A stretch of DNA of 64,000 bases, from positions 347,501 to 411,500 of the forward strand of contig NC_019738.1 in the NCBI RefSeq assembly GCF_000317515.1. Reading direction: 5' to 3'. Under the pieces are notes generated by a model. It did no database searches. It was given only the letters and a program-made list of their open reading frames with translations, and was not told the origin of the DNA. This document shows positions 1 through 64,000 of this stretch, piece by piece. The translations under genes and the position numbers were made by a program. How positions within the stretch are numbered: the first letter of the stretch is position 1; each line of letters begins with the position of its first letter. The DNA is from Allocoleopsis franciscana PCC 7113. GTDB taxonomy: Bacteria > Cyanobacteriota > Cyanobacteriia > Cyanobacteriales > Coleofasciculaceae.

Positions 1-7
1 CTCGTTT

Positions 8-2944
8 TTGGTGCAGCAGATGAATAATTTGGCGATCGCATGGTTTGTCGCCAATGGTACAGAAGACACTGAAGCCAAATTGCTCACGCAACGCCTGAGT
101 AACGGACTTCCCGGTTATCTGCTCACGGTCATTGCGGAGAATCCCCTCCCTTTATCACAGCTGCAAAAGTTTGTGCGCTTAGGTAATTTAGGCCCGTTGC
201 GAGACACCACCATTGCACCCGTCCCAGCTCAACCCTCTGAACTTTCAACGGCTTCACTGCCACTGAACCTGAATCGGGAATACTATCGAGCTGCCCTCAC
301 CTGTGCCCTCAGTGAACCTCTCCTGGCAGAACCCTTTTCCCTCAAGGATTTATATATTCCTCTCAAAGGGCGAGTCCTTCGGGAAGAGGAATACCACACG
401 CCAGATTACTCCGCTTCAGCCTCTAGCTCCTCACGAGCGGTCGATTTGATGCAATGGGCGATTTCCCAGCTAGACAATAAAACCAGTATCGCCGTGATCG
501 AGGCGGCTCCTGGCGGTGGCAAGACCAGTTTCTGCCAGATTTGGGCGGCTCGTGTGGCTCAGAAACTTTATCCCAATTGGATGCCCGTCTTAATCCGGCT
601 CAGAGATGCCACCTTAGGGCAAACCTTGGAGCAGACGCTGGAATCCGCTTTCCCGGTAGGACGCTTCACGGATACCGATGGCTGGCTCTCCCCTCATTCA
701 CCCCCCTGCTTACTCATCCTGGATGGTGTGGATGAACTGCCTCGCTCTACTCAGACGGAGCGCTATCTCTGGACGTTTATGGAACAAGTTATGCGTTTCC
801 ATAATCAGGACACCGATGCGATCGGTTTACCCCGGCATAAAATTTTTCTGACCAGCCGTCGTGCGACGTTAGATGGTTTGATCAAAAAATCCCGGCAAAC
901 CAGTACTCTTTACTTACCCGACCAGCTACATCGAATTGTGGTTGAGCCGATGGGGCAGGATGAGTTCCGGCAATGGTTCAGTGCTTGGGCCAAGCTGCAA
1001 TCTAAATCCATCGCTCAGGCTTATTTTAGTTTTTTGAAGCATGGGGGAGCTTTTCGGCAACGTTCATCCGACAATAAGGTCGCCAGTTTAGTGACGCGCC
1101 CTCTGATGCTTTATCTGTTGGGCATCTTACATCGAGATGGCTGGGTGGATGAGAGCATTTTTCTGATGGAATCGCCCCAAGTCAAGTTTGAAATTTACGA
1201 CCGGATGACGCGCTGGCTATTGGGCGAACCCGCCACTGGAGATGGTCCCCTCCCAGAGTTAATCCGGGAAGGTTTGGCTCATGCCAGCCGCTCTCTAGAG
1301 GCGATCGCCAATTTACTTCAAGGTCGTGATCCCCAAGAGTTGCGTCGCCAGATGCAGGTGGCGGCTCTGACGATTATTCAAACGGGTCAATATCAAGTGT
1401 CATCGGATGCCATTACCCAAGGAGTACCGGCGAAGCTGAACACCCACCAGGCTCTGCCAGAGACGATTGCCCGCAGATCTGAGTTAAATCCCATCGTCAA
1501 ACATGCCAGTCGTGAGCCAATCACCCCGGCTTCCCCTCCAGTTCTCCCAGCCCTCTTTTTCCGCTCCCAACCGAAGGAGAAAGCCGGTGCAGGGGGGCAG
1601 GGGAGAGGCGAAGGTTTTAACGCCAACCCAGCCAAGTACAACAAACTCTCACTTCCTTACCAAGGCTCCAGTCACCTCCTGCCGAAAACATCGCTCACCC
1701 CCGAACTCCCTCCTACGGCGCTATCCTCTCCTCTTGTTCAGCTCGAATTCTCCCACCCCAGCTTAGGGGGATATTTGGGGGCTGAAGAAATTGCCAAGCA
1801 GTTAACGGCTCTAACCCAAACTGTTCCAGATCATTACAATGAGGTCACTTTTGTAATCCATGACGCGGTCAGTGTGGCTCAGCATCTTTACGCACTGCTA
1901 GGATATGGCATTTTGTCCGCAGAAATTGAAGCCCTGGTGATTGAGCGTCTACGCCGGGAGCAAAGGCGTAATTCTAGGGTTTTTTCCTTTTCTGTCCTGT
2001 TTCAACGTCTCTATCGCTTCTATCGAGCCTACTGTCGAGGTCAGTGGCTAGATGAAGGTGTTGCTCACCAAGCTCACTCTCAGTTGTCTGCACTCCACAA
2101 CCCCTTAAATGTGTTACAGGTGGATGCGGCGGTGGGGATCAATGTCTTCTTATTGTTATGTTCGGGAGCGCAAGAAGCCCAAATTTCCTTTTGGCCTTGT
2201 GGTAATCCTGAGATTCCCCAAGAATTCGATCCCGACCAGTTGTTAAGTTTTATCGGTCGAACGGCTGCCCTATCTCCAACAGCGTTTTGGCAGCGGACAC
2301 GAGGTAGTTTGAAAAAGATGCAGTTAGCAGAAGCCTGTTTAAATCAAGCGATGTTGGCTGAGGCTAACCTGGCACGAGCCAATTTATCGGCGGCTGAGTT
2401 AATTGGCATTAATTTAGTGGCCGCCAATCTTGTTCATGCCAATTTATCGGGAGCTAGTCTGGCTGGCGCTAATCTGTCGAATGCTAATCTTTCTGATGCG
2501 AACTTAGAAGGAGCCGATTTGTCGGGTGCGAACCTTAAAGGAGCTAATCTCAAATCGGTGAATCTCACCCATGCTTGTCTATTTCAAGCACAGTTAGATG
2601 AACCGCTCGCCAACGTGTCTATCCATAGCGGAGCGATATTTTCCCTAGAAGAGTTTCAGTCTTACAAGCAATCTTTAACTCCCACCAAAATTCTTAGTAG
2701 GGGTGATGATGAACTTTTGGGGGAAGAAACACCAATCTTTATAGAAAGTGCAGAAGGCGAACTAATGTTACCAGAGGCTCGGTATAGAAATCAGTACGCT
2801 GACGATGAGTATGAGGGTGAAACCGCCCAAATTGAGAACATTGAGCAGGAAATGTCTGCTTTTGCTAATGATGGGTACAGTGAGAGTGAAGATGATTATG
2901 GGGAGCAAGAGACGGCGATCGCTAATCCACTTGATTATCCCTAA
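8..2944 (+). CDS. NACHT-type STAND NTPase with pentapeptide repeats (5' end probably outside window)
   Basis: The frame is open from base 2, so the true start may lie left of the window; TTG at 8 and ATG at 20 are only the first possible starts seen. Around residues 166-176 is a Walker A loop (APGGGKTSF), around 234-244 a Walker B (LLILDGVDE) and around 280 a sensor-like FLTSRR: the pattern of NACHT/STAND signalling NTPases. Residues about 770-865 form A(N/D)LxxA pentapeptide repeats, expected to fold as a right-handed quadrilateral helix. The last ~90 residues are strongly acidic. Residues ~505-575 are a proline/glycine-rich linker coded by GC-rich repeat-like DNA, probably an in-frame repeat insertion. 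In such proteins the C-terminal repeats act as sensor or scaffold; the partner is unknown. The class is secure, the role is not. Confidence 0.85.
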
Positions 2945-2996
2945 TGGGTGAACCCCTGAAATCGCTATTCTCTCCTAAGTTTTCCACCGACTAACC

Positions 2997-3461
2997 TTAG
3001 TTGACGGACTTTGCCGCCTCCTCGGTATGGGTTCGGTAACCGTAGAAGTCAATCTTATACTCCGTAATCCGCACACCGGTTTGTTGCTCAATTTGGTCGA
3101 GCAAATCGGCGGGCAATTGGACAAAAACATCAATAATCTGAGCAGTATCCAGGCAGTTAACATGGCTGTGAGCATCACAGACGTTGCCGTACAGACGACC
3201 ATCCGAACGCTCGATACATTCAATAATGCCTTGACTCGATAATGCCTCCAAATTCTGATATACAGAAGTATGACCAATCGCTTTACCTTGCTGATTTAAT
3301 CGGTCATAGATTTCTCGCGCTGAAAGATGTTCTTTAGCTTGCCAAAGCAGTTCTAAAATGAAGCGACGTTGACGGCTCAAACGCATCCCCAATATTTGAC
3401 ATTTATTGAGGGCGTCTTCCAATGAGCGAATGGGTTTCACAGTTGCCGCTTCATGTTGCAT
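2997..3461 (-). CDS. Fur-family regulator, PerR/FurC-like
   Basis: DNA-binding metalloregulator of the Fur superfamily. An N-terminal winged helix (LSRQRRFILELLW ... HTSVYQNLEALSSQGII) is followed by a short dimerisation/metal domain with HSHVNCLD. The two CxxC pairs that hold structural zinc in classical Fur and Zur are absent, which fits cyanobacterial peroxide-sensing PerR/FurC better than Fur or Zur. The start is uncertain: ATG at 3461 gives a protein that begins shortly before the conserved KPIRSLEDAL, as I recall for FurC-like proteins; ATG at 3497 has the better ribosome site (AAGGAC). The frame is open up to 3551. Upstream DNA (3580-3600) is AT-rich with a repeated GTTAAAA and could hold an autoregulatory site. 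The nearest oxidative-stress gene here is the glutathione peroxidase at 10.6 kb; no direct link is visible. Confidence 0.85.
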   Translation of the reverse strand: MQHEAATVKPIRSLEDALNKCQILGMRLSRQRRFILELLWQAKEHLSAREIYDRLNQQGKAIGHTSVYQNLEALSSQGIIECIERSDGRLYGNVCDAHSHVNCLDTAQIIDVFVQLPADLLDQIEQQTGVRITEYKIDFYGYRTHTEEAAKSVN

Positions 3462-3847
3462 AGTTGAGGCTCTTAATGTATGGGTTTGTTGATCCATATA
3501 GTCCTTATCTTTCATTTTAGCGACGAGACTCCAGCCCTTGCGCCCAGACATCAGGAACTTCAGCCTCAGTCGTTAGTCGTTAAAATAATTGTTAAAAATT
3601 TTGGCAAGACTGCTGCAACCGATTAAGTTACAATCTTGAACGGTCTAATCCAAACTCATTACCAGTTTACCTTAGATTCTTGGTCACTGTCCACTCACTT
3701 AAGAATAAAGAGCGATCGCCTTTGCGGTTTGTCGTTGTTCAACTAATGCATAACACAAACCAAAGTGAGCATCCACATCGTAGGCTCCTACCGTTAAGCC
3801 GAAACCCAGAATAGAGCAAATAATAGTTTTTGGGGCTTTCTTAAACT

Positions 3848-3871
3848 ATGAAAATATAGTCATATTTTCAT
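3848..3871. repeat. AT-rich perfect inverted repeat
   Basis: ATGAAAATAT and ATATTTTCAT form a perfect 10-bp stem around a 4-base loop (AGTC), 46 bases beyond the stop codon of the symporter gene. It lies where a 3' hairpin of that transcript would be, but no clean T-run follows on the minus strand. It could be a weak terminator or an operator. The surrounding gap (3552-3916) holds nothing else recognised apart from an AGCGATCGCC HIP1-type site near 3712. Confidence 0.45.
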
Positions 3872-3916
3872 TATATTTTTGTCTACTATCTGTTCTCCTG
3901 TTAAAAAATAAATCTC

Positions 3917-5230
3917 TCAAACCTCTTCCCTAACTTGGGATAACAGAAAATATTTATCGATAATTTGACCGACGAATAATCCTAAAAGTCCAAATCCAAC
4001 TCCCATTGCCATAATACTCAACTCAACACGACTAAAAATGACAAAAGTGGGATTAAATAGCGTCACAATCAGCATCGACAAAGCCGAAATACTCCCCATA
4101 CTCAAAGATAGTCTCACACCCATATTGGAGAATATATAGTGTCCTGTTTGAGCAACTATGTAGGCAATAAAGGGAACAAACACGGCAGCTAAATAGACAG
4201 CGTAAAATGATACAATCAGTCCAATCAGTGAACCACTCCCCTTTAAGGCAATGACTAGGGCTAAAAAAGCGTTAATAACAGCGACGAGCCACTGATTTTT
4301 GTTGAATACAGGTAGAATACCAAAGTCAAGAATAGTCTTATTCTGTACCCGCAACACGCTGCTGCCAACACCTAGCGCCGGAACCAATAAAGACAGAATC
4401 AGGATAATTCCTAAAGGTTTATCTGTGCCACCCCCAATCCACGACAAAATAAAGGGAATGGTCTCCTTGCCATCAATGCCAATCGGCAAAATTTCCGCTT
4501 GTTGGGCTGCAATTACTACAACAGAAGGCAATAAAGCAATCAAAAAAATCACAATTGCTGCCAACACAGAGCCGAAATAGACATTTCGCACATCCTTGGT
4601 TTGGACAATAAATTGCTGACATTTCATATCGATGAGAACGAGCAGAATCGTGGACACAGAGATGCCCAAAAAATCCGGTGGACTCACTCGTTGCAGGGAT
4701 GGGATAAACTCAAGAGGCGATCGCAAATAATCCGAAAAACCGTGCAGTACCCAAAGTGCATAAAGCAAAGCCAAGAAATTTAGAGCCAGCAACGTTTGAA
4801 ATATCCAGCTAGCTTCCTCCACTGGCAGCAAGGAGATAAAGGTAAACAAGATAGCCAAACCCACCATACTCGGCAGCACAGGTAACCCTAAAACCTTGAG
4901 AATAAAGGCTCCAGAAATCATCTGGACGGCTTCAATCCCAATGAGTGACGACCAAATCAACAACCCTATGAGGATTTTGACGAGGTTCCCGTAGCGGTTT
5001 CCCAGCAATGTCCAGATTTGATCAACCTCTGTCCAGTAAAACTTCGCCAGTCCCATCGCCGCGATTGTACCCACGCTAATCGAGACAGCGTAGAGACTGC
5101 CAGCGATACCCAACGTTAGTGCTTTCTCAGCCGTTCCAAAGAGAAATCCTAAACCGTAATGGGCGGACACCAACAAGGCGGCTAGCGAGAAGGCGTCCAG
5201 TTTACGGTTTTCCAAGGCTTTCACACTCAA
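3917..5230 (-). CDS. Sodium:solute symporter-like membrane transporter
   Basis: A 437-residue, very hydrophobic inner-membrane protein with about 12 predicted helices. The segment around residues 200-240 (MKCQQFIVQTKDVRNVYFG) resembles the core of the sodium:solute symporter family (LeuT fold), in which a QxF...AKD stretch follows a membrane helix. The substrate cannot be read from the sequence. The start ATG at 5230 is the first in frame and is followed by a short polar leader (MSVKALENRKLD) before the first helix. It is transcribed alone; the gene upstream is a broken acetyltransferase. An APC-superfamily permease is the alternative. Confidence 0.65.
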   Translation of the reverse strand: MSVKALENRKLDAFSLAALLVSAHYGLGFLFGTAEKALTLGIAGSLYAVSISVGTIAAMGLAKFYWTEVDQIWTLLGNRYGNLVKILIGLLIWSSLIGIEAVQMISGAFILKVLGLPVLPSMVGLAILFTFISLLPVEEASWIFQTLLALNFLALLYALWVLHGFSDYLRSPLEFIPSLQRVSPPDFLGISVSTILLVLIDMKCQQFIVQTKDVRNVYFGSVLAAIVIFLIALLPSVVVIAAQQAEILPIGIDGKETIPFILSWIGGGTDKPLGIILILSLLVPALGVGSSVLRVQNKTILDFGILPVFNKNQWLVAVINAFLALVIALKGSGSLIGLIVSFYAVYLAAVFVPFIAYIVAQTGHYIFSNMGVRLSLSMGSISALSMLIVTLFNPTFVIFSRVELSIMAMGVGFGLLGLFVGQIIDKYFLLSQVREEV

Positions 5231-5299
5231 TCATTCGTGACTACTTGCCGATTATGCATCCTTCACTCGGCATCGTGCAGTGCTTGGATATCACTTTCC

Positions 5300-5665
5300 T
5301 CACATCTTGTCGATATGGCGGGTAATTTTCTCAATTTCCCAATCCCACCAGCGAATCTCCAACAGTTGTGCTACCTCAGCGTCGCTAAATCGTTGCTTGA
5401 TTGAACACGCTGGATTGCCACCGACAATCGTGTAGGGAGGAACGTCTTTGGTTACGACGGACTTCGCGGCAATCACAGCACCATCGCCGATTTTCACTCC
5501 CGGCATAATCAGCGCGTCGTAGCCAATCCAGACATCATTGCCCACAATCGTATCGCCTCGCGTCGGCAGAAATATTTGGTGACTTAATAAAAGGCTTGAT
5601 AAAACAGACTCGCCGTTGATCGACCATTGGATAGGGTCGATTTGGATCTGGGCCGAATTGTTTCG
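5300..5665 (-). pseudogene. CatB/Vat-type hexapeptide acetyltransferase, N-terminally truncated remnant
   Basis: The last ~85 codons match the C-terminal half of xenobiotic (chloramphenicol/streptogramin-type) acetyltransferases: [20 protein letters not shown], then [27 protein letters not shown] and WWDWEIEKI, a left-handed beta-helix. The frame stays open upstream only to a stop at 5666-5668 and has no good start; the 40 residues before GDTIVGN do not look like the family's N-terminal half. GTG at 5545 could start an 81-residue stub lacking the catalytic-histidine region. This is most simply a gene that lost its front half by deletion or frameshift; an active enzyme is unlikely. Confidence 0.7.
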
Positions 5666-5771
5666 TCAAATTTCTTACTCCTATTTAAATGTATGATTTG
5701 TTTCTTCTAATACTAAATAACTATGACCCAAAAATTACGGTTTCAACTAGACAATTAGCCGTATTTTAAGC

Positions 5772-6245
5772 TTATATAGAGTTAATGACTCTCAGAATAT
5801 GTTCATCAGTAGCCAGACTATTATTATCTATAATCGCATCCCATTTATGGTTAATGCTGGCTGCTATTTTATTGTATTCTTCGACTTTATCATCTGATAC
5901 GGGGATGTGTTCAGAATTGTCTCTATTCCTCACTCTTCTCAAACATTCTTCTAAATCAGTATAAATTTTCACCAACTTGATTTCGTATTTGTTTTTTAAT
6001 GACGAGTACATCTGGTTGAATCCTTCTCCTGCCCCTAAACTCTCAATCATTACTCTGCTATGCTGCTGAAACTCGTGATCGATTTCCTTCTCCACTGTTT
6101 CCCAACCATTCTCACCCGGCGCTAATTTTAGCCATATTGGCTCTACTCTTAAGAATTTTATGTCTGTATTTTTATTGATTCGACTTCCAATATAGGTTTT
6201 GCCTGAGCCTTTGGGACCAATGAGTATGTATAGTATTTTCCTCAT
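5772..6245 (-). CDS. P-loop nucleoside/nucleotide kinase-like protein (AAA_33 type)
   Basis: A 157-residue protein that opens with a beta strand and a clean Walker A motif (ILIGPKGSGKT, residues 7-17). Residues 65-75 (VMIESLGAG) fit the second strand of small P-loop kinases, and the C-terminal half carries an arginine-rich lid-like stretch (CLRRVRNRDNSEH). No substrate-specific motif is recognised; zeta-toxin-like, gluconate-kinase-like or adenylate-kinase-like folds all share this pattern. The coding sequence is more AT-rich than its neighbours and sits alone between an acetyltransferase remnant and a repeat-bearing gap, which hints at acquisition by transfer (inference). Confidence 0.65.
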   Translation of the reverse strand: MRKILYILIGPKGSGKTYIGSRINKNTDIKFLRVEPIWLKLAPGENGWETVEKEIDHEFQQHSRVMIESLGAGEGFNQMYSSLKNKYEIKLVKIYTDLEECLRRVRNRDNSEHIPVSDDKVEEYNKIAASINHKWDAIIDNNSLATDEHILRVINSI

Positions 6246-6336
6246 TTTCTGATTACCTCTAATATCAAGTTCGGTTAATTAACAATAATAAAATCCTGTT
6301 TGTAGTACTCAGCTCTTGTACCAGACGCAATAACCT

Positions 6337-6447
6337 GCCAGGAGTTTAAACTCCTGGCTTAAAGCTAAAGTCACCTAAAGACGACTAGCTAAGAATTTTA
6401 GTCCACTTGAGTGGAATTGAGCTATGACGCAAGAGTTTAAACTCTTG
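6337..6447. repeat. Pair of TTTAAA-centred palindromes in the 6246-6564 gap
   Basis: A perfect 22-bp palindrome (6337-6358, arms GCCAGGAGTTT) and a perfect 18-bp palindrome (6430-6447, arms CAAGAGTTT) share the core GAGTTTAAACTC and lie about 70 bases apart. Between them are further short repeats (CTTAAAGCTAAAGTC, CTAAAGACGACTAGC, AGTCCACTTGAGTGG). The gap has no gene. The arrangement looks like a degenerate non-autonomous mobile repeat, or the folded end of a lost IS200/IS605-type element; that reading is inferred. Confidence 0.5.
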
Positions 6448-6564
6448 ATGGGTTATGAGGCAAGCTTGGAAATGGTACAAGAATTCGGTGGTGGGTACTA
6501 AACTACTCCTCATAAGAGGACTTTAGTCATCACTACAAATTCTTACAGAATAACCTCCATGAAT

Positions 6565-8181
6565 TTAATCCCGTTGCCAGATTTTAATCATGCTATCCGC
6601 ACCACCACTAGCAATCCATTGACCATCCGAACTAATAGCAACAGCCATTACTGAAGCGGCTGAATCATCCCGGAGAATACCTAACTGTTGACCCGTTTTG
6701 ATATGCCAAATCATCACAGTACCGTCCGCACTAGCACTAATTAAAGTGGGCGTATCTATGCTAAAAACCACTGACATCACTGGCCCTGCATGACCTGTAA
6801 ATATACCCAGAAGTTCCAAGGTTTCCAGCTTCCACAACTTAATATTTCCATCAGTGCATCCCGCCGCCAAAATTTCACCATCTGATGTCATGGCGAGAGA
6901 GCAAACGGAGCTCAGATTACCCGTAAGAGTAATAGCAGGAGAAGGGTTAATTTCTCCATCCGTGGTATCTAGTAACCGTAAGCTAATGATTCCATCACCC
7001 CCTCCACTGGCAAGGGTTTGTCCATCGGAACTCAGTGCGATCGCAGATACCTGTCCAGTCCACTGGCTGAGATTACCCAAACATTCTCCCCGATCCAAAC
7101 GCCAGAGCTTGATGGTTTCATCAAAACTTCCACTAATCAGCATTTGACCATTCTCACTCATGGCTAGCGATCGCACTGAGCTGGTATGACCTTTCAATGT
7201 GCCAATCAACTCCCCCGTATCCAGACGCCATAAATGAATCTTCTCATCAAAACTACCGCTAGCTAGGATTTTGCCATCGGCACTAATTGCTAAACAAAGC
7301 ACTCCCTTAGTATGTTTCGATAGAGTGTGGAGGAGTTTCCTAGTGGGTAAATGCCACACCTTAATCGTTTTGTCAAAACTGCCACTCACTAACGTTTGCC
7401 CGTCTGGAGTAATGGCAAGGGCATGAATCCAGTCTAAATGTCCTGTTAAGGTGTTCAACAAACTCCAAGTTTGCGGAGGTAGGGAGAAATCAGATGATTC
7501 TTCAACAGAAACAGAGTCTTGAAACGGTGCAAGAGTTGACGATTCTACAGGAATTGAATGAGTAGGATCTGACGTAAAATGCTGAGATTCGTTAACAACT
7601 GGTACGCCTTCAGGTTGAAGAGTTGGTAATGGGTTTTGAGGCTGATCACTTCGGCTGTGTGTAGTATCCGTTAGCTGACGTTCCAGCCAATGAAGTTCAG
7701 CCGTTGTTGAGGCAATCACCTCCTCCAAACGCTCGACTCTGGAGGGAAGAGAGGCACTATTTAGGTATTGCACAATGCTATTGAGAGATTCCTCTAAGCC
7801 TGTCAATTGTCCTTTGAATTGGATAATTTTCAAAGCACTGGAGTCAAGTTCCGAGGATTCTATCTGAGCTAGATACTCTGGAATCTGAGCTTTTAACGAG
7901 GCGATCGCTTTTTCTAGCTGCTGTTCTTGTACGGTGTAATTCTCTTGTTTCAGTTGCCGTTCTAGTTGATTGATCGCTACCGTCAGCCGCCGCTTCATTT
8001 GCTCCTCTAAGCGGAGACGATTCAGCAGGTTCAGTAACAGTGCGATCGTAACAGGAACGGCTGCATAGATGAGCAGCCCTGTCCTTACGGCGATAACCCA
8101 GCCAATCACAGAGGCAAGGAGGAATATAAATTCTGCAATCAGTAGACGGTGCTTCAACATTGAGCCATTCTGGCTATTCAC
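6565..8181 (-). CDS. Membrane-anchored WD40 repeat protein
   Basis: 538 residues. Residues ~10-55 hold two hydrophobic helices (LLIAEFIFLLASVIGWVIA and LLIYAAVPVTIALLLNLL), followed by a charged, coiled-coil-prone region to ~175 (LEEQMKRRL ... IASTTAELHWLERQL), a Ser/Pro-rich linker, then seven WD40 units from ~245 to the end. Typical units read GHLDWIHALAITPDG and LVSGSFDKTIKVW. Seven units close one beta-propeller, a protein-binding platform; no catalytic domain is fused. It is therefore likely a cytoplasm-facing membrane scaffold. The first WD blade begins LNTLTGH and the protein ends in the seventh IKIWQRD strand, so the propeller appears complete. Downstream of mgtE on the same strand with 56 bases between. 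Confidence 0.85.
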   Translation of the reverse strand: MNSQNGSMLKHRLLIAEFIFLLASVIGWVIAVRTGLLIYAAVPVTIALLLNLLNRLRLEEQMKRRLTVAINQLERQLKQENYTVQEQQLEKAIASLKAQIPEYLAQIESSELDSSALKIIQFKGQLTGLEESLNSIVQYLNSASLPSRVERLEEVIASTTAELHWLERQLTDTTHSRSDQPQNPLPTLQPEGVPVVNESQHFTSDPTHSIPVESSTLAPFQDSVSVEESSDFSLPPQTWSLLNTLTGHLDWIHALAITPDGQTLVSGSFDKTIKVWHLPTRKLLHTLSKHTKGVLCLAISADGKILASGSFDEKIHLWRLDTGELIGTLKGHTSSVRSLAMSENGQMLISGSFDETIKLWRLDRGECLGNLSQWTGQVSAIALSSDGQTLASGGGDGIISLRLLDTTDGEINPSPAITLTGNLSSVCSLAMTSDGEILAAGCTDGNIKLWKLETLELLGIFTGHAGPVMSVVFSIDTPTLISASADGTVMIWHIKTGQQLGILRDDSAASVMAVAISSDGQWIASGGADSMIKIWQRD

Positions 8182-8237
8182 GCTCCGCCAGATCCCCTGG
8201 TTTAGATGATAATCTGACGAGTTACATTAATCTGTAA

Positions 8238-9629
8238 TTAAAGTCCCAAAACCATGCGGGCAATATAAAAATAAATCAGGACACCTAAAACATCAACCGC
8301 TGTGGTGATAAACGGGGCTGACATTAAGGCTGGATCGAAACCAAAGGAACGGAAGAGAAAGGGCAATGCTGAACCGGCAACAGAGGCAAGAATTGCGATC
8401 GCCACGAGACTCACGCCTACCGAGAAAGCCACAAAGAAATTCCCTTGCAGTAGGTAAGCCCACAACGTTGCTACCGTCCCCAGAATAGCTCCCAACAGGA
8501 ATCCTGCCAGTGCTTCTCGAAACACAATTTGAACAACTCCCAAATCCCGAATTTCATCCGTATTTAAACCCCGAATCACGACAGTTGAAGATTGAGCACC
8601 TACATTCCCGCCAGTGCCCGTTAGTAGGGGAATAAACGCCGCTAAGGTTACCACTTGCTGCAAGACATCTTCTTGAGAGCGGATAATAGTACCCGTGACG
8701 GTATTGGTGAGCAGCAAAACAAATAGCCAAACCACCCGCTTTCGAGCAACGGCAAATAAATTAGTTTGGAAATAATTGTCACCCTCCGACTGTACACCAC
8801 CCCCTAACGCATAGATATCCTTCGTGGTTTCTCTCTCTAAAATATCGATCACATCATCAACTGTGACAATACCAACTAAACGCTCTTCCCGATCCACCAC
8901 AGGTACGGCAAGAAAGTCGTAACGCTGAATTAGTCGTGCCACTTCCCCTTGGGCTGTATCTGTGTGAACATAGACCACATCGCGAGTCATAATTTCACCC
9001 AAAGTTTGCTCAGGCTGGGACGTTACCAAATCCCGTAGTGAGACAATCCCACTCAGATGTCGTGCCCCATCGGTGACATAAAGATAATAGATAATCTCGC
9101 TGGCATTGGCTAAACTACGGATTCGTTCTAGGGTTTCGCTAACCGTCAAATTCTCTGTCAGAGATATATATTCGGGCGTCATCAGTCGCCCCGCCGTATC
9201 GGCTTCGTAACCCAGCAATTGGGCAGTTGCGGCGCGTTCTTCCGGGCTGAGTTGTTCAACTAGAAGCCGGACAACTTTTGCCGGTAATTCATCCAACAAA
9301 CGAGCGCGATCATCGGGCGACATCTGATCAACAATGTCGCAAAATTCTTGACGTTTGAATTTATCAATCAGTGATTCTTGGACACTAGAGTCCAGATACT
9401 CATAAACCTCGATCGCTTCGTTTTTAGGAAGCAAGCGAAATGCGATCGCCTGCATGGCTTCGGGTAACCCCTCAATCGCTTCGGCAATATCTACCGGTTG
9501 TACGGGTACCAGTAGTGCTTTAGCGTCTTGCAGATTTCCTTGTTCCAGCAGTATTTGCAGTTGACTACGAACCTGCTGCCGTCGTTCACTGCGTGATATT
9601 GCCTGGAGGGGATTTTGGTTTTCAGTCAA
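8238..9629 (-). CDS. mgtE: Magnesium transporter MgtE
   Basis: 463 residues with the MgtE order: an N-terminal superhelical domain (residues ~30-130, with DIAEAIEGLPEAMQAIAFRL and MSPDDRARLLDELP), two CBS domains (~135-265, MTPEYISL and MTRDVVYV), and a five-helix membrane domain (~290-460) with TGTGGNVGAQSSTVVIRG and the final SAPFITTAVDVLGV, which lines the pore. It is a Mg2+ channel gated by intracellular Mg2+ through the CBS and N domains. The only start before conserved sequence is TTG at 9629: a stop lies seven codons upstream (9648-9650) and the first ATG is inside the N domain. It may be cotranscribed with the WD40 gene downstream. Confidence 0.93.
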   Translation of the reverse strand: MTENQNPLQAISRSERRQQVRSQLQILLEQGNLQDAKALLVPVQPVDIAEAIEGLPEAMQAIAFRLLPKNEAIEVYEYLDSSVQESLIDKFKRQEFCDIVDQMSPDDRARLLDELPAKVVRLLVEQLSPEERAATAQLLGYEADTAGRLMTPEYISLTENLTVSETLERIRSLANASEIIYYLYVTDGARHLSGIVSLRDLVTSQPEQTLGEIMTRDVVYVHTDTAQGEVARLIQRYDFLAVPVVDREERLVGIVTVDDVIDILERETTKDIYALGGGVQSEGDNYFQTNLFAVARKRVVWLFVLLLTNTVTGTIIRSQEDVLQQVVTLAAFIPLLTGTGGNVGAQSSTVVIRGLNTDEIRDLGVVQIVFREALAGFLLGAILGTVATLWAYLLQGNFFVAFSVGVSLVAIAILASVAGSALPFLFRSFGFDPALMSAPFITTAVDVLGVLIYFYIARMVLGL

Positions 9630-9712
9630 TACAAGCCCCCGATTCAGTTATACGTGAACAAGGCAATAATGCCTCTTCTTGTGTCCTTCATTTAAAGAAT
9701 CATTGCTCTCCC

Positions 9713-9761
9713 ATTACCAATTACCAATTACCAATTACCAATTACCAATTACCAATTACCC
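9713..9761. repeat. Heptamer short tandem repeat (ATTACCA)n
   Basis: Six perfect ATTACCA units and a seventh with one change (ATTACCC), between mgtE and the epimerase gene. This is the short tandemly repeated heptamer type well known from filamentous cyanobacteria. No promoter or terminator is evident inside it. Confidence 0.9.
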
Positions 9762-9773
9762 AATTCCTAACAA

Positions 9774-10598
9774 TTACACACTAATTTGCGGATGATTTAA
9801 CTGATAGCCAGCATCTTTAATCTTCTGATTCTTAACCCTGGCATTATAGGGTCGAACACTCTTCAATGAACAATCCCAAATTACTTGAGGTAAATGGTGC
9901 CGTTCGCACACCCTATCCAGGAGTTCACGAGTAGTGAGATGGGCATCATCCACGAGATTATAAATACCCTGTAGTCGATTAGACCGAGCTAATTCGATCG
10001 CACCCACAATATCATCTAAATGCACCCAATTGGTGGCGTCATAACCATTCCCAGGACGGGTTGTACCCGCAACTCGCCTAAATATTTTCTCCAGTTCCCG
10101 CCCAGGGCCATAAATTCCTCCTAGTCGCAGGATACAAACCTTCAGGTTATCATTAGATGCCGAGAGTAAAACTTGCTCGGTTTGAGCGAGAGTTTGCCCA
10201 TTCGCGTTAGCGGGTGCAACGGCTGAGGATTCATCCACCCACGCCCCGTCTCTATCCCCGTAAACCGCGTAACTTCCGGTATAGATTAGTTGTCGTACTG
10301 TCGGCGATTGATTGAGGACGGAGACTAAAGTTTGAGCGGTGTGCAGATATGTTTCTTCGTACACCTCAGCATTTTTAGCCCCAACACTCAACAGTACAAT
10401 TTCTTGGTCTTGCAGTACCGATTGTAATCCGACTGGGTCATTCCCTTTCACGACGACAACGCGCTGAGCATAGTCTTCGAGAGTACTCACATTTTCCGGC
10501 TGGGTCGTTGTGGCGGTGACAAAAAAGCCTAACTCATGACGCCAGTAATCTGCGATCGCTTTTCCCACATAACCACAGCCAATGATAGCAACCTTCAT
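9774..10598 (-). CDS. NAD(P)-binding SDR-type epimerase/dehydratase family protein
   Basis: 274 residues. The N-terminus has the extended-SDR nucleotide-binding motif (VAIIGCGYVGKA, residues 3-14). LIYTGSYAVYGD at ~107-118 supplies the serine and tyrosine region of the sugar nucleotide epimerase family, and the later LRLGGIYGPGRELEKIF and NWVHLDDIVGAI are typical of that family. The classical YxxxK pair is not obvious, so this may be an atypical SDR (YeeZ-like) rather than an active sugar epimerase. It follows the glutathione peroxidase gene on the same strand with 21 bases between, so the two probably form an operon. Confidence 0.8.
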   Translation of the reverse strand: MKVAIIGCGYVGKAIADYWRHELGFFVTATTTQPENVSTLEDYAQRVVVVKGNDPVGLQSVLQDQEIVLLSVGAKNAEVYEETYLHTAQTLVSVLNQSPTVRQLIYTGSYAVYGDRDGAWVDESSAVAPANANGQTLAQTEQVLLSASNDNLKVCILRLGGIYGPGRELEKIFRRVAGTTRPGNGYDATNWVHLDDIVGAIELARSNRLQGIYNLVDDAHLTTRELLDRVCERHHLPQVIWDCSLKSVRPYNARVKNQKIKDAGYQLNHPQISV

Positions 10599-10619
10599 GG
10601 CGAAGCTTGACCTCTCGTG

Positions 10620-11105
10620 TTATTTGGCTAACTCTGTTTCAATCGCAGCAATCAATTCTGGAGACTCTGGCGTCACACTGCTCTTAAAACGAGCGACGAT
10701 TTCACCTTGCTTACTCACCAAGAATTTCTCGAAGTTCCAAGCCACGTCCCCAGATGGCTGTGCGGCTTGGGTAAGTCGAGTATAAAGGGGGTGTTGCTCA
10801 GAACCCTTGGCATGAACTTTATCCATTAATTCAAAGCTGACGCCGTAGGAAGTGGAACAAAATTGGGCAATTTCCGCATTACTTCCGGGTTCCTGCGCTC
10901 CAAAATCATTGCAGGGAAACCCCAAAATGCGTAACCCCGCGTCTTGATACTTTTGATTTAACTTTTCTAATCCCGCATACTGGGACGTGTAGCCACAGTA
11001 GGAAGCAACATTGACGATTAAGAGAACCTTTCCTGCATATTCTGATAGTGGCTTTTCCTTTGCGTCCATCGTCTTAACGACAATGTCAGACACTGTGCTG
11101 CTCAT
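10620..11105 (-). CDS. Glutathione peroxidase family thiol peroxidase
   Basis: 161 residues, full length for the family. Peroxidatic Cys37 sits in NVASYCGYTSQY; Gln71 (GAQEPG) and Trp123-Asn124 (AWNFEKFL) complete the Cys-Gln-Trp-Asn tetrad. The family reduces hydrogen or lipid peroxides; bacterial members with cysteine usually take electrons from thioredoxin rather than glutathione. Cys83 (FCSTSYGV) is another conserved position. No signal peptide is present, so it is cytoplasmic. Start ATG at 11105 has AGGAA about 10 bases upstream. First gene of a likely two-gene unit with the SDR gene. Confidence 0.93.
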   Translation of the reverse strand: MSSTVSDIVVKTMDAKEKPLSEYAGKVLLIVNVASYCGYTSQYAGLEKLNQKYQDAGLRILGFPCNDFGAQEPGSNAEIAQFCSTSYGVSFELMDKVHAKGSEQHPLYTRLTQAAQPSGDVAWNFEKFLVSKQGEIVARFKSSVTPESPELIAAIETELAK

Positions 11106-11244
11106 CTTGATCGGATTCCTGAGAGAGTGTGAATGATTGCTAATCGGGTATTCCAGACAGGGGTGGGCTTACCCTTGAAGTTATTAATCTTACCCTTAAT
11201 TCGTCCCTTTGGGGTTTGTGATTCGAGTCTGGAATCCTCTTAGA

Positions 11245-11490
11245 ATGATGCTTAAGCTTTCCAAAGGAGCGGTTGAGTTGCAGCGACGGTGTTTCACAAA
11301 GACTCAAAAACTTCTGATTTTGCGGCGTGCCGGTTACCAATGCCAACTATGTGGCACACCTTTAACGGCAGAAAATTTTGAGGCTGACCACAAAATCCCC
11401 TTTTCCCAAGGGGGCGCGACTGAAGTTTGGAACGCCTTGGCGCTATGTGCCAACTGCAACAGACGCAAATCCGACCAATTGATTGACTGA
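11245..11490 (+). CDS. HNH endonuclease domain protein
   Basis: A small protein of about 81 residues from ATG at 11245 (the frame is open from a TTG at 11209). It is nearly all HNH domain: CQLC knuckle, ENFEADHKIPFSQGG with the catalytic Asp-His pair, an Asn in EVWNALAL, and the second knuckle CANCNRRK, i.e. a zinc-ribboned beta-beta-alpha metal nuclease. The ADHKIPFSQGG type is common in stand-alone cyanobacterial HNH proteins and in phage. No intron or intein sequence is seen around it. Its cellular role is unknown. Confidence 0.8.
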   Translation: MMLKLSKGAVELQRRCFTKTQKLLILRRAGYQCQLCGTPLTAENFEADHKIPFSQGGATEVWNALALCANCNRRKSDQLID

Positions 11491-11537
11491 GGTGCGACTG
11501 TTTGAGGACAATGCTCGTGAACTGCTCGTGAATTGTC

Positions 11538-11969
11538 GTGCGGATGCGCGATCGCGAATTTCTCGAAGCCTACCGACTGGCTCAAGCTAGCCACATTATC
11601 AGCACGGTTGATTTGGCAATCGCAACAATGGCAAATGCGATCGAATACCCCGAAGTCGAGTCGATGATGCACTTTGAACAAGGGCAAGTTGAGGTTTTGA
11701 AGTTGCCCGTTCCAGGCGATTGCTATGTAGCCGGTCGAACCGTTGCCCAAATTGCTCAAGACCCTCGATTCCCAACCAGTTCCCTAATCATTGGCTACCA
11801 GTGTCATTCCTGCGCTAATTTGGAGATTCCCAACGGCAATACCGTCCTTGAAGCTGGCTCTACCATTCTGGTCGTCACCCGCCCTGAGCTAGTCCACGCC
11901 ATGATTGATTATCTCGGCATTCAGGCTAGTCATCTTCCAACCGTAGAAGTTTCTCATCCAAATCTTTGA
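11538..11969 (+). pseudogene. TrkA-type K+ channel regulator, N-terminally truncated
   Basis: 143 codons from GTG at 11538; a stop lies two codons upstream (11529-11531). The first ~40 residues (RMRDREFLEAYRLAQASHIIS) fit the very end of a TrkA-N (RCK) domain, and ~60-130 form a complete TrkA-C domain (VLKLPVPGDCYVAGRTVAQI ... IPNGNTVLEAGSTILVV). The NAD-binding GxGxxG part and most of the Rossmann fold are missing, so this is most likely a decayed potassium-uptake regulator; a functional TrkA-C-only protein is less likely. It ends by overlapping the 3' end of the convergent antiporter gene by 44 bases. Confidence 0.6.
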
Positions 11970-13539
11970 TGAAGGGTTGAACCAAATCTTCTGGAACAAT
12001 TCGTTTGCGGAGGGCATTGCTAACTGCCCCCTTTTCCGCTAAGAGCAATCGCCGTCGAATCGCATCTAGCCCACTACTATCGCTTTTCAATTGACCTGCC
12101 CGATGTTGATTGTAGAAATCGCGCAACACCCGCTCAGATTCGGCTACTCGTGCCTGGTAGGATGCCCACAATTCCTCATAAACGGCCTTCGGCAACACGC
12201 CGGATTTGAGCAAACTATCTAGCTCATCTTGAGCCGCTTTGGAGGCAATCAACTGAATCTGCAACTGTCCTGCTTCCTGCATCTCATCAGAAACACGACT
12301 AATCTGCAACCGTTTGACCAGCCAAGGTAAGCTTAATCCCTGTCCAACCAGCGAGAATAAAACAGCCCCAAAAACCAGCGCAATGATATTGTCCCGTCCT
12401 GGCAATGTGAGCGGAATACTCAGCGCCAGTGCCATCGAGAGCGAGCCTTTAATGTTTCCTAGAAACAGAACATGCTGCCAGCGAAGGGGAATCGGACGAT
12501 CGAACCACCGCAGCCCTGCTAACAACAGATAGACCGAGAGAATCCGTCCCAGTTGATACGCCAAAATGACCAACAGAATAGATGGCAAAATTCTCCACAG
12601 TGTCACTGGGTTAATCTCAATGCCGATGAGCAGGAAAATAAACGTATTAACCCCAAAACCCGCATATTCCCAAAAGCTCAACAAGTTAATTCGATCCGAG
12701 GCAGACAGACTGCGAGAAAGCCCAAGATTGCCAAAAATCAGTCCGGCGATGACCACAGCAACTGCACCGGATACTCCTAGAAATTGCCCGATTTGGAATG
12801 TTCCTAATGCTAGGGCAACAGTTAGTAATAGACTACTCAAGGGGTCATTTAATCGAGCAAATATTGGCAGGCTTAAGTAACCTAAAATTCCTCCCACAAG
12901 TCCTCCACCCAAGGCGACTACGAGCAGTTCCTTCACTCCTTCCACAACGCTGAGAGAACCTGTGGCATAAATGACTAGAATCAAATTGAATGAGACTAGA
13001 GCCGCCGCATCATTGAATAGGGTTTCTCCTTCTACAATGGTGGTCAATCGGGAAGGGACACGGATTTCCTTAAAGACCGCGATCATCGAGACGGTATCGG
13101 TATTTGCCAGTATGACTCCAATCAGCAATGCGGGAATCCAGGGTAGCCCTAGGCCAAATTTAACTAGAACCGCGATAATTGCCGAGGAAAAAATAGAGCC
13201 TGGACCCGCTAAAAGTGCGATCGCCTTAAAGGTGCTACGGAGGCGGCTAATATCTGTATTAATTGCGGCTTCAAAAATCAGAATGGGTAGGAAAAGATTT
13301 AAGACTAAAGACGGGTCTAACCCAATTCGACGCGACAAAAGCTCTGTAATGGGTAAACCTGCCAGCACTAAACCCGTAACATAGGGAATTCGCAACCGCT
13401 GAGTGATAAGCGCAACTGCTGTTGCAATCATCAGCAAAATAATTAGGATAATGACCAGCTCAGGAATGCTTCCTGCTGTTTGGCTATCTGTAACAGGATT
13501 GCTGCCCAAGGGAGTTTGCTGCGCTACAATCCACTGCAT
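11926..13539 (-). CDS. CPA1-family Na+(K+)/H+ antiporter (NhaP type)
   Basis: About 537 residues. A short leader is followed by 11-12 membrane helices and a soluble ~115-residue C-terminal tail. Diagnostic motifs: FLPILIFEAAIN, ILANTDTVSMIAVFKEI and EGETLFNDAAALV, where the Asn-Asp pair of CPA1 exchangers sits in FND. It expels Na+ (or K+) in exchange for protons. Start ATG at 13539 is preferred because GGAG lies about 8 bases upstream; the frame also allows ATG at 13557. The tail is helical and charged (DELDSLLKSGVLPKAVYEEL). The adjoining TrkA remnant suggests a former ion-transport locus. Confidence 0.9.
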   Translation of the reverse strand: MQWIVAQQTPLGSNPVTDSQTAGSIPELVIILIILLMIATAVALITQRLRIPYVTGLVLAGLPITELLSRRIGLDPSLVLNLFLPILIFEAAINTDISRLRSTFKAIALLAGPGSIFSSAIIAVLVKFGLGLPWIPALLIGVILANTDTVSMIAVFKEIRVPSRLTTIVEGETLFNDAAALVSFNLILVIYATGSLSVVEGVKELLVVALGGGLVGGILGYLSLPIFARLNDPLSSLLLTVALALGTFQIGQFLGVSGAVAVVIAGLIFGNLGLSRSLSASDRINLLSFWEYAGFGVNTFIFLLIGIEINPVTLWRILPSILLVILAYQLGRILSVYLLLAGLRWFDRPIPLRWQHVLFLGNIKGSLSMALALSIPLTLPGRDNIIALVFGAVLFSLVGQGLSLPWLVKRLQISRVSDEMQEAGQLQIQLIASKAAQDELDSLLKSGVLPKAVYEELWASYQARVAESERVLRDFYNQHRAGQLKSDSSGLDAIRRRLLLAEKGAVSNALRKRIVPEDLVQPFIKDLDEKLLRLEDD

Positions 13540-13666
13540 AACCGATACTCCTCCCATAAACTCGCTTTCCTGAAAGAAATTGAGAGATTAGCTACCGTTT
13601 GAGTTTACAGGAGTCGGTTCCCTCTACTGAAGCTGTAACCACAATGTGTGTGCTTTGTTCAGATAA

Positions 13667-14224
13667 ATGCCGATAAAGCTGAAACAGTCTCTCTTGGTTG
13701 GTTGGGCGATTTGTGCGATCGCCCTTGCCTCCTGTTCAGCTCAAACTACCTCACCAAGGCAACAACCTGATACAAAGCGTGAAACCTCACTCAGAGCAGT
13801 CACGTTAGATCAGACAAAAGTTGTGATGGGACAAACTGTATACGTCCCTGTTTACTCGCAGATTTATCACCACAATAGCCAGAATCAGGCCATGAATTTG
13901 TCAGCCACGCTTAGTATCCGAAATACGGATTTGACAAATTCGATTATCATCACGTCCGTGCGTTACTACGATACCGATGGGAAATTGATTAGGCAGGATA
14001 TTAAGAGTCCAGTAGAACTCAAGCCACTTGCTTCCACAGATTTCTTTATTGCCGCAAATGATACCAGTGGAGGAGCGGGTGCAAACTTCATTGTGGAGTG
14101 GGTTGCTTTAAAAACGGTTTATGAGCCTGTGATTGAAGCCGTGATGATTAGCACATCGTCTAATCAGGGGATTTCGTTTATCAGTCCCGCTAAAGTTCTC
14201 AAGCAGCACGGTGTGCAGAAGTGA
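13667..14224 (+). CDS. DUF3124 lipoprotein
   Basis: 185 residues. The N-terminus is a lipoprotein signal: basic start (MPIKLKQ), hydrophobic core, then LASC with Cys23 as lipidation site. The rest is a DUF3124-like beta-rich domain, with VYVPVYSQIYHHN, LSATLSIRNTD, VRYYDTDGKLI and an FIVEW strand near 140. The function of the family is not known to me. Expected anchored in the periplasm. The antiporter gene is divergent, with ~125 bases between the two starts, so regulatory sites may be shared. Confidence 0.8.
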   Translation: MPIKLKQSLLVGWAICAIALASCSAQTTSPRQQPDTKRETSLRAVTLDQTKVVMGQTVYVPVYSQIYHHNSQNQAMNLSATLSIRNTDLTNSIIITSVRYYDTDGKLIRQDIKSPVELKPLASTDFFIAANDTSGGAGANFIVEWVALKTVYEPVIEAVMISTSSNQGISFISPAKVLKQHGVQK

Positions 14225-14337
14225 TTTTAGGAGCTTGGGTTAATACATTTGTTCTAATATTTAGGAGTAAAATCTTGAATTAAGGTCAGATGCGATCGCG
14301 TAGAGGCAGGGTCAACCCACGCGAATTGAGCTAAAAC

Positions 14338-14351
14338 AGAACATTTGTTCT
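14338..14351. promoter_or_regulatory. LexA-like palindrome upstream of the helicase gene
   Basis: AGAACATTTGTTCT is a 14-base palindrome (arms AGAACA/TGTTCT, centre TT) ending 24 bases before the helicase ATG. It matches the GAACNNNNGTTC core of Gram-positive-type LexA boxes and differs at one position from the cyanobacterial consensus RGTACNNNDGTWCB. The 14 bases ACATTTGTTCTAAT recur upstream at 14245-14258 as a half site. The operator role is inferred. Confidence 0.45.
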
Positions 14352-14374
14352 AATTTAACACTGTCAAGCTATCG

Positions 14375-16984
14375 ATGATGCCAGATTCTGACAACTACTT
14401 CCTCCAGTATCATTCGCTTGTCCTGAACCGCCTCCTCCAAGGGCAGACAGGACTCTATCCCCATCAGCAAGAGGCATTGTTAGCCATCTATCAGAAAGCT
14501 TGTCGAGGGGAGATGGATGCATCACCGCGAGAGGCGGCGCTGATTTTGGCGGGAGTGGGTACGGGAAAAACCCTGATTCAAGCCGTTACGCCTTTTATCC
14601 TTGCGCCTTGGATGAAAGGGAGAACGGCATTATTTTTGTCAGATAATTGTACGCTACGTGCCCGATTTTTAAAGGATTTTCCGACAGATTATAAGCACCG
14701 TCCTCGCTACGATGAATGGCTGCTATATCGCCTCAAGATTTTACCGCCAGGAGTGCCACCGCCCAAGATTGTCGAGTTAGATGCGAGCGATTTCAATAGT
14801 TATGCCTATTGCTTAAATGATGCAAATATGCTAGTAAGTAATCGGCAATTTTTGGTCAATCTCGTCAGTCGAGGAGATATTGAACCCGGTTCAATTGGAG
14901 TGATCATTACGGATGAAGCGCATTTCTCGGCAGCGATGAGTTATCGCACGATTAGTAATTATTTTGAGCAGTCGCTGCTCACTTATTTTACTGGGTCAAA
15001 ATTCCGTTCTGACTCTCAACCCCTTCCTCACGTTCGCTATACCCAGGTGGAAGATGAAGATGCGTTGGGGCGCAGTGTCCTCAAATATGCTCCTGTTGCC
15101 GATTACGAGTTTACCCTTCAAGATGCTTGGAAGCTCAATCCGCCGCCGATTAAAAAGTTGATGTATAAGGAAGCGACTTCGACGGCCTTTCTGATTGAGG
15201 AGAATGGAGAAGAAATTGAATATAACTTTGAGGAATTTTTAAATAAAGCCGAGACAGATAAGCAGTGGTTTCGTCAGATTTTGTTCGCTGATTCTTTCTC
15301 AATGCCAGTGTTAGAAATGGCAGTAGAGATTTTAGTCAGGAAGCGCGAACACACGGGACAACCTCATGCCATGCTGGTGCGGGCGTTGAATATTCCCCAT
15401 ACCCATCGAGTTGCCAAGTTATTAGAAGAGAACTTTCCCATTTTACAGGGAAGAGTTGGCGTGATTCATTCTGAACATGAATCTTACGATTTAGCCGGCC
15501 GTCCGAGTTCAATTTTGTCCCGTTTTTATAGCGGTGACTATTGGGTGATTGTGCATTGCGGTTTAGTGGGGGTAGGGTTCGACCATCAATGGATTTCAGT
15601 TTCCTGCTGTTTATGTATTCTCAAAAGCATGTCCCCTGCGGAACAGGAATGGGGGAGGGCGTTGCGGCGAGTACCGGGAGAACCACCGGGATATTTTCCC
15701 CAGTTAACGCATCCCAATTGGGGCGTTGTTGTCACTCATTCGGCATTAGGGCTGAGGGAGTTATTTGAGAAGTTTCAGTTAGGAGTAACTTCGGATGTGA
15801 TTCGAGAAGAAGTGGTGCGGGAACGGGTGCGTCCTCTGCTAACAACGGAGTATGAAGCGGGTGAAACCCTTCTCCATTTAAGTGACACTTCAACTGTTAA
15901 ACCGGGGGATATGTTGCAGGTGCGTGTACCAGTGGTGGTGAGGGAAGAGGTTTCATCGAAGTTTTCCTTAGTTAAAGAACTTCGTTCTACGGGAAGTTTG
16001 TTGGAAGAGGTGAAGGGGAAGAGTCCCGTTGTGTCGGAGTCGGGGGGAAGTTACTGTGTGGATGAGGAAGACCTAACCCCCCCAACCCCCCTTCCCTACC
16101 AGGGAAGGGGGGAGCAAAAAGAAATGCTAGAGCCAGACTCCCCTCTCCTGCAAGGAGAGGGGTTGGGGGAGAGGTCAACACCTTGGCAGCAAGAAGTGAA
16201 TGCCATTAGTGAAAAATTGACCCAAATTAGAAGCATCAGAACCTACGAAATTCAGGTGGAAGCGGTTCTGGATGATGGCACGGTGCAAATTACTCCCGCT
16301 TGGAGTGATTTTCCCAAGGGGGTGGGGGTGGATGTTAGTAAATCCAGGGAACCTAGAGAGGAAAGAACGGCTCATTTTCTCTCCCACATTGGGTTAGATT
16401 GGCAGGTTTTGGTGGGTGAGGAGCTAATTTCTTACCGAGACTATTCGCGGCGAGTGGTACTGCAAAAACGCGGGTTCGATTTGGATGATCAGGGTGAAAT
16501 TGTTGTTGGGGGTGTACGGCTCAAGGATACGATGCCCCAAGCGGCTTATGAGCTGTTTCTGAAAGGATTAGAGACGGAGTTAGCTTCGGAAGTGGTAGAG
16601 GTGCCTCACCCGGAGGCTGTTGCTCGTCCGGATAAGGCGAAGATAGAAACTCAAGCTATTTATGGAGCGCAGGTTCGGAGTTTCATCAATGATTTGTTTA
16701 AAGGGAAGAATTTGATTCCAGATGGGACAAATGGTTGTTCGTTAGTTGAACGTCCAACCAAGTTGTTGGTTGAGGAAATGGAGCGAGTGAAAGCTAAGGG
16801 ACATGAGCCGGATTTTAAGAGTAATTCGGCGTTGATTCATTCGGCAGTTTTTGGGTTTATTAAGGAGAAGACGGGGAGAAGTTGGTCAGAACATAGTTCG
16901 GAACAGCAGTATCAAGAGGCTTTGAAGTTGGCTCGTCAGTTTCTGTTGCGGCTTTCCGAACAGTTGCAATGGCGGCGACGGTAG
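14375..16984 (+). CDS. Large SF2 (DEAD/DEAH-like) helicase
   Basis: 869 residues. An N-terminal helicase lobe has a Q-motif-like LYPHQQEALLAIYQ, Walker A GVGTGKT (residues 60-66) and DEAH box TDEAHFS (~179-185). The second lobe has GLVGVGFDHQW and a motif VI QEWGRALRR with the arginine finger. This is a DNA/RNA-dependent ATPase of superfamily 2. The ~400 C-terminal residues are not recognised; they include SYRDYSRRVVLQKRGF and a helical end. Residues ~566-600 (16071-16173) are coded by an inserted repeat. No methylase, nuclease or defence partner lies beside it; the only neighbour on this strand is a truncated Uma2 gene. A LexA-like palindrome precedes it, which would suit DNA-damage control. 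Confidence 0.8.
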   Translation: MMPDSDNYFLQYHSLVLNRLLQGQTGLYPHQQEALLAIYQKACRGEMDASPREAALILAGVGTGKTLIQAVTPFILAPWMKGRTALFLSDNCTLRARFLKDFPTDYKHRPRYDEWLLYRLKILPPGVPPPKIVELDASDFNSYAYCLNDANMLVSNRQFLVNLVSRGDIEPGSIGVIITDEAHFSAAMSYRTISNYFEQSLLTYFTGSKFRSDSQPLPHVRYTQVEDEDALGRSVLKYAPVADYEFTLQDAWKLNPPPIKKLMYKEATSTAFLIEENGEEIEYNFEEFLNKAETDKQWFRQILFADSFSMPVLEMAVEILVRKREHTGQPHAMLVRALNIPHTHRVAKLLEENFPILQGRVGVIHSEHESYDLAGRPSSILSRFYSGDYWVIVHCGLVGVGFDHQWISVSCCLCILKSMSPAEQEWGRALRRVPGEPPGYFPQLTHPNWGVVVTHSALGLRELFEKFQLGVTSDVIREEVVRERVRPLLTTEYEAGETLLHLSDTSTVKPGDMLQVRVPVVVREEVSSKFSLVKELRSTGSLLEEVKGKSPVVSESGGSYCVDEEDLTPPTPLPYQGRGEQKEMLEPDSPLLQGEGLGERSTPWQQEVNAISEKLTQIRSIRTYEIQVEAVLDDGTVQITPAWSDFPKGVGVDVSKSREPREERTAHFLSHIGLDWQVLVGEELISYRDYSRRVVLQKRGFDLDDQGEIVVGGVRLKDTMPQAAYELFLKGLETELASEVVEVPHPEAVARPDKAKIETQAIYGAQVRSFINDLFKGKNLIPDGTNGCSLVERPTKLLVEEMERVKAKGHEPDFKSNSALIHSAVFGFIKEKTGRSWSEHSSEQQYQEALKLARQFLLRLSEQLQWRRR
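16071..16173. repeat. Intergenic-type repeat inserted in frame in the helicase
   Basis: Two perfect hairpins: a 12-bp stem with a 3-base loop (16086-16097 / 16101-16112, arm CCCCCCTTCCCT) and a 10-bp stem with a 3-base loop (16140-16149 / 16153-16162, arm CCCCTCTCCT). The DNA style (ACCTAACCCCCC ... GGGGTTGGGGGAGAGGT) is that of cyanobacterial intergenic repeats. The frame is kept and reads as a Pro/Gly/Glu-rich loop. Confidence 0.8.
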
Positions 16985-17103
16985 ATTGCCTAAACTTAAC
17001 ACGGCTGCTTCCTCAAGCTTTTCTGTAGACTGACCAAAGCGATCGCCTAATCCTATGCTAGGTTTTAGAAATTGAGCTGATAGTTCTGATGAACTACTGA
17101 GTT

Positions 17104-17598
17104 ATGGTTTCTCAACTGGATTCGCCCAACCAAACAGAGGTCATCTACCCAGAAAGTGATGGACAGCCGATGGCAGATAATACCAAGCAGTTTCGCTGGA
17201 TTGTAGTCATTGAGCAGAATTTGGATTGGATGTATGCAGATGACCCCAATGTTTTTGTTGCAGGGGACTTGTTTTGGTATCCAGTGGAAGGGCGTAACAC
17301 GATCGTAAATGCTCCAGATGTCATGGTGGTGTTGGGCAGACCCAAGAGCGATTCCCTTCGGGATAGCTTCGCTTCACGCGGTTCTTACAAACAATGGGAA
17401 GAGGAAGGAATTGCACCGCAAGTGGTGTTTGAAATCCGTTCACCGAGTAATTCCCAAATAGAAATGGATAAGAAACTGTTGTTCTACGATCGCTATGGAG
17501 TTGAAGAGTATTACATCCCACATTCCGCACCCACAACTGTCACAAGAATGGCTGTGGCTGCTCTCATCGGTGGATTAGCTGAGCAACTCGCCGTTTAG
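17104..17598 (+). pseudogene. Uma2-family (PD-(D/E)XK-like) protein, truncated
   Basis: 164 codons. Residues 15-140 match the common cyanobacterial Uma2 type: YPESDGQPMADNTKQFRW, DPNVFVAGDLFWYPVEG, NAPDVMVVLGRPK and APQVVFEIRSP, with catalytic Asp (APDVMVV) and Glu (FEIRSP) of the restriction-nuclease fold. Two defects are visible. Between GRPK and GSYKQW there is an extra stretch (SDSLRDSFASR) coded by a repeat (17345-17378). After EEYYIP the sequence stops resembling the family and ends within 25 residues, so the C-terminal third is lost. Probably inactive. Confidence 0.65.
17345..17378. repeat. Small repeat inserted in Uma2
   Basis: AGCGATTCCCTTCGGGATAG followed by CTTCGCTTCACGCG: a short GC-rich dyad-bearing repeat of the kind scattered between cyanobacterial genes. 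It adds about eight codons without a frameshift. Related short sequences occur at 56862-56880 (inside a gene end) and 56755-56793. Confidence 0.55.
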
Positions 17599-17829
17599 CG
17601 AAGCAATAATACTTAAATCAAATAGGGGTGAGGATGGAGTGGGCTGTGATTCTCATTAATCATCGCTAATTGAGAAGAAGGAGAAACAAGTTTCCCACAA
17701 CTGCCTGAACACTTCGCGACAATCCCCTGGTTGCTTCGCTGAACCAGGGGTAGCGGGGGAAGGATGGCACTGCGTTCCCCAATCACCCTCGACTGTGAGA
17801 CTGGATGTATTCCTCAAGAATTTTAAGAG

Positions 17830-18711
17830 GTGCGCCACCAACAGAATTGTCTGCCTGATTTTAAAGAAGTTTGGACAGAGTATAAGCCATTGGGTTCTCA
17901 CGCTCTGCAAGCCACTTTAAAGCGGGTAGATTTTGCATTTTCAAGGTTCTTCAAAGGGTTAGGAGGATATCCAAAACTCAAAGCTTATCGTCGCTATTCG
18001 GGCTGGACTTATCCTTGTAAGTCAGGCTGGAAAACTGAATCAAATGGTAAGAACGGGCATCTAAGTATTACTAATTTGGGTAGGATTCAGATGCGTGGAC
18101 AGGCAAGGACGTGGGGAGTTCCTACTACTTGCACCATCATGTTCCGCAATGGGGCATGGTTTGCTTCCATCACTGTTCAGTGCAAAGAAATAGTTCGAGA
18201 AACAGAAACTGAGTCTGTTGGTATCGATTTGGGCTGTAAAGACGCTATTACTCTTTCGACTGGCGAGAAAATAGCCAAACCAGACTTTATCAAAGAAGGG
18301 CAGCGTCGAGTTAAAGCAGCATCTAAGAAATTACGCAGAAAGCGTTCGCCTAACTTCAAAAAGAAGATCAAAGCCTCGCGACGATGGAAGCGTGAACGCT
18401 CCTATGTTTCGCAATTACAGCGAAAAGTAACCCGCCAAAGAGAAGACTGGTTACATAAAACAACCAGCAACATAGTTAGCGGTAATAGCCTAGTTGCTGG
18501 TGAAAAGTTAAATGTTAAAGGGATGACAGCCAAGGCTAAGAAGGGTAAACGGAAAGCTCAAAAATCAGGGCTTAATCGTTCCATTCTTGATGTTGGCTTT
18601 GGAATGATTGGACAAATGCTTGAGTATAAATTAGCTGAGGCTGGAGGTTTCTATGTAGAGTCTCCCACCCAAACACTTAAACCTACTCAAAGGTGTGCAA
18701 ACGGAACCTTT
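17830..18711 (+). pseudogene. IS200/IS605-type TnpB, truncated at both ends
   Basis: RNA-guided-nuclease family TnpB remnant, about 294 codons from GTG at 17830 (a stop lies two codons upstream). Present: the middle (HALQATLKRVDFAFSRFFKG, YPKLKAYRR), the first RuvC aspartate (VGIDLGCKDAITLS), the arginine-rich bridge (KKLRRKRSPNFKKK) and the second acidic residue (LVAGEKLNVKGM). Missing: about 40-60 N-terminal residues, all but the first cysteine of the zinc finger (QRCANG), and the third catalytic aspartate. The frame then continues without a stop into a sulfurtransferase fragment. No tnpA was found nearby. Nuclease activity is not expected. Confidence 0.85.
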
Positions 18712-18915
18712 AAATCAGTTGACGCATTGCAGTCTCTCTATGATGGCAAAGGCATCACCCCTGACAAGGAGATAATTACCTACTGTGCGGTTGGGGCGCG
18801 AGCGGGGCATATCTGGTTTGTCTTGAAGTATTTACTGGGTTATCCCAATGTTCGGAACTACGATGGGTCGTGGAATGAGTGGAGTAGGCTCCCCGATATG
18901 GCGATCAAGAAATAA
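18712..18915 (+). pseudogene. C-terminal fragment of a thiosulfate/mercaptopyruvate sulfurtransferase, fused to TnpB
   Basis: The last 67 codons of the chimeric frame match the end of a two-domain rhodanese: LYDGKGITPDKEIITYC, then WFVLKYLLGYPNVRNYDGSW and NEW. The active-site cysteine loop is present but altered (CAVGARAGH where CRIGERSSH-like loops are usual). The rest of the enzyme (~210 residues) is not in this region. The join lies at about 18700-18712, just after the first zinc-finger cysteine of TnpB. Confidence 0.8.
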
Positions 18916-19037
18916 ACAGGACTTACGCAACTGTTTGACGACCGTAGCAAGAGTTAGATGGTGGAGGCTACCTCAGTTTACTAAAAAACTGGGTTTAAAG
19001 CCCCGTCCTTGCCTACGAGGATTTGCAGGTGAGAAAC

Positions 19038-19110
19038 ATGGTAAAAAATCACAAGTTTGCCAAAAGCATTAGTGATGCGGCCTGGATGGGTTTTGGGAAA
19101 GAAACAGGCA
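19038..19110 (+). pseudogene. Second short TnpB remnant
   Basis: From ATG at 19038 the frame reads VKNHKFAKSISDAAWMGFG, which resembles the TnpB segment after the second catalytic acid (usually NLNVKGM-KNHKLAKSI-DA-W). GGTGAGAAACATGG just before it may be the tail of the GEK/ENL motif in another frame. Only about 25 codons remain. It shows that two different TnpB-type elements decayed here. Confidence 0.5.
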
Positions 19111-19283
19111 AAGGCAATGGCAGATCGATTGTTACCTATCTTCATAATTAACCAAATAATTAACCTAACTCACCTACTGGGAGTGTCTGAGTGCAAATGT
19201 TGGTTACAAAAGACGTAATCTTCACCTTTTTCACACAAAGATGTGTTGATATGACGTTGGTTAATACAAGCTTGATGTCCAAA

Positions 19284-19856
19284 ATGAATCAACAACAAAT
19301 TATCGGGGTGACTCTGGTAGGATTGGCAACTAGTATTCCCTTGGGGATACTTAGCAGTAATCTGGCTCAAGCGCAAACGGCTATTGACTTAGCAACATTA
19401 CAGAGTAGCGCACTGTCGAAGCACAATACCTATCGAGCTACTCATCACACTCCTGAGCTGACGAAAAGTGACTCTCTCAACAGTAGCGCTCAAGATTGGG
19501 CAAATCAGATAGCTTCTAGTGGAGATTTTGCACACAGTTCTACTAGTAATGGAGAAAACATATACGCTACCTACACTACAGCGTCTTCAATTCCCGGAGA
19601 TACCCTTGCTAATAATGCGGTTCAGTCCTGGTACAGCGAAGTTTCAAAATATGACTATGCCAATCCAGGGTTTTCTTCCGGTACAGGGCATTTTACCCAG
19701 GTGGTGTGGAAGAGTAGTACCGAAGTCGGCTGTGGTGCTGCCAAGGGTACGAAAACAATGAATGGTAAGCTATATAACGCTTTCTATGTGGTTTGCCAGT
19801 ACGCACCCGCAGGTAATGTACAAGGAAAGTTTCCGGATAACGTGTTGAAGCCATAA
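19284..19856 (+). CDS. Secreted CAP/SCP-domain protein (PR-1/CRISP family)
   Basis: About 190 residues from ATG at 19284 (the frame is open from 19191). The start MNQQQ is followed by a hydrophobic signal segment (IIGVTLVGLATSIPLGILSS) and likely cleavage after AQA. The mature part is a CAP domain: LSKHNTYRATHHTPEL at its beginning, NGENIYA, then the signature GHFTQVVWKSSTEVGCG and the ending YNAFYVVCQYAPAGN. Conserved His and Glu residues form the CAP cleft. CAP proteins are extracellular; the bacterial role is poorly defined (lipid binding or cell-wall related). A strong terminator follows at 19981. Confidence 0.9.
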   Translation: MNQQQIIGVTLVGLATSIPLGILSSNLAQAQTAIDLATLQSSALSKHNTYRATHHTPELTKSDSLNSSAQDWANQIASSGDFAHSSTSNGENIYATYTTASSIPGDTLANNAVQSWYSEVSKYDYANPGFSSGTGHFTQVVWKSSTEVGCGAAKGTKTMNGKLYNAFYVVCQYAPAGNVQGKFPDNVLKP

Positions 19857-19980
19857 TTGCCATTCAACTCGTGCTTGAAACGTAATTAAAAAACCTCCCC
19901 CCAAGCGGCGAAGCGCAGCAGCGCGATTCATTCAAACGGTAGATCAATCATCGAATACAGGTGAGAGGCTCTCAATAGCT

Positions 19981-20012
19981 CCCGGTTGCTGCTGAGCGAC
20001 CGGGTGTTTTTT
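19981..20012 (+). terminator. Rho-independent terminator
   Basis: CCCGGTTGCT and AGCGACCGGG pair as a 10-bp stem with one mismatch, loop GCTG, followed by TGTTTTTTC. It lies between the convergent CAP and DUF4139 genes and ends the plus-strand transcript. Confidence 0.75.
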
Positions 20013-20072
20013 CATAAAATGCACCCGTGCGGAGCTATCCCTTGGGGTACGAGATATCTCAGTTAGGCTCGA

Positions 20073-21683
20073 CTAAATCTCCAAACCAACAATCGTGAAT
20101 TCGGGGGGATGCTCGATCGCAAACTGATAGTACAGCTCTTGCCCAGATAGAGGCGGTAATGTGAGCGACCATTCCACCATACCCATCTCACCCGCCTCAA
20201 TCTCCGGATTGGAGAGCGTCAGACGGACTTTCACTTGCTCATTACGACTGACGGGCAACTGTTCTGTGAGTTTCAGCTTCGCTTCACACTCCCGGAAGTT
20301 GGTAATCACCAGTCGATAAGCATAGGTACGATGCCGCAGGTTACCTATCAACTTCGGGTCTATTTGATGTTCAACCAAATCCCGTTGAATTACAATTCCT
20401 TCATCACTCCCTAAGTTGAGCTTGAATTCTTGTCCGGGAGCAATGTTATCTAGCTGTGTTGTTCCTACAAAGGTCTTATCCAAGAAGATATTGACTTTGC
20501 CCGCTAATAACATCACTCCAGCCAGGGGATTGGTAATCGTGGCCTGGAGATAAGCTAAAGGGGTGACGCGAGGCAGAGCCATGTACTCAGCGCGGCAGGG
20601 GAAATCTTCATTAAAAATCGTCGTTTTATGAGGAACGCCATCACTAGGGATATAACTAGCGCTGTTGAGTCGATAGGTAATACTCCCTCCGGGTTTGGAG
20701 ACATCTGGGGCTGCTGTTTGAGTCAAACCATACTCATATCCAGCCTTCATCATCGCTTCCGCTGAAGGTGTCGTCCCAGCAAACGGCATGGTAGCCGCTA
20801 GAGTCCGAGATGGCAGAGTAGCGGGTTCTGATAGGGTGGGTGTTCTGAACTGATTGGGCTGTTGTACGTCGATATACCAGGGGGTCAGCTTGACAGGTAC
20901 GGTGCCGATTCCGGGCTTAGCGGTAGATAGAGTCAACGCTACACCCTGCCAATCTTCACCTGTACTTTGTTTAATTTCGGCGAGGTAACTGATATTAATT
21001 TTTTCATGGCTTGAACCCAAGCGCATGTCATAAAGGGCTGTCCAGCTTGCTTTATAGACAATGTAGGATATCTCTAGCTCCAATTCACCCACTGCCGAGG
21101 GTTCAAGCGTAATCATGACGTTGAAGCTTTCTGGAGGCTGAGTGCCTGACAACTGTTGAAGCTGCTGCCGCAGAGATTGCAGCTTTGAGTCTAGCTGTTT
21201 TTGTTCCTTTTCTTGTTGGGCGATCGCATCAGATAACTCATGGTACTGCTGCCCGACAAAATCCATTAATTCCCGGATTTGACTCAGGTTCATCTGTTCC
21301 GGGTCTTCAAACCTCGTTAAGCGCTCCAGGTACTGACTACTCAAACTTTTGACAAAGTTGCGTTGCAGATTAAGTAGTGTCAGCCCGTCTTGCACGGGGC
21401 GCTTTTGCTCCTCAATTTGCCCAATTTCTTGATTGAGCTGTGCAATTTTTTGTGCCACTTTCTCTGTTGCACAGGTGCGTTCGGTTCGGACTCCCAACAA
21501 GCGCACCCTTAAGGCACCGCTATTCCTCACCCGTATTGACTCACTCAAAAGCGTTACTGGCAGTTGGGCAATCACCAGTTCATGTTCGTCACCAGTGAGC
21601 TGCACGACTCCTCGACGAGTCACCAGCGCTTGGTTACTGTACACTGTAACCTCACAAATTCGGGTGTCTACCGTTTTATTCAT
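20073..21683 (-). CDS. DUF4139 (mucoidy inhibitor MuiA-like) protein
   Basis: 536 residues. The N-terminal ~100 residues fit DUF4140 (VTVYSNQALVTRRGVVQL ... IRVRNSGALRVRLLGV). A coiled coil (IAQLNQEIGQIEEQKRPV and DAIAQQEKEQKQLDSKL) covers ~80-185, and the beta-rich DUF4139 domain runs from ~200 to the end (LEISYIVYKASWTALYDMRL, STGEDWQGVALTLSTAKPG, VEWSLTLPP). No signal peptide is seen, so it is probably cytoplasmic. The family is named after a Pseudomonas alginate regulator, but its biochemical role is not established. It follows the MTHFR gene on the same strand with 153 bases between. Confidence 0.85.
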   Translation of the reverse strand: MNKTVDTRICEVTVYSNQALVTRRGVVQLTGDEHELVIAQLPVTLLSESIRVRNSGALRVRLLGVRTERTCATEKVAQKIAQLNQEIGQIEEQKRPVQDGLTLLNLQRNFVKSLSSQYLERLTRFEDPEQMNLSQIRELMDFVGQQYHELSDAIAQQEKEQKQLDSKLQSLRQQLQQLSGTQPPESFNVMITLEPSAVGELELEISYIVYKASWTALYDMRLGSSHEKINISYLAEIKQSTGEDWQGVALTLSTAKPGIGTVPVKLTPWYIDVQQPNQFRTPTLSEPATLPSRTLAATMPFAGTTPSAEAMMKAGYEYGLTQTAAPDVSKPGGSITYRLNSASYIPSDGVPHKTTIFNEDFPCRAEYMALPRVTPLAYLQATITNPLAGVMLLAGKVNIFLDKTFVGTTQLDNIAPGQEFKLNLGSDEGIVIQRDLVEHQIDPKLIGNLRHRTYAYRLVITNFRECEAKLKLTEQLPVSRNEQVKVRLTLSNPEIEAGEMGMVEWSLTLPPLSGQELYYQFAIEHPPEFTIVGLEI

Positions 21684-21836
21684 CAGTTCTTTTTTCTTTG
21701 CCCTTCGTCATTCGTTATCAATTGTTAGTCCAAAGCAAAGTTGACAGTTTGCAAGCAAAGCAAGTTGTCAGGTTGATACGTTCTTACTTTCAACCTTCAA
21801 CTTTCAACCCTTTAATCAATGACCCATCCGGTTTAC

Positions 21837-22820
21837 TTAGCTTTTCAGGGGTTGAACTTCAGCTAAATCTAGAATTTTGGGAATCAAATCTTCCCGCTTG
21901 ATCGCCATCATGTGAACACCCTGACAAAGTTGCCGTGCGAGCTGGACTTGCTCTGCCGCAATTTTCACTCCTTCCTGTAAGGGTTCATCTGCCCCTGCCA
22001 ATCGGTCAATGATGGTTTCGGGAATGTGAACACCTGGGACATATTTATTGATAAATTGGGCATTTTTAGCCGACTTGAGCAGAAATATCCCCGCTAAAAT
22101 TGGCTTATTGGTGCCAGCGGCAATCTCGTTCATAAACTTTTCCAGTCGCTCAAAATCAGTAATTAATTGGCTCTGGAAAAACTGTGCACCCGCTTCTAGT
22201 TTACGCTCAAAACGGCGTTGTAATCCAGACCAACTTTTGAGCTGGGGGTCAACGGCAGCACCTGTAAATAAATCGGTAACACCATCGGTTAGAGGCTTGT
22301 CATTGGCATCAAAACCACTATTGAGCTTGCCAATGAGCTTCAATAAACGCACGGATTCCAAATCAAAGACCCCTTTCGCATCGGGATGGTCACCGGCTTT
22401 GAGAGGGTCACCTGTGAGGGCAAGGATATTGCGAATCCCCAGGGCATGGGCACCCATGAGGTCAGCTTGGAGGGCGAGACGGTTGCGATCGCGACAGGCC
22501 ATCTGACAAATCGGCTCAATTCCATGCTGCAACAAAATGACGGAAGCGGCGACAGAACTCATCCTAAGTACAGCCCGACTGCCATCGGTAATATTAACGG
22601 CATGAACCCTACCTTTGAGGGCTTGAGCCATTTTAATCATGTGAGAGGGGTCACCGCCTTTGGGGGGTGCCACCTCGGCGGTAATTAAAAATTCACCGGA
22701 TTGAGCCGCCGTCCGAAACTGGCTTTGAGTAGAGACAGGACTGTGGGAGTTGCTCTCAACCAGCATCGCCTCTATGTCCGTCCGAAATGTTGTCTGTTGA
22801 AGGGAATCGCTCATCATCAA
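21837..22820 (-). CDS. metF: Methylenetetrahydrofolate reductase family protein
   Basis: 327 residues of the MetF (beta/alpha)8 flavoprotein fold. Signs of the family: FLITAEVAPPKGGDPSHM, with the Glu used for folate protonation; VNITDGSRAVLRMSS; ILLQHGIEPICQMACRDRN; and HALGIRNILALTGDPLKAGD, where LTGDP is diagnostic. The enzyme makes 5-methyl-tetrahydrofolate for methionine synthesis. The ~30-residue N-terminal extension is polar and poorly conserved, so the true start may be internal; the frame begins with three ATGs at 22820. The weak point is specificity: cyanobacterial members are distant from E. coli MetF. Confidence 0.85.
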   Translation of the reverse strand: MMMSDSLQQTTFRTDIEAMLVESNSHSPVSTQSQFRTAAQSGEFLITAEVAPPKGGDPSHMIKMAQALKGRVHAVNITDGSRAVLRMSSVAASVILLQHGIEPICQMACRDRNRLALQADLMGAHALGIRNILALTGDPLKAGDHPDAKGVFDLESVRLLKLIGKLNSGFDANDKPLTDGVTDLFTGAAVDPQLKSWSGLQRRFERKLEAGAQFFQSQLITDFERLEKFMNEIAAGTNKPILAGIFLLKSAKNAQFINKYVPGVHIPETIIDRLAGADEPLQEGVKIAAEQVQLARQLCQGVHMMAIKREDLIPKILDLAEVQPLKS

Positions 22821-23010
22821 TTGCGCTTACTTACGAGTATCACCTGTATCCGACTTCTGTCCAATCTGCCCAAGGGATGAATGGCGAGAAGCCGCTCTTT
22901 AGGGAGGGAATTCTGCTGGAGTAGACGGCAAAAACCGTATGCTCAATGTCGTACTCAACCCCAATCCGACCTGAGTTTTCACTCACGATTTAGGATTGGA
23001 GGATAATCTA

Positions 23011-24021
23011 TCAAAGTGGCATTGAATAGCCCATAGCAGCCTTCACCCTTAATAAGGTTGCGTTAGCGATCGCTTCGGCTTTCTCTCTCCCTTCTCGCAG
23101 CACAGACTCCAGATAACTCTTATCGTCCATCACGGCTTGATACTTCTGTTGAATCGGTGTAAGCGCTTCAATCGTCGCCTCCGTCAGTAATGGTTTGAAC
23201 TGACCCCAACCCATATCTTGACATTGAGCTGCTACTTCTTCTTTGGTTTTCTGTGCAAGCAGCATATATAAAGTCAGCAAATTATTACACTCCGGACGTT
23301 CTGGATTGTCAAATTCTAGACCTTTAATTGGGTCTGTTTTACACCGTTTAATTTTCTTGGTGATTTCGTCCGGGGAATCGAGCAAATTAATTCGACTCAA
23401 GTCCGAAGGGTCTGATTTGGACATTTTCTTGGTGCCATCGGTCAAACTCATTACCCGTGCCCCTTCCTTACGAATCAGGGGATCGGGTAGCTTGAGAATG
23501 GGTTTTTCTGGATGACCAAATTGGTGGTTGATCCGAACGGCAATGTCGCGGGTTAATTCAAGATGTTGCTTTTGGTCTTCTCCCACCGGGACTTTATCCG
23601 CATCGTAGAGTAGAATATCGGCTGCCATGAGTACGGGATAGTCCATTAAGCCTGTATTCACATTTTCCCCTTGCCTGACCGCCTTTTCCTTAAACTGGAT
23701 CATATCGGTTAGCCAGTTGATGGGCGTGATGCAGTTAAACAGCCAAGTCAGTTCGCTGTGGGCGGAGATATGAGATTGAATAAAAATACTGGAATCTTGT
23801 AAATCAATCCCACAGGCTAAGTAGAGAGCAGCAATTTTGTAGGTATTCGATGCCAGTGTCGTGGGATCGTAGGGCGCGGTAATGGCGTGTAAATCGACCA
23901 CACAGAAGAAATTTTCGTACTGGCTTTGACCTTCTACCCAATTGCGAATTGCTCCCAAATAGTTACCCAGGTGAAGATTGCCAGTTGGTTGAACCCCAGA
24001 GAGAACACGCTGCTTACCCAT
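23011..24021 (-). CDS. trpS: Tryptophanyl-tRNA synthetase
   Basis: 336 residues, the usual size for bacterial TrpRS. The class I signatures are intact: HIGH-type PTGNLHLGNYLGA (residues 12-24) and KMSKS in TKKMSKSDPSD (~200). Tryptophan-pocket motifs are present (MDYPVLMAADILLY, VGEDQKQHLELTRDIA). It charges tRNA-Trp in the cytoplasm. It ends ~190 bases from the MTHFR start and is divergent from psb28 across a ~190-base gap. Confidence 0.97.
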   Translation of the reverse strand: MGKQRVLSGVQPTGNLHLGNYLGAIRNWVEGQSQYENFFCVVDLHAITAPYDPTTLASNTYKIAALYLACGIDLQDSSIFIQSHISAHSELTWLFNCITPINWLTDMIQFKEKAVRQGENVNTGLMDYPVLMAADILLYDADKVPVGEDQKQHLELTRDIAVRINHQFGHPEKPILKLPDPLIRKEGARVMSLTDGTKKMSKSDPSDLSRINLLDSPDEITKKIKRCKTDPIKGLEFDNPERPECNNLLTLYMLLAQKTKEEVAAQCQDMGWGQFKPLLTEATIEALTPIQQKYQAVMDDKSYLESVLREGREKAEAIANATLLRVKAAMGYSMPL

Positions 24022-24209
24022 TGATTTCGCTTAAATACTCGTACAGAAACGGCTTGAAAAATACTACAAGCGTTCTTAGTGTGTAACAGTTCTATCAATT
24101 TTGCCACTCCGGGAGTCTCTATGGGTTGTAGTTTGCGATTTCGCTTAAGTTCAGTCGGCTCGGTAAGATAATGAGAGAAATTACCTAGCATATTTGATTG
24201 GACTCAGTC

Positions 24210-24548
24210 ATGGCTCAAATTCAGTTTTCTAGAGGGATTGACGAAGAAGTTATCCCTGACGTGCGTCTGACCCGCTCTCGCGATGGTAGTAATGGGACTG
24301 CCACATTTATTTTTGAAAATCCCAAAGCTCTCGACAGCAATAGTACAGAAGAAATCACTGGGATGTATTTGATTGATGAAGAGGGTGAGATTGTCACGAG
24401 AGAGGTTAAGGGCAAATTTGTCAATGGTCAGCCAACTGCATTAGAAGCCTTTGTTCTGATCAAATCCCAAGACGAGTGGGATCGTTTCATGCGTTTTATG
24501 GAACGATATGCCCAAGAGCATGGTCTTGGATTTACTCAAGCAACATAA
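24210..24548 (+). CDS. psb28: Photosystem II assembly protein Psb28
   Basis: 112 residues from ATG at 24210, giving [20 protein letters not shown], the conserved Psb28 start; GGA lies about 7 bases upstream. Other family stretches are [34 protein letters not shown] and [22 protein letters not shown]. Psb28 binds the cytoplasmic face of the CP47/RC47 assembly intermediate during photosystem II biogenesis and repair. Its presence shows the host is an oxygenic phototroph. The short gene is closed by its own terminator. Confidence 0.96.
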
Positions 24549-24558
24549 ATAGAGGCTT

Positions 24559-24604
24559 CCTTCAGGTACACTTTTCTCGCGACCTGAAGGATTGCTGTTT
24601 TTAG
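24559..24604 (+). terminator. Terminator after psb28
   Basis: CCTTCAGGT (24559-24567) pairs perfectly with ACCTGAAGG (24582-24590) around a 14-base loop, followed by ATTGCTGTTTTTA. It separates psb28 from moaB, which starts at 24608. Confidence 0.7.
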
Positions 24605-24607
24605 TCT

Positions 24608-25117
24608 ATGGCTCAACAACCTCACCCCGATTCTGCCCTAATGACAGTGCAGTGTGCTGTCATTACCGTTAGTGATACGCGATCGCCTGAAACGGATAAA
24701 AGTGGTCAGCTAATTCAACAATTACTCTTGGATGCGGGTCACTCTATTCGTTTTTACACAATTCTCAAGGATGAACCTCAAGAAATTCAGTCCCAGTTGA
24801 AGACGCTGGGAGAACAGTCAGATGTTGATGCGGTGATTTTGAACGGGGGTACTGGTATTGCACCGCGAGATACCACTTATGATGCTTTGGAGAAATTACT
24901 GGAAAAGACGTTGCCTGGATTTGGGGAAGTGTTTCGGTTCTTAAGTTACCAGGAAATTGGCTCACGCGCGATCGCTTCACGCGCTATTGCAGGTGTTTAT
25001 CAAACTAAGCTGATTTTCTCGATTCCTGGCTCAACGGGTGCGGTTAAACTTGCCCTGCAACAGCTTATTTTGCCAGAACTTATGCATCTAGTCACTCAAC
25101 TGAAGGGTGGTGTTTAA
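24608..25117 (+). CDS. moaB: Molybdenum cofactor biosynthesis protein MoaB/Mog-type
   Basis: 169 residues. The molybdopterin-binding fold is marked by AVITVSDTRSPETDKSG (residues ~18-34), ILNGGTGIAPRDTTYDAL (~77-94) and SIPGSTGAVKLALQQLILPE (~137-156). NGGTG and the aspartate of the TGI-PRD loop belong to the MogA/MoaB active site that adenylylates molybdopterin. A short polar N-terminal extension precedes the domain. A stretch coded by 24961-24988 (SRAIASRAIAG) contains a small duplication next to a GCGATCGC site. Confidence 0.93.
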   Translation: MAQQPHPDSALMTVQCAVITVSDTRSPETDKSGQLIQQLLLDAGHSIRFYTILKDEPQEIQSQLKTLGEQSDVDAVILNGGTGIAPRDTTYDALEKLLEKTLPGFGEVFRFLSYQEIGSRAIASRAIAGVYQTKLIFSIPGSTGAVKLALQQLILPELMHLVTQLKGGV

Positions 25118-25139
25118 AATATTGATCGTTGTTGGTTTG

Positions 25140-25205
25140 GGCCTCCTATTTTTTAACGCAGAGATCGCAGAGGTTAGCGCGGAGTGACGCAGAGGTTTTG
25201 GAGGT
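25140..25205. repeat. Dispersed GCAGAG-rich intergenic repeat
   Basis: TTTTTTAACGCAGAGATCGC, then AGAGGTTAGCGCGGAGTGACG and CAGAGG: a purine-rich repeat with a partner in opposite orientation at 34274-34316 (CTCTGCGCCCCTCTGCGCG ... CTCTCTGCGTTAAAAAAA). It is likely a dispersed small repeat family. Confidence 0.6.
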
Positions 25206-25249
25206 GTTGGTTGGTTTGTTGCGATGCATCTGAGTCATGAGATGTCTGG

Positions 25250-25777
25250 CTAACGTGGAGTATTTGGCATTAACATCTGGGGTTCAACGGCCTCGACATG
25301 GGGTATCGATTCTAGCCGAGAAATCCCCCTAAGGGCTTCTAGGAGGCTGCCGGAGGGGGTACGTAACCAAGCGGCATTTGGGGCGTAGGAGAGGCTCTGA
25401 GCGACTTCGTAGCCCGCATTTTGGATTGCCTCGCGCTGTGTGTCCACTTCTACCCCTTGTGCAAAGCGGATGAAAACCAATCCTGTGGGAACGGCGAAGG
25501 AACCACCGGGTTGTAGTGTATAAATTGGCCCTACTGTGCCTGTGGTGGTAGCCAACCCAAGGGCATTTTCGGGTTCGTCCGGTTCGCCAGGAAAAATGGC
25601 GATCGCACCCTCATTCAGTTGTAAAATCGCTCCGGGAGCTACTGTGCCCGGTTGCTTGTAGTGTACAGCGTAGTACCCTGATTGACGACTGTATAAGGCA
25701 GCAAACGGATGGGTACTAGAGCGAATTTGCTGGGGATACTCGGAAAAAGAGTTTTTCTGGAATCTCACTTCAGCCAT
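25250..25777 (-). CDS. Stand-alone propeptide-like protein divergent from the PrcA protease
   Basis: About 175 residues from ATG at 25777 (first conserved-looking start; the frame is open to 25843). The C-terminal ~80 residues resemble the pre-catalytic region of the protease coded next door: here LVFIRFAQGVEVDTQREAIQ and AGYEVAQSLSYAPNAAWLRT, there NIFVKFDDETQSGACQEILE and YGLTIKRELGYARNAYFVSA. That region is of the inhibitor-I9/fervidolysin-propeptide type. The N-terminal half (SRQSGYYAVHYKQPGTVAPG) is not recognised. No protease domain and no signal peptide are present. It is probably an inhibitor or folding helper acting on the PrcA-like protease in trans; this is inferred. Confidence 0.6.
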   Translation of the reverse strand: MAEVRFQKNSFSEYPQQIRSSTHPFAALYSRQSGYYAVHYKQPGTVAPGAILQLNEGAIAIFPGEPDEPENALGLATTTGTVGPIYTLQPGGSFAVPTGLVFIRFAQGVEVDTQREAIQNAGYEVAQSLSYAPNAAWLRTPSGSLLEALRGISRLESIPHVEAVEPQMLMPNTPR

Positions 25778-26070
25778 CACAGGGGGACTGTAGATCTGCA
25801 AAGGTTCTGCTATCAGAAATAACTCAATTGGAAAATAAATCATCTTCCTTAAGTGGTATCTATCTATTCTGGAAACACGGCTTCAAGACTTGTATCAACT
25901 GACAGATACGAGGAGTTAGGTACTGTCCAAATCAATCCATTATGAATGACCCATTTTGTATTTTTGATTGACCAATTTGTAGCGGCTCCTCGTCTAATTG
26001 CTAAATCCGTAAACTTGGGTTTCACCTATTAGGCACAAGAGTTCACGACCTTTATCCCAGGAGTTTACTT

Positions 26071-28071
26071 ATGGTTACAGTCCGCTATGGCGGTAGGAAC
26101 GGTGAACCGTATGAACTAACAATTAGTGATGAACACATTGTAGTTCGCACGGAAAACCGCAGTATTCTGACCGAAACCAGACCTTATGAAGTCACATCCG
26201 TGTCACCCGAAGCCCGCAACATTCTCGATCAATTCGAGTTGGAAACCCGGTTTCGTGCAGCGGGTGTAGAAATTTTACGTGCTAAAGACCCTCGTGAGAA
26301 CAGTGCTTTGCGTGACACTGCACGAGTCATTCTTAACCAAGAGCCTGCCATCCAATTTGCTGGACGTGTTTTGGTCGATCCACAGTCGATGCAGCCGGTC
26401 GTTTATACCGAAAACATCTTCGTGAAGTTCGATGATGAAACCCAGTCTGGTGCCTGTCAGGAAATTTTAGAACGATACGGTTTAACGATTAAGCGTGAAC
26501 TGGGGTATGCACGGAACGCTTACTTTGTGAGCGCACCAGAGAATACAGGTTTAACTATTTTTGACATTGCTTCTCGGCTTTTGAACGAGGAATCTGTGGA
26601 ATTGTGCCACCCTGAATTAGTGCGTGAGATTAACAAACGTCAGGCTTTCCCCCAACAGTGGCACCTGAAGCCAACGACCATTAGTGGTCAGGCCATCAAT
26701 GCCGATGCCAATGTTGAGGCCGCTTGGTCGTTAAGTAACGGCACGGGTACAACTATTGCGATTATTGACGACGGAATGGATCTCGATCATGAGGAGTTCC
26801 GCACCGCAGGCAAGATCGTTGCACCGCGCGATGTGACCCGTCAAACGAACGAGCCAAGACCGGGGAACCGAGATAACCACGGCACGGCCTGTGCTGGTGT
26901 GGCTTGTGCCAACGGTAATGTTGGGGCATCGGGTGTCGCACCGGGGGCACGGCTGATGCCGATTCGTTTGGCTTCCGGACTGGGTTCCCAGGCCGAAGCG
27001 GATGCCTTTGTTTGGGCGGCTCAAAATGGTGCAGATGTGATCTCCTGTAGCTGGGGGCCGCCAGATGGCGTTTGGTACAACCCCAACGATCCTCTGCATA
27101 ACCAGGTCGTTCCTCTGCCTGACTCCACACGATTGGCGATGGACTTTGCGATTAACCAGGGACGTAACGGCAAGGGATCTGTGATTCTGTTTGCGGCGGG
27201 GAATGGGAATGAAAGTGTGGATAATGACGGTTACGCCAGCTACGAAAAAGTGATTGCGGTAGCCGCTTGTAATGATTCGAGTGTGAAAAGCGCTTATAGC
27301 GACTTTGGCAACGCCGTTTGGTGTGCCTTTCCTAGCAATGACGGCAGACCCTCAAAAACCCCTGGAATTTGGACAACGGATCGTTCGGGTCGGGTGGGTT
27401 ACAATCCGGGGAATGCGAATCAGGGTGACGCGGCGGGTAACTATACCAACAGTTTTGGGGGAACCTCCAGCGCCTGTCCGGGTGCGGCGGGTGTCGCGGC
27501 TTTGATCATTGCCCGCAACCCGAATTTACGTTGGGATCAGGTACGGGAAATCATTAAACAATCTTGCGATCGCATCGATCAACAGGGAGGGAATTATGAT
27601 GCGAGTGGTCGCAGTCCCTTCTATGGCTACGGTCGCATGAATGCTCGCAAAGCGGTGGAACTGGCGATGCCAGAGCAAGAGTCCCCTGTTTCCATCTTCA
27701 CGGCAGTGCAGGATGTACCGATTAAAGACCTGGAGACATCGACACTGACTTTAGCGATCGCTAATACCGACCTGATCAAGTCTATTAAAGTTTCTGTGGA
27801 TATCGAGCATAGTTATATTGGCGACTTGGTCGTTACCCTTAAAGCGCCTGTGGAAATGGGTGTAGACCCGATGCTTTTGCACAATCGTGAGGGTGCAGCC
27901 ACTGATAACATCAAGAAGACTTACGACGAGGTGAATGCACCGGGACTAGCGGCCTGTAAAGGAAAAAGCCCCCAAGGGACTTGGGCGTTGGAAGTTGCGG
28001 ATAAAGCTCAGCGTGATATCGGCAAGATGCGTAGCTTTACCCTTGAACTCGGATTTGAGCAGCCGTCTTAA
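26071..28071 (+). CDS. prcA: Calcium-dependent subtilisin-like protease (PrcA type) with P-domain
   Basis: 666 residues. Residues 1-190 are a propeptide-like region (YGGRNGEPYELTISDEHIVV ... ENIFVKFDDE). The S8 catalytic domain follows: Asp in TIAIIDDGMDLDH (~230-243), His in DNHGTACAGVACA (~269), Ser in GTSSACPGAAGVAAL (~465). Residues ~545-664 form a P/homo-B domain (SVDIEHSYIGDLVVTLKAP ... SPQGTWALEVAD) as in kexins. No signal peptide is visible, matching the cytoplasmic calcium-dependent proteases of Anabaena. The ATG at 26071 has AGGAG seven bases upstream. The divergent propeptide-like gene is its most likely partner. Confidence 0.92.
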   Translation: MVTVRYGGRNGEPYELTISDEHIVVRTENRSILTETRPYEVTSVSPEARNILDQFELETRFRAAGVEILRAKDPRENSALRDTARVILNQEPAIQFAGRVLVDPQSMQPVVYTENIFVKFDDETQSGACQEILERYGLTIKRELGYARNAYFVSAPENTGLTIFDIASRLLNEESVELCHPELVREINKRQAFPQQWHLKPTTISGQAINADANVEAAWSLSNGTGTTIAIIDDGMDLDHEEFRTAGKIVAPRDVTRQTNEPRPGNRDNHGTACAGVACANGNVGASGVAPGARLMPIRLASGLGSQAEADAFVWAAQNGADVISCSWGPPDGVWYNPNDPLHNQVVPLPDSTRLAMDFAINQGRNGKGSVILFAAGNGNESVDNDGYASYEKVIAVAACNDSSVKSAYSDFGNAVWCAFPSNDGRPSKTPGIWTTDRSGRVGYNPGNANQGDAAGNYTNSFGGTSSACPGAAGVAALIIARNPNLRWDQVREIIKQSCDRIDQQGGNYDASGRSPFYGYGRMNARKAVELAMPEQESPVSIFTAVQDVPIKDLETSTLTLAIANTDLIKSIKVSVDIEHSYIGDLVVTLKAPVEMGVDPMLLHNREGAATDNIKKTYDEVNAPGLAACKGKSPQGTWALEVADKAQRDIGKMRSFTLELGFEQPS

Positions 28072-28156
28072 TTGACTTCCCTTAAAAAGGAACGGGGGAG
28101 GAAACACCGTCCGCCAAAATAGGTAATAGAGAATTCTTACCCATTACCCATTACCG

Positions 28157-28190
28157 TGAAAGCCCCCGCACTTGAATCGGGGGATGAGCA
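28157..28190. repeat. CCCCCG hairpin between convergent genes
   Basis: CCCCCG (28163-28168) pairs with CGGGGG (28178-28183) across a 9-base loop, in the context GAAAGCCCCCGCACTTGAAT. The form recalls right-end hairpins of IS200/IS605 elements and may be a relic or act as a weak terminator between prcA and the S41 protease gene; no clear T-run follows. Confidence 0.35.
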
Positions 28191-28195
28191 TTAAG

Positions 28196-29512
28196 TTACC
28201 GAATACTCAGGGGCTTAGGCTGTTGACCTAAACCGGGTCGGGAGGCATTCATGGTTAAAGTTGCGATCGCCTGTTTGTATTGAGGGTCTTCTTGCGTCGC
28301 CCGTAAGGTTGGATTAGACTCCAGTTGCTTTTCTTGTGCCTCTGTCAATTCCAGTTTGACATCGGGTTCAATTCCCTTGTGGTTAATATCTTCGCCATTG
28401 GGTGGGAAATAATGCTGAATTGTAACCGCCAAGCCGGAACCATCGGATAGAGAATGAACCGACTGTACAACGGCTTTCCCAAACGTTTTACTGCCGATCA
28501 CCCTTGCCCGCTTATTGTCCTTGAGTGCACCGGCTAGAATCTCACTAGCACTGGCGGAGTTGCCATCCACGAGTACCACCAAAGGCGACTTCGTGAGAGC
28601 GGTCTTATTGGCGGAAAACTTCTGATCCCCACCCTTACGATCTACCGTGCGGACAATTAGACCACTGTCTAGCCACATCCGGGCAATTTCCACACTGGCG
28701 TTGAGCAATCCTCCTGGATTTCCCCGCAGGTCTAACACATAGCCACCCACTTTCTGCTTTTCCAGGTTCTTAATGGCCTTCACCATTTGTTCGGGAGCAT
28801 GGGCACTAAATTCATTTAAGCTGATATACCCAATCCGCATCTGACCTTCCTGCTTGAGGGTGTGATGAACGGCTGGAAGTTCGATTTGAGCACGGCTGAG
28901 CTTGACATCAAACGGCGGCTTCCCATCGCGGGAAATTCGCAATGTGACAGATGTCCCCACTTCACCCCGAATCATGGAAGAAGCGTCTTCCAGAGACATG
29001 CCTTTCGTGGATTTGCCATCAATGGCGACGATCCCATCTCCCGGTTGCAGCTTTGCCTTTGCCGCTGGAGAATTTTCAATGGGTGAGACGATTTGCAGAG
29101 CCTTCGTTTTCTCGTCCAGTTCTAGGCGAATCCCTACTCCAGAAAGCTCACCGGAGGTTTGGCTTGTGAGCGCTTGGAATTGTTCGGGGTCCATGAAGCG
29201 AGTGTAGGGGTCTCCTATCGGCTTGAGAGCGGCCCGAATGGCCTCGTAGGCTTGTTGTTTTGATGTGTAGTTTTTGCTCAAAAGCTGTTGCCGTGTGGCT
29301 AGCCAATCTACGTTATTGAATTTGTTATCCACATATTCTTGGTTAACAATTTGCCAAACCTCATCAACTAGGTTTTTGGGGCTATCCTGAAGTGCGGCAA
29401 AGACAGAGCGACCTCCTCCCGGTACGATGAGAGATAAAGCGGCGGTTGTTGCGATCGCTCCAGAGAAGAAGACGCCTTTGAGCCAAGAGAAATGTTTTGG
29501 GTGCTGATTCAT
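28196..29512 (-). CDS. Carboxyl-terminal processing protease (S41, CtpA-type)
   Basis: 438 residues. An N-terminal signal/anchor (WLKGVFFSGAIATTAALSLIV) is followed by the tail-specific protease N domain (DEVWQIVNQEYVD), a PDZ domain (~105-205, SGVGIRLELDEK ... PGDGIVAIDGKSTKGMS) and the S41 catalytic core. The Ser-Lys dyad lies in DGNSASASEILAGAL (Ser) and SKTFGKAVVQS (Lys). Periplasmic or lumenal; CtpA matures the D1 protein of photosystem II, while paralogues CtpB and CtpC have other targets. The sequence alone does not say which paralogue this is. Confidence 0.92.
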   Translation of the reverse strand: MNQHPKHFSWLKGVFFSGAIATTAALSLIVPGGGRSVFAALQDSPKNLVDEVWQIVNQEYVDNKFNNVDWLATRQQLLSKNYTSKQQAYEAIRAALKPIGDPYTRFMDPEQFQALTSQTSGELSGVGIRLELDEKTKALQIVSPIENSPAAKAKLQPGDGIVAIDGKSTKGMSLEDASSMIRGEVGTSVTLRISRDGKPPFDVKLSRAQIELPAVHHTLKQEGQMRIGYISLNEFSAHAPEQMVKAIKNLEKQKVGGYVLDLRGNPGGLLNASVEIARMWLDSGLIVRTVDRKGGDQKFSANKTALTKSPLVVLVDGNSASASEILAGALKDNKRARVIGSKTFGKAVVQSVHSLSDGSGLAVTIQHYFPPNGEDINHKGIEPDVKLELTEAQEKQLESNPTLRATQEDPQYKQAIATLTMNASRPGLGQQPKPLSIR

Positions 29513-29786
29513 GGAGTATGGCTAGAACGAGGTTGGCGTTAGAGGGTTAACAGTTATTGTAAAGCGGTCTGTTGAAGAGAGACCCTGGGCTTGAAGTCTA
29601 CCTCAGCTTACACTTTGCAGCGATCGTACTACCGATAGGATAGATATCGGTTTAGGGCTAATATACTCAATTTGAATTGCCAAGTTAGATAAATTTTGTG
29701 CCAGTTTGCCCAGTGTCCTGCTGATAGAGTAAGACTGATGATGAGCGCTGATGGCTTGAGCAAAGTCCGAGCATGGGTCATAAAAC

Positions 29787-30491
29787 ATGAGAGGTAGACT
29801 CATTCCACGCAACTGGGTTAATTTTAAGAACTGGTTTCGAGCCAAGGGGCGACGTTTGCTAAGCACTAGTCTACTGATTTTAGGTATCCTCCTGGGTAGC
29901 TGGCTGCTAATTAACACTGTGAGATTGCAGGTAGTGGCGTCGGAACCTGTTGATGTGTTTTTCGTCCTGGGAGGTGGGATTGATCGAGAGATCTACGTTG
30001 CCCAGTTAGCTAAACAGCATCCAGAAGTCCGAGTTTTGATCTCTCAAGGCTCGGAAGACCCCTGCATCTTGCTGATTTTTCAACGAGAACAGGCACCGAT
30101 CCGCCAAGTTTGGTTAGAAAAGTGTGCCGATTCTACCTTTGATAACTTCTACTTTAATATCCCAATTCTCAAACAGTGGGGTGTTCGTAAAGTTAAGTTA
30201 ATTACTTCTTCCAGTCATTTACCGCGATCGCAGTGGATGGCACAGATTCTGTTGGGCGCTCATGGGATTTGGGTTGAGACAGATATTGCCTCACATCAGG
30301 GCACACCCGGAAATCGAGAATCTGTCCTAAAGGGGGGTTTGGATATCAGTCGCAGCTTAGTTTGGGCGGTTGTGAGTCAGGTTGTCCAGCCCAGATGCTT
30401 GAAATTAGTGCCACTTTCTGCTGTGGATTTGGAAGCTTGGCGTAACTCTGGTTTTCGGTGTGAGCGTCAACAGGAGTTGAAGCTTGAGTAG
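29787..30491 (+). CDS. YdcF-like (DUF218) membrane-anchored protein
   Basis: 234 residues. A basic N-terminus is followed by one membrane helix (LLSTSLLILGILLGSWLLI, ~25-43). The soluble part matches DUF218: VDVFFVLGGGIDREIYVAQL, VRVLISQGSEDPC, STFDNFYFNIPILKQWGV and LITSSSHLPRSQWMAQIL. The DUF218 family includes SanA and ElyC, linked to envelope integrity; enzymatic activity is not established. Expected to face the periplasm. The neighbouring S41 protease gene is divergent. Confidence 0.82.
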   Translation: MRGRLIPRNWVNFKNWFRAKGRRLLSTSLLILGILLGSWLLINTVRLQVVASEPVDVFFVLGGGIDREIYVAQLAKQHPEVRVLISQGSEDPCILLIFQREQAPIRQVWLEKCADSTFDNFYFNIPILKQWGVRKVKLITSSSHLPRSQWMAQILLGAHGIWVETDIASHQGTPGNRESVLKGGLDISRSLVWAVVSQVVQPRCLKLVPLSAVDLEAWRNSGFRCERQQELKLE

Positions 30492-30642
30492 ATTTGATAT
30501 TCTTTTTTGCTGGTTACATACATCAACGAGAAGCTTTTTTTATACTACCCCATATTCAAGGTAATTTTCCAACTTCTGTTAAACGACTCCGGATATCGGT
30601 GAGCTTCCCAGTAATGATTAGCAGAACAGATTTTCAATTGAT

Positions 30643-30670
30643 AAGCCAACTGATATCCAACAGTTGGCTT
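30643..30670. repeat. Perfect 10-bp inverted repeat in the 30492-30840 gap
   Basis: AAGCCAACTG and CAGTTGGCTT surround an 8-base loop (ATATCCAA). No T-run follows in either direction, so a protein-binding site or the stem of a non-coding element is as likely as a terminator. The rest of the 349-base gap is AT-rich and I see no gene in it; a 60-codon frame starting at 30494 has no family-like features. Confidence 0.5.
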
Positions 30671-30840
30671 CAGTGAAGATGGTTTAATTTTCTCTAGCCT
30701 TGGTGTAATTCTACGTAATAGATAAATGAGGTTCCGAGCAGCGTTACCGCTGATTTAATAAAAAGATTTAAACTCTACTAGTTTCTTACAGCTCTCAATT
30801 CATCTGGGAAGCTGGAAACATCATCTGTTGTCATGTTCTA

Positions 30841-31281
30841 ATGGATAGAACCCCAATGATTAAAATTAACATTTGGGTGTTTTTTAGCTTTTATGTAATT
30901 TACGCCCTGCTGAGTGTACCCCTTTTCTTATCAACTTCTGATGGTTGGTTAGCTGTTTTCCTTTACTTGATTTTTGGAAGTACTTATTATATTGTAAGTT
31001 CTATTTTACTGTTTTTAAGTGCCACCTTTCGCACCCGTCGAGGACGGACAAAAGTTAAAGTTAATTTAAATTTATTATCCAAAATAATTGGCTTTCAAGT
31101 TTTTGTGGTTCTGTTTAACTATAGAACTTGTGGTGATTCTCTCTGCTACCAGGGATTTCTGCCCAGCCTCTTGGAGGAAAACAGTATACCCATGGTGATT
31201 ACACCACCCTTTGTAGTGGTCGTGTTCGCCCTGCTTTTGTACTTAATTTTGTTATCGCTGTTCTTACTAGATGTCGCTTAA
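30841..31281 (+). CDS. Small membrane protein of unknown function
   Basis: 146 residues with about four hydrophobic helices (WVFFSFYVIYALLSVPLFL, WLAVFLYLIFGSTYYIVSSI, IIGFQVFVVLFNY and PPFVVVVFALLLYLILLSLF). A basic loop (TFRTRRGRTKVKV) between helices 2 and 3 suggests a cytoplasmic side. Two cysteines (YRTCGDSLCYQG) lie in the loop between helices 3 and 4, on the opposite face, and could form a disulphide. I do not recognise a family. ATG at 30841 or 30856. The coding region is AT-rich. That it is a real gene rests on its length and coherent topology only. Confidence 0.5.
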   Translation: MDRTPMIKINIWVFFSFYVIYALLSVPLFLSTSDGWLAVFLYLIFGSTYYIVSSILLFLSATFRTRRGRTKVKVNLNLLSKIIGFQVFVVLFNYRTCGDSLCYQGFLPSLLEENSIPMVITPPFVVVVFALLLYLILLSLFLLDVA

Positions 31282-31303
31282 TTTTAAGAAAAAAAACACG
31301 GAT

Positions 31304-31390
31304 TCAACTCTTGCGACTGAAGAAAATAGCGGCTAAAATAATCAGACCTAAAAGGGCTAGAGGCACCCAGAGATTAGAAAGCTCTATCAT
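31304..31390 (-). CDS. Candidate 28-residue single-helix membrane protein
   Basis: ATG at 31390 opens a 28-codon frame reading MIELSNLWVPLALLGLIILA and ending AIFFSRKS: one strongly hydrophobic helix with a positively charged end, the layout of the tiny subunits of photosynthetic and respiratory complexes. Upstream on the minus strand is a TATAAT-like box (near 31440), but the ribosome site is weak (AGGA about 12-14 bases upstream). It does not match a subunit I can name. Confidence 0.35.
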   Translation of the reverse strand: MIELSNLWVPLALLGLIILAAIFFSRKS

Positions 31391-31486
31391 TTGGGGGTGT
31401 TGTCCTGGCTATCACCATTTTTAAAATTAAGAATAATTATAGATTTTTTGTAGAATATAAACCAAGCTTTATTGGAGGGCTAATGT

Positions 31487-34078
31487 ATGACCTTTCCAAA
31501 TTGGGTGACTTGGCTAAAAGAACGAACAGCTTTCGGTATTCTTTCCGAGGACGTGATCAATGCGCTCGCGCAAGTGATGGAAGAGCGCGTAGTGCCCGGT
31601 AACACGCGCTTGGTGATTGAAGACACACCCGTTGAATATCTCTACATTCTCCAACAAGGGCGTATTGAGAGTGACCGAGCTAACCAAACGAGTTCTGCTT
31701 GGGCTATAAGTTGGCTCCCAGGAGCCATTATTCATTTACAAGAATTACTATTTGACCAATCCGCTCAAAGAACCGTCAAAACCCTCAGCGAATGTCACCT
31801 GTGGGTAATCCCTGCCCAACAATTTCAAGAATTACTCAGCCAATATCCCGAAATTGCTCAAGCTTTTTCGCCCCAACTTGCTGCTGAACTCGCTAAACTG
31901 TCTTCTCAACTCAGTTACGAGCAAGAGCGTCAGGCTATTTTAAGGCCTTATTTAGTGAGTAGGGCAAAACGGGGAATTATCGGTAAAAGCCGCTATGCTG
32001 TGCGATTGCGGCAACAAATTAAAAAAGCAGGGGAAGACCGCCAATCCGCACTTGTTTTCGGCGAACCTGGACTAGAAAAAGATAATATAGCCACTCTAAT
32101 TCACTTTGGTTCCGCATACCGACGCGAACCTATTATTAAAGTCGATTGCAGCACTGTACAGGCAAGTGGTGCAGAATTGTTTGGTCGTGCGGGTGGGAAA
32201 CCAGGATTAATTGAAGCCCTCGGACAAGGCACATTAATTCTCAACAATATTCAAGAATTACCCTCAGAATTAATGCCAACTCTGGCTAATTTGTTAGAAA
32301 CCGGCAGCTACACACCCGTTGAAAGAGAACAGGGCAACAACAGGGAAGAACCCAATCCAAAATCTAAAATCCAAAATCCCAAATTGCAATGTCAGGCTCA
32401 TATTGTCATGATTTCTGAAAAAGCCCAGCCAGACATTGAACATCGGGTGAGTCATTTAATCAAAGTTCCACCCCTGCGGGTACGGAAAGTGGATATTAGC
32501 GACCAGATGGATTACTACATTAGCCTCTGGTGTCGGTCGAAAGGGAGTTCTAAACCCCGTGTCACACCAGAAGCCCTGCGTCGATTACAGGCGTATGATT
32601 TTCCGGGCAACTTGAGGGAATTGCAAAACCTCCTAGAGCGAGCACTCGTACAATTAGGCACTGCCAAAGAACTCACTGAAGAAATTGTCTGGCCTTCTCA
32701 GAGTAAGAAGAAACAATTTCGATTGAATCTATTAAATGCTTATCCTAGATTGAGGCGATTTTTAAGAGGTGAGTGGTGGCCCGATCGCATTAATTACGGA
32801 TTTACCTTATGGTTTTTTGCCCTAATCGTGACATTGGGATTCGTCGGCCCCCAAAATCGTCAAGAAAATTTTACGTTAAATCTCTTTTGGGCGTGGTGGT
32901 GGCCTTTAATTTTGGTGGGCTTTCCCTTTGTCGGACGCCTTTGGTGTGCAGTTTGCCCCTTCATGATTTATGGAGAAATAACACAGAAACTTTCCCTGTG
33001 GCTATGGCCTCGTCAGTTGAAGCGTTGGCCTAGAGAAGCGGCTGAAAAATGGGGAGGCTGGTTTTTATTTGGCTTATTTGTCCTCATATTTTTGTGGGAA
33101 GAACTTTGGAATTTAGAAAATACCGCTTACCTATCGGCTTGTTTGCTTCTGTTAATTACGGCTGGAGCAATGATTTTTTCTGCCATATTTGAACGTCGAT
33201 TTTGGTGCCGTTATTTATGTCCTATTGGGGGGATGAATGGTTTATTTGCTAAGTTATCGATGACGGAATTAAGGGCGCAACAAGGGACTTGTTCGGCGGA
33301 ATGTACGACTTACCAATGTTACAAAGGCGGCTCCCAAAAAGGTGAAGGGTTGGAAACGGCAGGTTGCCCGTTATATTCTCACCCAGCTCAATTGGAAGAT
33401 AACCGGGACTGTGTGTTGTGTATGACTTGCCTCAAAGCCTGTCCTCATCGCTCCGTTGAGGTCAATTTGCGCCCTCCAGGAATTGAGCTTTGGACAACTC
33501 ATAATCCCCGTACTTATGAGGTAGCGCTACTCTTATTGTTGCTCGGTGGGATATTTCTGCATCGATTACCGGAAATACAGGCAGAATTAGGATTGTCCCT
33601 AAATTTACAGGATTTTTGGCAACATTTTGGCTTATCGCTTTTTGTGTTAGCCATTCCCGCCACGATCCCTTTAATTGCCTATGGGGGGAAACAGTTATTT
33701 TATCGGCTTATTCAAGCTCTAAAATTCCCAATTCCTAATCCCAAACCTAAACCCTTTGTAGAGCTAGCCTATGGATACTTACCCTTAGTCCTGGCTGGTA
33801 ACTTAGCTCACTATTTGCGCTTAGGTTTAAGTGAAGGTGGGCGGCTGTTGCCCGTGACGTTGGCGACTTTTGGTCTGAGTGGTGAAGGGTTGCCTGTGTT
33901 TGTGGCTCATCCGGCTGTGATCGCCTTTTTACAGGGGGTGACGCTGATGGTTGGTGTGGTTTTGACAATATTTCTGACACAAAAAATTGCTTGTCAGCCT
34001 GTGCGATCGCTCTTAGCGCAACATTTCGCATCTGTTATTCTCTGTATCTGTCTTTGGGTCATTATCGTCGGTTATTAA
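31487..34078 (+). CDS. Cyclic-nucleotide-binding / sigma54-type AAA (degenerate) / membrane polyferredoxin fusion
   Basis: 863 residues in three parts. ~10-135: a Crp-type cNMP-binding domain (VVPGNTRLVIEDTPVEYLYI, LYILQQGR). ~160-400: the central AAA domain of sigma54 activators, still clear from VPPLRVRKVDI and YDFPGNLRELQNLLERALVQ, but Walker A is broken (FGEPGLEKDN), the Walker B pair is Asn-Asn (GTLILNNIQELP) and GAFTGA is replaced (ELFGRAGGKPG). ~430-860: an NapH/CcoG-like membrane part with CAVCPF, CRYLCPIGG, a cysteine group (CSAECTTYQC) and a ferredoxin cluster (CVLCMTCLKACPHRS), plus about eight helices. Residues ~284-301 are an in-frame heptamer repeat. GGAGG lies 8 bases before the ATG. 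Likely a membrane redox protein regulated by a second messenger. Confidence 0.85.
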   Translation: MTFPNWVTWLKERTAFGILSEDVINALAQVMEERVVPGNTRLVIEDTPVEYLYILQQGRIESDRANQTSSAWAISWLPGAIIHLQELLFDQSAQRTVKTLSECHLWVIPAQQFQELLSQYPEIAQAFSPQLAAELAKLSSQLSYEQERQAILRPYLVSRAKRGIIGKSRYAVRLRQQIKKAGEDRQSALVFGEPGLEKDNIATLIHFGSAYRREPIIKVDCSTVQASGAELFGRAGGKPGLIEALGQGTLILNNIQELPSELMPTLANLLETGSYTPVEREQGNNREEPNPKSKIQNPKLQCQAHIVMISEKAQPDIEHRVSHLIKVPPLRVRKVDISDQMDYYISLWCRSKGSSKPRVTPEALRRLQAYDFPGNLRELQNLLERALVQLGTAKELTEEIVWPSQSKKKQFRLNLLNAYPRLRRFLRGEWWPDRINYGFTLWFFALIVTLGFVGPQNRQENFTLNLFWAWWWPLILVGFPFVGRLWCAVCPFMIYGEITQKLSLWLWPRQLKRWPREAAEKWGGWFLFGLFVLIFLWEELWNLENTAYLSACLLLLITAGAMIFSAIFERRFWCRYLCPIGGMNGLFAKLSMTELRAQQGTCSAECTTYQCYKGGSQKGEGLETAGCPLYSHPAQLEDNRDCVLCMTCLKACPHRSVEVNLRPPGIELWTTHNPRTYEVALLLLLLGGIFLHRLPEIQAELGLSLNLQDFWQHFGLSLFVLAIPATIPLIAYGGKQLFYRLIQALKFPIPNPKPKPFVELAYGYLPLVLAGNLAHYLRLGLSEGGRLLPVTLATFGLSGEGLPVFVAHPAVIAFLQGVTLMVGVVLTIFLTQKIACQPVRSLLAQHFASVILCICLWVIIVGY
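32351..32384. repeat. Heptamer repeat (CCAAAAT/CTAAAAT) inside the fusion gene
   Basis: CCAAAATCTAAAAT then CCAAAATCCCAAAT, read in frame as NPKSKIQNPK. The same style of repeat, in the same reading frame, occurs in recJ at 39971-40002 (TQNPKSKI). Confidence 0.8.
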
Positions 34079-34083
34079 GTGAT

Positions 34084-34172
34084 GAAAAAAACCCTCAGCA
34101 GGTTGCTGAGGGCGGTCATCAGGGTGCATCTATATTTGTTAATCCAGCATGGCTCTCACCGTATCCGGAAAA
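34084..34172 (-). ncRNA. Three-copy element, copy A: candidate small RNA ending in a terminator
   Basis: Read on the minus strand: TCCGGA, then GGATTAA, then TAGATGCACCCTGATGACCG, then hairpin CCCTCAGC-AACCT-GCTGAGGG and seven T. The same order of blocks occurs at 37904-37994 and 38698-38786. Copy A lies 3' of the Ser/Thr kinase gene on its strand, ~210 bases beyond the stop, and directly beyond the end of the convergent polyferredoxin gene. It is either a conserved 3' end or an independent small RNA. The A-run on the plus strand shows that termination is on the minus strand. Confidence 0.55.
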
Positions 34173-34273
34173 TCGCAGATTTTCTTTCAGCGCTACATCT
34201 ATCTTGAAAATTGCTCATCGGTAATATTAATTCGACTGGCACCGAAATTAGCGAAAAATGGGGTACAGAAACT

Positions 34274-34316
34274 CTGCGCCCCTCTGCGCGATCCTTTGCG
34301 CTCTCTGCGTTAAAAA
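34274..34316. repeat. Dispersed CTCTGCG-rich intergenic repeat
   Basis: CTCTGCGCCCCTCTGCGCG, then ATCCTTTGCGCTCTCTGCGTT and an A-run. Opposite-orientation relative of the repeat at 25140-25205. It occupies most of the gap between copy A and the kinase gene. Confidence 0.6.
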
Positions 34317-34381
34317 AATCTACTATTTCAATGCCAACAAACTCACTATAATGGGTCTTATTCAACATTAAAATCTGCTCA

Positions 34382-35941
34382 TTAGTTTTCTTTTGATGAT
34401 GCACTCTTTTTGGCATCTGCTTTATTGGGTTTAGGGCAAGTTTTTTTAGTACGATTCTTATAAACCCAACCTTGCACCGGAGAGCTAATCTCTATATAAC
34501 CATTTTCTTCTTTTCCAGTGACAGTGAGTTGGATTCCTGATTTGATAACTTCCCCGGTTTTTTTACTTCTGGGTGACTCCCGGACATTGGATGCCCTTCT
34601 CATCGTGAAAGTACAACCATTTGGGTCTTGGGCTTTCTCTGGTTCAGGTTTTGGGTCAGATTGATTGGGTGTAGATGTTGAATTCGATTTGTTGGGTTCA
34701 GGTGTTGAATTCGATTTATTAGGGTCAGGTATGGCGTTTGTTTTATTCGTCGTTGTCACCGCAGAGGGTGATGGTGGACGAACCATCGAAAAAATACCGG
34801 CGGCAATGACAAGAGTCACAGCACTTGTTCCCAGGATTAGGGGCAATTTGCTAGGGATTGTAGAAAAAGAACCCACACCCATGGGCGATCGCGAAGGTTG
34901 GACGGGTGGAACCGTCGCCGTTTCCTCCATTAAATTACTTGATGGGAGGGCAGCTTGACCTGAGGGTAAAGACTTGAGTGTGGCGATCGCCTGTCGCGTC
35001 TTAAGCGCCGATATATTCTGGATTGTTTGCAGCACCTTAGAGGCAGACTGATAGCCATCTCTGAGGTAGTAACGCACTCTCTGGCTAGCGATCGCCGCAA
35101 AAGCCTTTGCCGCGTTGGGATTGGCGAGTGGCTCAAGTGCTTGCAATGCCTCAGTTGCTGACTGGTAGCGGTATTTAAAATAGTGGCGTACCATCTTAGC
35201 CAGAACCGCCGCCAACGCATCGCTGACTTGGGCATATTGCTGCCAGATGATTTCCCCCGTATCGGGGTCTTCTCCAAATTGGGTGGGATTCATGCCAGTT
35301 AAGGCTTGGATACCAATCATGCCCAGAGCATAAAGATCACTACTAGTACGAGGTCTACCTTGTCCCTGTTCGCTAGGCATGTAACCTGGAGTACCAATGG
35401 CAACCGTCTCTTTGACCAGTTCTTGGGCAACGATCGATTGCATCTGCACTTGCTTAACGGCACCAAAGTCCACTAAAACGACCTTGTTATCGTGCTTGCG
35501 ACGGATTAAATTCTCCGGTTTGAGGTCGCGATGGATCACACCGTTCGTGTGGACAAAATCGAGGATATATAAGACTTCTTGCAGCAGTTGAATGACCTGG
35601 CTTTCACTCCACGGCTGACTCGGTTCTAGTTCCACATTGAGCGGATGTCCGTCAATAAATTCTTCGACGAGGTAAAACTCTTGGTTTTCTTCAAAGTAAG
35701 CTAACAGTCGGGGAATCTGGTCATGATTGCCCAGCTTTTCCAGAGTTTCGGCTTCGCGAGTAAAGAGGCGTCTAGCGATTTGCAAAAATTCGGGATCGCG
35801 AGAAGCGGGTTTGAGATGTTTGACCACACAAGTGGGATTGCCCGGTCGGCGAGTGTCTTCGGCGATGTAAGTATGACCAAATCCGCCTTGGCCTAGAACT
35901 CGAACCACCTGGTAACGCTGGTCTAGTAATGCGCCTATCAT
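34382..35941 (-). CDS. Membrane Ser/Thr protein kinase with SH3-like domain
   Basis: 519 residues from ATG at 35941, which gives MIGALLDQRYQVVRVLGQGG, the usual start of cyanobacterial Pkn2-type kinases; the frame runs on to 36085 but that leader is unlike the family. Kinase features: GQGGFGHTYIAED (glycine loop), CVVKHLKP (ATP lysine), VIHRDLKPENLI (catalytic loop), LVDFGAVKQV (metal site) and GTPGYMPSEQ. One membrane helix (LPLILGTSAVTLVIAAGIF) precedes a Pro/Asn/Ser-rich linker with repeated PNKSNST units, then a bacterial SH3 domain (RRASNVRESPRSKKTGEVI ... GWVYKNRT) that would face the periplasm, where SH3b domains often bind peptidoglycan. The kinase side is cytoplasmic. Confidence 0.92.
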   Translation of the reverse strand: MIGALLDQRYQVVRVLGQGGFGHTYIAEDTRRPGNPTCVVKHLKPASRDPEFLQIARRLFTREAETLEKLGNHDQIPRLLAYFEENQEFYLVEEFIDGHPLNVELEPSQPWSESQVIQLLQEVLYILDFVHTNGVIHRDLKPENLIRRKHDNKVVLVDFGAVKQVQMQSIVAQELVKETVAIGTPGYMPSEQGQGRPRTSSDLYALGMIGIQALTGMNPTQFGEDPDTGEIIWQQYAQVSDALAAVLAKMVRHYFKYRYQSATEALQALEPLANPNAAKAFAAIASQRVRYYLRDGYQSASKVLQTIQNISALKTRQAIATLKSLPSGQAALPSSNLMEETATVPPVQPSRSPMGVGSFSTIPSKLPLILGTSAVTLVIAAGIFSMVRPPSPSAVTTTNKTNAIPDPNKSNSTPEPNKSNSTSTPNQSDPKPEPEKAQDPNGCTFTMRRASNVRESPRSKKTGEVIKSGIQLTVTGKEENGYIEISSPVQGWVYKNRTKKTCPKPNKADAKKSASSKEN

Positions 35942-36275
35942 GGTATTGCCCGCTCCCCCGCAGTAAACCGTTAGCCTAATAGACTTTTCGAGCCAGAAAC
36001 CGTGTTTCCGGATTTTTGTAAAGATATGTGTGGATGAACATCGGGTGTGCAGCAGATCGACATCCGCGCAGGTTTTAACACTCAAATGATTCCCTGATTA
36101 GACCAACCTTGACCTGTAGATTGACAGGGGAGCAATTACCCTTTCCGGGTGGTGTCCCTTGGGCAATCAGGGCAATGCCATAACCTTGTGGCGAGGTGAG
36201 GTTTGACCCCACGAGAAGCCCCTTGCCTAGTGAATTTTTGGCAGACCTTGTTCGCTTCATAAAGGTATCAGAATC

Positions 36276-37883
36276 ATGGCTGAACTTAAACTTCGTCTAA
36301 AACGGGGAAATACGGAAAAAACAATTTCGGTGAATCGAGAAGAATTTACCATCGGTCGATTGCCCGAATGCAACTTAAACTTGCCTTTCGAGGGAATTTC
36401 TCGATACCATGCCCGCTTATTAAAAACAGCCTCCGGGGTATGGACAATTGAGGATATGGGGAGTAAAAATGGGACGCTCATGAATAAACGCCCCGTGATT
36501 TCGCCGGAAAAGATTAAGGACGGCGATGTTATTTGGCTGGGAGATATTAGCCTTGCGGTTATTTTGGTCGAGCCGCCTCAAGCGAATGCAAGACAGGTAG
36601 AATCCTCGGAAAAAGGAGCTACTATTCTTCACAATGTCCAAGAACTGCAACAGCATTGGATACAAGCGAATGCTGACCGTGATGATATCAGTAACAAAGA
36701 CAAAACGATTGCCCGTCTCAAAGATTTGGTGGAGATAGCGAAGAGTCTGAGTGCGGCTGAATCGATAGAAGCAATATTCTTCCAGGTGCAGGAAGTCGTC
36801 TTTCGTTACCTCAAGAGTATCGAGCGATTAGCATTATTAATTGATGTGAGTGGTGCAGGGGAACTTGAATTGCTCAATGCAGCAACTCGAAATGTTTTCC
36901 AACAAGAAAATTTGTCTCCTGATGGCAGTTGGATTAGCCAAACCATCTGTCAAAAAGCATTTACAGAAAAAGTAGCCATTCAAACAGCGGATGCCCAAGT
37001 CGATCAACGGTTTGAGGGGCAACAGAGTATTTTACTCAAAAACATTGGTAGCGCCATGGCTGTTCCTCTGTGGGATGAAAATAAGGTTGTCGGTGTGCTG
37101 TATGCCGATGCCCATTTTTCTTCAATGCAGTGGGCCAAAGAGGGAGAGGAAGACCTCAGCTTTTTTTCCACTTTAGCCAACCTCGTAGCCTCTAGTGTGC
37201 AACGTTGGCTCTTGCAACAAAAGCTTAGAAGTGAAGAAATGATTCGGCAACGATTAGAGCGATATCACTCTCCCGCCGTCGTACAACAGTTGATCTCAGT
37301 AGGCGCATTACCAGACGGTCGGTTATCTCCCCAAGAGAGTGAAATCAGCATTCTGTTTGCAGATATTGTTGGCTTTACAGCACTTTCAGAACGGTTAAGA
37401 CCCGCAGAAATTGCCCACTTACTCAATGGTTTTTTCGAGGAAATGTTGCAAGAAGTTTTTGCTATGGGCGGGACTTTGGATAAGTATATTGGAGATTGCA
37501 TCATGGCATTTTTTGGTGCTCCGGAACCTCAAAAAGACCATGCCGACCGGGCTGTTGCCGCCGCCCAAGGAATGCTGACTCGTTTAGAGAATTTGAATGC
37601 CAATCAAGTCTTGCGCGAACCTCTGCAATTACGCATTGCAATTAATAGTGGAAAGGCCGTGGTTGGCGATGTCGGCAGTTCTCAACGGGTAGACTATACA
37701 GCGTTAGGAGCCACGATTAATCTAGCTTCCCGCATGGAAGGCATCTGTCCTCCTGGTGAATGCGTCTTGAGTGAAGCAACTTATCAAATGCTGGCGCAAA
37801 AGCAGGGTTTTGAGGAGATGGGAGAACACCGTTTCAAGGGAATTGACCGACCCATACCGGTTTATCAGACGAAGAGGCGTTGA
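36276..37883 (+). CDS. FHA-GAF-class III adenylate cyclase
   Basis: 535 residues. FHA domain ~22-95 (FTIGRLPECNL, ISRYHARL, DMGSKNGTLMN) binds phosphothreonine; a GAF domain covers ~150-305; a class III cyclase domain ~355-535. Both metal-binding aspartates are present (LFADIVGFTALSERL and YIGDCIMAFFG); the purine-selecting Lys (TLDKYIGD) and Asp (RVDYTALGATINLASR) favour ATP, so cAMP is the expected product. No membrane helix. The divergent Ser/Thr kinase could supply the phosphothreonine ligand, and a cNMP-binding redox protein lies 2.2 kb away; both links are inferred from position. Element B follows the stop by ~20 bases. Confidence 0.92.
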   Translation: MAELKLRLKRGNTEKTISVNREEFTIGRLPECNLNLPFEGISRYHARLLKTASGVWTIEDMGSKNGTLMNKRPVISPEKIKDGDVIWLGDISLAVILVEPPQANARQVESSEKGATILHNVQELQQHWIQANADRDDISNKDKTIARLKDLVEIAKSLSAAESIEAIFFQVQEVVFRYLKSIERLALLIDVSGAGELELLNAATRNVFQQENLSPDGSWISQTICQKAFTEKVAIQTADAQVDQRFEGQQSILLKNIGSAMAVPLWDENKVVGVLYADAHFSSMQWAKEGEEDLSFFSTLANLVASSVQRWLLQQKLRSEEMIRQRLERYHSPAVVQQLISVGALPDGRLSPQESEISILFADIVGFTALSERLRPAEIAHLLNGFFEEMLQEVFAMGGTLDKYIGDCIMAFFGAPEPQKDHADRAVAAAQGMLTRLENLNANQVLREPLQLRIAINSGKAVVGDVGSSQRVDYTALGATINLASRMEGICPPGECVLSEATYQMLAQKQGFEEMGEHRFKGIDRPIPVYQTKRR

Positions 37884-37903
37884 GACACAGACGGTATCGG
37901 GCA

Positions 37904-37994
37904 AGAAAAAACCCTCAGCGGGGGGCTGAGGGCGGTCATCAGGGTGCATCTACTGTTTTTTAATCCGACATGAATCTGAAAGTATCCGGAAAAA
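37904..37994 (-). ncRNA. Three-copy element, copy B
   Basis: Minus strand: TCCGGA, GGATTAA, AGTAGATGCACCCTGATGAC, then hairpin CCCTCAGC-CCCCC-GCTGAGGG and six T. It lies ~150 bases 3' of the FKBP gene on its strand and meets the end of the cyclase gene from the other side. The hairpin loop differs from copies A and C (CCCCC against AACCT and AACTC), whereas the 20 bases before the hairpin are the same. Confidence 0.55.
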
Positions 37995-38143
37995 TTCAAG
38001 AAATTCCCTCACCCGCTAAAAAGGCCAGGGGGATTAGCCAAAGTCCCTGACGATTAGAAATTGCTGCTACACCAGCGAAGATGTCACATAAAGTTCATAT
38101 ACTCTGCCAATTTTGGCGGATTGAGTGGGTATAGTCTCAGAAT

Positions 38144-38572
38144 TTAGCTGATTTCAACCAACTGAATATCAAAGGTTAGGTTCTCGCCAGCCAGAGGATG
38201 ATTGGCATCTAAGGTTACCTTGCCATTAGAAACCTCTGTAATAAAAACTGGCACAGCTTGTCCATTCGGCTGTTGGACTTGTAATTGCTGACCGACTTCC
38301 GGTTCCAAGTCTGGTGGCAGTTGTTCTCTGTTGACTTGAATCACCATTTCTTCTCGATAAGGACCATAGGCTTGATCCACAGGAATTTTTTGAGTTTTTG
38401 ATTCTCCAGGAGTCATTCCCATCACCGCTTCCTCGAAACCAGGGATGACTTGCCCCTGATTGAGTGTGAATTCTAACGGTTCACGGTTAACGGAGGAATC
38501 AAACACTGTGCCATCGTCTAGTTTGCCCGTATAGTGAATTTTGACGGTGTCACCCGATTTTGCTTGTACCAT
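38144..38572 (-). CDS. FKBP-type peptidyl-prolyl isomerase, SlyD-like
   Basis: 142 residues. FKBP core: VKIHYTGKLDDGTVFDSS (residues ~10-27), EFTLNQGQVIPGFEEAVMGM and PGESKTQKIPVDQAYGPY. The middle part (VIQVNREQLPPDLEPEVGQQ) is the insert-in-flap chaperone domain of SlyD, and the protein ends with DANHPLAGENLTFDIQLVEI. It lacks the Cys/His-rich metal tail of E. coli SlyD. A cytoplasmic folding helper. Copy C of the repeated element lies ~125 bases upstream of its start and copy B beyond its 3' end. Confidence 0.93.
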   Translation of the reverse strand: MVQAKSGDTVKIHYTGKLDDGTVFDSSVNREPLEFTLNQGQVIPGFEEAVMGMTPGESKTQKIPVDQAYGPYREEMVIQVNREQLPPDLEPEVGQQLQVQQPNGQAVPVFITEVSNGKVTLDANHPLAGENLTFDIQLVEIS

Positions 38573-38697
38573 TTTTACTGTCCTTTGGACATGATCAACT
38601 CCTCTAGAGTAACAACTAGAGGTATCAGCGGAATACTATCGGCTTGGTTGAGGGTGCAATCGCCTCGGCTAATGTGTTGTGTGCGATCGCTTTCCAA

Positions 38698-38786
38698 GAA
38701 AAAACCCTCAGCGAGTTGCTGAGGGCGGTCATCAGGGTGCATCTACTGCTTAATCCCATATCCTGCTCACGGCGTCCGGATAAATT
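38698..38786 (-). ncRNA. Three-copy element, copy C
   Basis: Minus strand: TCCGGA, GGATTAA, AGTAGATGCACCCTGATGAC, hairpin CCCTCAGC-AACTC-GCTGAGGG and six T. It lies 54 bases 3' of the small gene ending at 38840 and ~125 bases before the FKBP start. Here the flanking genes run in the same direction, so it is not simply a divider of convergent genes. Confidence 0.55.
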
Positions 38787-38839
38787 TCGGGAACTCAAGG
38801 AAAACGTGAAACCTTGAATCATCAGTTGGGTAAAGGCTG

Positions 38840-39028
38840 TCACTGAATTCGGCTTTCCACCTTCTCAATCAAAGCCTCAGCCATCTCAACCGCCAAAAGA
38901 ATCAGAGTTCGCTCTCGCTGCCCTTGAATGCTTTCATCACTGACCTTGGGATAAATATGTGGATTAGATATCATCGCCGCCAGTAGTTGTGTCGCCATCT
39001 GTTTTACTTCAGAACGGTTTGAATCCAT
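38840..39028 (-). CDS. Small conserved-looking hypothetical protein
   Basis: 62 residues from ATG at 39028, chosen because GAGGAG lies 6 bases upstream; the frame is open to 39151 but the extension is unlike a protein N-terminus. The protein is helical and polar (EVKQMATQLLAAMISNPHIY, then RTLILLAVEMAEALIEKVES). No family recognised. The recJ gene is divergent from it with ~130 bases between starts. Confidence 0.6.
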   Translation of the reverse strand: MDSNRSEVKQMATQLLAAMISNPHIYPKVSDESIQGQRERTLILLAVEMAEALIEKVESRIQ

Positions 39029-39156
39029 CGTCTTCTCCTCGGCTTGCCTATTCGCAAGTTCGTTCAAAAAATACATAGAATACAGAAATTGTAGGGAAAT
39101 ATCCTGTCCTGCGTTAGTGCCGCAGACTCTTAGGCTCATCGCCACTGACAAATCTC

Positions 39157-41667
39157 ATGCCTGAACCCCAACTTCAATGGCAAGTCTCGCCACCGTCTGA
39201 AATTCCCCCATGGTTCTTGGACGCCATCAAACCCCATCTACCCGCTCAAGTTCTAGGCGATCGAGATGGGCATCATGCCGCCCAACTTTTATGGAAACGG
39301 GGCATCCGTGATGTTCTTTCGCTGCCCGGTTTCTTAAACCCAGACTTTTACCAACCCGCTAATCCCTTTGAATTTGGGCAGGAAATGCAATGGGCGGTGG
39401 AACGCTTGCAACAAGCTTGCCGAACCGGTGAAATGGTGGCAATTTGGGGAGACTTTGACGCCGATGGCATTACTTCAACCGCCGTTCTCTGGGAAGGCTT
39501 AGGACAGTTTTTACCGCAAGAATGGCAGCTTATTTATTACATCCCCAATCGCCTCACAGAATCTCATGGTCTGAATCATCAAGGTATTGATGCGTTGCAA
39601 AAACAAGGTTGTCGATTAATCGTAACTTGCGATACAGGTAGCACCAATTTAAAAGAAATTGACTATGCTCAAACCCTAGGGATTGATGTGATTGTGACCG
39701 ACCATCACACCCTCCCAGCACAGCGTCCACCGGTCAAGGCTATTATCAATCCCCGCTATTTTTCCCCCGACCATCCACTCTTCCATCTTTCCGGTGTTGC
39801 GGTTGCCTACAAATTAATAGAAGCCCTTTATCAAACATTACCCGATGTTCCCCAACAACCGTTAGAGAACTTGTTAGATTTGGTCGCCATTGGATTAATT
39901 GCTGATTTAGTCCAACTCAGTGGAGATTGTCGCTACCTGGCACAACTCGGAATTAGACGCCTGCAACAACAATCCAAAACCCAAAACCCAAAATCTAAAA
40001 TCACACGTCCCGGTGTGGCTCGCTTATTGGAATTATGCCAAAGAAATGGCGATCGCCCCACCGATATTTCCTTCGGATTGGGTCCTCGAATCAACGCTGT
40101 TAGCCGCATTCAAGGTGATGCATCTTTCTGTGTGGAATTACTCACCAGTACGGATGAAAAGCGCTGTGAACAACTGGCAACCGAAACCGAATTAGCTAAT
40201 ACTCGCCGTAAATCTTTGCAAAAAGATGTAACCCAGCAAGTGAAAGCCAAACTTGAACAACTCGACCTCTCAACCACGAGTGTTATTGTGATTGAAGACT
40301 CTCAATGGCCTGCTGGTGTTCTCGGCTTAGTTGCAGGGCAAATTGCTCAGGAATATGGACGCCCTACGATTTTGTTAAGTACAGAAAATGAGGTTGATAA
40401 TCAATTAGAAAATAAGGCGCAAGAAGACACAATCATTGAGTCTCAATCACAATCTGACCCTCCAAAATTTGCCAGAGGTTCAGCACGTTCTGTGAATAAT
40501 ATTGACCTTTATCAGTTGGTGAAGTCACAAGAACACCTACTACATCGGTTTGGCGGTCATCCGTTTGCCGCCGGATTGAGTCTCCCGATTGAAAATTTGC
40601 CTCTATTTACTGAAGCGATTAACCAACAGTTACGGCAACAAGTCTCTACGACAGGTGCCTCACTCACTCCCGTACTCGAAGCTGACTTGATTGTGACTGT
40701 AGCCGAGTTAGGAAAAGAATTATTTTATGAACTTAAACTACTCGAACCCTGTGGGATGGGAAATCCTGTGCCAAAACTGCTGATTCAAAACTGTTGGTTT
40801 GAGGAAGTTAGAAACTACAATACCCAAGACTTTAAAGGACGAAAAGTACAATTCATCAAAACTGAGTTTGAAATTTGGGACAACTCTTGCCATACCGGAT
40901 TTCATGGAATCTGGTGGGGACACTACAGAGATGAAGTGCCCAAAGGAAGATGCGATGCGATTGTTGAACTGGATTACAACAATTACAAAAAACGTCCCGA
41001 AGTGCGATTATTGGCGGTGCGTTCACGGGTTGATCTATCCTCCTTTAGTATTCCCACCCGATTAGATTGGATTTTAGATTGGCGCGGTGCAGATGAGGAG
41101 ATAGAAAGCCAAAGCTTTACTGGTAAAGCAGCGAGACTGAGTGAGGAAGGACATCAGGAGATGGAGAACAATCCCCATCCCAAATCGATTGATCCCCTCA
41201 CGGTTAGCGAGTGTCCCACCAGTTGGGACGAATTGCAAATCTGGTTTCGCCGTGCGATCGCATCTGAGCGAAAATTAGCCCTCGCTTATCCACCTCCCAG
41301 CCCACTATCACCCGGTGAAATCTGGAAACAACTCGTGGGAATTGCTAAATTCCTCAGCCGCACAGGACAAACGGCGACTTTGGTGCAATTGCAAGAAAAG
41401 CTGGATTTGAGCGATCGCATTCTCCATTTGGGACTCGATGCCATATCACATCTTGGCTTTTATGTCAAACACAAGGATTGGGCGATCGCGATTAGCGGGC
41501 AACCCTCACTAGAGGTAACTGACTCTGTTGCAAATGAAGCCATCCAGAAGTTCCTAGCCGCCGTTGAAGAAGAACAGTTCTTGCGTCAGTATTTCTACCA
41601 AGTTCCCCTATCCACCATTCAATCCCAAGCTTGGCAAATTACCCTAAATGAGCGGCTGTTGGCATGA
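39157..41667 (+). CDS. recJ: Single-stranded-DNA-specific exonuclease RecJ
   Basis: 836 residues, longer than E. coli RecJ (577). The DHH phosphoesterase core has motif I IWGDFDADGITSTAVLW (~97-113), motif III VTDHHTLP (~181-188) and the later GLGPRINAVSRI. The DHHA1 part carries the RecJ glycine-rich site (LLHRFGGHPFAAGLSL). The last ~200 residues form the C-terminal extension usual in cyanobacteria. The enzyme degrades single strands 5' to 3' in recombination and mismatch repair. Residues ~272-283 (TQNPKSKI) are coded by a heptamer repeat at 39971-40002. Residues ~410-440 are an acidic, low-complexity insert. Confidence 0.93.
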   Translation: MPEPQLQWQVSPPSEIPPWFLDAIKPHLPAQVLGDRDGHHAAQLLWKRGIRDVLSLPGFLNPDFYQPANPFEFGQEMQWAVERLQQACRTGEMVAIWGDFDADGITSTAVLWEGLGQFLPQEWQLIYYIPNRLTESHGLNHQGIDALQKQGCRLIVTCDTGSTNLKEIDYAQTLGIDVIVTDHHTLPAQRPPVKAIINPRYFSPDHPLFHLSGVAVAYKLIEALYQTLPDVPQQPLENLLDLVAIGLIADLVQLSGDCRYLAQLGIRRLQQQSKTQNPKSKITRPGVARLLELCQRNGDRPTDISFGLGPRINAVSRIQGDASFCVELLTSTDEKRCEQLATETELANTRRKSLQKDVTQQVKAKLEQLDLSTTSVIVIEDSQWPAGVLGLVAGQIAQEYGRPTILLSTENEVDNQLENKAQEDTIIESQSQSDPPKFARGSARSVNNIDLYQLVKSQEHLLHRFGGHPFAAGLSLPIENLPLFTEAINQQLRQQVSTTGASLTPVLEADLIVTVAELGKELFYELKLLEPCGMGNPVPKLLIQNCWFEEVRNYNTQDFKGRKVQFIKTEFEIWDNSCHTGFHGIWWGHYRDEVPKGRCDAIVELDYNNYKKRPEVRLLAVRSRVDLSSFSIPTRLDWILDWRGADEEIESQSFTGKAARLSEEGHQEMENNPHPKSIDPLTVSECPTSWDELQIWFRRAIASERKLALAYPPPSPLSPGEIWKQLVGIAKFLSRTGQTATLVQLQEKLDLSDRILHLGLDAISHLGFYVKHKDWAIAISGQPSLEVTDSVANEAIQKFLAAVEEEQFLRQYFYQVPLSTIQSQAWQITLNERLLA
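39971..40002. repeat. Heptamer repeat inside recJ
   Basis: Units of CCAAAAC and CTAAAAT type in the recJ frame, giving SKTQNPKSKI. It is the same repeat family and the same frame as in the polyferredoxin gene at 32351. Confidence 0.75.
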
Positions 41668-41686
41668 CAACGTTTTGAATCCACTT

Positions 41687-42514
41687 TTAAGACTGGCTTG
41701 CACCCGTCAAAGCCTTCTCTAAATCCGATAACTTCACGTCACCGGAAAAGGCTTCACCGTTGATTACAAAGAAGGGAGTGCCTGAAAGTCCCAAGGTTTG
41801 AGCTAACTGAATATCCTCCTCAATCGCCCTATCGGCATTGGCTTGATCTTGCTCAAACTTCTCCAAATCCAGATTCAGGCTTTTGGCAGTCGCCACATAC
41901 AACGAGTTGCCTAACTTGTCTTGCTGGGAAAATAAAGCATCCTCGTACTCCCAAAATTTCCCTTGTTGAAATGCCGCCCAAGCCGCCTTAGCCGCAGGCA
42001 TGGCTTCGGGATGAATGGGAGTGAGAGGGAAATGTTTGTACACTAAGGTAACTTCATCCGCATGTTTGCTCATAAACTGTTGGATGATTTTATGAGCCTG
42101 GGCACAGTAGGGACATTGAAAGTCTGAGAATTCTAATAGCACGACTTTTAAATCACTTGCGCCCGTGGTGGGAGAGTCGCGAATCACAATTTTAGGATTC
42201 ATTTGTAGTGCTTGCACGAAAGCCTGCCGGATCTGTTGCAGTTGTGATTGTTGTTGCTGCTGGTAGCCTTGAACCGATTGCACAATGACTTCTGGGTGTT
42301 CGCGAATGAGCTGTAAAATTTGTTCAGGGTGCTTGCGAATCACCTGCAAGACTTGTTCTTCAACCAGAGGACTCACTTGACTGGCGGCTTGTGCAGGGAG
42401 TGACCAAGTTAGCAGTACTAGACCCGACAGCAGCAGACCTGCGAGTGCTAAAGCTTTCTGAGCCAAGCGTCGGAGGCTGATGAAGGGATTTGCCAACAGT
42501 TGCGATCGATACAT
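41687..42514 (-). CDS. DsbA-like thiol:disulfide oxidoreductase
   Basis: 275 residues. A signal/anchor (KALALAGLLLSGLVLLTWSL, then PAQAAS) sends it to the periplasm or lumen. Residues ~45-90 are a Gln-rich helical region (HPEQILQLIREHPEVIVQSV ... QQQQQSQL). The thioredoxin/DsbA fold follows, with active site CPYC at ~133-136 (FSDFQCPYCAQAH), a helical insert and the cis-Pro loop GTPFFVINGE. It forms, isomerises or reduces disulfides in exported proteins. It ends convergently ~20 bases from recJ. Confidence 0.9.
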   Translation of the reverse strand: MYRSQLLANPFISLRRLAQKALALAGLLLSGLVLLTWSLPAQAASQVSPLVEEQVLQVIRKHPEQILQLIREHPEVIVQSVQGYQQQQQSQLQQIRQAFVQALQMNPKIVIRDSPTTGASDLKVVLLEFSDFQCPYCAQAHKIIQQFMSKHADEVTLVYKHFPLTPIHPEAMPAAKAAWAAFQQGKFWEYEDALFSQQDKLGNSLYVATAKSLNLDLEKFEQDQANADRAIEEDIQLAQTLGLSGTPFFVINGEAFSGDVKLSDLEKALTGASQS

Positions 42515-42724
42515 AAATTACCCTGTAAATGGCTGACATCAACCACTGTACTTCCCAGATTTGATAACTGCACTCCCCACCCAACAACTCAACTTGCTAT
42601 GTAATGGCTCATGTGTCATCAACTCTTTGAGTTGATGGTGCAAAATGGGGTACTAACGCTATTAAGGAGCAATATAATTATCCCAAGCACTACCCATACT
42701 TCACACTTTACACTTCATCGTTCC

Positions 42725-45700
42725 TCATGAATGGTCGGTATCCACTTTGAAAACTCCTACCGAAGATTGAAGTTCTTGGGCAACAGCTACGGTTTGCTGC
42801 AAAGAGCGCGAAATTTGATGGGAAGATTCAGAGGTTCGCTCAGAAACCCTAGCAATCTTCTGCATTAAGTTGGTAACCGCTAAAGAGGTTTGCGCTTGAG
42901 ATACGGTTGCACTCGAAATCGATTGCACTAACTCATCAATCTGATGAGATACCTCTAAAATCTGACCGAGGCTATCCTTGGTTTCTTCCACCAAATAAGT
43001 GCCTTCTACAACCTGAGAAGTCCCCAATTCCATCGCCTCAACTACTTCATTGGTTTCTCGTTGGATGGTTTCTACAATGTGTTCAATTTCTTGAGTGGCA
43101 GCCGTTGAACGCTCAGCCAATTCACTGATTTCCTCTGCAACGGCTGTAAAGCTTTGGGCATCCTCATTTTCTCGTGCCGTTTGAATTCCAGCATTCAGCG
43201 CTAGCATGTTAGTTGCTTGAGCAATCTGTTGAATCAAGTAAACGGCTTTGGAAATTTCCTGAGAGGATTGACCTAAACGCTTCACTTTTTTGGAGGTTTC
43301 TCCCACCGTGGCTCGCAATTTTAAAATTCCTTGCACCGTGCGCTCCATCGCTTGTCCACCCGCTTGGGCAGTAGTAGAGGCAGAGCGAGCAACGGCGGCG
43401 GCGCGGTGGGCACTCTCGGCAACCGCTTGAATGGAAAGCGTCATTTGCTCGACGGAACCCAGGGTACGGGTAATTTCTTCTGCCTGTGTAAGAGCTTGAT
43501 CAGACAGTTGACGGATGGCTCCTTCGTTTTCCCCTAAGGATACGTTGACTTGCACCGCTGCTTGTTTCACCTGAGTCACAATGCCGCGCAGACTGGCAAT
43601 GATGGAATTGAAAAAGTCTGCAACGGTGCCAATTTCCCCTTCTTTCACCTCCGCGAGAACGGTGAGATCGCCCTTAGCGGCTCCTTTGACTTCGTTGAGC
43701 AGTTCTGCCAATTGACGCTGGAGTGCTTCTTTTTGCTGGCGTTGCTCTTGAAAACTCGCTTGAGCTTCCTGACGCGCTTGCTCTCTCTGTTCCAAAAGGG
43801 TAGCTTGCTCGATCGCAATTCCTACCTGTGTCGCCACCTGTGCCAACCAATTAATTTCTTCCTCTTGCCAATCTCGTGGCTTGGCACATTGATGGGCAAT
43901 CAGTAAACCGAGCAACTCATCCCGAATCAGAATCGGGGCGACTAAATTCGCCTTAACTTCAAAGCGTTCGAGTAACTTAATATGACACTTGGTTAAATTG
44001 GCCTGATAGATGTCATTAATCGCACGAACGCGACCTTTGCGGTAGAGTCCGCCATGATTTCCCTTAAAACAAGTGTCCTCTACCTCCGCCCCTAGGGCAA
44101 TTGTCCAATTCGAGTCCACGGATTCAGCAATCATGGTGCCACTCCAGTCGGAATCGAAACGGTAGATTAACACTCGGTCGGCTTTTAAGGCTTGTTTCAC
44201 CTGTCGCACCGTGGTGCTGAAGATATCTTCCAAGTTAAGCGATCGCAAAATTTGCTTGGTCATTTCAGCAAAGGCACGGGCGCGTTTGGCTTCGGCTTCT
44301 TTTTGTTGACGCTGCTCAAGAGCTGCCATCTCCGCCGCTTCTGCTAGTAATCGAGCGCGTTCGGCTTCGGCTTCTTTCTGTTTTCGCAAGGTTTCCTGCT
44401 GTTTAAGTAGCATCGCTTGGTCTAAAGCTACCCCTACCTGGTTCGCCACTTGCTTGAAGAAATCAATTTCGATTTCTTTCCACGTCCTGGGAGCAGAACA
44501 TTGATGGGCAATCAGCAAGCCATGAAGCTGTCGGTCAACAATAATCGGCACAATCAGGTTGGCTTTGACCGATAAGGTTTCCAGTTGCCTTAAGTGACAA
44601 TCGCTTAAATCAGCTTTGGAAATATCCTCGTTGGCTTTGACTCGACCTTTCTCATAAAGAATCACATAGCGATTCTCAAAACAAGGGTTAGCCATTTGCA
44701 ATCCCAAGGCACTAGGCCAACCCCGCGCCACAGATTCGGCAACAACCATGCCGTGCCCTTCCGACTCGAAGCGATAAACCACCACGCGATCGGCTTGTAG
44801 GGCGGCGCGAGTCTCCACCACGGCGGTGTTGAAAATATAATCCGTATCCAGGGATTCCCGAATATTGGAGGTGATGTCATTCAACAACCGTGCCCGTTCA
44901 GCTTCCGCTTCTTGCTGTTTGCGGAGAGTTTCTTCCTTTTTAAGGAGGATTTCTTGGTTCAGGGCAAAGCCCATCTGGGTGGCGACTTGTTTTAAGAAAT
45001 CAATTTCGGTTTCCTTCCAGGTTCGAGAGCCAGAACACTGGTGGGTAATCAATAAACCATGAAGTTGTCGGTCTGCAATGATTGGTACGACTAAGTTCGC
45101 TTTGACGGAAAAGGTTTCCAGTTGTCGGATATGACAATCGGTTAAACCAGCGTTGTAAATATCGTTAGTCGCTCGAATCCGGCCTTTCTGGTAAGGAATG
45201 ACGTATCGATCTTTAAAACAGGTGTCATTAATTTGAGCACCGAGAGAAGGAGGCCAACCCCGACCCACGGATTCGGCAATCATCGTACCATTCCAGTCTG
45301 GATTGAAGCGATAGACAATAACGCGATCGGCTTTCAGGGCGGCGCGGACTTCTGCTACCACCGTGGTGAACATGTCTTGGGTGTCGAAGGCTTCTCGAAT
45401 GCTGGAGGAAATGGAATTCAAGAGTAGTTCTTGCTTCACCTCAGCCGCTTGTTGGCTAAATTGAAGCTGAAGCTGGTCTGCCAGTTGGTTAATATGAGTG
45501 CTTAAGGTGGATAATTCGTCTTCTCCTTGGACTTTTAGGTAAGTATTGAGTTCTCCCCGACCCAATTTTTCTACGGCGTTGGTGGCTGCACTGATTTCAC
45601 GCGAGGCGCGGTGGGAGAGGAAAGCGGCGATCGCACCGACTAATAAGACGGTTCCCCCTGTTCCCAGCATCAGAGTCAGCAACAGTTGTGCCTTCAGCTC

Positions 45701-46273
45701 TGACATCGTGGTGGTGGGGCTTTGACCGGTTTGGGCAACCTGTGTGGTAATCGCTTGATTGGTGAGGTAGTAGCTGGTTGCGCCGATTCCGATCGCGGGG
45801 AGTGTGCCAAATGCGATCGCCAACAGGATGGCTTTTGTACTCAATCGCAATTGCCGCCACCAGGGAGGACTTGATTGCTGAGGAGACTGACTAGAGAGAG
45901 CTATGCTAAATGGCGGGTTCTTCAGCGTACTCGTAAATACTTGGGGCACAGAGAGTTGCCCCAGAGGGGAATGACTCCCCTGACTCGCTATCGGGGGATG
46001 ACTCGGACTGCCTGAAGACTCGTTCTCCAGTTGAACTAACGCCGTGCGAGCTAAGTCAGCCGTTGCCGAATCACCCGCCAGTCTGAGCGCTTCTCGCAAT
46101 TCAGCTCTAGCTTTGTCCAAATCGCCAGCTTCACGAGAGGCGGCACCTAGCCAAATGCGAATTTTCGCATCTTGAGGTTGCTGGGTAGCCAAGTCGGAAA
46201 ACGGTTGTATCGCCGCTTCATACTGTCCTTGCGAATGGGTTTTGGCTAGAGCTTGATCGAGTTGATTTTTCAT
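42725..46273 (-). CDS. Chemoreceptor with TPR, HAMP and three cyanobacteriochrome-like GAF domains
   Basis: 1182 residues. ~15-90: TPR-like (AAIQPFSDLATQQPQDAKIR). Two membrane helices (~145-168 and ~195-218), then HAMP (~220-275). Three GAF domains (~290-440, 470-620, 675-825), separated by helical linkers with repeated QKEAEAERARLL. Each GAF has the phytochrome-type Cys-His pair (TDCHIRQLE, SDCHLRQLE, TKCHIKLLE) and, ~30 residues earlier, DTCF, NPCF or DTCF, like the second cysteine site of DXCF cyanobacteriochromes. ~880-1182: methyl-accepting signalling domain, whose tip reads LNAGIQTARENEDAQSF rather than the usual LNAAIEAARAGE. Candidate phototaxis receptor related to PixJ; bilin binding is inferred. 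No che genes adjoin it. Confidence 0.85.
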   Translation of the reverse strand: MKNQLDQALAKTHSQGQYEAAIQPFSDLATQQPQDAKIRIWLGAASREAGDLDKARAELREALRLAGDSATADLARTALVQLENESSGSPSHPPIASQGSHSPLGQLSVPQVFTSTLKNPPFSIALSSQSPQQSSPPWWRQLRLSTKAILLAIAFGTLPAIGIGATSYYLTNQAITTQVAQTGQSPTTTMSELKAQLLLTLMLGTGGTVLLVGAIAAFLSHRASREISAATNAVEKLGRGELNTYLKVQGEDELSTLSTHINQLADQLQLQFSQQAAEVKQELLLNSISSSIREAFDTQDMFTTVVAEVRAALKADRVIVYRFNPDWNGTMIAESVGRGWPPSLGAQINDTCFKDRYVIPYQKGRIRATNDIYNAGLTDCHIRQLETFSVKANLVVPIIADRQLHGLLITHQCSGSRTWKETEIDFLKQVATQMGFALNQEILLKKEETLRKQQEAEAERARLLNDITSNIRESLDTDYIFNTAVVETRAALQADRVVVYRFESEGHGMVVAESVARGWPSALGLQMANPCFENRYVILYEKGRVKANEDISKADLSDCHLRQLETLSVKANLIVPIIVDRQLHGLLIAHQCSAPRTWKEIEIDFFKQVANQVGVALDQAMLLKQQETLRKQKEAEAERARLLAEAAEMAALEQRQQKEAEAKRARAFAEMTKQILRSLNLEDIFSTTVRQVKQALKADRVLIYRFDSDWSGTMIAESVDSNWTIALGAEVEDTCFKGNHGGLYRKGRVRAINDIYQANLTKCHIKLLERFEVKANLVAPILIRDELLGLLIAHQCAKPRDWQEEEINWLAQVATQVGIAIEQATLLEQREQARQEAQASFQEQRQQKEALQRQLAELLNEVKGAAKGDLTVLAEVKEGEIGTVADFFNSIIASLRGIVTQVKQAAVQVNVSLGENEGAIRQLSDQALTQAEEITRTLGSVEQMTLSIQAVAESAHRAAAVARSASTTAQAGGQAMERTVQGILKLRATVGETSKKVKRLGQSSQEISKAVYLIQQIAQATNMLALNAGIQTARENEDAQSFTAVAEEISELAERSTAATQEIEHIVETIQRETNEVVEAMELGTSQVVEGTYLVEETKDSLGQILEVSHQIDELVQSISSATVSQAQTSLAVTNLMQKIARVSERTSESSHQISRSLQQTVAVAQELQSSVGVFKVDTDHS

Positions 46274-46400
46274 GAGAGAAGGGAACTACCTTAGGTAAGA
46301 CGTTGACATAAGTCAGATTGCAGCGATAAGGGCACCCTGGCTAAGTCCTGTTCGGGATGAACGATTCCCACGGGATTCGTTAACAGGCGCAGGCATTGGT

Positions 46401-46433
46401 AGCTTTTGAAACGTTTAGCTCACTTCAAAAGCT
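46401..46433. repeat. Inverted repeat upstream of the chemoreceptor gene
   Basis: AGCTTTTGAA and TTCAAAAGCT form a perfect 10-bp stem with a 13-base loop, ~130 bases before the chemoreceptor start. A perfect 14-bp palindrome (GACGCCATGGCGTC) follows at 46459-46472. Either could be a regulatory site. The rest of the 46274-46984 gap holds tandem repeats; a 72-codon frame at 46465 has no convincing features. Confidence 0.45.
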
Positions 46434-46833
46434 CTGTGCGTAACGACACTCAGCACCCGACGCCATGGCGTCACACGATTTGGCAGAACACCTGAATCAA
46501 AAACTCTGGCTTGTGGAGCAGCAGTCAAGGAATAACTTGAGTAGTGTGGAGATGCCCAAAAGAATGACTGCTGGCATCACTATCAATTTTTATGTAGAAT
46601 TACTGAATTCCGTGAAATCAAGTGTAACATTTAATGCTTCGATGTTCAGTGTGTTCGCTGAGTTTAATGTAAAGCTGTGTTAAAGATTTGGCAAACGACC
46701 GCTAAATTGTATCCTATCTTAATGGTGAACTCAGGAATGGCGGTGTGCCTCAGCCGTATTGCCGAATGTTGCTCCGCATAATTACTGAAAGTGATAAAGA
46801 TGGGGAGTGATAGCGAGTTCAAAGAGATATAGC

Positions 46834-46861
46834 AGAAGGCAGAAGGCAGAAGGCAGAAGGC
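46834..46861. repeat. Heptamer tandem repeat (AGAAGGC)4
   Basis: Four perfect AGAAGGC units, a second heptamer family besides ATTACCA at 9713. It is followed at ~46912-46984 by a degenerate CAGCACC(C) array that runs up to the stop codon of the esterase gene. Confidence 0.9.
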
Positions 46862-46984
46862 TTTTATGTTTATATCTGTCCTAACCTTGGTGGTGACAGC
46901 TATAACTTTCTTTCCTCAGCACCTCAGCACCCCAGCACCCCCGCACCCCAGCACCCCCGCACCTCAGCTCCTCAGCGCCCCCGC

Positions 46985-48181
46985 TTACTGGAGTGCCCAA
47001 GCTAAGAAACGCTCGGTATAGTAGAGGGCTAGCTGATTGCTGGGGCCGTGAAAGATGGCGTCGAAGGCATGTTCTGCCCAAGGAATTTCCAACAGGATCG
47101 CCTTACTGTTGGCGGCAAGCAGACGTTGGTGCATATTCTGGGCAAAGCGGACTTGGACAATATGATCACGACTTCCATGTACGAGTAGGGTGGGCGGGAG
47201 TGGGCGTGTCACATAAGTGACGGGTGATGCTTGAACGTATTTTTCAGGTTGTTCATCCGGTGAACCCCCTAGAAAGGCTTCGAGTACGGCGCGTACATTG
47301 TAGGGATCGGGTTTGGGTGGATTTTTGTATCCGTTAGTGAGGTTGAATGGCCCATAGTAGCTTACAACTGCCCGCACGGGTAAGGCATCGGGTTGATAAG
47401 CGGTTAACATTGCCAAATGTCCGCCGGCGGAACGTCCGAGTAAGGCGATGCGGGTGATATCGGTTTCATACTCAGTGGCGTGCTGCTGAATAAAGGTGAG
47501 TGCGGCACGGACATCATCAAGTTGAGCCGGAAACTGATAACGGGGTGCATGGCGATAGGCGATCGCAAACACGGTATAACCTTGATGTGCCATGTAACGG
47601 CTGAAGTTCGCATAATGGGAGGCGCTACCGCTTTGCCAACCCCCGCCATAAATAATCACAATCGCGGGGTATTGTCCTACTTGGGGAGGGCGGTATAGAT
47701 CCAGATTCAGCGGTACGCCATCGGGGGCGGCAAATGGGATATCCGGGGTGTAGCGTACCGGCATCTGAGGAATACCTCGGAAGGCATCCGCGAGGATAAA
47801 GGGATGAGGGCGCAACTGATTTTGCACCGATGGGGAAATCTGCTGTTCATAGTTTGCCCCTAAGGTATCATGCATCACCTCTGACATCTGCTGCTCAGTG
47901 GCAGGTAGCTGTATCAGAGGCAAAAGACTTAAGAAAAGTCCGAGCAAACTAGCGCCCAAAGTCCCACGTTGCAGCCAACCCTCGTGTCCTCCAAACCATG
48001 ACACTCCCACCGCAATCACATTCAGGACTACTAGCCAAGGACTGACTTCGGGTGTTCCCACCCCCAAGGGTAGGAGAGACATAGTGGGAACTGGGATCAC
48101 AATCCAGCTACTTAAGAATAGGCTGATGCTACTTAGCAGCAGCGCCAGCCAGGGTAATACTGCCCTAATGGGATAAAACAT
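46985..48181 (-). CDS. Membrane-bound alpha/beta hydrolase (HSL/BD-FAE-type esterase)
   Basis: 398 residues. Three or four hydrophobic helices fill the first ~110 residues (WLALLLSSISLFLSSWIVI, WLVVLNVIAVGVSWF, GTLGASLLGLFLSLLPLI). The hydrolase domain begins near 140 (DGVPLNLDLYRP). The oxyanion loop is YGGGWQSG, the nucleophile is in LLGRSAGGHLAML, the acid in HGSRDHIVQ and the histidine in WAEHAFD, so the triad is complete. An esterase or lipase of the hormone-sensitive-lipase group with a membrane anchor; the natural substrate is unknown. The start overlaps the broken GMC gene by 17 bases. Confidence 0.85.
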   Translation of the reverse strand: MFYPIRAVLPWLALLLSSISLFLSSWIVIPVPTMSLLPLGVGTPEVSPWLVVLNVIAVGVSWFGGHEGWLQRGTLGASLLGLFLSLLPLIQLPATEQQMSEVMHDTLGANYEQQISPSVQNQLRPHPFILADAFRGIPQMPVRYTPDIPFAAPDGVPLNLDLYRPPQVGQYPAIVIIYGGGWQSGSASHYANFSRYMAHQGYTVFAIAYRHAPRYQFPAQLDDVRAALTFIQQHATEYETDITRIALLGRSAGGHLAMLTAYQPDALPVRAVVSYYGPFNLTNGYKNPPKPDPYNVRAVLEAFLGGSPDEQPEKYVQASPVTYVTRPLPPTLLVHGSRDHIVQVRFAQNMHQRLLAANSKAILLEIPWAEHAFDAIFHGPSNQLALYYTERFLAWALQ

Positions 48182-48485
48182 AGATGATTTTATGACTGTT
48201 ACCCCGAATATAAATCATGGCGTTCAGCGAACTACTTCCACCGAGTACCTTTCCACGAGGCCAGTAAAGTTCTCGGTTATTTAGGTAAGGTTGTTTTTCA
48301 GTATAGTAAGCCCAGTCATACTCGGTTTTCAATAATTTGGAGAAAGCCGCAGGAATATGAATGGCTTGCGGTTGATCGGATGCCCCTGCTTCTAGCAGTA
48401 AAACTGTAGTTTTTGCCTCTTCCGTGAGGCGGTTTGCCAGCACACAACCGGCTGACCCAGCCCCAATGATTGCATAGTCATACAT
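48165..48485 (-). pseudogene. GMC oxidoreductase (choline dehydrogenase family), 5' fragment
   Basis: About 106 codons from ATG at 48485. It begins with the FAD-binding motif (DYAIIGAGSAGCVLANRL) and continues with the GMC signature (RGKVLGGSSSLNAMIYIRG). Normal members have ~510 residues; here similarity stops at IYIRGN (~48198) and a stop follows after ten unrelated residues. About 80% of the gene, including the catalytic His/Asn region, has been deleted. It cannot be an active oxidase. The deletion joined it to the esterase start. Confidence 0.8.
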
Positions 48486-48647
48486 AGGGTTTCTTTCTTT
48501 TCTTTTGTGTTGAAAATACCTCAAACAGATATAACTCAAGCCTATACTTTTCTATGACAGTCTTTGGCATTAGTGGGCGCTTGGGTGCTCATTCTGAGAA
48601 AAATTGCATTCCTCACTACAAACTAACGTTCTAACCTTCAACTGCTA

Positions 48648-50321
48648 TTACTCTCCTGGTTTTAGGTAATCTAGTAAACGGTCTCCTGAGTCAGCACGAA
48701 TCAACGCCACAACAACTTCTGGCAACGCTACCCTCCTGGGATAGATAAAAAAGCGAGGTTCCCACTGAGGCTTATATTTTTCTTTGAAGGCATGTAATCC
48801 CTTGAAGTTATAGAACTGATTTAAGTGTTCGTAAAGATAGTTCAGTGCCTTTTCTAAACGAGGAGACTGAGGCTTTTCCCCAAGGCCAGAAAGCGCGGAT
48901 AGACCAAGGTTAAATCTGTCATAGCCCCGTTCTTTAAAGTGCTGAAACATTGAGCTAAATAAGAAGTCCATCGTCCCTTGCTCGACCTCAACCCGTCGCC
49001 GCATCATATCAATCGTAGTTTTGTTTAACTCATACTCTGGTATCAGATTGGCAAAGGCGCTAATCTGACCGTCAGCCGCCTGCACGACGGCAATTTCACA
49101 ATCCCGCAGATAGTCCTCATAAAACCAGCCTAGCGAGAACTGTTTTTCCGACCCTTGTGTCATCTTGAGCCACTCATCGCTCACTGGCTTTAACTCTTGC
49201 AGCAATTGATCGGAAATAGGGGGTTGGTAAAACTTGACTTCATGCCCTAATTTTTTCATGCGGTTCAATGCAGATCTCATGTCTTGAGCCGCTTTGCCTT
49301 GTAGGGTAAAGGCTTTGAGATCAACGATCGCTTCTTCCCCAATCTTAATGGTATGAAAGCCAAGTGCTCTGTAAAGCTCTAAGTCGTCGGGCAATGTCTG
49401 GTAAAAGGCTGGATGCCAATCATTACGCTGACAAAACTGTTGAAAGCCAATAATCACCTCCTTGCGGTCATCCTCAGGGCCAATCGGGTCTCCTAATGCG
49501 ATCGCACCTCGACCTTTGGGGACATACGCAATTACGCTACGTCCCGAAGGACTAAAGTAATAGGCTTTATCTTTTAATAGGGTTAAAGCGGCTAAAGATG
49601 AGCGACTATATTGCTTGACAATTTCCTTCGCCCGTTGTCGTTCCTCTGGAGTCGCAGGTTCCCCCCGCAGCAACACCGGTCGCAAGAGCATAATCAGAGC
49701 AGAGGAAAGTGTAACCCCTCCTACCAAATAAATTGAATTGGCAAAAAAGCGCCCATAGCGAGTTCTTGGTACCAACCCAGCATTGTCTTCTGTGAAAAAC
49801 ATTGCCAAGGTTTGATAGAGGGCATCGGTGAGAGTAAAGTTATAGTCGTAGTGCCGCAAGTCTACGAGAAAAAAACCAGCCGTTCCGTAGGCAAGGGTGA
49901 ATAATAATGCCCCAATGAGTATCCTAAACCCTTGGGCGATTGAAGGACGGTCTGATTGTGCCGTGAAGATATCCCGCATGAGCAGCAGTTGTACTAGCAG
50001 CACCAAAGACAAAAGACTCTCTTCCCAGTCAAACCCCTTGAGCAAGTGACTGATGATTGAGACAATGAGCAACCCTACGGTTAAGAGCCACGCTATCCGC
50101 TTCCGTCTCAACAAATTACTAGCAAGCATTAGCAAGAAAAATCCCGTCAGTGCTGCAAACAGATGTCCGCCTTGCCGCACTTCAAAGGGGAAAATTCCCT
50201 TAAGCCACTTCACTCGTGCCCATTCGCTGACTGTAACAGCAGACAGCAGGTTAACCACTCCGACTAAGCTGGTTAGAAAGGCAGCAGTCCATACACCAAT
50301 TTGAGTGCGTCGCGTTAGCAC
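48648..50321 (-). CDS. DUF2156 / MprF C-terminal-like membrane protein
   Basis: 557 residues. Six hydrophobic helices in the first ~220 residues, then a soluble domain of the DUF2156 type (GNAT-like fold used by MprF to transfer amino acids from tRNA to lipids): SPSGRSVIAYVPKGRGAIAL, GDPIGPEDDRKEVIIGF, MRSALNRMKKLGHEVKFYQP, MDFLFSSMFQHFKERGYDRF and FKEKYKPQWEPRFFIYP. The helix set is shorter than the flippase part of full MprF. Substrate unknown. A degenerate IS lies only 28 bases upstream of the start codon and may have replaced the native promoter. Confidence 0.85.
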   Translation of the reverse strand: MLTRRTQIGVWTAAFLTSLVGVVNLLSAVTVSEWARVKWLKGIFPFEVRQGGHLFAALTGFFLLMLASNLLRRKRIAWLLTVGLLIVSIISHLLKGFDWEESLLSLVLLVQLLLMRDIFTAQSDRPSIAQGFRILIGALLFTLAYGTAGFFLVDLRHYDYNFTLTDALYQTLAMFFTEDNAGLVPRTRYGRFFANSIYLVGGVTLSSALIMLLRPVLLRGEPATPEERQRAKEIVKQYSRSSLAALTLLKDKAYYFSPSGRSVIAYVPKGRGAIALGDPIGPEDDRKEVIIGFQQFCQRNDWHPAFYQTLPDDLELYRALGFHTIKIGEEAIVDLKAFTLQGKAAQDMRSALNRMKKLGHEVKFYQPPISDQLLQELKPVSDEWLKMTQGSEKQFSLGWFYEDYLRDCEIAVVQAADGQISAFANLIPEYELNKTTIDMMRRRVEVEQGTMDFLFSSMFQHFKERGYDRFNLGLSALSGLGEKPQSPRLEKALNYLYEHLNQFYNFKGLHAFKEKYKPQWEPRFFIYPRRVALPEVVVALIRADSGDRLLDYLKPGE

Positions 50322-50348
50322 GGCGATATCCTCATAAAACGATAGTTA

Positions 50349-52019
50349 GGGCTTGCTGAATAAGTCTCCAGAAAACAACCGATGGATTAATTAGTTATTT
50401 AAGGCTCAAGAAATAATAAGCTCTTGTTGCTGAGAATTCCTCCAATCATAACTGGGATTAATAACTGACCCAAAAAAAGAGGTGATGAGAGTTGGAAGCA
50501 CAAAAAAAGTAAAAACCTGCCGTAGCAGGGTGGAAAGATTCATGACTAAAAAAGTAATGGCAATCGCTGGCGAGTGAAGTGTGAGAGAGTTTAGCCATGA
50601 CTCGATTCAAGCTAAATCTACGTTTGGATACTCCAAATTTTCCTTCAATAGCATTACGAACTCTTTCATCTTCTTGTGCTTGCTTCTTCTTTTCGTCACT
50701 GACATTGGCTGGTGGTCTTCCCAAAGGGGGGCCACTGATTCTAATTCCTCTTTCTTTACAGAAAGCTCGATTGGAGCGGGTTCGATAAATTCGGTCAACG
50801 TGTACCGATTCGGGATACACTCCTGTCGCCTCTTTAAAGGCTTCTACTTGAGCTTTGAAATCTCCTGATTCATTAAAGTTATTCCAATCTATCCGGTCTA
50901 AAAATACATATCCATCTCTTAAACTTACCGATAGTTTGGCTCCAAATTCTACCGGAGTTCCGGCTTTCCCTCTCACAATTGGACGGATATGCGGTTGACT
51001 TAAACTGACTATCCTGTCCTCAATTGTTTGAGTTTTCTTATCATACATCCATTGCTGTTGACGATAGACTTCCTCCACCACCAGTAAGCTTTTATATTCA
51101 CTGGAGCTTAAAACCTCAAGACAAGCACCTACCTGGATTAGCTGCTCTATGTGAGATAAATTTCTTTTGACATATTGCAGTTGTTTTCTAATTGCTTTTC
51201 TGATTTGTTTCCTTGACGGCCTCCGTTTTTTGGCGACTTGCAAGTAATTTTTTCGAGCCAGGTTTCTATAAGTTTTTGGCTTTTTCTCTAGCTTCCCTTT
51301 CAGCGGTTCATACAGAATGTCTATTATCTTTTCTGTTTTGACTCTAGCTTGATTTAATAGACCCAAGTCATTGGGATAGCTGATATCTCCTGGCGCACAG
51401 GTAGCATCCAGTATTAATTTCCCTTGATTTTCGACTTTTCTTGTTTCTTGACTTTCTGAAGCTGAGCTTTTTTTTTAGGCTCCTCCTCAATCTCTGACTG
51501 ACTCTTACTCACCATTCTTTCATTTATTTGATTGACTAGATTCACATTTATCCTTTCCCGAAATCTTGTCAATAGTGATGGGTCATAAGGGGCTTCACTG
51601 CTGTAATGGGTTTTCCCTATAAAGTACTGTAAGTAAGGGTTCTCTTTTATTTGTTCTACTGCCTCTCTATCGCTTACTCCTAATTTTTCTTTTATTATTA
51701 ATGAACCCAACGCTACCCTAAATGGCAGTGCTGGCGCACCCATATCTCTATCAAAATTCAAGGCATATTCTTCTTCAAATTCATCCCAGGGTACTAACTT
51801 CGCCATGATTACCCAACGGTTATCCTGTGATAACTTTCCCTCAAAGGGCAGTTCAAAATCTTCCGCTTGCCTGGGGGCATCCTCAACTTTTCGGTACATC
51901 TACCTGAGCGGGGCTGCTAGAGTTTCGACGAATTTTACCAAATTTCCTGCGAGCTAAGCAACTATCAATGCCGCTTAAACTATTGATGGCTAAGGGTTAG
52001 ACCTTTGTGCAGCAAGCCC
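50349..52019. mobile_element. IS5-type insertion sequence (degenerate)
   Basis: 1671 bp bounded by inverted repeats: GGGCTTGCTGAATAA at the left, and at the right the complement of GGGCTTGCTGCACAA (13 of 15 identical). TAGTTA occurs immediately outside both ends (50343-50348 and 52020-52025) and is probably the target duplication; IS5 elements usually give 2-4 bp, so part of it may be chance. It contains one transposase gene in the minus direction, broken twice. It sits between the DUF2156 and esterase genes. Confidence 0.8.
50406..51899 (-). pseudogene. IS5-type DDE transposase with two frame changes
   Basis: Reading from ATG at 51899: the N-terminal DUF772-type domain (LPFRVALGSLIIKEKLGVSD, DPSLLTRFRERI) runs to a stop at 51414. 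At a run of nine A (51465-51473 on the plus strand as T) a -1 shift, or an extra A, restores the frame, which continues VENQGKLILDATCAPGDISY. The DDE core follows (LDATC, VHVDRIYRTRSNRAFC, GKFGVSKRRFSLNRVMAKL). Near 50575-50585 another shift occurs; in the other frame AIAITFLVMNLSTLLRQVF, the family's normal end, continues to a stop at 50406. The first shift could be programmed slippage; the second is decay, so no active enzyme is expected. Confidence 0.85.
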
Positions 52020-52083
52020 TAGTTAACAATCGCTGATTAACTATTAGGCTAGAGGCAAAAGCGGCCTACCAAAGACACTTTAC

Positions 52084-53046
52084 TTAGTTTTTCGGCTGTG
52101 TTAGCGCTTTCTTGAACTGCCTGCCCACAAAAGATAATGAATCGTGAGCGTGTTTGTGATCGTAGTTCCAGCCATAGTCTGGTCCCTGTAATCCATGACC
52201 ACCAGGGAAGGCATGGAACTCGTTGTCTATACCCAATTCGTTCAACGTCTCATGGAATTTTTGGGATGAGTCAAGAAATTCTTTCCCCATTAAGTCATCT
52301 TTTCCGGCATCCATATAGATGTGCAACAACTTACGCTCTTTTACAGGTATCTTTTTTATCAAGCTCTGAGGGCTATTTTCTGGGCCGCTTTGGTCAGTAA
52401 AATAACCGATTTGACTAAACATCGTATGAAAGGTGTTCCGGTGATGTAAGCCGATGTTGACCGCACCCCAACCGCCCGACGATAGTCCGCCGATCGCCCA
52501 AAACTGTGGTGATTCTAAGGTACGGTAGCGGGATTTTAGCATCTGAACGAGTTCTGAACCAATCAGCGTGCCAACATTCCCATTGGGGCCATCGTAATAC
52601 TGAGGGTCAAATAGAGGGCTAGAACCTCGTTTATCATTGCCATCGGGTGTAATCACAATTGAGGGGAGCAGTTTTCCACTTTCATAGAGGTCTTCTAGTA
52701 CAGGTATTATTCCTATCTTTTTCACCCAGGCGTTAGCATCATCATGTCCCCCATGCAGCAGGAAAATCACAGGATAGTGTTTGTTGGGGTTTTTCTCGTA
52801 GCCAGGAGGCAGAATCACACCATATTGTCGGACTTCGCCCATCGCCTTACTGTTGAAGGTCTTGAGCTCAAAGAAAAGTTTGATTTTACTATCTTTTGCT
52901 TCTGTAGGGGGTGCATCTAACTGCGGAGCACCCGCAATAAAAACATACCAGTAACCGGCTCCTGCCAAGAGCGCGACAATCCCAATCCCTGTTATTAGAA
53001 GTGTTCGTAATTTCACGGCTGGGGAAGATTTAACTGTCATTTTCAC
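52084..53046 (-). CDS. Putative esterase (PF00756-like) with N-terminal anchor
   Basis: 320 residues. An N-terminal membrane helix (LLITGIGIVALLAGAGYWYV, ~17-36) is followed by an alpha/beta-hydrolase domain of the esterase-D/feruloyl-esterase type: RQYGVILPPGYEKNPNKHYP, FLLHGGHDDANAWV, nucleophile Ser in AIGGLSSGGWGAVNIGL, acid in MDAGKDDLMG and His in FPGGHGLQG. Probably acts in the periplasm, anchored to the membrane. The ATG at 53046 has a second ATG two codons on (53040). Physiological substrate unknown. Confidence 0.85.
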   Translation of the reverse strand: MKMTVKSSPAVKLRTLLITGIGIVALLAGAGYWYVFIAGAPQLDAPPTEAKDSKIKLFFELKTFNSKAMGEVRQYGVILPPGYEKNPNKHYPVIFLLHGGHDDANAWVKKIGIIPVLEDLYESGKLLPSIVITPDGNDKRGSSPLFDPQYYDGPNGNVGTLIGSELVQMLKSRYRTLESPQFWAIGGLSSGGWGAVNIGLHHRNTFHTMFSQIGYFTDQSGPENSPQSLIKKIPVKERKLLHIYMDAGKDDLMGKEFLDSSQKFHETLNELGIDNEFHAFPGGHGLQGPDYGWNYDHKHAHDSLSFVGRQFKKALTQPKN

Positions 53047-53128
53047 TAAATTGTATTGTTTGAACCATGCAGGCTAAATTGAATACCCAATAAATAGTAT
53101 TTTTATGTTCTTAAGAAAGAATTTATAG

Positions 53129-53963
53129 TCAAACAATTTCGATCAGATTAGCGATCGCATCATTGACGACATCAGGATATTCTGCCATCATCAGATGTCC
53201 AGCATCCGGCAAGTGTAGATGTTTACTGTTTGAGAAACAGGCTGCTAACTCTTCCTCCATTGTGTAGGTGAACATGAAGTCTTTTCCGCCACTAATCACC
53301 AAAACTGGAATCTGGGAATTGAGCTGAGAGGAACGCCTGAAGAAGTTATAATTCCAAAAGATTTCCAGTGCCTTATAGGGATGCGGTTCAGTTGGGACTG
53401 GGCATTCGGCAAAAAACTGCTCCATGACCTCATGGCGGTGAGGGCTAGATAAATAGTTAGTGAGTTGCTGTACGCAGGGTAAATGATAGAAGTGTCTTCC
53501 TCCCCAAGCGAGAATCTTCATTAACGGGACTTCCCACCAAGGCGCAAGGTCATGGGTTCCACCCGCAATCAAGACTAAGCCACTTACGGGATGTCGTCTC
53601 GCCTCTCGCCCACTCTAATCCGATGGGTACCCCGTAGCTATGGCAACATAAGACAGGGGAAGTGATGTGAAAGCGATGCAACAGCCGCTTAAGGTCTCGT
53701 TGGTGTCGCCCGATCAAATAGCGTTGGTAAGGTGTTGACTGACCGTGTCCCGCTAAATCGTAAGCTAAGACTTCTCTACCCCGTGCGTGGAAGAAATCAT
53801 ACTGTGAGCGCAGGTTAAATCGGTTGCCCATTCCCCCATGCAGAAAGACTAAAGCCGGACTTTGACCTGGATGATGACAAACCTGTAAATTTACCCCCCT
53901 TCGGAGATGAATAAGGTGTCCTGCTAAGGTATCTTGAGAAGCCTCATTGTTAACCAGAGTCAT
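53129..53963 (-). pseudogene. Alpha/beta hydrolase split by a single-base frameshift
   Basis: The front part (53963 to ~53605) contains LVFLHGGMGNRFNLRSQYDF, LAYDLAGHGQS and the nucleophile elbow VLCCHSYGVPIGLEWAR. The rear part, in another frame, starts at HPVSGLVLIAGGTHDLAPWW and carries the acid (LVISGGKDFMFTY) and the histidine (LPDAGHLMMAEYP). The change lies at about 53595-53612 (GGCGAGACGACAT on the minus strand); one extra or missing base restores a complete ~278-residue hydrolase. All triad residues survive, so this is either a very recent mutation or a sequencing error. Confidence 0.8.
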
Positions 53964-54159
53964 CGATTGAATTGCATTCTAGTTTTGGTGCTGTTAAGTT
54001 TAATGATTGCCCAGCAATTTGTCACTGAGGTGTCGCCAGGAAGAATTAAGTGTAACAAGTCTCCGAAATCGGGTTTTAGAATTGAGCCGGTGTTTACACA
54101 AAGCAATCCCGCCTCAAGGATTGGACATAAGATATTGCTAAGTTAGAGCAGTGGTAATA

Positions 54160-55872
54160 ATGGATTTAGATAAGCCATTAGGCTCAGTCATTCAAGGCTC
54201 TCTCTCCGCAGGACTGGAAGTGCGATTGCATCCTGATATCTGGGTGGAAGATATGCGAGTGGGTAAGTTTTTAGTGGTACAGGGGATGCGATCGCGCTTT
54301 TTCTGTATGCTCACTGATGTCACGTTGGGGACATCTAGTCAACGAATTCTGGCTAACCCTCCCAGTCCCGATGATGACTTTTTACGAGAAGTTTTGGCGG
54401 GAAGTGGCACCTTTGGTACGGTTAACCTGACACCGATGCTGATGTTTACGCCACAAGACTTAAGCCATCAGTCCAGAGGAGTTGCCTTGAATGGAGACAG
54501 TTCCTTAGGTTCTTTTCAATCGCAAAGTAGCGAAGAGATGGAATTGTTGCCCGTTAAGACCATTCCCAGTCACTTCTCTCAGGTGTATGATGCCAGCGAT
54601 CGCGATTTCCGTGCCGTCTTTGGCTGGGAGGATGACCCCACTCGCCGCAATTTTGCGATCGGCAATCCTCTTGACATGGAAGTCCCAATATGCATTGACT
54701 TAGATCGTTTCGTGGAACGCAGTAACGGCGTCTTTGGCAAATCCGGTACGGGTAAATCCTTCCTCACCCGATTACTGCTATCTGGGATTATCCGCAAGCA
54801 AGCGGCGGTGAACCTAATTTTTGACATGCACTCGGAATATGGCTGGGAAGCGGTTTCGGAGGGCAAACAATTCAGTACGGTTAAAGGATTGCGCCAACTC
54901 TTTCCCGGACAAGTCCAAATTTACACCCTCGACCCCGAATCAACCAAACGCCGAGGGGTGCGTGGTACTCAGGAACTGTATCTCAGCTACGACCAGATTG
55001 AAGTTGAAGATATCATGCTGGTGCGAGGTGAGTTAAACCTTTCCGAGGCAAGTCTGGAGAATGCCATTATCCTCCGCAATGAGTTTGGCAAATCCTGGAT
55101 TACGCAATTACTCAATATGACGAATGAAGACATCCAGATGTTCTGTGATGAGAAGCGAGGGAACAAGTCTTCGATCATGGCATTGCAGCGCAAATTGCTG
55201 CGTCTGGATGAGTTGAAGTATATGCGTAGCGCTTGTCCACATAATTATGTGGGTCAGATTTTGCAATCGTTGGAAGCGGGGAAGCATGTAGTGATTGAGT
55301 TTGGTTCTCAGTCGAATATGTTGTCTTATATGTTGGCAACGAATGTGATTAGCCGTCGTATTCACGCTAGTTACGTGAAGAAAGCAGAGACGTTTTTGCA
55401 GACGAAAAATCCTAGCGATCGCCCCCGTCCCCTCGTCATCACCATCGAAGAAGCGCACCGTTTCCTCGATCCGGCTACCGTCCGCCAAACCATCTTTGGG
55501 ATTATTGCCCGTGAAATGCGGAAGTACTTTGTGACATTACTGGTAGTCGATCAGCGTCCTTCGGGGATTGATAACGAGGTGATGTCCCAGATTGGGACTC
55601 GGATTACCGCTTTGCTGAATGATGACAAAGATATTGAGGCGATTTTTACGGGGGTATCTGGGGGGCAAAGTTTGCGATCGGTGTTGGCAAAGTTGGATTC
55701 TAAGCAACAAGCGCTGATTTTAGGTCATGCGGTGCCGATGCCTGTTGTAGTCAAAACTCGTCCCTATGATCAAACTTTCTATGCCGAGGTTGGGGATACT
55801 TCTTGGGATGAGATGCCGGATGAAGAATTATTCGCGGCGGCTGAAGTGGCTAAGGCGGATTTGGGGTTTTAA
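54160..55872 (+). CDS. HerA/DUF87-type ATPase
   Basis: About 570 residues from ATG at 54160 (GTG at 54151 is also possible). Residues 1-110 form a small beta domain of the HAS-barrel type found in HerA. The ATPase core has Walker A GVFGKSGTGKSFLTRLL (~192-208), Walker B PLVITIEEAHRFLD (~430-443) and a following DQRPSGIDNEVMSQIGTRI stretch, with sensor and arginine elements of the HerA/FtsK group. HerA translocates DNA as a hexamer and usually pairs with the nuclease NurA, which is not seen here; the adjacent Uma2-family gene is a nuclease-fold protein but convergent. Cyanobacterial orthologues are often described only as ATPases. Confidence 0.85.
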   Translation: MDLDKPLGSVIQGSLSAGLEVRLHPDIWVEDMRVGKFLVVQGMRSRFFCMLTDVTLGTSSQRILANPPSPDDDFLREVLAGSGTFGTVNLTPMLMFTPQDLSHQSRGVALNGDSSLGSFQSQSSEEMELLPVKTIPSHFSQVYDASDRDFRAVFGWEDDPTRRNFAIGNPLDMEVPICIDLDRFVERSNGVFGKSGTGKSFLTRLLLSGIIRKQAAVNLIFDMHSEYGWEAVSEGKQFSTVKGLRQLFPGQVQIYTLDPESTKRRGVRGTQELYLSYDQIEVEDIMLVRGELNLSEASLENAIILRNEFGKSWITQLLNMTNEDIQMFCDEKRGNKSSIMALQRKLLRLDELKYMRSACPHNYVGQILQSLEAGKHVVIEFGSQSNMLSYMLATNVISRRIHASYVKKAETFLQTKNPSDRPRPLVITIEEAHRFLDPATVRQTIFGIIAREMRKYFVTLLVVDQRPSGIDNEVMSQIGTRITALLNDDKDIEAIFTGVSGGQSLRSVLAKLDSKQQALILGHAVPMPVVVKTRPYDQTFYAEVGDTSWDEMPDEELFAAAEVAKADLGF

Positions 55873-55879
55873 TGCTGTT

Positions 55880-56374
55880 TTAGTTAACTGACTGATGTCT
55901 CCGTCTAATTGACGTGGGGAAGTCAGGAACTAGCAAAGATTTATCTAATTTTCCATGTTTGTTAAAAAAGGTAAGATTTCCATTTTTATCACACACCCAA
56001 ACTTCTTCTGCTTTGGCTTCAAAATATAAATCTTTCTTTGTCTGCATTTCTTCTAAGGTATTGCTGGCAGATTTGATTTCAACACAAAGCTCAGGAGCAA
56101 TGGAAGCGACATCCTCATTTTCAATAATGTTTAATCGTTCATCTGAAGCCCAAACGATATCAGCGACTTTAACATTATCTGAGGTGGAAATCGCACATTC
56201 TGGGAAAGCGAATCCTGTATTAAGTAGTGAATTTAATAACTCTTGAATTAAACCCTGATAAATTGAGTGCTTAGGTTTGGCAGGACTCATTACAATTTGT
56301 CCCCATTTATTTAATTCAATTTTGAATGGTAAGTCTTGTAAGTATTTATTGTCGCAAACTTCTTGCCATTTCAT
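55880..56374 (-). CDS. Uma2-family PD-(D/E)XK nuclease-like protein
   Basis: 164 residues, near full size. ELNKWGQIVMSPAKPKHS opens the fold; the catalytic triad candidates are Asp in KVADIVWAS, Glu in PELCVEIKS and Lys two residues later (the E-x-K of the motif). The end (FEAKAEEVWVCDKNGNLTFF) matches the family. Uma2 proteins are extremely numerous in cyanobacteria and their role is unknown. The gene follows the zinc-ribbon fragment by 29 bases on the same strand and ends 7 bases from the HerA-like gene (convergent). Confidence 0.85.
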   Translation of the reverse strand: MKWQEVCDNKYLQDLPFKIELNKWGQIVMSPAKPKHSIYQGLIQELLNSLLNTGFAFPECAISTSDNVKVADIVWASDERLNIIENEDVASIAPELCVEIKSASNTLEEMQTKKDLYFEAKAEEVWVCDKNGNLTFFNKHGKLDKSLLVPDFPTSIRRRHQSVN

Positions 56375-56403
56375 AACTAACTCCTTTAAATCAACAAATT
56401 AAT

Positions 56404-56613
56404 TTACACCCAGCCTAACTCTTCTAAAGCTTCGGCAACTTGAGGACGTAACGCCCAGTACCATTTATTTTTTTCGTCCTGATAAGCATTTGCCAAGATT
56501 ATTGACCAAAATGGCGAATCCTTGAGCAGTAGTCGCGACTGACATCGTTGACAACATTTGGCATCATCCGGATTTTGGGGACTCAGGCAGTTGGGATTCA
56601 GACAATAGCTCAT
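56404..56613 (-). CDS. Small four-cysteine zinc-ribbon protein (possible kinase-leader fragment)
   Basis: 69 residues. The first 32 (YCLNPNCLSPQNPDDAKCCQ, then RCQSRLLLKD) match the four-cysteine leader common at the start of cyanobacterial Ser/Thr kinases and pentapeptide proteins, where LLLKD is normally followed by RYR and the kinase glycine loop. Here it is followed by FWSIILANAYQDEKNKWYW and ends WALRPQVAEALEELGWV, which I do not recognise. Either a genuine small zinc protein or a leader fused to an unrelated end after deletion of the kinase. Confidence 0.45.
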   Translation of the reverse strand: MSYCLNPNCLSPQNPDDAKCCQRCQSRLLLKDSPFWSIILANAYQDEKNKWYWALRPQVAEALEELGWV

Positions 56614-56824
56614 GCTGGAAGGCAGTCGGGAGGTCTATTTTTATTTTGCCCTTTTCAAAAATATGATGTTGGATGTTGTCTCAAAGAATGTGATATTGCC
56701 TCAGTACAAAACGATCGCCCTTCACCTCTTTACCGCAATGACACGAGAAGGCGATTACCCAAAAGGTAGCGCCCCGAAGAGCGATCGCACTCCGTAACCT
56801 TGAACCAGTGCGACTCAGGAATTT

Positions 56825-57709
56825 TCAAACAGCAGCAGAGTAGAAAGCGCGATCGCCTTTGGCACTGCCCTTTGGGCAATCGCTCAATTCCGATTCAATA
56901 CCGACACTATGACGGACATCACTGAAATCAACCCCATACAGCTTTGTCCCGCTCATATTTGCCTCACTCAACTGAGTTCTTCTCAAAATTGCCCCGGTTA
57001 GATTAGCATCTTCGAGACAGGCTCTCTCTAAGTTAGCTCCACTCAAATCTGCCCCCTGTAGATTCACCCGATTCAATTGTGCATCAGTTAAATTAGCTCC
57101 TGTCAAGTTAGCGCCTTCTAGCGTCGCAGCCGTTAATTTCGCTCTTCTGAAGTTAACGCCCTCTAAATTAAAGCCACCCAAATCTACTCCCTTCAACCAG
57201 GCTCGGCTCATGTTGGCAAAATTTAAAGAAGAGCCATATAACATTGCGCCCATCAGTCTTGCCTCTGATAAATTAGCCCATTTGAAGTTGACACCCATTA
57301 GATTTGCATCTCGCAAATTGACTCTTTCTAGCTGTGATCCGCAGAGGTTTGCTCCCCATAAGTTAGCCCCTCTAAGATTGGCACCCATCAGATCTGCGCC
57401 ACTCATTTTGGCCCCTGGTAGTAAAGATTTCACCATAAAGGCTCCGCTGAGATTAGCTCTGGTTAGCTCTGTCTCTATCAGCTTGACTTCGTTCATTTTG
57501 ACAAAACTTAAATTGGCCCAATTCATCTGAGCACCACTTAAATCTGACTTAATTAAAAAGGCTCTCGTCAAGTCAGCACCTCTCAGGTTAGCCCCTTTAA
57601 GATTAACTCCCATTAAAAGGACTCCCCTCAAGTCGGCTCCACAGAGGTCAACCCCTTCAAAATCTCTATCGCCCTGATCATAAAGCCGGAGAAGTTTTCT
57701 AATATTCAT
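56825..57709 (-). CDS. Pentapeptide repeat protein
   Basis: 294 residues. After a ~20-residue start (MNIRKLLRLYDQGDRDFEGV) there are about 47 consecutive A(D/N)LxG pentapeptides to residue ~270, enough for roughly eleven coils of a right-handed quadrilateral beta-helix, with no other domain. Such soluble solenoids are abundant in cyanobacteria; few have a known role. The last ~25 residues (SDCPKGSAKGDRAFYSAAV) are coded by a small intergenic-type repeat with a GCGATCGCC site, so the original end has probably been replaced. Confidence 0.88.
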   Translation of the reverse strand: MNIRKLLRLYDQGDRDFEGVDLCGADLRGVLLMGVNLKGANLRGADLTRAFLIKSDLSGAQMNWANLSFVKMNEVKLIETELTRANLSGAFMVKSLLPGAKMSGADLMGANLRGANLWGANLCGSQLERVNLRDANLMGVNFKWANLSEARLMGAMLYGSSLNFANMSRAWLKGVDLGGFNLEGVNFRRAKLTAATLEGANLTGANLTDAQLNRVNLQGADLSGANLERACLEDANLTGAILRRTQLSEANMSGTKLYGVDFSDVRHSVGIESELSDCPKGSAKGDRAFYSAAV

Positions 57710-58079
57710 AGCTTATATATATCCAACGAATATGAGTTAATTTGAACCACTCACAATTTTAAGTGAATTGCTTTACCTTGTCTCCTAGAGAGACCGTTTA
57801 GTACACGTATTGTAAGAGTATTTTTTTAACTAAAAGTTTATTTTTGTGTGGAAGCTTATAGAAAAAATATACTTTTCTATCCTTGTCACTCTATATCTAG
57901 TAATTTTAGTTACAACAAAATCATCTATTATTTAAATATAACTAAAAGAGTTATGTTTAAATAAATAGGCTCTATTTATTACATTGTTTGTAATTTTATT
58001 AATTCTATGATTTCATCAATTAACTTTCTAAATAGAAAATTACCTTTTCTTTGAGTTTTCTAAAGTCTCTCAGGAGAAA

Positions 58080-58500
58080 TATAGCGAAATACACTGAAAT
58101 ACTGTAGGTATGACAGCTAGGTTTGAGTCCATAGCCCAGGCAGGTAGACGATTATAAGCTCTAATGGGGCTGAAGGGAGTGAACATGTTAACCTAATACC
58201 CTCCCCAGAGGATCGATTGGTTCAGCCAATCCTGAACTCGAATGTCAACACCAGGGTGCTAGCTAAATTCCGAGTGGGTGAAGCGCATCGGGTGGGTTTT
58301 GGGGTAGTAGTGCTAGAGTGAGTGATCCCTAAGCCCCTAAGTTGACAGACGGAACGGTTCACAGTCTTGTTGAGTAAGTGATCTCGATTGATTGTGTTTG
58401 TTTTTGTCTAGGATGTTATTTTTTCTGGATTCTAGGGAATCTTAAGTAGGTAAGTCCTCTCAAAGAGAGCGAACCCGGAGAACACTAGCCCCCCTTGTCA
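58080..58500 (+). other. Gene-free tract 57710-59082: candidate degenerate group II intron RNA core
   Basis: The gap has an AT-rich part (57720-58070, nothing seen) and a GC-balanced part from ~58080 that does not code. Blocks such as CTGAAGGGAGTGAACATGTT, CCAGAGGATCGATTGGTTCA, GAGTGGGTGAAGCGCATCGG and TTGTTGAGTAAGTGATCTCG remind me of domain I of cyanobacterial group II introns; the second includes a perfect 6-bp hairpin (GATTGG/CCAATC, 58215-58231). No maturase gene and no clear domain V were found, so if it is an intron it is a relic. Alternatively it is a long leader of the sigma-factor gene. A 72-codon frame at 58508 is not convincing. Confidence 0.3.
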
Positions 58501-59082
58501 GGGCAACATGATTTTTCTGGCTTGGTCAAACAGGGCGCAGTTCAGCTATGCTAGAAGTTTATGGATATTACCACCTGGCGCAGTTCGGTTATCTCCATTG
58601 GGAGTGTCTATCGGTTCACAGCTTTCTGGGAGATTATGGAATGAAGAAGGATGTGAGAAAGACTGGCTGATCCCAGTGAAGTCATTAGGAGTACAGATAG
58701 ATAGATGTTTGGCACCCCGATTTTAGTAAAGAAATGTTGAACCTTTTCCCCTTTACCACCGTCTAAACTTGTAATACTATAGGGTTAAAGCAAACTCATA
58801 ATGACTCCGAGTTTCCGCTTTGATATCCCAGCCATGAGCAGCAAGATGCTGGGGAACGCCGCAGAACTGAAAAAGCAAGACTGTCCTCAGTAGCCAGCTT
58901 CAACTCATATTCACGGTTAGATCTCCTGCTCTCGCTAGAAAAGACAGGTGGTCACATACATCTTTTATCAGATGTTGTCTACCGATTCGCGTAACTATCC
59001 TCAGGGTGAGAGATCGCACAAGCTTTTGAGGCCAGAACCCGCGATCAATTTACTGATTGTTTAGGGAGTTATTTCCAAAGAT

Positions 59083-60066
59083 ATGCCTACTGCTAACACG
59101 AAAACAAAAACGACCAAGCCCACGTTCTCAGCAGATATGGTGCGGACTTATCTCCATGAGATTGGTCGCGTGCCTCTGCTGACCCATGAGCAAGAAATTG
59201 TCTATGGGAAGCAGGTTCAGCAAATGATGTTGCTCATGGATGCCAAGGCAGCCTTGGCTGAAAAGTTGCAGCGCGAACCGACCACCAAAGAGTGGACGAT
59301 GCACGTCAAACATGATGAAGCCACACTTAATAAAATTGTAAGCCAGGGAACATGGGCCAAGCGCAAGATGATTGAAGCGAACTTGCGTCTAGTTGTGGCG
59401 ATCGCTAAAAAGTACCAAAAGCGTAATATGGAATTTCTGGACTTAATCCAGGAAGGAACCTTAGGCTTAGAGCGAGGTGTAGAGAAATTTGACCCCACCA
59501 AAGGCTACAAGTTTTCCACCTATGCTTACTGGTGGATTCGTCAGGCCATTACCCGCGCTATAGCTCAGCAAGCTCGTGCGATTCGGTTGCCCATCCACAT
59601 TACCGAAAAGCTCAACAAAATCAAAAAAGTCCAACGGGAACTCTCTCAGAAGTTTGGTCGCAACGCCACACCTGCCGAGATTGGTCAGGAGTTAGATTTA
59701 GAACCAGCTCAGATTCGTGAATACTTGAGTATCGCTCGTCAACCCGTCTCTCTCGATGTTCGCGTGGGAGATAATCAGGACACTGAGCTGTCTGACCTTT
59801 TAGAGGATGATGGTCAAACTCCGGTGAATTACACCACTCAGGAGTCACTGCGCCAAGATTTGGATGACCTCCTCGCCGAACTCACCCCTCAGCAACGAGA
59901 AGTCTTAGCACTGCGCTTTGGCTTAGAAGATGGCAACGAACTATCTCTAGCTAAGGTTGGTCAACGACTCAACCTGAGCCGTGAGCGAGTCCGTCAGTTA
60001 GAACACCAAGCTTTAGCACAGTTACGGCGTCGCCACGCCAACTTCCGGGAGTATATCGCCAGCTAG
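59083..60066 (+). CDS. RpoD-family group 2 sigma factor (SigB/SigD-like)
   Basis: 327 residues. Region 1.2 ([20 protein letters not shown], ~18-37), region 2 ([60 protein letters not shown]), region 3 and region 4.2 helix-turn-helix ([20 protein letters not shown]) are all intact. Region 1.1 is absent, and the length fits the non-essential group 2 sigma factors that cyanobacteria use for light, stress and nutrient responses. Which paralogue it is cannot be settled by eye. A 1.4-kb gene-free tract precedes it. GGAG lies ~12 bases before the ATG. A clear terminator follows. Confidence 0.93.
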
Positions 60067-60102
60067 ATAGAGATGAGACTAATCTCTAAGCCTCAGTCAA
60101 TG

Positions 60103-60134
60103 TGGTAGCCATCTCTGGCTACCATCTTTTTTTT
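60103..60134 (+). terminator. Terminator of the sigma-factor gene
   Basis: TGGTAGCCA and TGGCTACCA form a perfect 9-bp stem with a 4-base loop (TCTC), followed by TCTTTTTTTT, 36 bases after the stop codon. Confidence 0.88.
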
Positions 60135-60187
60135 GCAAAGATTTATAAATATTTGAGAAATCTTAACGGGTGCCGTTGAAGATACGT

Positions 60188-60226
60188 ATTATTCCTTTTA
60201 TTCCTTTTATTCCTTTTTATTCCTTA
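60188..60226. repeat. ATTCCTTTT tandem repeat
   Basis: About four units of (T)ATTCCTTTT, the last with an extra T. The rest of the 60135-60700 gap contains no gene that I can recognise; it is AT-rich and may hold the promoter of the next gene. Confidence 0.8.
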
Positions 60227-60707
60227 AGGAAGAAGGGAGTGAGATTAATCAACAGAAGACGCGCAGTCCAACCAAAAACAGCAAGGTGAAAAAAGATGAT
60301 GATAGACATCTGCTCATCCCCTTGTTTATTGGTTTTCGGCCTCGCTGCATCTCATAAAACCTGCCTATTGGGTGAAAAAAGGTTCATCCATTTGAGGGAA
60401 GCATTACCCTAATTGATTGGCTATCCTTATATAAAGGAATTGACTTTGGGTTCATGTCTAATAATTTCAGGGCATCGGGGTCAAAAACAAAGGTCAGATG
60501 TGACGGTTGATAAACCGGTCAGAGGATGAACAAAAACAAGCCTCTTTCCAGCTTATAAATATTGATAGAGATGCAAGTCAATAGAGCCTGGTTTAAGCTC
60601 AATTTCGATTTTTCTGAAGAATTTTGGCTTCTACTGGGTCTACGGCTTCATCGAGAGTGATTTTCTTCCAGGGTGTTTCAAAGTTTGTTTTCAAGGAGGT
60701 AACCACG

Positions 60708-61766
60708 GTGATTAACCAAGTAATGGGGTTCTTTTCGTCACAACGTCAGCTACTCAAGGGTTGGGAATTGCCGGTAGCTGGGTTACTTCTAACGACCGGA
60801 TTAGCGGTGAGTGTAGCAACGGTAAAGACTACAGCATCTCCGCACAAAGCGCAAGCGGTCAACACCATAACGGCTTCATCCACCCTGGAAACAGCCCAAA
60901 CTCAAACTCAAGAGCCAGCTGTTGCCTCCTCAGAGCTTCCCTCCACAGTGACAGCAGAGCCTCAACCCCAAGAACCAGCCGTTGATTCCTCAGAGCTTCC
61001 CTCCACAGTGACGGCAGAAGTACCCCAACCTCAAGAACCAGCCGTTGACGTTGACTCTTCCGTAGCCCCCTCCACCCTAGCAACGGTTGTACCTAAGTCG
61101 CAAACGCTGCAAAAGCGAATGGTTGAGTCCCCTGCCGTTTCTTCTCAGGCGACGCAACGGCCTCAGTCACAAGAGCAAGAGGCAACCGCCGAGGCTTCAG
61201 AGGTTCCATCCCCAGTCGTGGTCGGCAAATCGCAGCCCCAAGAACAAGCGGTTGATGCTCAGACTAAGGCAAATCCGTCAGTGAAGTGGAATAAGTGGAA
61301 CCGTAAAGCACAGGAGTTTCGCAAGCTACCGATTGCCCAGGTGCCCAACCCAACCTCTTCCATGCCCGATGGAACCTACCTGTATGGTCAGACTTCACAA
61401 CCGGGGCAGATTGGTAATGAATACGTGGTATTTGAAGCGCGACAAGGCAAGGTCGTCGGTGCCATGTACATGCCGAGTTCTGAGTATGCCTGTTTTTACG
61501 GCACGCTCAATTCTAAACAAATGAATTTGACGGTTGTCAATCCCCACAATCAAACAGCCTTTTCTCACAGCATCGCCCGCGAACAGACAGCACAAATGGC
61601 TGCCGCAGGTGGGCAAATTAACATTGAAAACGCTTACGATTCGCTAACTTATCCTCATTCCGTAGGACTCGACGGCTATTTACCCATTAATCAAGTTGGC
61701 GATAACGACAAGCAAATCCTGAGTACCTGCTTGAGTAACTATCAAGCCAAGGCTTGGAATCAATAA
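60708..61766 (+). CDS. Repeat-bearing exported protein of unknown function
   Basis: About 352 residues from GTG at 60708, chosen because AGGAGG lies 8 bases upstream (the frame is open from 60624; ATG at 60723 is an alternative). A hydrophobic segment (LPVAGLLLTTGLAVSVATV) serves as signal or anchor. Next come Pro/Gln/Glu-rich degenerate repeats (QEPAVDSSELPSTVTAE appears almost twice, then a decayed third), a basic linker (VKWNKWNRKAQEF), and a compact C-terminal domain of ~125 residues (PDGTYLYGQTSQPGQIGNEY, VVFEARQGKVVGAMYMPSSE, CFYGTLNSKQMNLTVV) with two cysteines. I recognise this end as cyanobacterial but without a named function. Probably periplasmic. Confidence 0.7.
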   Translation: MINQVMGFFSSQRQLLKGWELPVAGLLLTTGLAVSVATVKTTASPHKAQAVNTITASSTLETAQTQTQEPAVASSELPSTVTAEPQPQEPAVDSSELPSTVTAEVPQPQEPAVDVDSSVAPSTLATVVPKSQTLQKRMVESPAVSSQATQRPQSQEQEATAEASEVPSPVVVGKSQPQEQAVDAQTKANPSVKWNKWNRKAQEFRKLPIAQVPNPTSSMPDGTYLYGQTSQPGQIGNEYVVFEARQGKVVGAMYMPSSEYACFYGTLNSKQMNLTVVNPHNQTAFSHSIAREQTAQMAAAGGQINIENAYDSLTYPHSVGLDGYLPINQVGDNDKQILSTCLSNYQAKAWNQ

Positions 61767-61814
61767 ATTCTCTGTGCCAATCAATATCAATCTATCTTGT
61801 CTATAAAAACAAAT

Positions 61815-61847
61815 AAGGCTCTCTAACCTAGAGAGCCTTGTTTTGTT
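61815..61847. terminator. Bidirectional terminator between convergent genes
   Basis: AAGGCTCTCTA and TAGAGAGCCTT form a perfect 11-bp stem with loop ACC; GTTTTGTT follows on the plus strand and ATTTGTTTTTAT on the minus strand, so it can end both the repeat-protein and transketolase transcripts. Confidence 0.85.
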
Positions 61848-61893
61848 AATGTTTTAAACTCTGGAAAGGAAACAGAACTTACAGGAGTATTAC

Positions 61894-63906
61894 TTACCCT
61901 AAGAGTTCCTTCGCCTTGGCGACCACGTTATCGACGGTGAAGCCAAACTTCTCTAGGGCAACGCCACCAGGAGCTGAAACGCCGAAACGGTCGATGCTAA
62001 TCATCGCGCCCTCATTACCCAGGTAACGGCACCAACCAAAGCTAGAAGCGGCTTCTACAGCTAAGCGCTTAGTGACAGCTTTAGGCAATACGGATTCACG
62101 GTAAGCTTCATCCTGCTCATCGAACAGTTCCCAACAAGGCATCGAGACGACGCGGACATTCTTCCCTTCAGCGCGTAGCTTCTCAGCTGCGTCAACACAG
62201 AGGTAGGTTTCGCCACCGGTACCGATGAGGATCAGGTCGGGTGTCCCTTCGCTATCGGAGAGGATGTAAGCCCCTTTGGCAACGTGATCAATACCACTTC
62301 CTGCTAATTGCGGTAAGTTTTGCCGCGAGAAGGCCATTAGAGTTGGGCGGTTTTCACTAGCCGCTTGGATAGCCACCTTGTAAGCACCAGAGGTTTCGTT
62401 GCCGTCAGCCGGACGAATCACCAACAGGTTAGGAATGGCTCGTAGGGAAGCAATCGTTTCCACGGGTTGGTGGGTGGGGCCATCTTCGCCTAAAGCAATG
62501 GAGTCGTGAGTCATGACGTAGATGACTCCCGCTTGCGACAAGGCAGAAAGACGAATCGCCGCCCGCATGTAGTCGGCAAATACCAGGAAGGTAGCACAGT
62601 AGGGAATCAATCCAGAACTGTGCAGGGCAATCCCGTTACAAATCGAACCCATGCCATGTTCCCGCACCCCAAAGCGCAGGTTACGGTTGGCGTACTGTCC
62701 TTTTTGGAAGTCACCAAATCCTTTGAGCAAGGTGTAGTTAGAGTGGGTCAAGTCAGCGGAACCACCGATGAGTTCTGGCAATACGGGAGCCAGAGCGTTC
62801 AGCGTCATTTCCGAAGTCTTGCGAGTTGCCAGAGCCTTGTCTTCTGGAGTATAGGTGGGGAGAGCTTTTTCCCATCCTTCGGGGAGTTTGTTGCTGGCGA
62901 ACCGCTCAAACTCAGCTGCTTCTTCGGGATACTTGGCTTTGTAGTCGGCTAGAGCTTGATCCCATTCGGTCTCTAAGTTGGCACCGCGTTCTACCGCCTT
63001 CCGGAAGTGCTTGAGGGCGTCTTCTGGCACCTCGAACTCAGGGTATTCCCAACCCAGGTTCTCGCGAGTTGCTTTGACTTCATCCTTACCGAGAGCTGCA
63101 CCGTGAACGTCGGCGGTATTGGATTTGTTGGGAGAACCGTATCCAATGATGGTGGTTACCTTAATCAAGGAAGGCTTGTCGGTGACAGCTTTGGCAGCTT
63201 CGATCGCTTTGGCGATCGCGTCCAGGTCACTATTACCATCTTCTACATGTTGAACGTGCCAACCGTAAGCTTCAAACCGCTTCCCTACATCTTCGGTAAA
63301 GGAGACATCCGTAGAACCGTCGATGGAAATGTGGTTGTCGTCGTATAGAGCAATTAACTTGCCCAATCCCAAGTGTCCTGCCAAGGAACAGGCTTCACCA
63401 GAAACCCCTTCCATGTTGCAACCATCACCCAGAATCACATAGGTATAGTGGTCAACAATCTTGGCATCGGGCTTGTTGAACTTGGCAGCCAAATGGGCTT
63501 CTGCCATTGCTAAACCGACCCCATTGGCAATTCCTTGTCCTAATGGGCCTGTGGTGACTTCTACACCGAGTGTCTCGAAGTTTTCCGGGTGTCCAGGGGT
63601 TTTAGAACCCCACTGCCGGAACTGTTTGATGTCGTCCAGCGTCACGCTATCGTAGCCTGTCAGGTGGAGTAGGGCGTACTGTAACATACAGCCGTGACCC
63701 GCCGACAAGACAAAGCGATCGCGATTAAACCACTTGGGATTTTTCGGGTTAAACCGCATAAATCGGTCCCAAAGCACGAATGCCATAGGAGCCGCGCCCA
63801 TTGGCAGCCCTGGATGACCAGAATTCGCTTTCTGTACCGCATCAATGGCTAGAAAGCGGATGGAATTAATGCACAGTTCTTCGAGAGATTGGGTTGCAAC
63901 GGCCAT
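61894..63906 (-). CDS. tkt: Transketolase
   Basis: 670 residues, full length. N-terminal thiamine-diphosphate domain: [40 protein letters not shown], and the ThDP motif [20 protein letters not shown] running to [13 protein letters not shown]. The middle domain carries the active-site Glu region ([20 protein letters not shown]) and [15 protein letters not shown]. The C-terminal domain is complete. It moves two-carbon units in the Calvin cycle and the pentose phosphate pathway, so it is central to carbon fixation here. Start ATG at 63906. The 94 bases to the window edge are its leader. Confidence 0.97.
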
Positions 63907-64000
63907 AATTTTTCTTTAAATGACTTTAGGAATGTACGGTTTAACGCAAGATATGTGTGAGCTAAAACTCAATGGCTCTCGGTCGCCCCAAGGCTATACC

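Follow-up and report, generated by a model that had tools for sequence, protein, structure and literature searches.

Gene and Domain Layout

The window, a 64,000-nt stretch of DNA from Allocoleopsis franciscana PCC 7113, carries an open frame of 863 aa (31487..34078, + strand, as are all features of the gene below) that starts with ATG and is preceded, 7 nt upstream, by a GGAGGG ribosome-binding site read directly from the sequence (31474..31479). Its product, P0001, is encoded by one copy in its own genome. An initial annotation had described the frame as a cyclic-nucleotide (cNMP) domain joined to an AAA domain of the NtrC class and an NapH-like membrane module, and this is confirmed by Pfam, as cNMP_binding (PF00027, residues 34-120, 3e-11), Sigma54_activat (PF00158, residues 164-282, 5e-13), AAA_lid_14 (PF25601, residues 331-398, 1e-12) and two stretches of Fer4_5 (1e-7) all match above the curated cut-offs. 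No DNA-binding domain of the Fis type was found in P0001 in the Pfam scan.

The AlphaFold2 model of the whole protein has a mean pLDDT of 82.5. The cyclic-nucleotide-binding fold occupies residues 10-125 (31514..31861), as delimited by PF00027 and by its alignment to CRP and to 90 members of the family, and a long helix predicted at residues 122-155 (31850..31951) links it to the AAA α/β domain of sigma54-activator type (residues 161-275; 31967..32311). The AAA lid (residues 305-400; 32399..32686) carries the VPPLR and FPGNLREL landmarks noted earlier and in the model leads straight into the membrane helices. The membrane module, defined from Pfam, the model and stand-alone homologs, extends over residues 411-863 (32717..34075) and comprises four helices, an iron-sulfur domain and five more helices. 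The linker that joins the AAA subdomains contains 4.4 copies of an in-frame AATCCAA heptanucleotide repeat (32354..32384), which insert NPKSKIQNPKL; this linker is 22 residues long in P0001 and 11 in 52 of 72 main-clade members.

Distribution and Evolution of the Family

The family is present in 139 of 194 genomes of the class (protein search, E ≤ 1e-25); across the phylum, 120 of 386 genomes gave matches, partial ones counted. Three cyanobacterial clades are seen: a main clade at 55-79% identity to P0001 that spans many cyanobacterial families, a paralog clade of ~900-aa proteins at ~40% identity, and a picocyanobacterial clade at ~45% identity that lacks the cNMP domain. Maximum-likelihood analysis of the membrane module supports the paralog (100/99), picocyanobacterial (100/100) and main (75/87) clades. 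A local fusion artefact is rejected given this conservation of the architecture and the spread of the family; the survey of domain order, proposed with the initial annotation, found the fusion to be the rule within cyanobacteria, not split orthologs, and stand-alone modules in other phyla. The gene is divided over two frames in a few genomes (L044, L048, L049), where frameshifts are the probable cause.

Beyond the cyanobacteria, GTDB genomes were scanned with the membrane module, and among the best 80 of 438 confirmed relatives stand-alone modules are common in Chloroflexi and Bacillota, with others elsewhere. Among the matches listed is a 929-aa protein from a Desulfofustis metagenome-assembled genome whose Pfam domains (cNMP, AAA, lid, Fer4_5) are ordered as in P0001 (25% identity over 829 columns); the domain order is therefore not unique to cyanobacteria. 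In the membrane-module tree, this fusion falls on the stand-alone side, apart from the cyanobacterial fusions, and groups with a Bacteroidales stand-alone module (83/51), both on long branches. On this tree, the cNMP-AAA-membrane fusion may have arisen once or more than once.

The Membrane Iron-Sulfur Module

In the main clade, median identity is 88% in the iron-sulfur segment, 80% in the first membrane part, 68% in the AAA domain and 46% in the cNMP domain. Twelve cysteines are invariant in 90/90 members of an alignment from which duplicates and broken frames (L001, L031, L044, L048, L049, L050) and partial, stand-alone or duplicate sequences (L130, L132, L140) were left out. C487 and C490 form a first membrane CxxCP motif (32945..32956) and C574 and C578 a second, CxxxCP (33206..33220), while C602, C606, C611, C627, C642, C645, C648 and C652 lie in a ferredoxin-like segment (33290..33442) that would hold two clusters, the number and type of cluster being presumptive. 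Nine helices, with all of the iron-sulfur cysteines on the cytoplasmic side, are predicted from the AlphaFold2 model and the positive-inside rule; modeled alone, the module reaches a pLDDT of 82.8 and a pTM of 0.85. Searches of the PDB gave no convincing solved fold of this kind (best Foldseek E-value 1.2; VIA-align Z of at most 6.5 over 686 chains), a result that does not make the fold a new one.

The best named relative is NapH/MauN (TIGR02163), which scores 49.9 bits against a cut-off of 213.05 and shares with P0001 its four helices, the pair of membrane CP motifs and the ferredoxin segment for two clusters; P0001 differs in its five extra helices, in the fused AAA and cNMP domains, and in that no nap genes were recognized alongside. 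NosR (NF046105) is second, with a weak match to the polyferredoxin part that lies far below its cut-off (19 bits), and P0001 has neither its FMN nor its periplasmic domain, and no nos genes were recognized alongside. CcoG/FixG/RdxA proteins are, like P0001, membrane polyferredoxins; however, the CcoG model gives no match to the module at E ≤ 1, an Ig-like domain is missing, and no oxidase genes were recognized next to the gene.

An AAA Domain without Catalysis

The AAA part is well modeled by AlphaFold2 and matches NtrC1 (3m0e) with a target-normalized TM-score of 0.82. Its Walker A motif, GEPGLEKDN (residues 192-200; 32060..32086), had been described as having lost residues, which is true only of the usual Gly replaced by E197; both glycines (G192 and G195) and the lysine are present. 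Of the 72 main-clade members, 51 have Glu and 14 have Gly at residue 197, whereas K198 is kept in 72/72 main, 11/11 paralog and 6/6 picocyanobacterial sequences, and D199 in 72/72 of the main clade. The Walker B motif, GTLILNN (residues 248-254; 32228..32248), reads LILNN at its end, with Asn-Asn for Asp-Glu as first noticed, N253 and N254 each being found in 71/72 main-clade members. In the paralog clade, an intact GxGKT Walker A is accompanied by a Walker B with mostly Asp (7/11) and then Asn (11/11), and in the picocyanobacterial clade the pair is mostly Asp, then Gln or Asn. The GAFTGA (L1) loop, placed by alignment with PspF at residues 234-239 (32186..32203), is deleted in every aligned cyanobacterial member and degenerate (GAFPQA) in the Desulfofustis protein; the alignment check thus found neither Walker B nor GAFTGA intact, and the reported absence of the latter stands.

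Sigma54 was detected in 0 of 194 genomes of the class, the own genome of P0001 included, with positive controls detected; a passage of PMC3162934 likewise states its absence from 29 cyanobacteria, in line with what the initial annotation had stated. With sigma54 absent, the AAA domain is unable to serve its usual partner and, given also the deleted GAFTGA loop, a true sigma54 activator is rejected.

Of 14 close pairs, 13 have an AAA dN/dS of 0.02-0.13 and the remaining one, a picocyanobacterial pair, 0.22; these values resemble those of the membrane part, while the cNMP part is more relaxed (~0.08-0.28). Judged from these alignments, the AAA domain is catalytically dead across the family yet under purifying selection, which is what would be expected of a structural or regulatory part, and the suggestion that it became such a link gains support. 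The domain is therefore taken to be non-hydrolyzing, and may still bind nucleotide. That the N-terminal half is instead a pure anchor or the functionless relic of an ancient fusion would agree with the loss of its catalytic residues and with the loss of the cNMP part in several lineages; this is very unlikely in view of the low AAA dN/dS and of K198, D199, N254, N375 and E378, which vary little or not at all among main-clade members.

The cNMP Domain and the Question of cAMP

The canonical cAMP contacts of CRP, FGE and the Arg after it, are absent from the 72 main-clade and 11 paralog members aligned, the paralogs having FGY in place of FGE; the column of CRP Glu-72 holds Glu in 0/72 main members and Arg is found at P0001 position 95 in 9/72, P0001 among them, all of these assignments depending on the alignment of a variable loop. 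Among the aligned members, a canonical cAMP-type motif is kept only by the Desulfofustis relative. In 13 of 139 genomes, moreover, the main copy lacks the cNMP domain: its match starts at about residue 129-146 and the frames are 726-760 aa long, 12 of the 13 coming from one family (f28). Along with its absence from the picocyanobacterial clade, this indicates that cNMP input is dispensable, and the missing contacts together with the domain losses make cAMP input unlikely.

The initial annotation had proposed that a cAMP signal is passed through the dead AAA domain to switch electron transfer in the membrane, and for this claim support was not forthcoming. The cNMP fold lies well above the Pfam cut-off, the Desulfofustis relative has the motif just mentioned, and an FHA-GAF-adenylate cyclase gene is found 2.2 kb downstream in the window (36276-37883), with a Ser/Thr kinase gene on the opposite strand between the two. 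Against this stand the missing contacts, the domain losses, the position of the cNMP domain as the least conserved part of the protein, and the lack of a cyclase among the neighbor clusters common to at least 3 main-clade loci. Such a switch is highly improbable, and cAMP sensing was rejected as an explanation.

Gene Neighborhoods

No conserved neighbor was found in 21 main-clade loci. Next to the main clade, an adjacent YtkA gene was not seen and no copper gene was recognized, so that any acceptor proposed for it is a guess. In 17 of 28 loci of the paralog clade, cysK follows on the same strand, no more than 3 kb downstream, compared to 0 of 21 in the main clade, the identity as cysteine synthase having been confirmed above the TIGR01139 cut-off in one tested gene. 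The 28 loci also contain rhodanese-like genes (8), PsbA (7), PetC (6) and a flavoprotein resembling sulfide:quinone reductase (SQR), whose match to the SQR model is below the cut-off (6); loci of one genus are not independent in these counts, and L165, the same plasmid as L072, was counted once. The same neighborhood is found on two plasmids. In L072, L073 and other paralog loci, some of them on plasmids, clusters with cysK, PsbA, PetC, rhodanese, DsrE, and Rrf2 or MerR are seen, which are probably a mobile sulfide or low-oxygen island.

The stand-alone modules are preceded by a gene for a secreted, membrane-anchored protein, recognized by simple sequence criteria, directly upstream and within 200 bp in 37 of 47 loci; loci with less than 700 bp of upstream sequence, as well as L076 (target misassigned), L102 and L125 (no target), are not part of this count. 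YtkA matches were obtained in 8 of 10 tested genes preceding such modules, 7 of them above the cut-off, and the combined His and Met content of the secreted proteins is by itself unexceptional against background. Chloroflexi and Bacillota (L074-L123) have a conserved two-gene unit, in which the gene for a secreted protein of YtkA type comes first and that for a stand-alone polyferredoxin second. Excerpts of the literature describe the YtkA-domain protein CtaK as serving oxidase copper centers (PMC13344008) and CcoG as a cupric reductase encoded in ccoGHIS (PMC7558416). Taken with the cysK context of the paralogs, the YtkA pairing and these roles suggest a metal or sulfur redox setting as the likeliest.

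A more specific proposal would be a cupric reductase proper of the CcoG/FixG kind that supplies Cu(I) to an oxidase or plastocyanin. The pairing of stand-alone relatives with YtkA-type genes, as FixG with FixH, agrees with it, as do the ccoGHIS arrangement and the fall of slr1529 mRNA, from the probable Synechocystis ortholog, to 0.29 at 3 µM Cu (excerpt of PMC4182526); however, the CcoG model is unmatched, the main clade has no recognized copper gene beside it, and the paralog is located in sulfur-type clusters, so that this assignment is unlikely.

Relationship to Synechocystis slr1529

In two genomes, the gene stands between what we take to be pyrG/ndhO and a gene for a 359-aa desaturase, with SRP54 presumably beyond, these neighbors having been named from their sequences. 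A plasmid copy in Aulosira carries the annotation of slr1529. In Synechocystis, sll1441 is a delta-15 desaturase gene of 1079 bp (excerpt of PMC2593844) and slr1531 encodes SRP54 (excerpt of PMC4754418). By this synteny, the P0001 gene is the probable ortholog of slr1529 ("ntrX"), which passages of PMC3516471 and PMC4182526 name as a nitrogen assimilation regulator. Across cyanobacteria, the gene usually carries a label of this kind. Although the two appear to be the same gene, no support for a role as nitrogen regulator was seen in the sequence of P0001 or its family. A description of slr1529 as a membrane iron-sulfur protein was not found in the open-licence literature searched, nor was a paper that names the neighboring locus tags together. 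NosR has likewise been called a transcriptional regulator though it is a membrane redox protein.

A regulatory role could be retained in another form, in which the iron-sulfur membrane part senses redox state or metal and the AAA/cNMP half signals to RNA polymerase or to a partner protein, in a manner similar to VpsR and without sigma54. VpsR, TyrR and DhaR resemble P0001 in that the AAA fold is the same, the GAFTGA loop is lost and sigma54 is not used, but they are DNA-binding regulators, and VpsR-type proteins keep their DNA-binding domain; P0001 has Asn-Asn in Walker B, lacks a DNA-binding domain and is located in the membrane. VpsR is the top sequence match in the PDB and is among the enhancer-binding proteins (EBPs) without GAFTGA, which act without sigma54 (excerpt of PMC3162934). 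The slr1529 knockout, studied in a set of 32 mutants of putative regulators, was among the six whose metabolites had changed most at 72 h (excerpt of PMC5318462). The Desulfofustis gene adjoins SpoIIE, RsbW-like and STAS genes (L147, 1-2700) and the Bacteroidales stand-alone gene an RsbW-like kinase (L132, 6500-7040), hinting at partner-switching control in these relatives. Given the missing DNA-binding domain and the lack of a conserved partner gene in main-clade cyanobacteria, a sensor-regulator of this type is considered rather doubtful.

Proposed Function

P0001 is probably a membrane electron-transfer protein of the NapH/NosR/CcoG kind, neither a transcription factor nor controlled by cAMP, with an N-terminal half that serves as a selected cytoplasmic platform. 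Its working part would be residues 411-863, through which electrons from a cytoplasmic or quinol donor may pass by way of the iron-sulfur clusters to an acceptor that lies within the membrane or past it; the best guess for this acceptor is a metal ion, for example Cu(II), or else a sulfur compound. The N-terminal half would be derived from a cNMP-sensing regulator of the EBP type that lost its DNA binding and ATP hydrolysis as well as its contacts with sigma54 and cAMP. Selection likely retained this half as a platform in the cytoplasm by which the membrane part is assembled or gated, possibly with nucleotide bound but not hydrolyzed.

Several observations speak against this electron-transfer explanation: the main clade lacks both a conserved neighbor and an adjacent YtkA gene, CcoG is unmatched while NapH/MauN and NosR fall far below their cut-offs, and the fold searches gave no solved structure similar to the membrane module. 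The metabolite changes of the slr1529 knockout would be equally expected from a regulator (excerpt of PMC5318462), and the changes in slr1529 expression with copper and iron sit within broad responses (excerpts of PMC4182526 and PMC3516471). If P0001 is nevertheless a membrane redox protein, the regulator data on slr1529 in PMC5318462 call for a new reading, and cyanobacterial membranes would have a widely conserved redox component whose identity can be tested.

A tentative possibility is that the activator AAA domain has turned into a non-hydrolyzing nucleotide-binding gate, which responds to ATP or to a second messenger as in VpsR/FleQ and controls the flow of electrons through the membrane iron-sulfur part to metal or sulfur acceptors. 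If so, a module of the EBP family operates outside transcription and has been kept in most cyanobacteria. The family in any case provides a clear example of a regulator AAA domain that has lost catalysis and, as part of a membrane protein, is still under selection.

In three genomes of one genus, the AAA domain is duplicated within the protein (1134-1137 aa), the third case being deduced from two search matches. In the tandem variant at L154 and L155 (~7600-11050; 1134 aa), the first AAA domain keeps GxGK and an Asp-His Walker B. Double-AAA proteins from f38 genomes of the same phylum were considered as relatives and rejected, as they have GAFTGA-like motifs and look like ordinary activators.

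Follow-up and report, generated by a model that had tools for sequence, protein, structure and literature searches.

Identity of the three elements

Three similar elements lie on the minus strand of a 64-kb stretch of cyanobacterial DNA (the whole stretch analysed here, hereafter "the window") at 34084-34172, 37904-37994 and 38698-38786, and they raise the question of whether they merely end the genes in front of them or encode something of their own. A first-pass annotation had taken them for a small RNA family under selection beyond termination, and this guess was right; the family is the known NsiR1, a small regulatory RNA described from nitrogen-fixing heterocysts, and thus neither new nor one of the Yfr families. 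Re-reading the sequence recovered all three copies with the annotated order of TCCGGA, GGATTAA, conserved block, hairpin and T-run, while the length of the block had to be corrected from about 20 to 18 nt (AGATGCACCCTGATGACC, identical in all three). Across the ~92-bp elements, the copies are 78-82% identical in pairwise comparison, with TCCGGA and the block as the fully invariant parts of the alignment. They also have the stem CCCTCAGC/GCTGAGGG in common, followed by the T-run, and their three hairpins top the minus-strand list of a terminator scan, in agreement with the terminators annotated at their ends. As had also been described, a different minus-strand gene lies 5' of each copy, encoding a Ser/Thr kinase, an FKBP and a small protein without Pfam match, respectively. 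On the plus strand, the genes at 31487-34078 and 36276-37883 face copies 1 and 2 with their 3' ends.

The Rfam scan suggested in the first-pass annotation matched the elements to NsiR1 (RF02399) with E-values of 9e-7, 2e-6 and 4e-4 within the 64-kb window, which speaks against chance. Copies 2 and 3 reach the gathering score of this family and copy 1 narrowly misses it (Table 1). We term copy 1 a paralog rather than a formal Rfam member because its DIF1 box and block are identical to those of copies 2 and 3 and conserved in a sister species. Yfr1 and Yfr2 are short cyanobacterial small RNAs with an invariant unpaired motif and in this respect resemble NsiR1, but neither these two nor any other Yfr family had an Rfam match in the whole 64-kb window, and membership in a Yfr family was dropped for this reason. 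Searching the literature for the block sequence as text returned unrelated papers only.

Published NsiR1 is an RNA of ~60 nt, and each copy of its gene has its own DIF1 promoter (TCCGGA at -35) and terminator (PMC9045159, PMC6133370). DIF1 is exact in all three window copies at 36-39 nt 5' of the block, and in heterocystous genomes we directly see the same TCCGGA at the same spacing from a TAGATGCACCCTGAT start. Judged from their sequence, the three elements are dispersed paralogs of NsiR1, an identity that we consider firm, with TCCGGA as the DIF1 box at -35, the invariant block as the predicted 5' end of the RNA and hairpin plus T-run as the predicted terminator. Since every copy of their class (class A, see below) is preceded by a DIF1 promoter, transcription of the window copies separately from the genes around them would be expected.

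Table 1. Coordinates of the NsiR1-type elements and of the genes upstream of them in the window
Feature	Position	Strand	Basis or remark
DIF1 box TCCGGA, copy 1	34164..34169	-	spacing equals Nostoc NsiR1
GGATTAA, presumed extended -10 of copy 1	34139..34145	-	inferred from position relative to DIF1
NsiR1-like sRNA, copy 1	34084..34134	-	34.5 bits, below the gathering score of 39
Invariant 5' block TAGATGCACCCTGATGACC, copy 1, presumed pairing region	34114..34132	-	alignment
Terminator hairpin, copy 1, then T-run	34091..34113	-	terminator scan
DIF1 box TCCGGA, copy 2	37985..37990	-	alignment
NsiR1, copy 2	37904..37955	-	43.6 bits, above the gathering score of 39
Invariant 5' block, copy 2	37934..37952	-	alignment
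Terminator hairpin, copy 2	37911..37933	-	terminator scan
DIF1 box TCCGGA, copy 3	38775..38780	-	alignment; spacer 2-3 nt shorter
NsiR1, copy 3	38697..38748	-	45.1 bits, above the gathering score of 39
Invariant 5' block, copy 3	38727..38745	-	alignment
Terminator hairpin, copy 3	38704..38726	-	terminator scan
Ser/Thr protein kinase gene (PF00069), upstream of copy 1	34382..36085	-	context
FKBP-type isomerase gene (PF00254), upstream of copy 2	38144..38572	-	context
Small gene without Pfam match, upstream of copy 3	38840..39151	-	context

Copies across the genome and two promoter classes

The elements are not confined to the window, which bears on one of the conditions that the first-pass annotation had set for giving up its small RNA reading: there are 23 copies in this genome, and a phylum-wide sample of 386 genomes has copies in 77-80 of them. 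Of the 23 copies, 22 contain TAGATGCACCCTG exactly and the remaining one has TAGATACACCCTG, and each of the 22 occurrences of the 13-mer TAGATGCACCCTG in this 8-Mb genome lies at such an element. Fourteen copies including the three of the window form a class A with TCCGGA (10 copies) or TCCTGA (4 copies) 35-39 nt before the block, and these had not been picked for DIF1; the background of TCCGGA is 13 occurrences in the 64-kb window. Outside box and block, the spacers of class A copies differ and their terminator stems are mostly unrelated. One of them, C1:3132263, is found a few hundred bases from a CRISPR array (CRISPR-DR5 repeats) near C1:3131505.

The other nine copies (class B) have a palindrome, mostly GGGGTGACACCCC, at the place equivalent to DIF1 and a different stem. 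All seven occurrences of exact GGGGTGACACCCC in the genome precede class B copies, and the nine copies of this class all have the GGGN5CCC core by which they were classed. According to published work, HetR recognises GGGN5CCC, and its site at hetP reads GAGGGGTCTAACCCCTC (PMC4192349, PMC4649674). Class B resembles the hetP site in its arms and in the required 5-nt centre (GGGGTGACACCCC or close forms), whereas a GGGN5CCC palindrome is absent at all three window copies. Class B hence looks like an apparently undescribed promoter type that is putatively driven by HetR directly. Its members are located at C1:1364033, 1381447, 2605726, 3011938, 6021967, 6282541 and 6282670, C4:26292 and C5:20371, and their terminators are mostly of the GGGAGAGTC type. 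The copies on C4 and C5 are each followed after 138-150 bp by an XRE-type HTH gene in the same orientation, and these two genes closely resemble each other.

Distribution across the phylum and association with HetR

A HetR gene (PF03574) is encoded in this genome and, by the same profile, in 80 of the 386 sampled genomes. DIF1 plus block, searched as TCCGGA-N(29-36)-AGATGCACCCTG, is present in 77 genomes, every one with HetR, and the scan found this pattern in none of the 306 genomes without HetR; a reversed version of the pattern, run as a control, had zero matches in the 386 genomes. This association counts genomes rather than independent events and partly reflects shared ancestry, since HetR and NsiR1 both track filamentous cyanobacteria. 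Outside the heterocystous family (f6, which includes records matching Desmonostoc, Rivularia and Tolypothrix), the arrangement is found in 35 of the 38 genomes with HetR, making up 35 of the 77 carriers. Among the named carriers are Symploca, Moorena, Okeania, Coleofasciculus, Spirulina, Leptolyngbya, Roseofilum and Limnofasciculus, none of which is known to form heterocysts. The same is, as far as known, true of the host family (f1, Coleofasciculaceae), which has sequence in common with Symploca sp. SIO1C2, Coleofasciculus sp. S288 and Limnofasciculus baicalensis. Chance or contamination seems to account for two matches of the pattern in named records, one in Streptomyces and one in a Clostridiales bin.

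The class B pattern (GGGTGACACCC-N(15-35)-AGATGCACCCTG) was found in 20 of the 386 genomes, which span eight families (f1, f7, f13, f15, f17, f18, f20 and f22) and of which 19 have HetR, and in none of the 42 Nostocaceae genomes sampled. The one exception, G229, has no HetR match by PF03574 yet carries copies of both kinds; in total, it has 12 block-bearing copies, with degenerate versions of the DIF1-like box (TCCCGA, TCCTGA). In a genus without HetR (g23), all seven sampled genomes have one conserved RNA that contains the exact block TAGATGCACCCTGATGA and lacks both DIF1 and a HetR box, and G005 has one block-bearing RNA with neither box. The block is therefore not strictly confined to HetR genomes. 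Our view of weak RF02399 matches in genomes without HetR as pure noise was partly wrong, because g23 and G229 have the exact block behind other promoters; those of g77 and G079 are without the exact 14-mer.

The role of HetR in filamentous cyanobacteria that do not form heterocysts has been called a mystery (PMC11298460), and a multicopy DIF1 small RNA linked to hetF is a concrete and easily measured candidate for its output in such species. We consider it an evenly balanced proposition that NsiR1-type small RNAs are an ancient core output of HetR that predates heterocysts, has been kept in nearly every cyanobacterium with HetR and tunes hetF, with two promoter classes: DIF1, including the window copies, and the apparently undescribed class with a direct HetR palindrome in eight families other than Nostocaceae.

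Linkage to hetF and putative mode of action

The top-scoring copy of this genome (C1:4152690, 65.1 bits, class A) lies upstream of hetF in divergent, antisense orientation. The HetF ortholog encoded there has 849 aa and matches NF045509 (NCBIfam) with an E-value of 3.7e-276 and 918.7 bits, which falls short of the equivalog cut-off of 1200. At ~50 hetF loci from this and further families, with or without heterocysts, the nearest NsiR1 is always upstream and antisense; since these loci had been selected by the presence of NsiR1 and include repeats of one place, the result is the geometry and not a frequency. Antisense position to the hetF 5' region is thus a property of the C1:4152690 copy, while the window copies are located elsewhere. 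A tandem array upstream of hetF is absent from this genome, where a single copy is hetF-linked and all others are dispersed, but such an array is the arrangement of Nostoc and no part of the definition of NsiR1.

It is probable that the window elements are NsiR1 small RNAs of the HetR regulon that use their 5' block to repress mRNAs. Each element would be a complete unit of DIF1 promoter (TCCGGA at -35 and an AT-rich -10), RNA and intrinsic terminator, with a predicted transcript of ~52-60 nt starting just before the invariant UAGAUGCACCCUGAU. The DIF1 promoters would be switched on by HetR, probably through HetZ, and the small RNAs would then accumulate, pair with mRNA leaders via their unpaired 5' block and thereby repress translation. 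Expression of NsiR1 from DIF1 is HetR-dependent in Nostoc, and other DIF1 promoters lean more directly on HetZ (PMC9045159, PMC7377430); by analogy, the window copies should depend on HetR as well. The best candidate target appears to be hetF, and others are conceivable. A further NsiR1 copy is encoded antisense to the hetF leader, which would therefore contain the complement of the block if hetF transcription starts as in Nostoc. Duplexes predicted with this leader have energies of -30 to -61 kcal/mol, and those of the window copies fall between -36 and -39 kcal/mol; as the site arose antisense to NsiR1, such values are to be expected and indicate a possibility rather than independent evidence. 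Work in Nostoc describes repression of hetF at the translational level by the hetF-linked copy, and identical NsiR1 copies there repress alr3234 as well as, in part, hetF (PMC9045159). For the window copies, action in trans on hetF in this organism seems about as likely as not.

The dispersed copies may also have further targets through their divergent spacers. A stronger version of this idea, in which they hit targets other than hetF (e.g., hetP-like mRNAs) or act as RNA sponges and leave hetF to the linked copy, strikes us as possible though somewhat doubtful. It would fit the divergence of spacer and stem among copies and the different targets of sibling copies in Nostoc, where alr3234 is a target of NsiR1.4 (PMC9045159); as the slightly divergent NsiR1.1 and NsiR1.4 differ on alr3234, the block is unlikely to be the sole pairing region. 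However, the part kept in every copy is the block, which is complementary to the hetF leader, and its exact 13-nt complement is found in this genome only opposite NsiR1-type copies.

Comparison with known NsiR1 systems

The window copies resemble Nostoc NsiR1 in their 5' block, DIF1 distance, size of ~60 nt and terminator, and the genomes are alike in having multiple copies of which one lies divergently upstream of hetF. Unlike in Nostoc, the window copies are dispersed between unrelated genes instead of standing in a hetF array, their terminator stem is different, copy 1 falls below the Rfam score, and the host family is not heterocystous as far as we know. The presence of this multicopy RNA in practically all sampled genomes with HetR, together with its linkage to hetF, suggests that a HetR-NsiR1-hetF circuit existed before heterocysts and was later expanded to tandem arrays in Nostocaceae. 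An NsiR1-like RNA had been noted before in a filamentous strain that bears hetR but is not heterocystous: RNA162 of Limnospira indica PCC 8005, a 57-nt RNA from one gene that was named by resemblance; the passages on RNA162 in that report do not concern promoter, copy number, hetF linkage or phylum-wide occurrence with HetR (PMC8400943).

Conservation in a sister species and alternative explanations

A sister species from this genus (G386) has all three window copies at orthologous places, in a region that is mostly ~92% identical. Between the two genomes, we counted no changes in DIF1 (0/18) or block (0/57) compared to 10/93 in the spacer, 5/73 in the stem and, with gaps counted, 387/1339 (29%) in the flanks. 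The absence of changes from box plus block (0/75), the changes in the stem and the mostly different stems of paralogs argue that promoter box and RNA 5' end are under stronger selection than the terminator.

This pattern bears on the view that the elements are locally duplicated intrinsic terminators that merely end the mRNAs of kinase, FKBP and hypothetical gene. It is true that every copy follows a minus-strand gene and has a good terminator at its end, and that the stem common to the three probably arose by local duplication. Yet block and TCCGGA are better kept than the stem, other copies hold box and block with unrelated stems, and intrinsic termination has no role for the block. We rejected a plain terminator repeat because block and DIF1 outlast the stem, and consider this explanation quite improbable.

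Slightly less probable still is a mobile or selfish repeat (MITE- or REP-like) that has spread through the genome, even though 23 dispersed copies, some of them on the small contigs C4, C5 and C7, could give this impression. The first-pass annotation had named identical mobile repeats as an alternative, but the copies are not identical and differ in spacers and stems. What they have in common is promoter box, block and the presence of a terminator, with no common element ends seen, and the arrangement recurs in genomes that all have HetR. This alternative was rejected because the positions are orthologous in the sister species and the common parts are just promoter box and block. The pattern of conservation also led us to reject, as extremely improbable, a tiny leaderless ORF in the block (AUG CAC CCU GAU, M-H-P-D), since, although an AUG stands ~5 nt from the presumed 5' end in all copies except the GAUACA one, conservation covers third codon positions and upstream bases, and the reading past the fourth codon varies among copies.

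Among other genes of the window, the plus-strand gene at 31487-34078, which stops 6 bp from the T-run of copy 1, encodes a fusion protein of cNMP-binding, sigma-54-type AAA+ and Fer4_5 4Fe-4S domains. A minus-strand gene at 42725-46273 encodes a protein of 1182 aa that, judged by sequence alone, resembles a multi-GAF chemoreceptor-type sensor.
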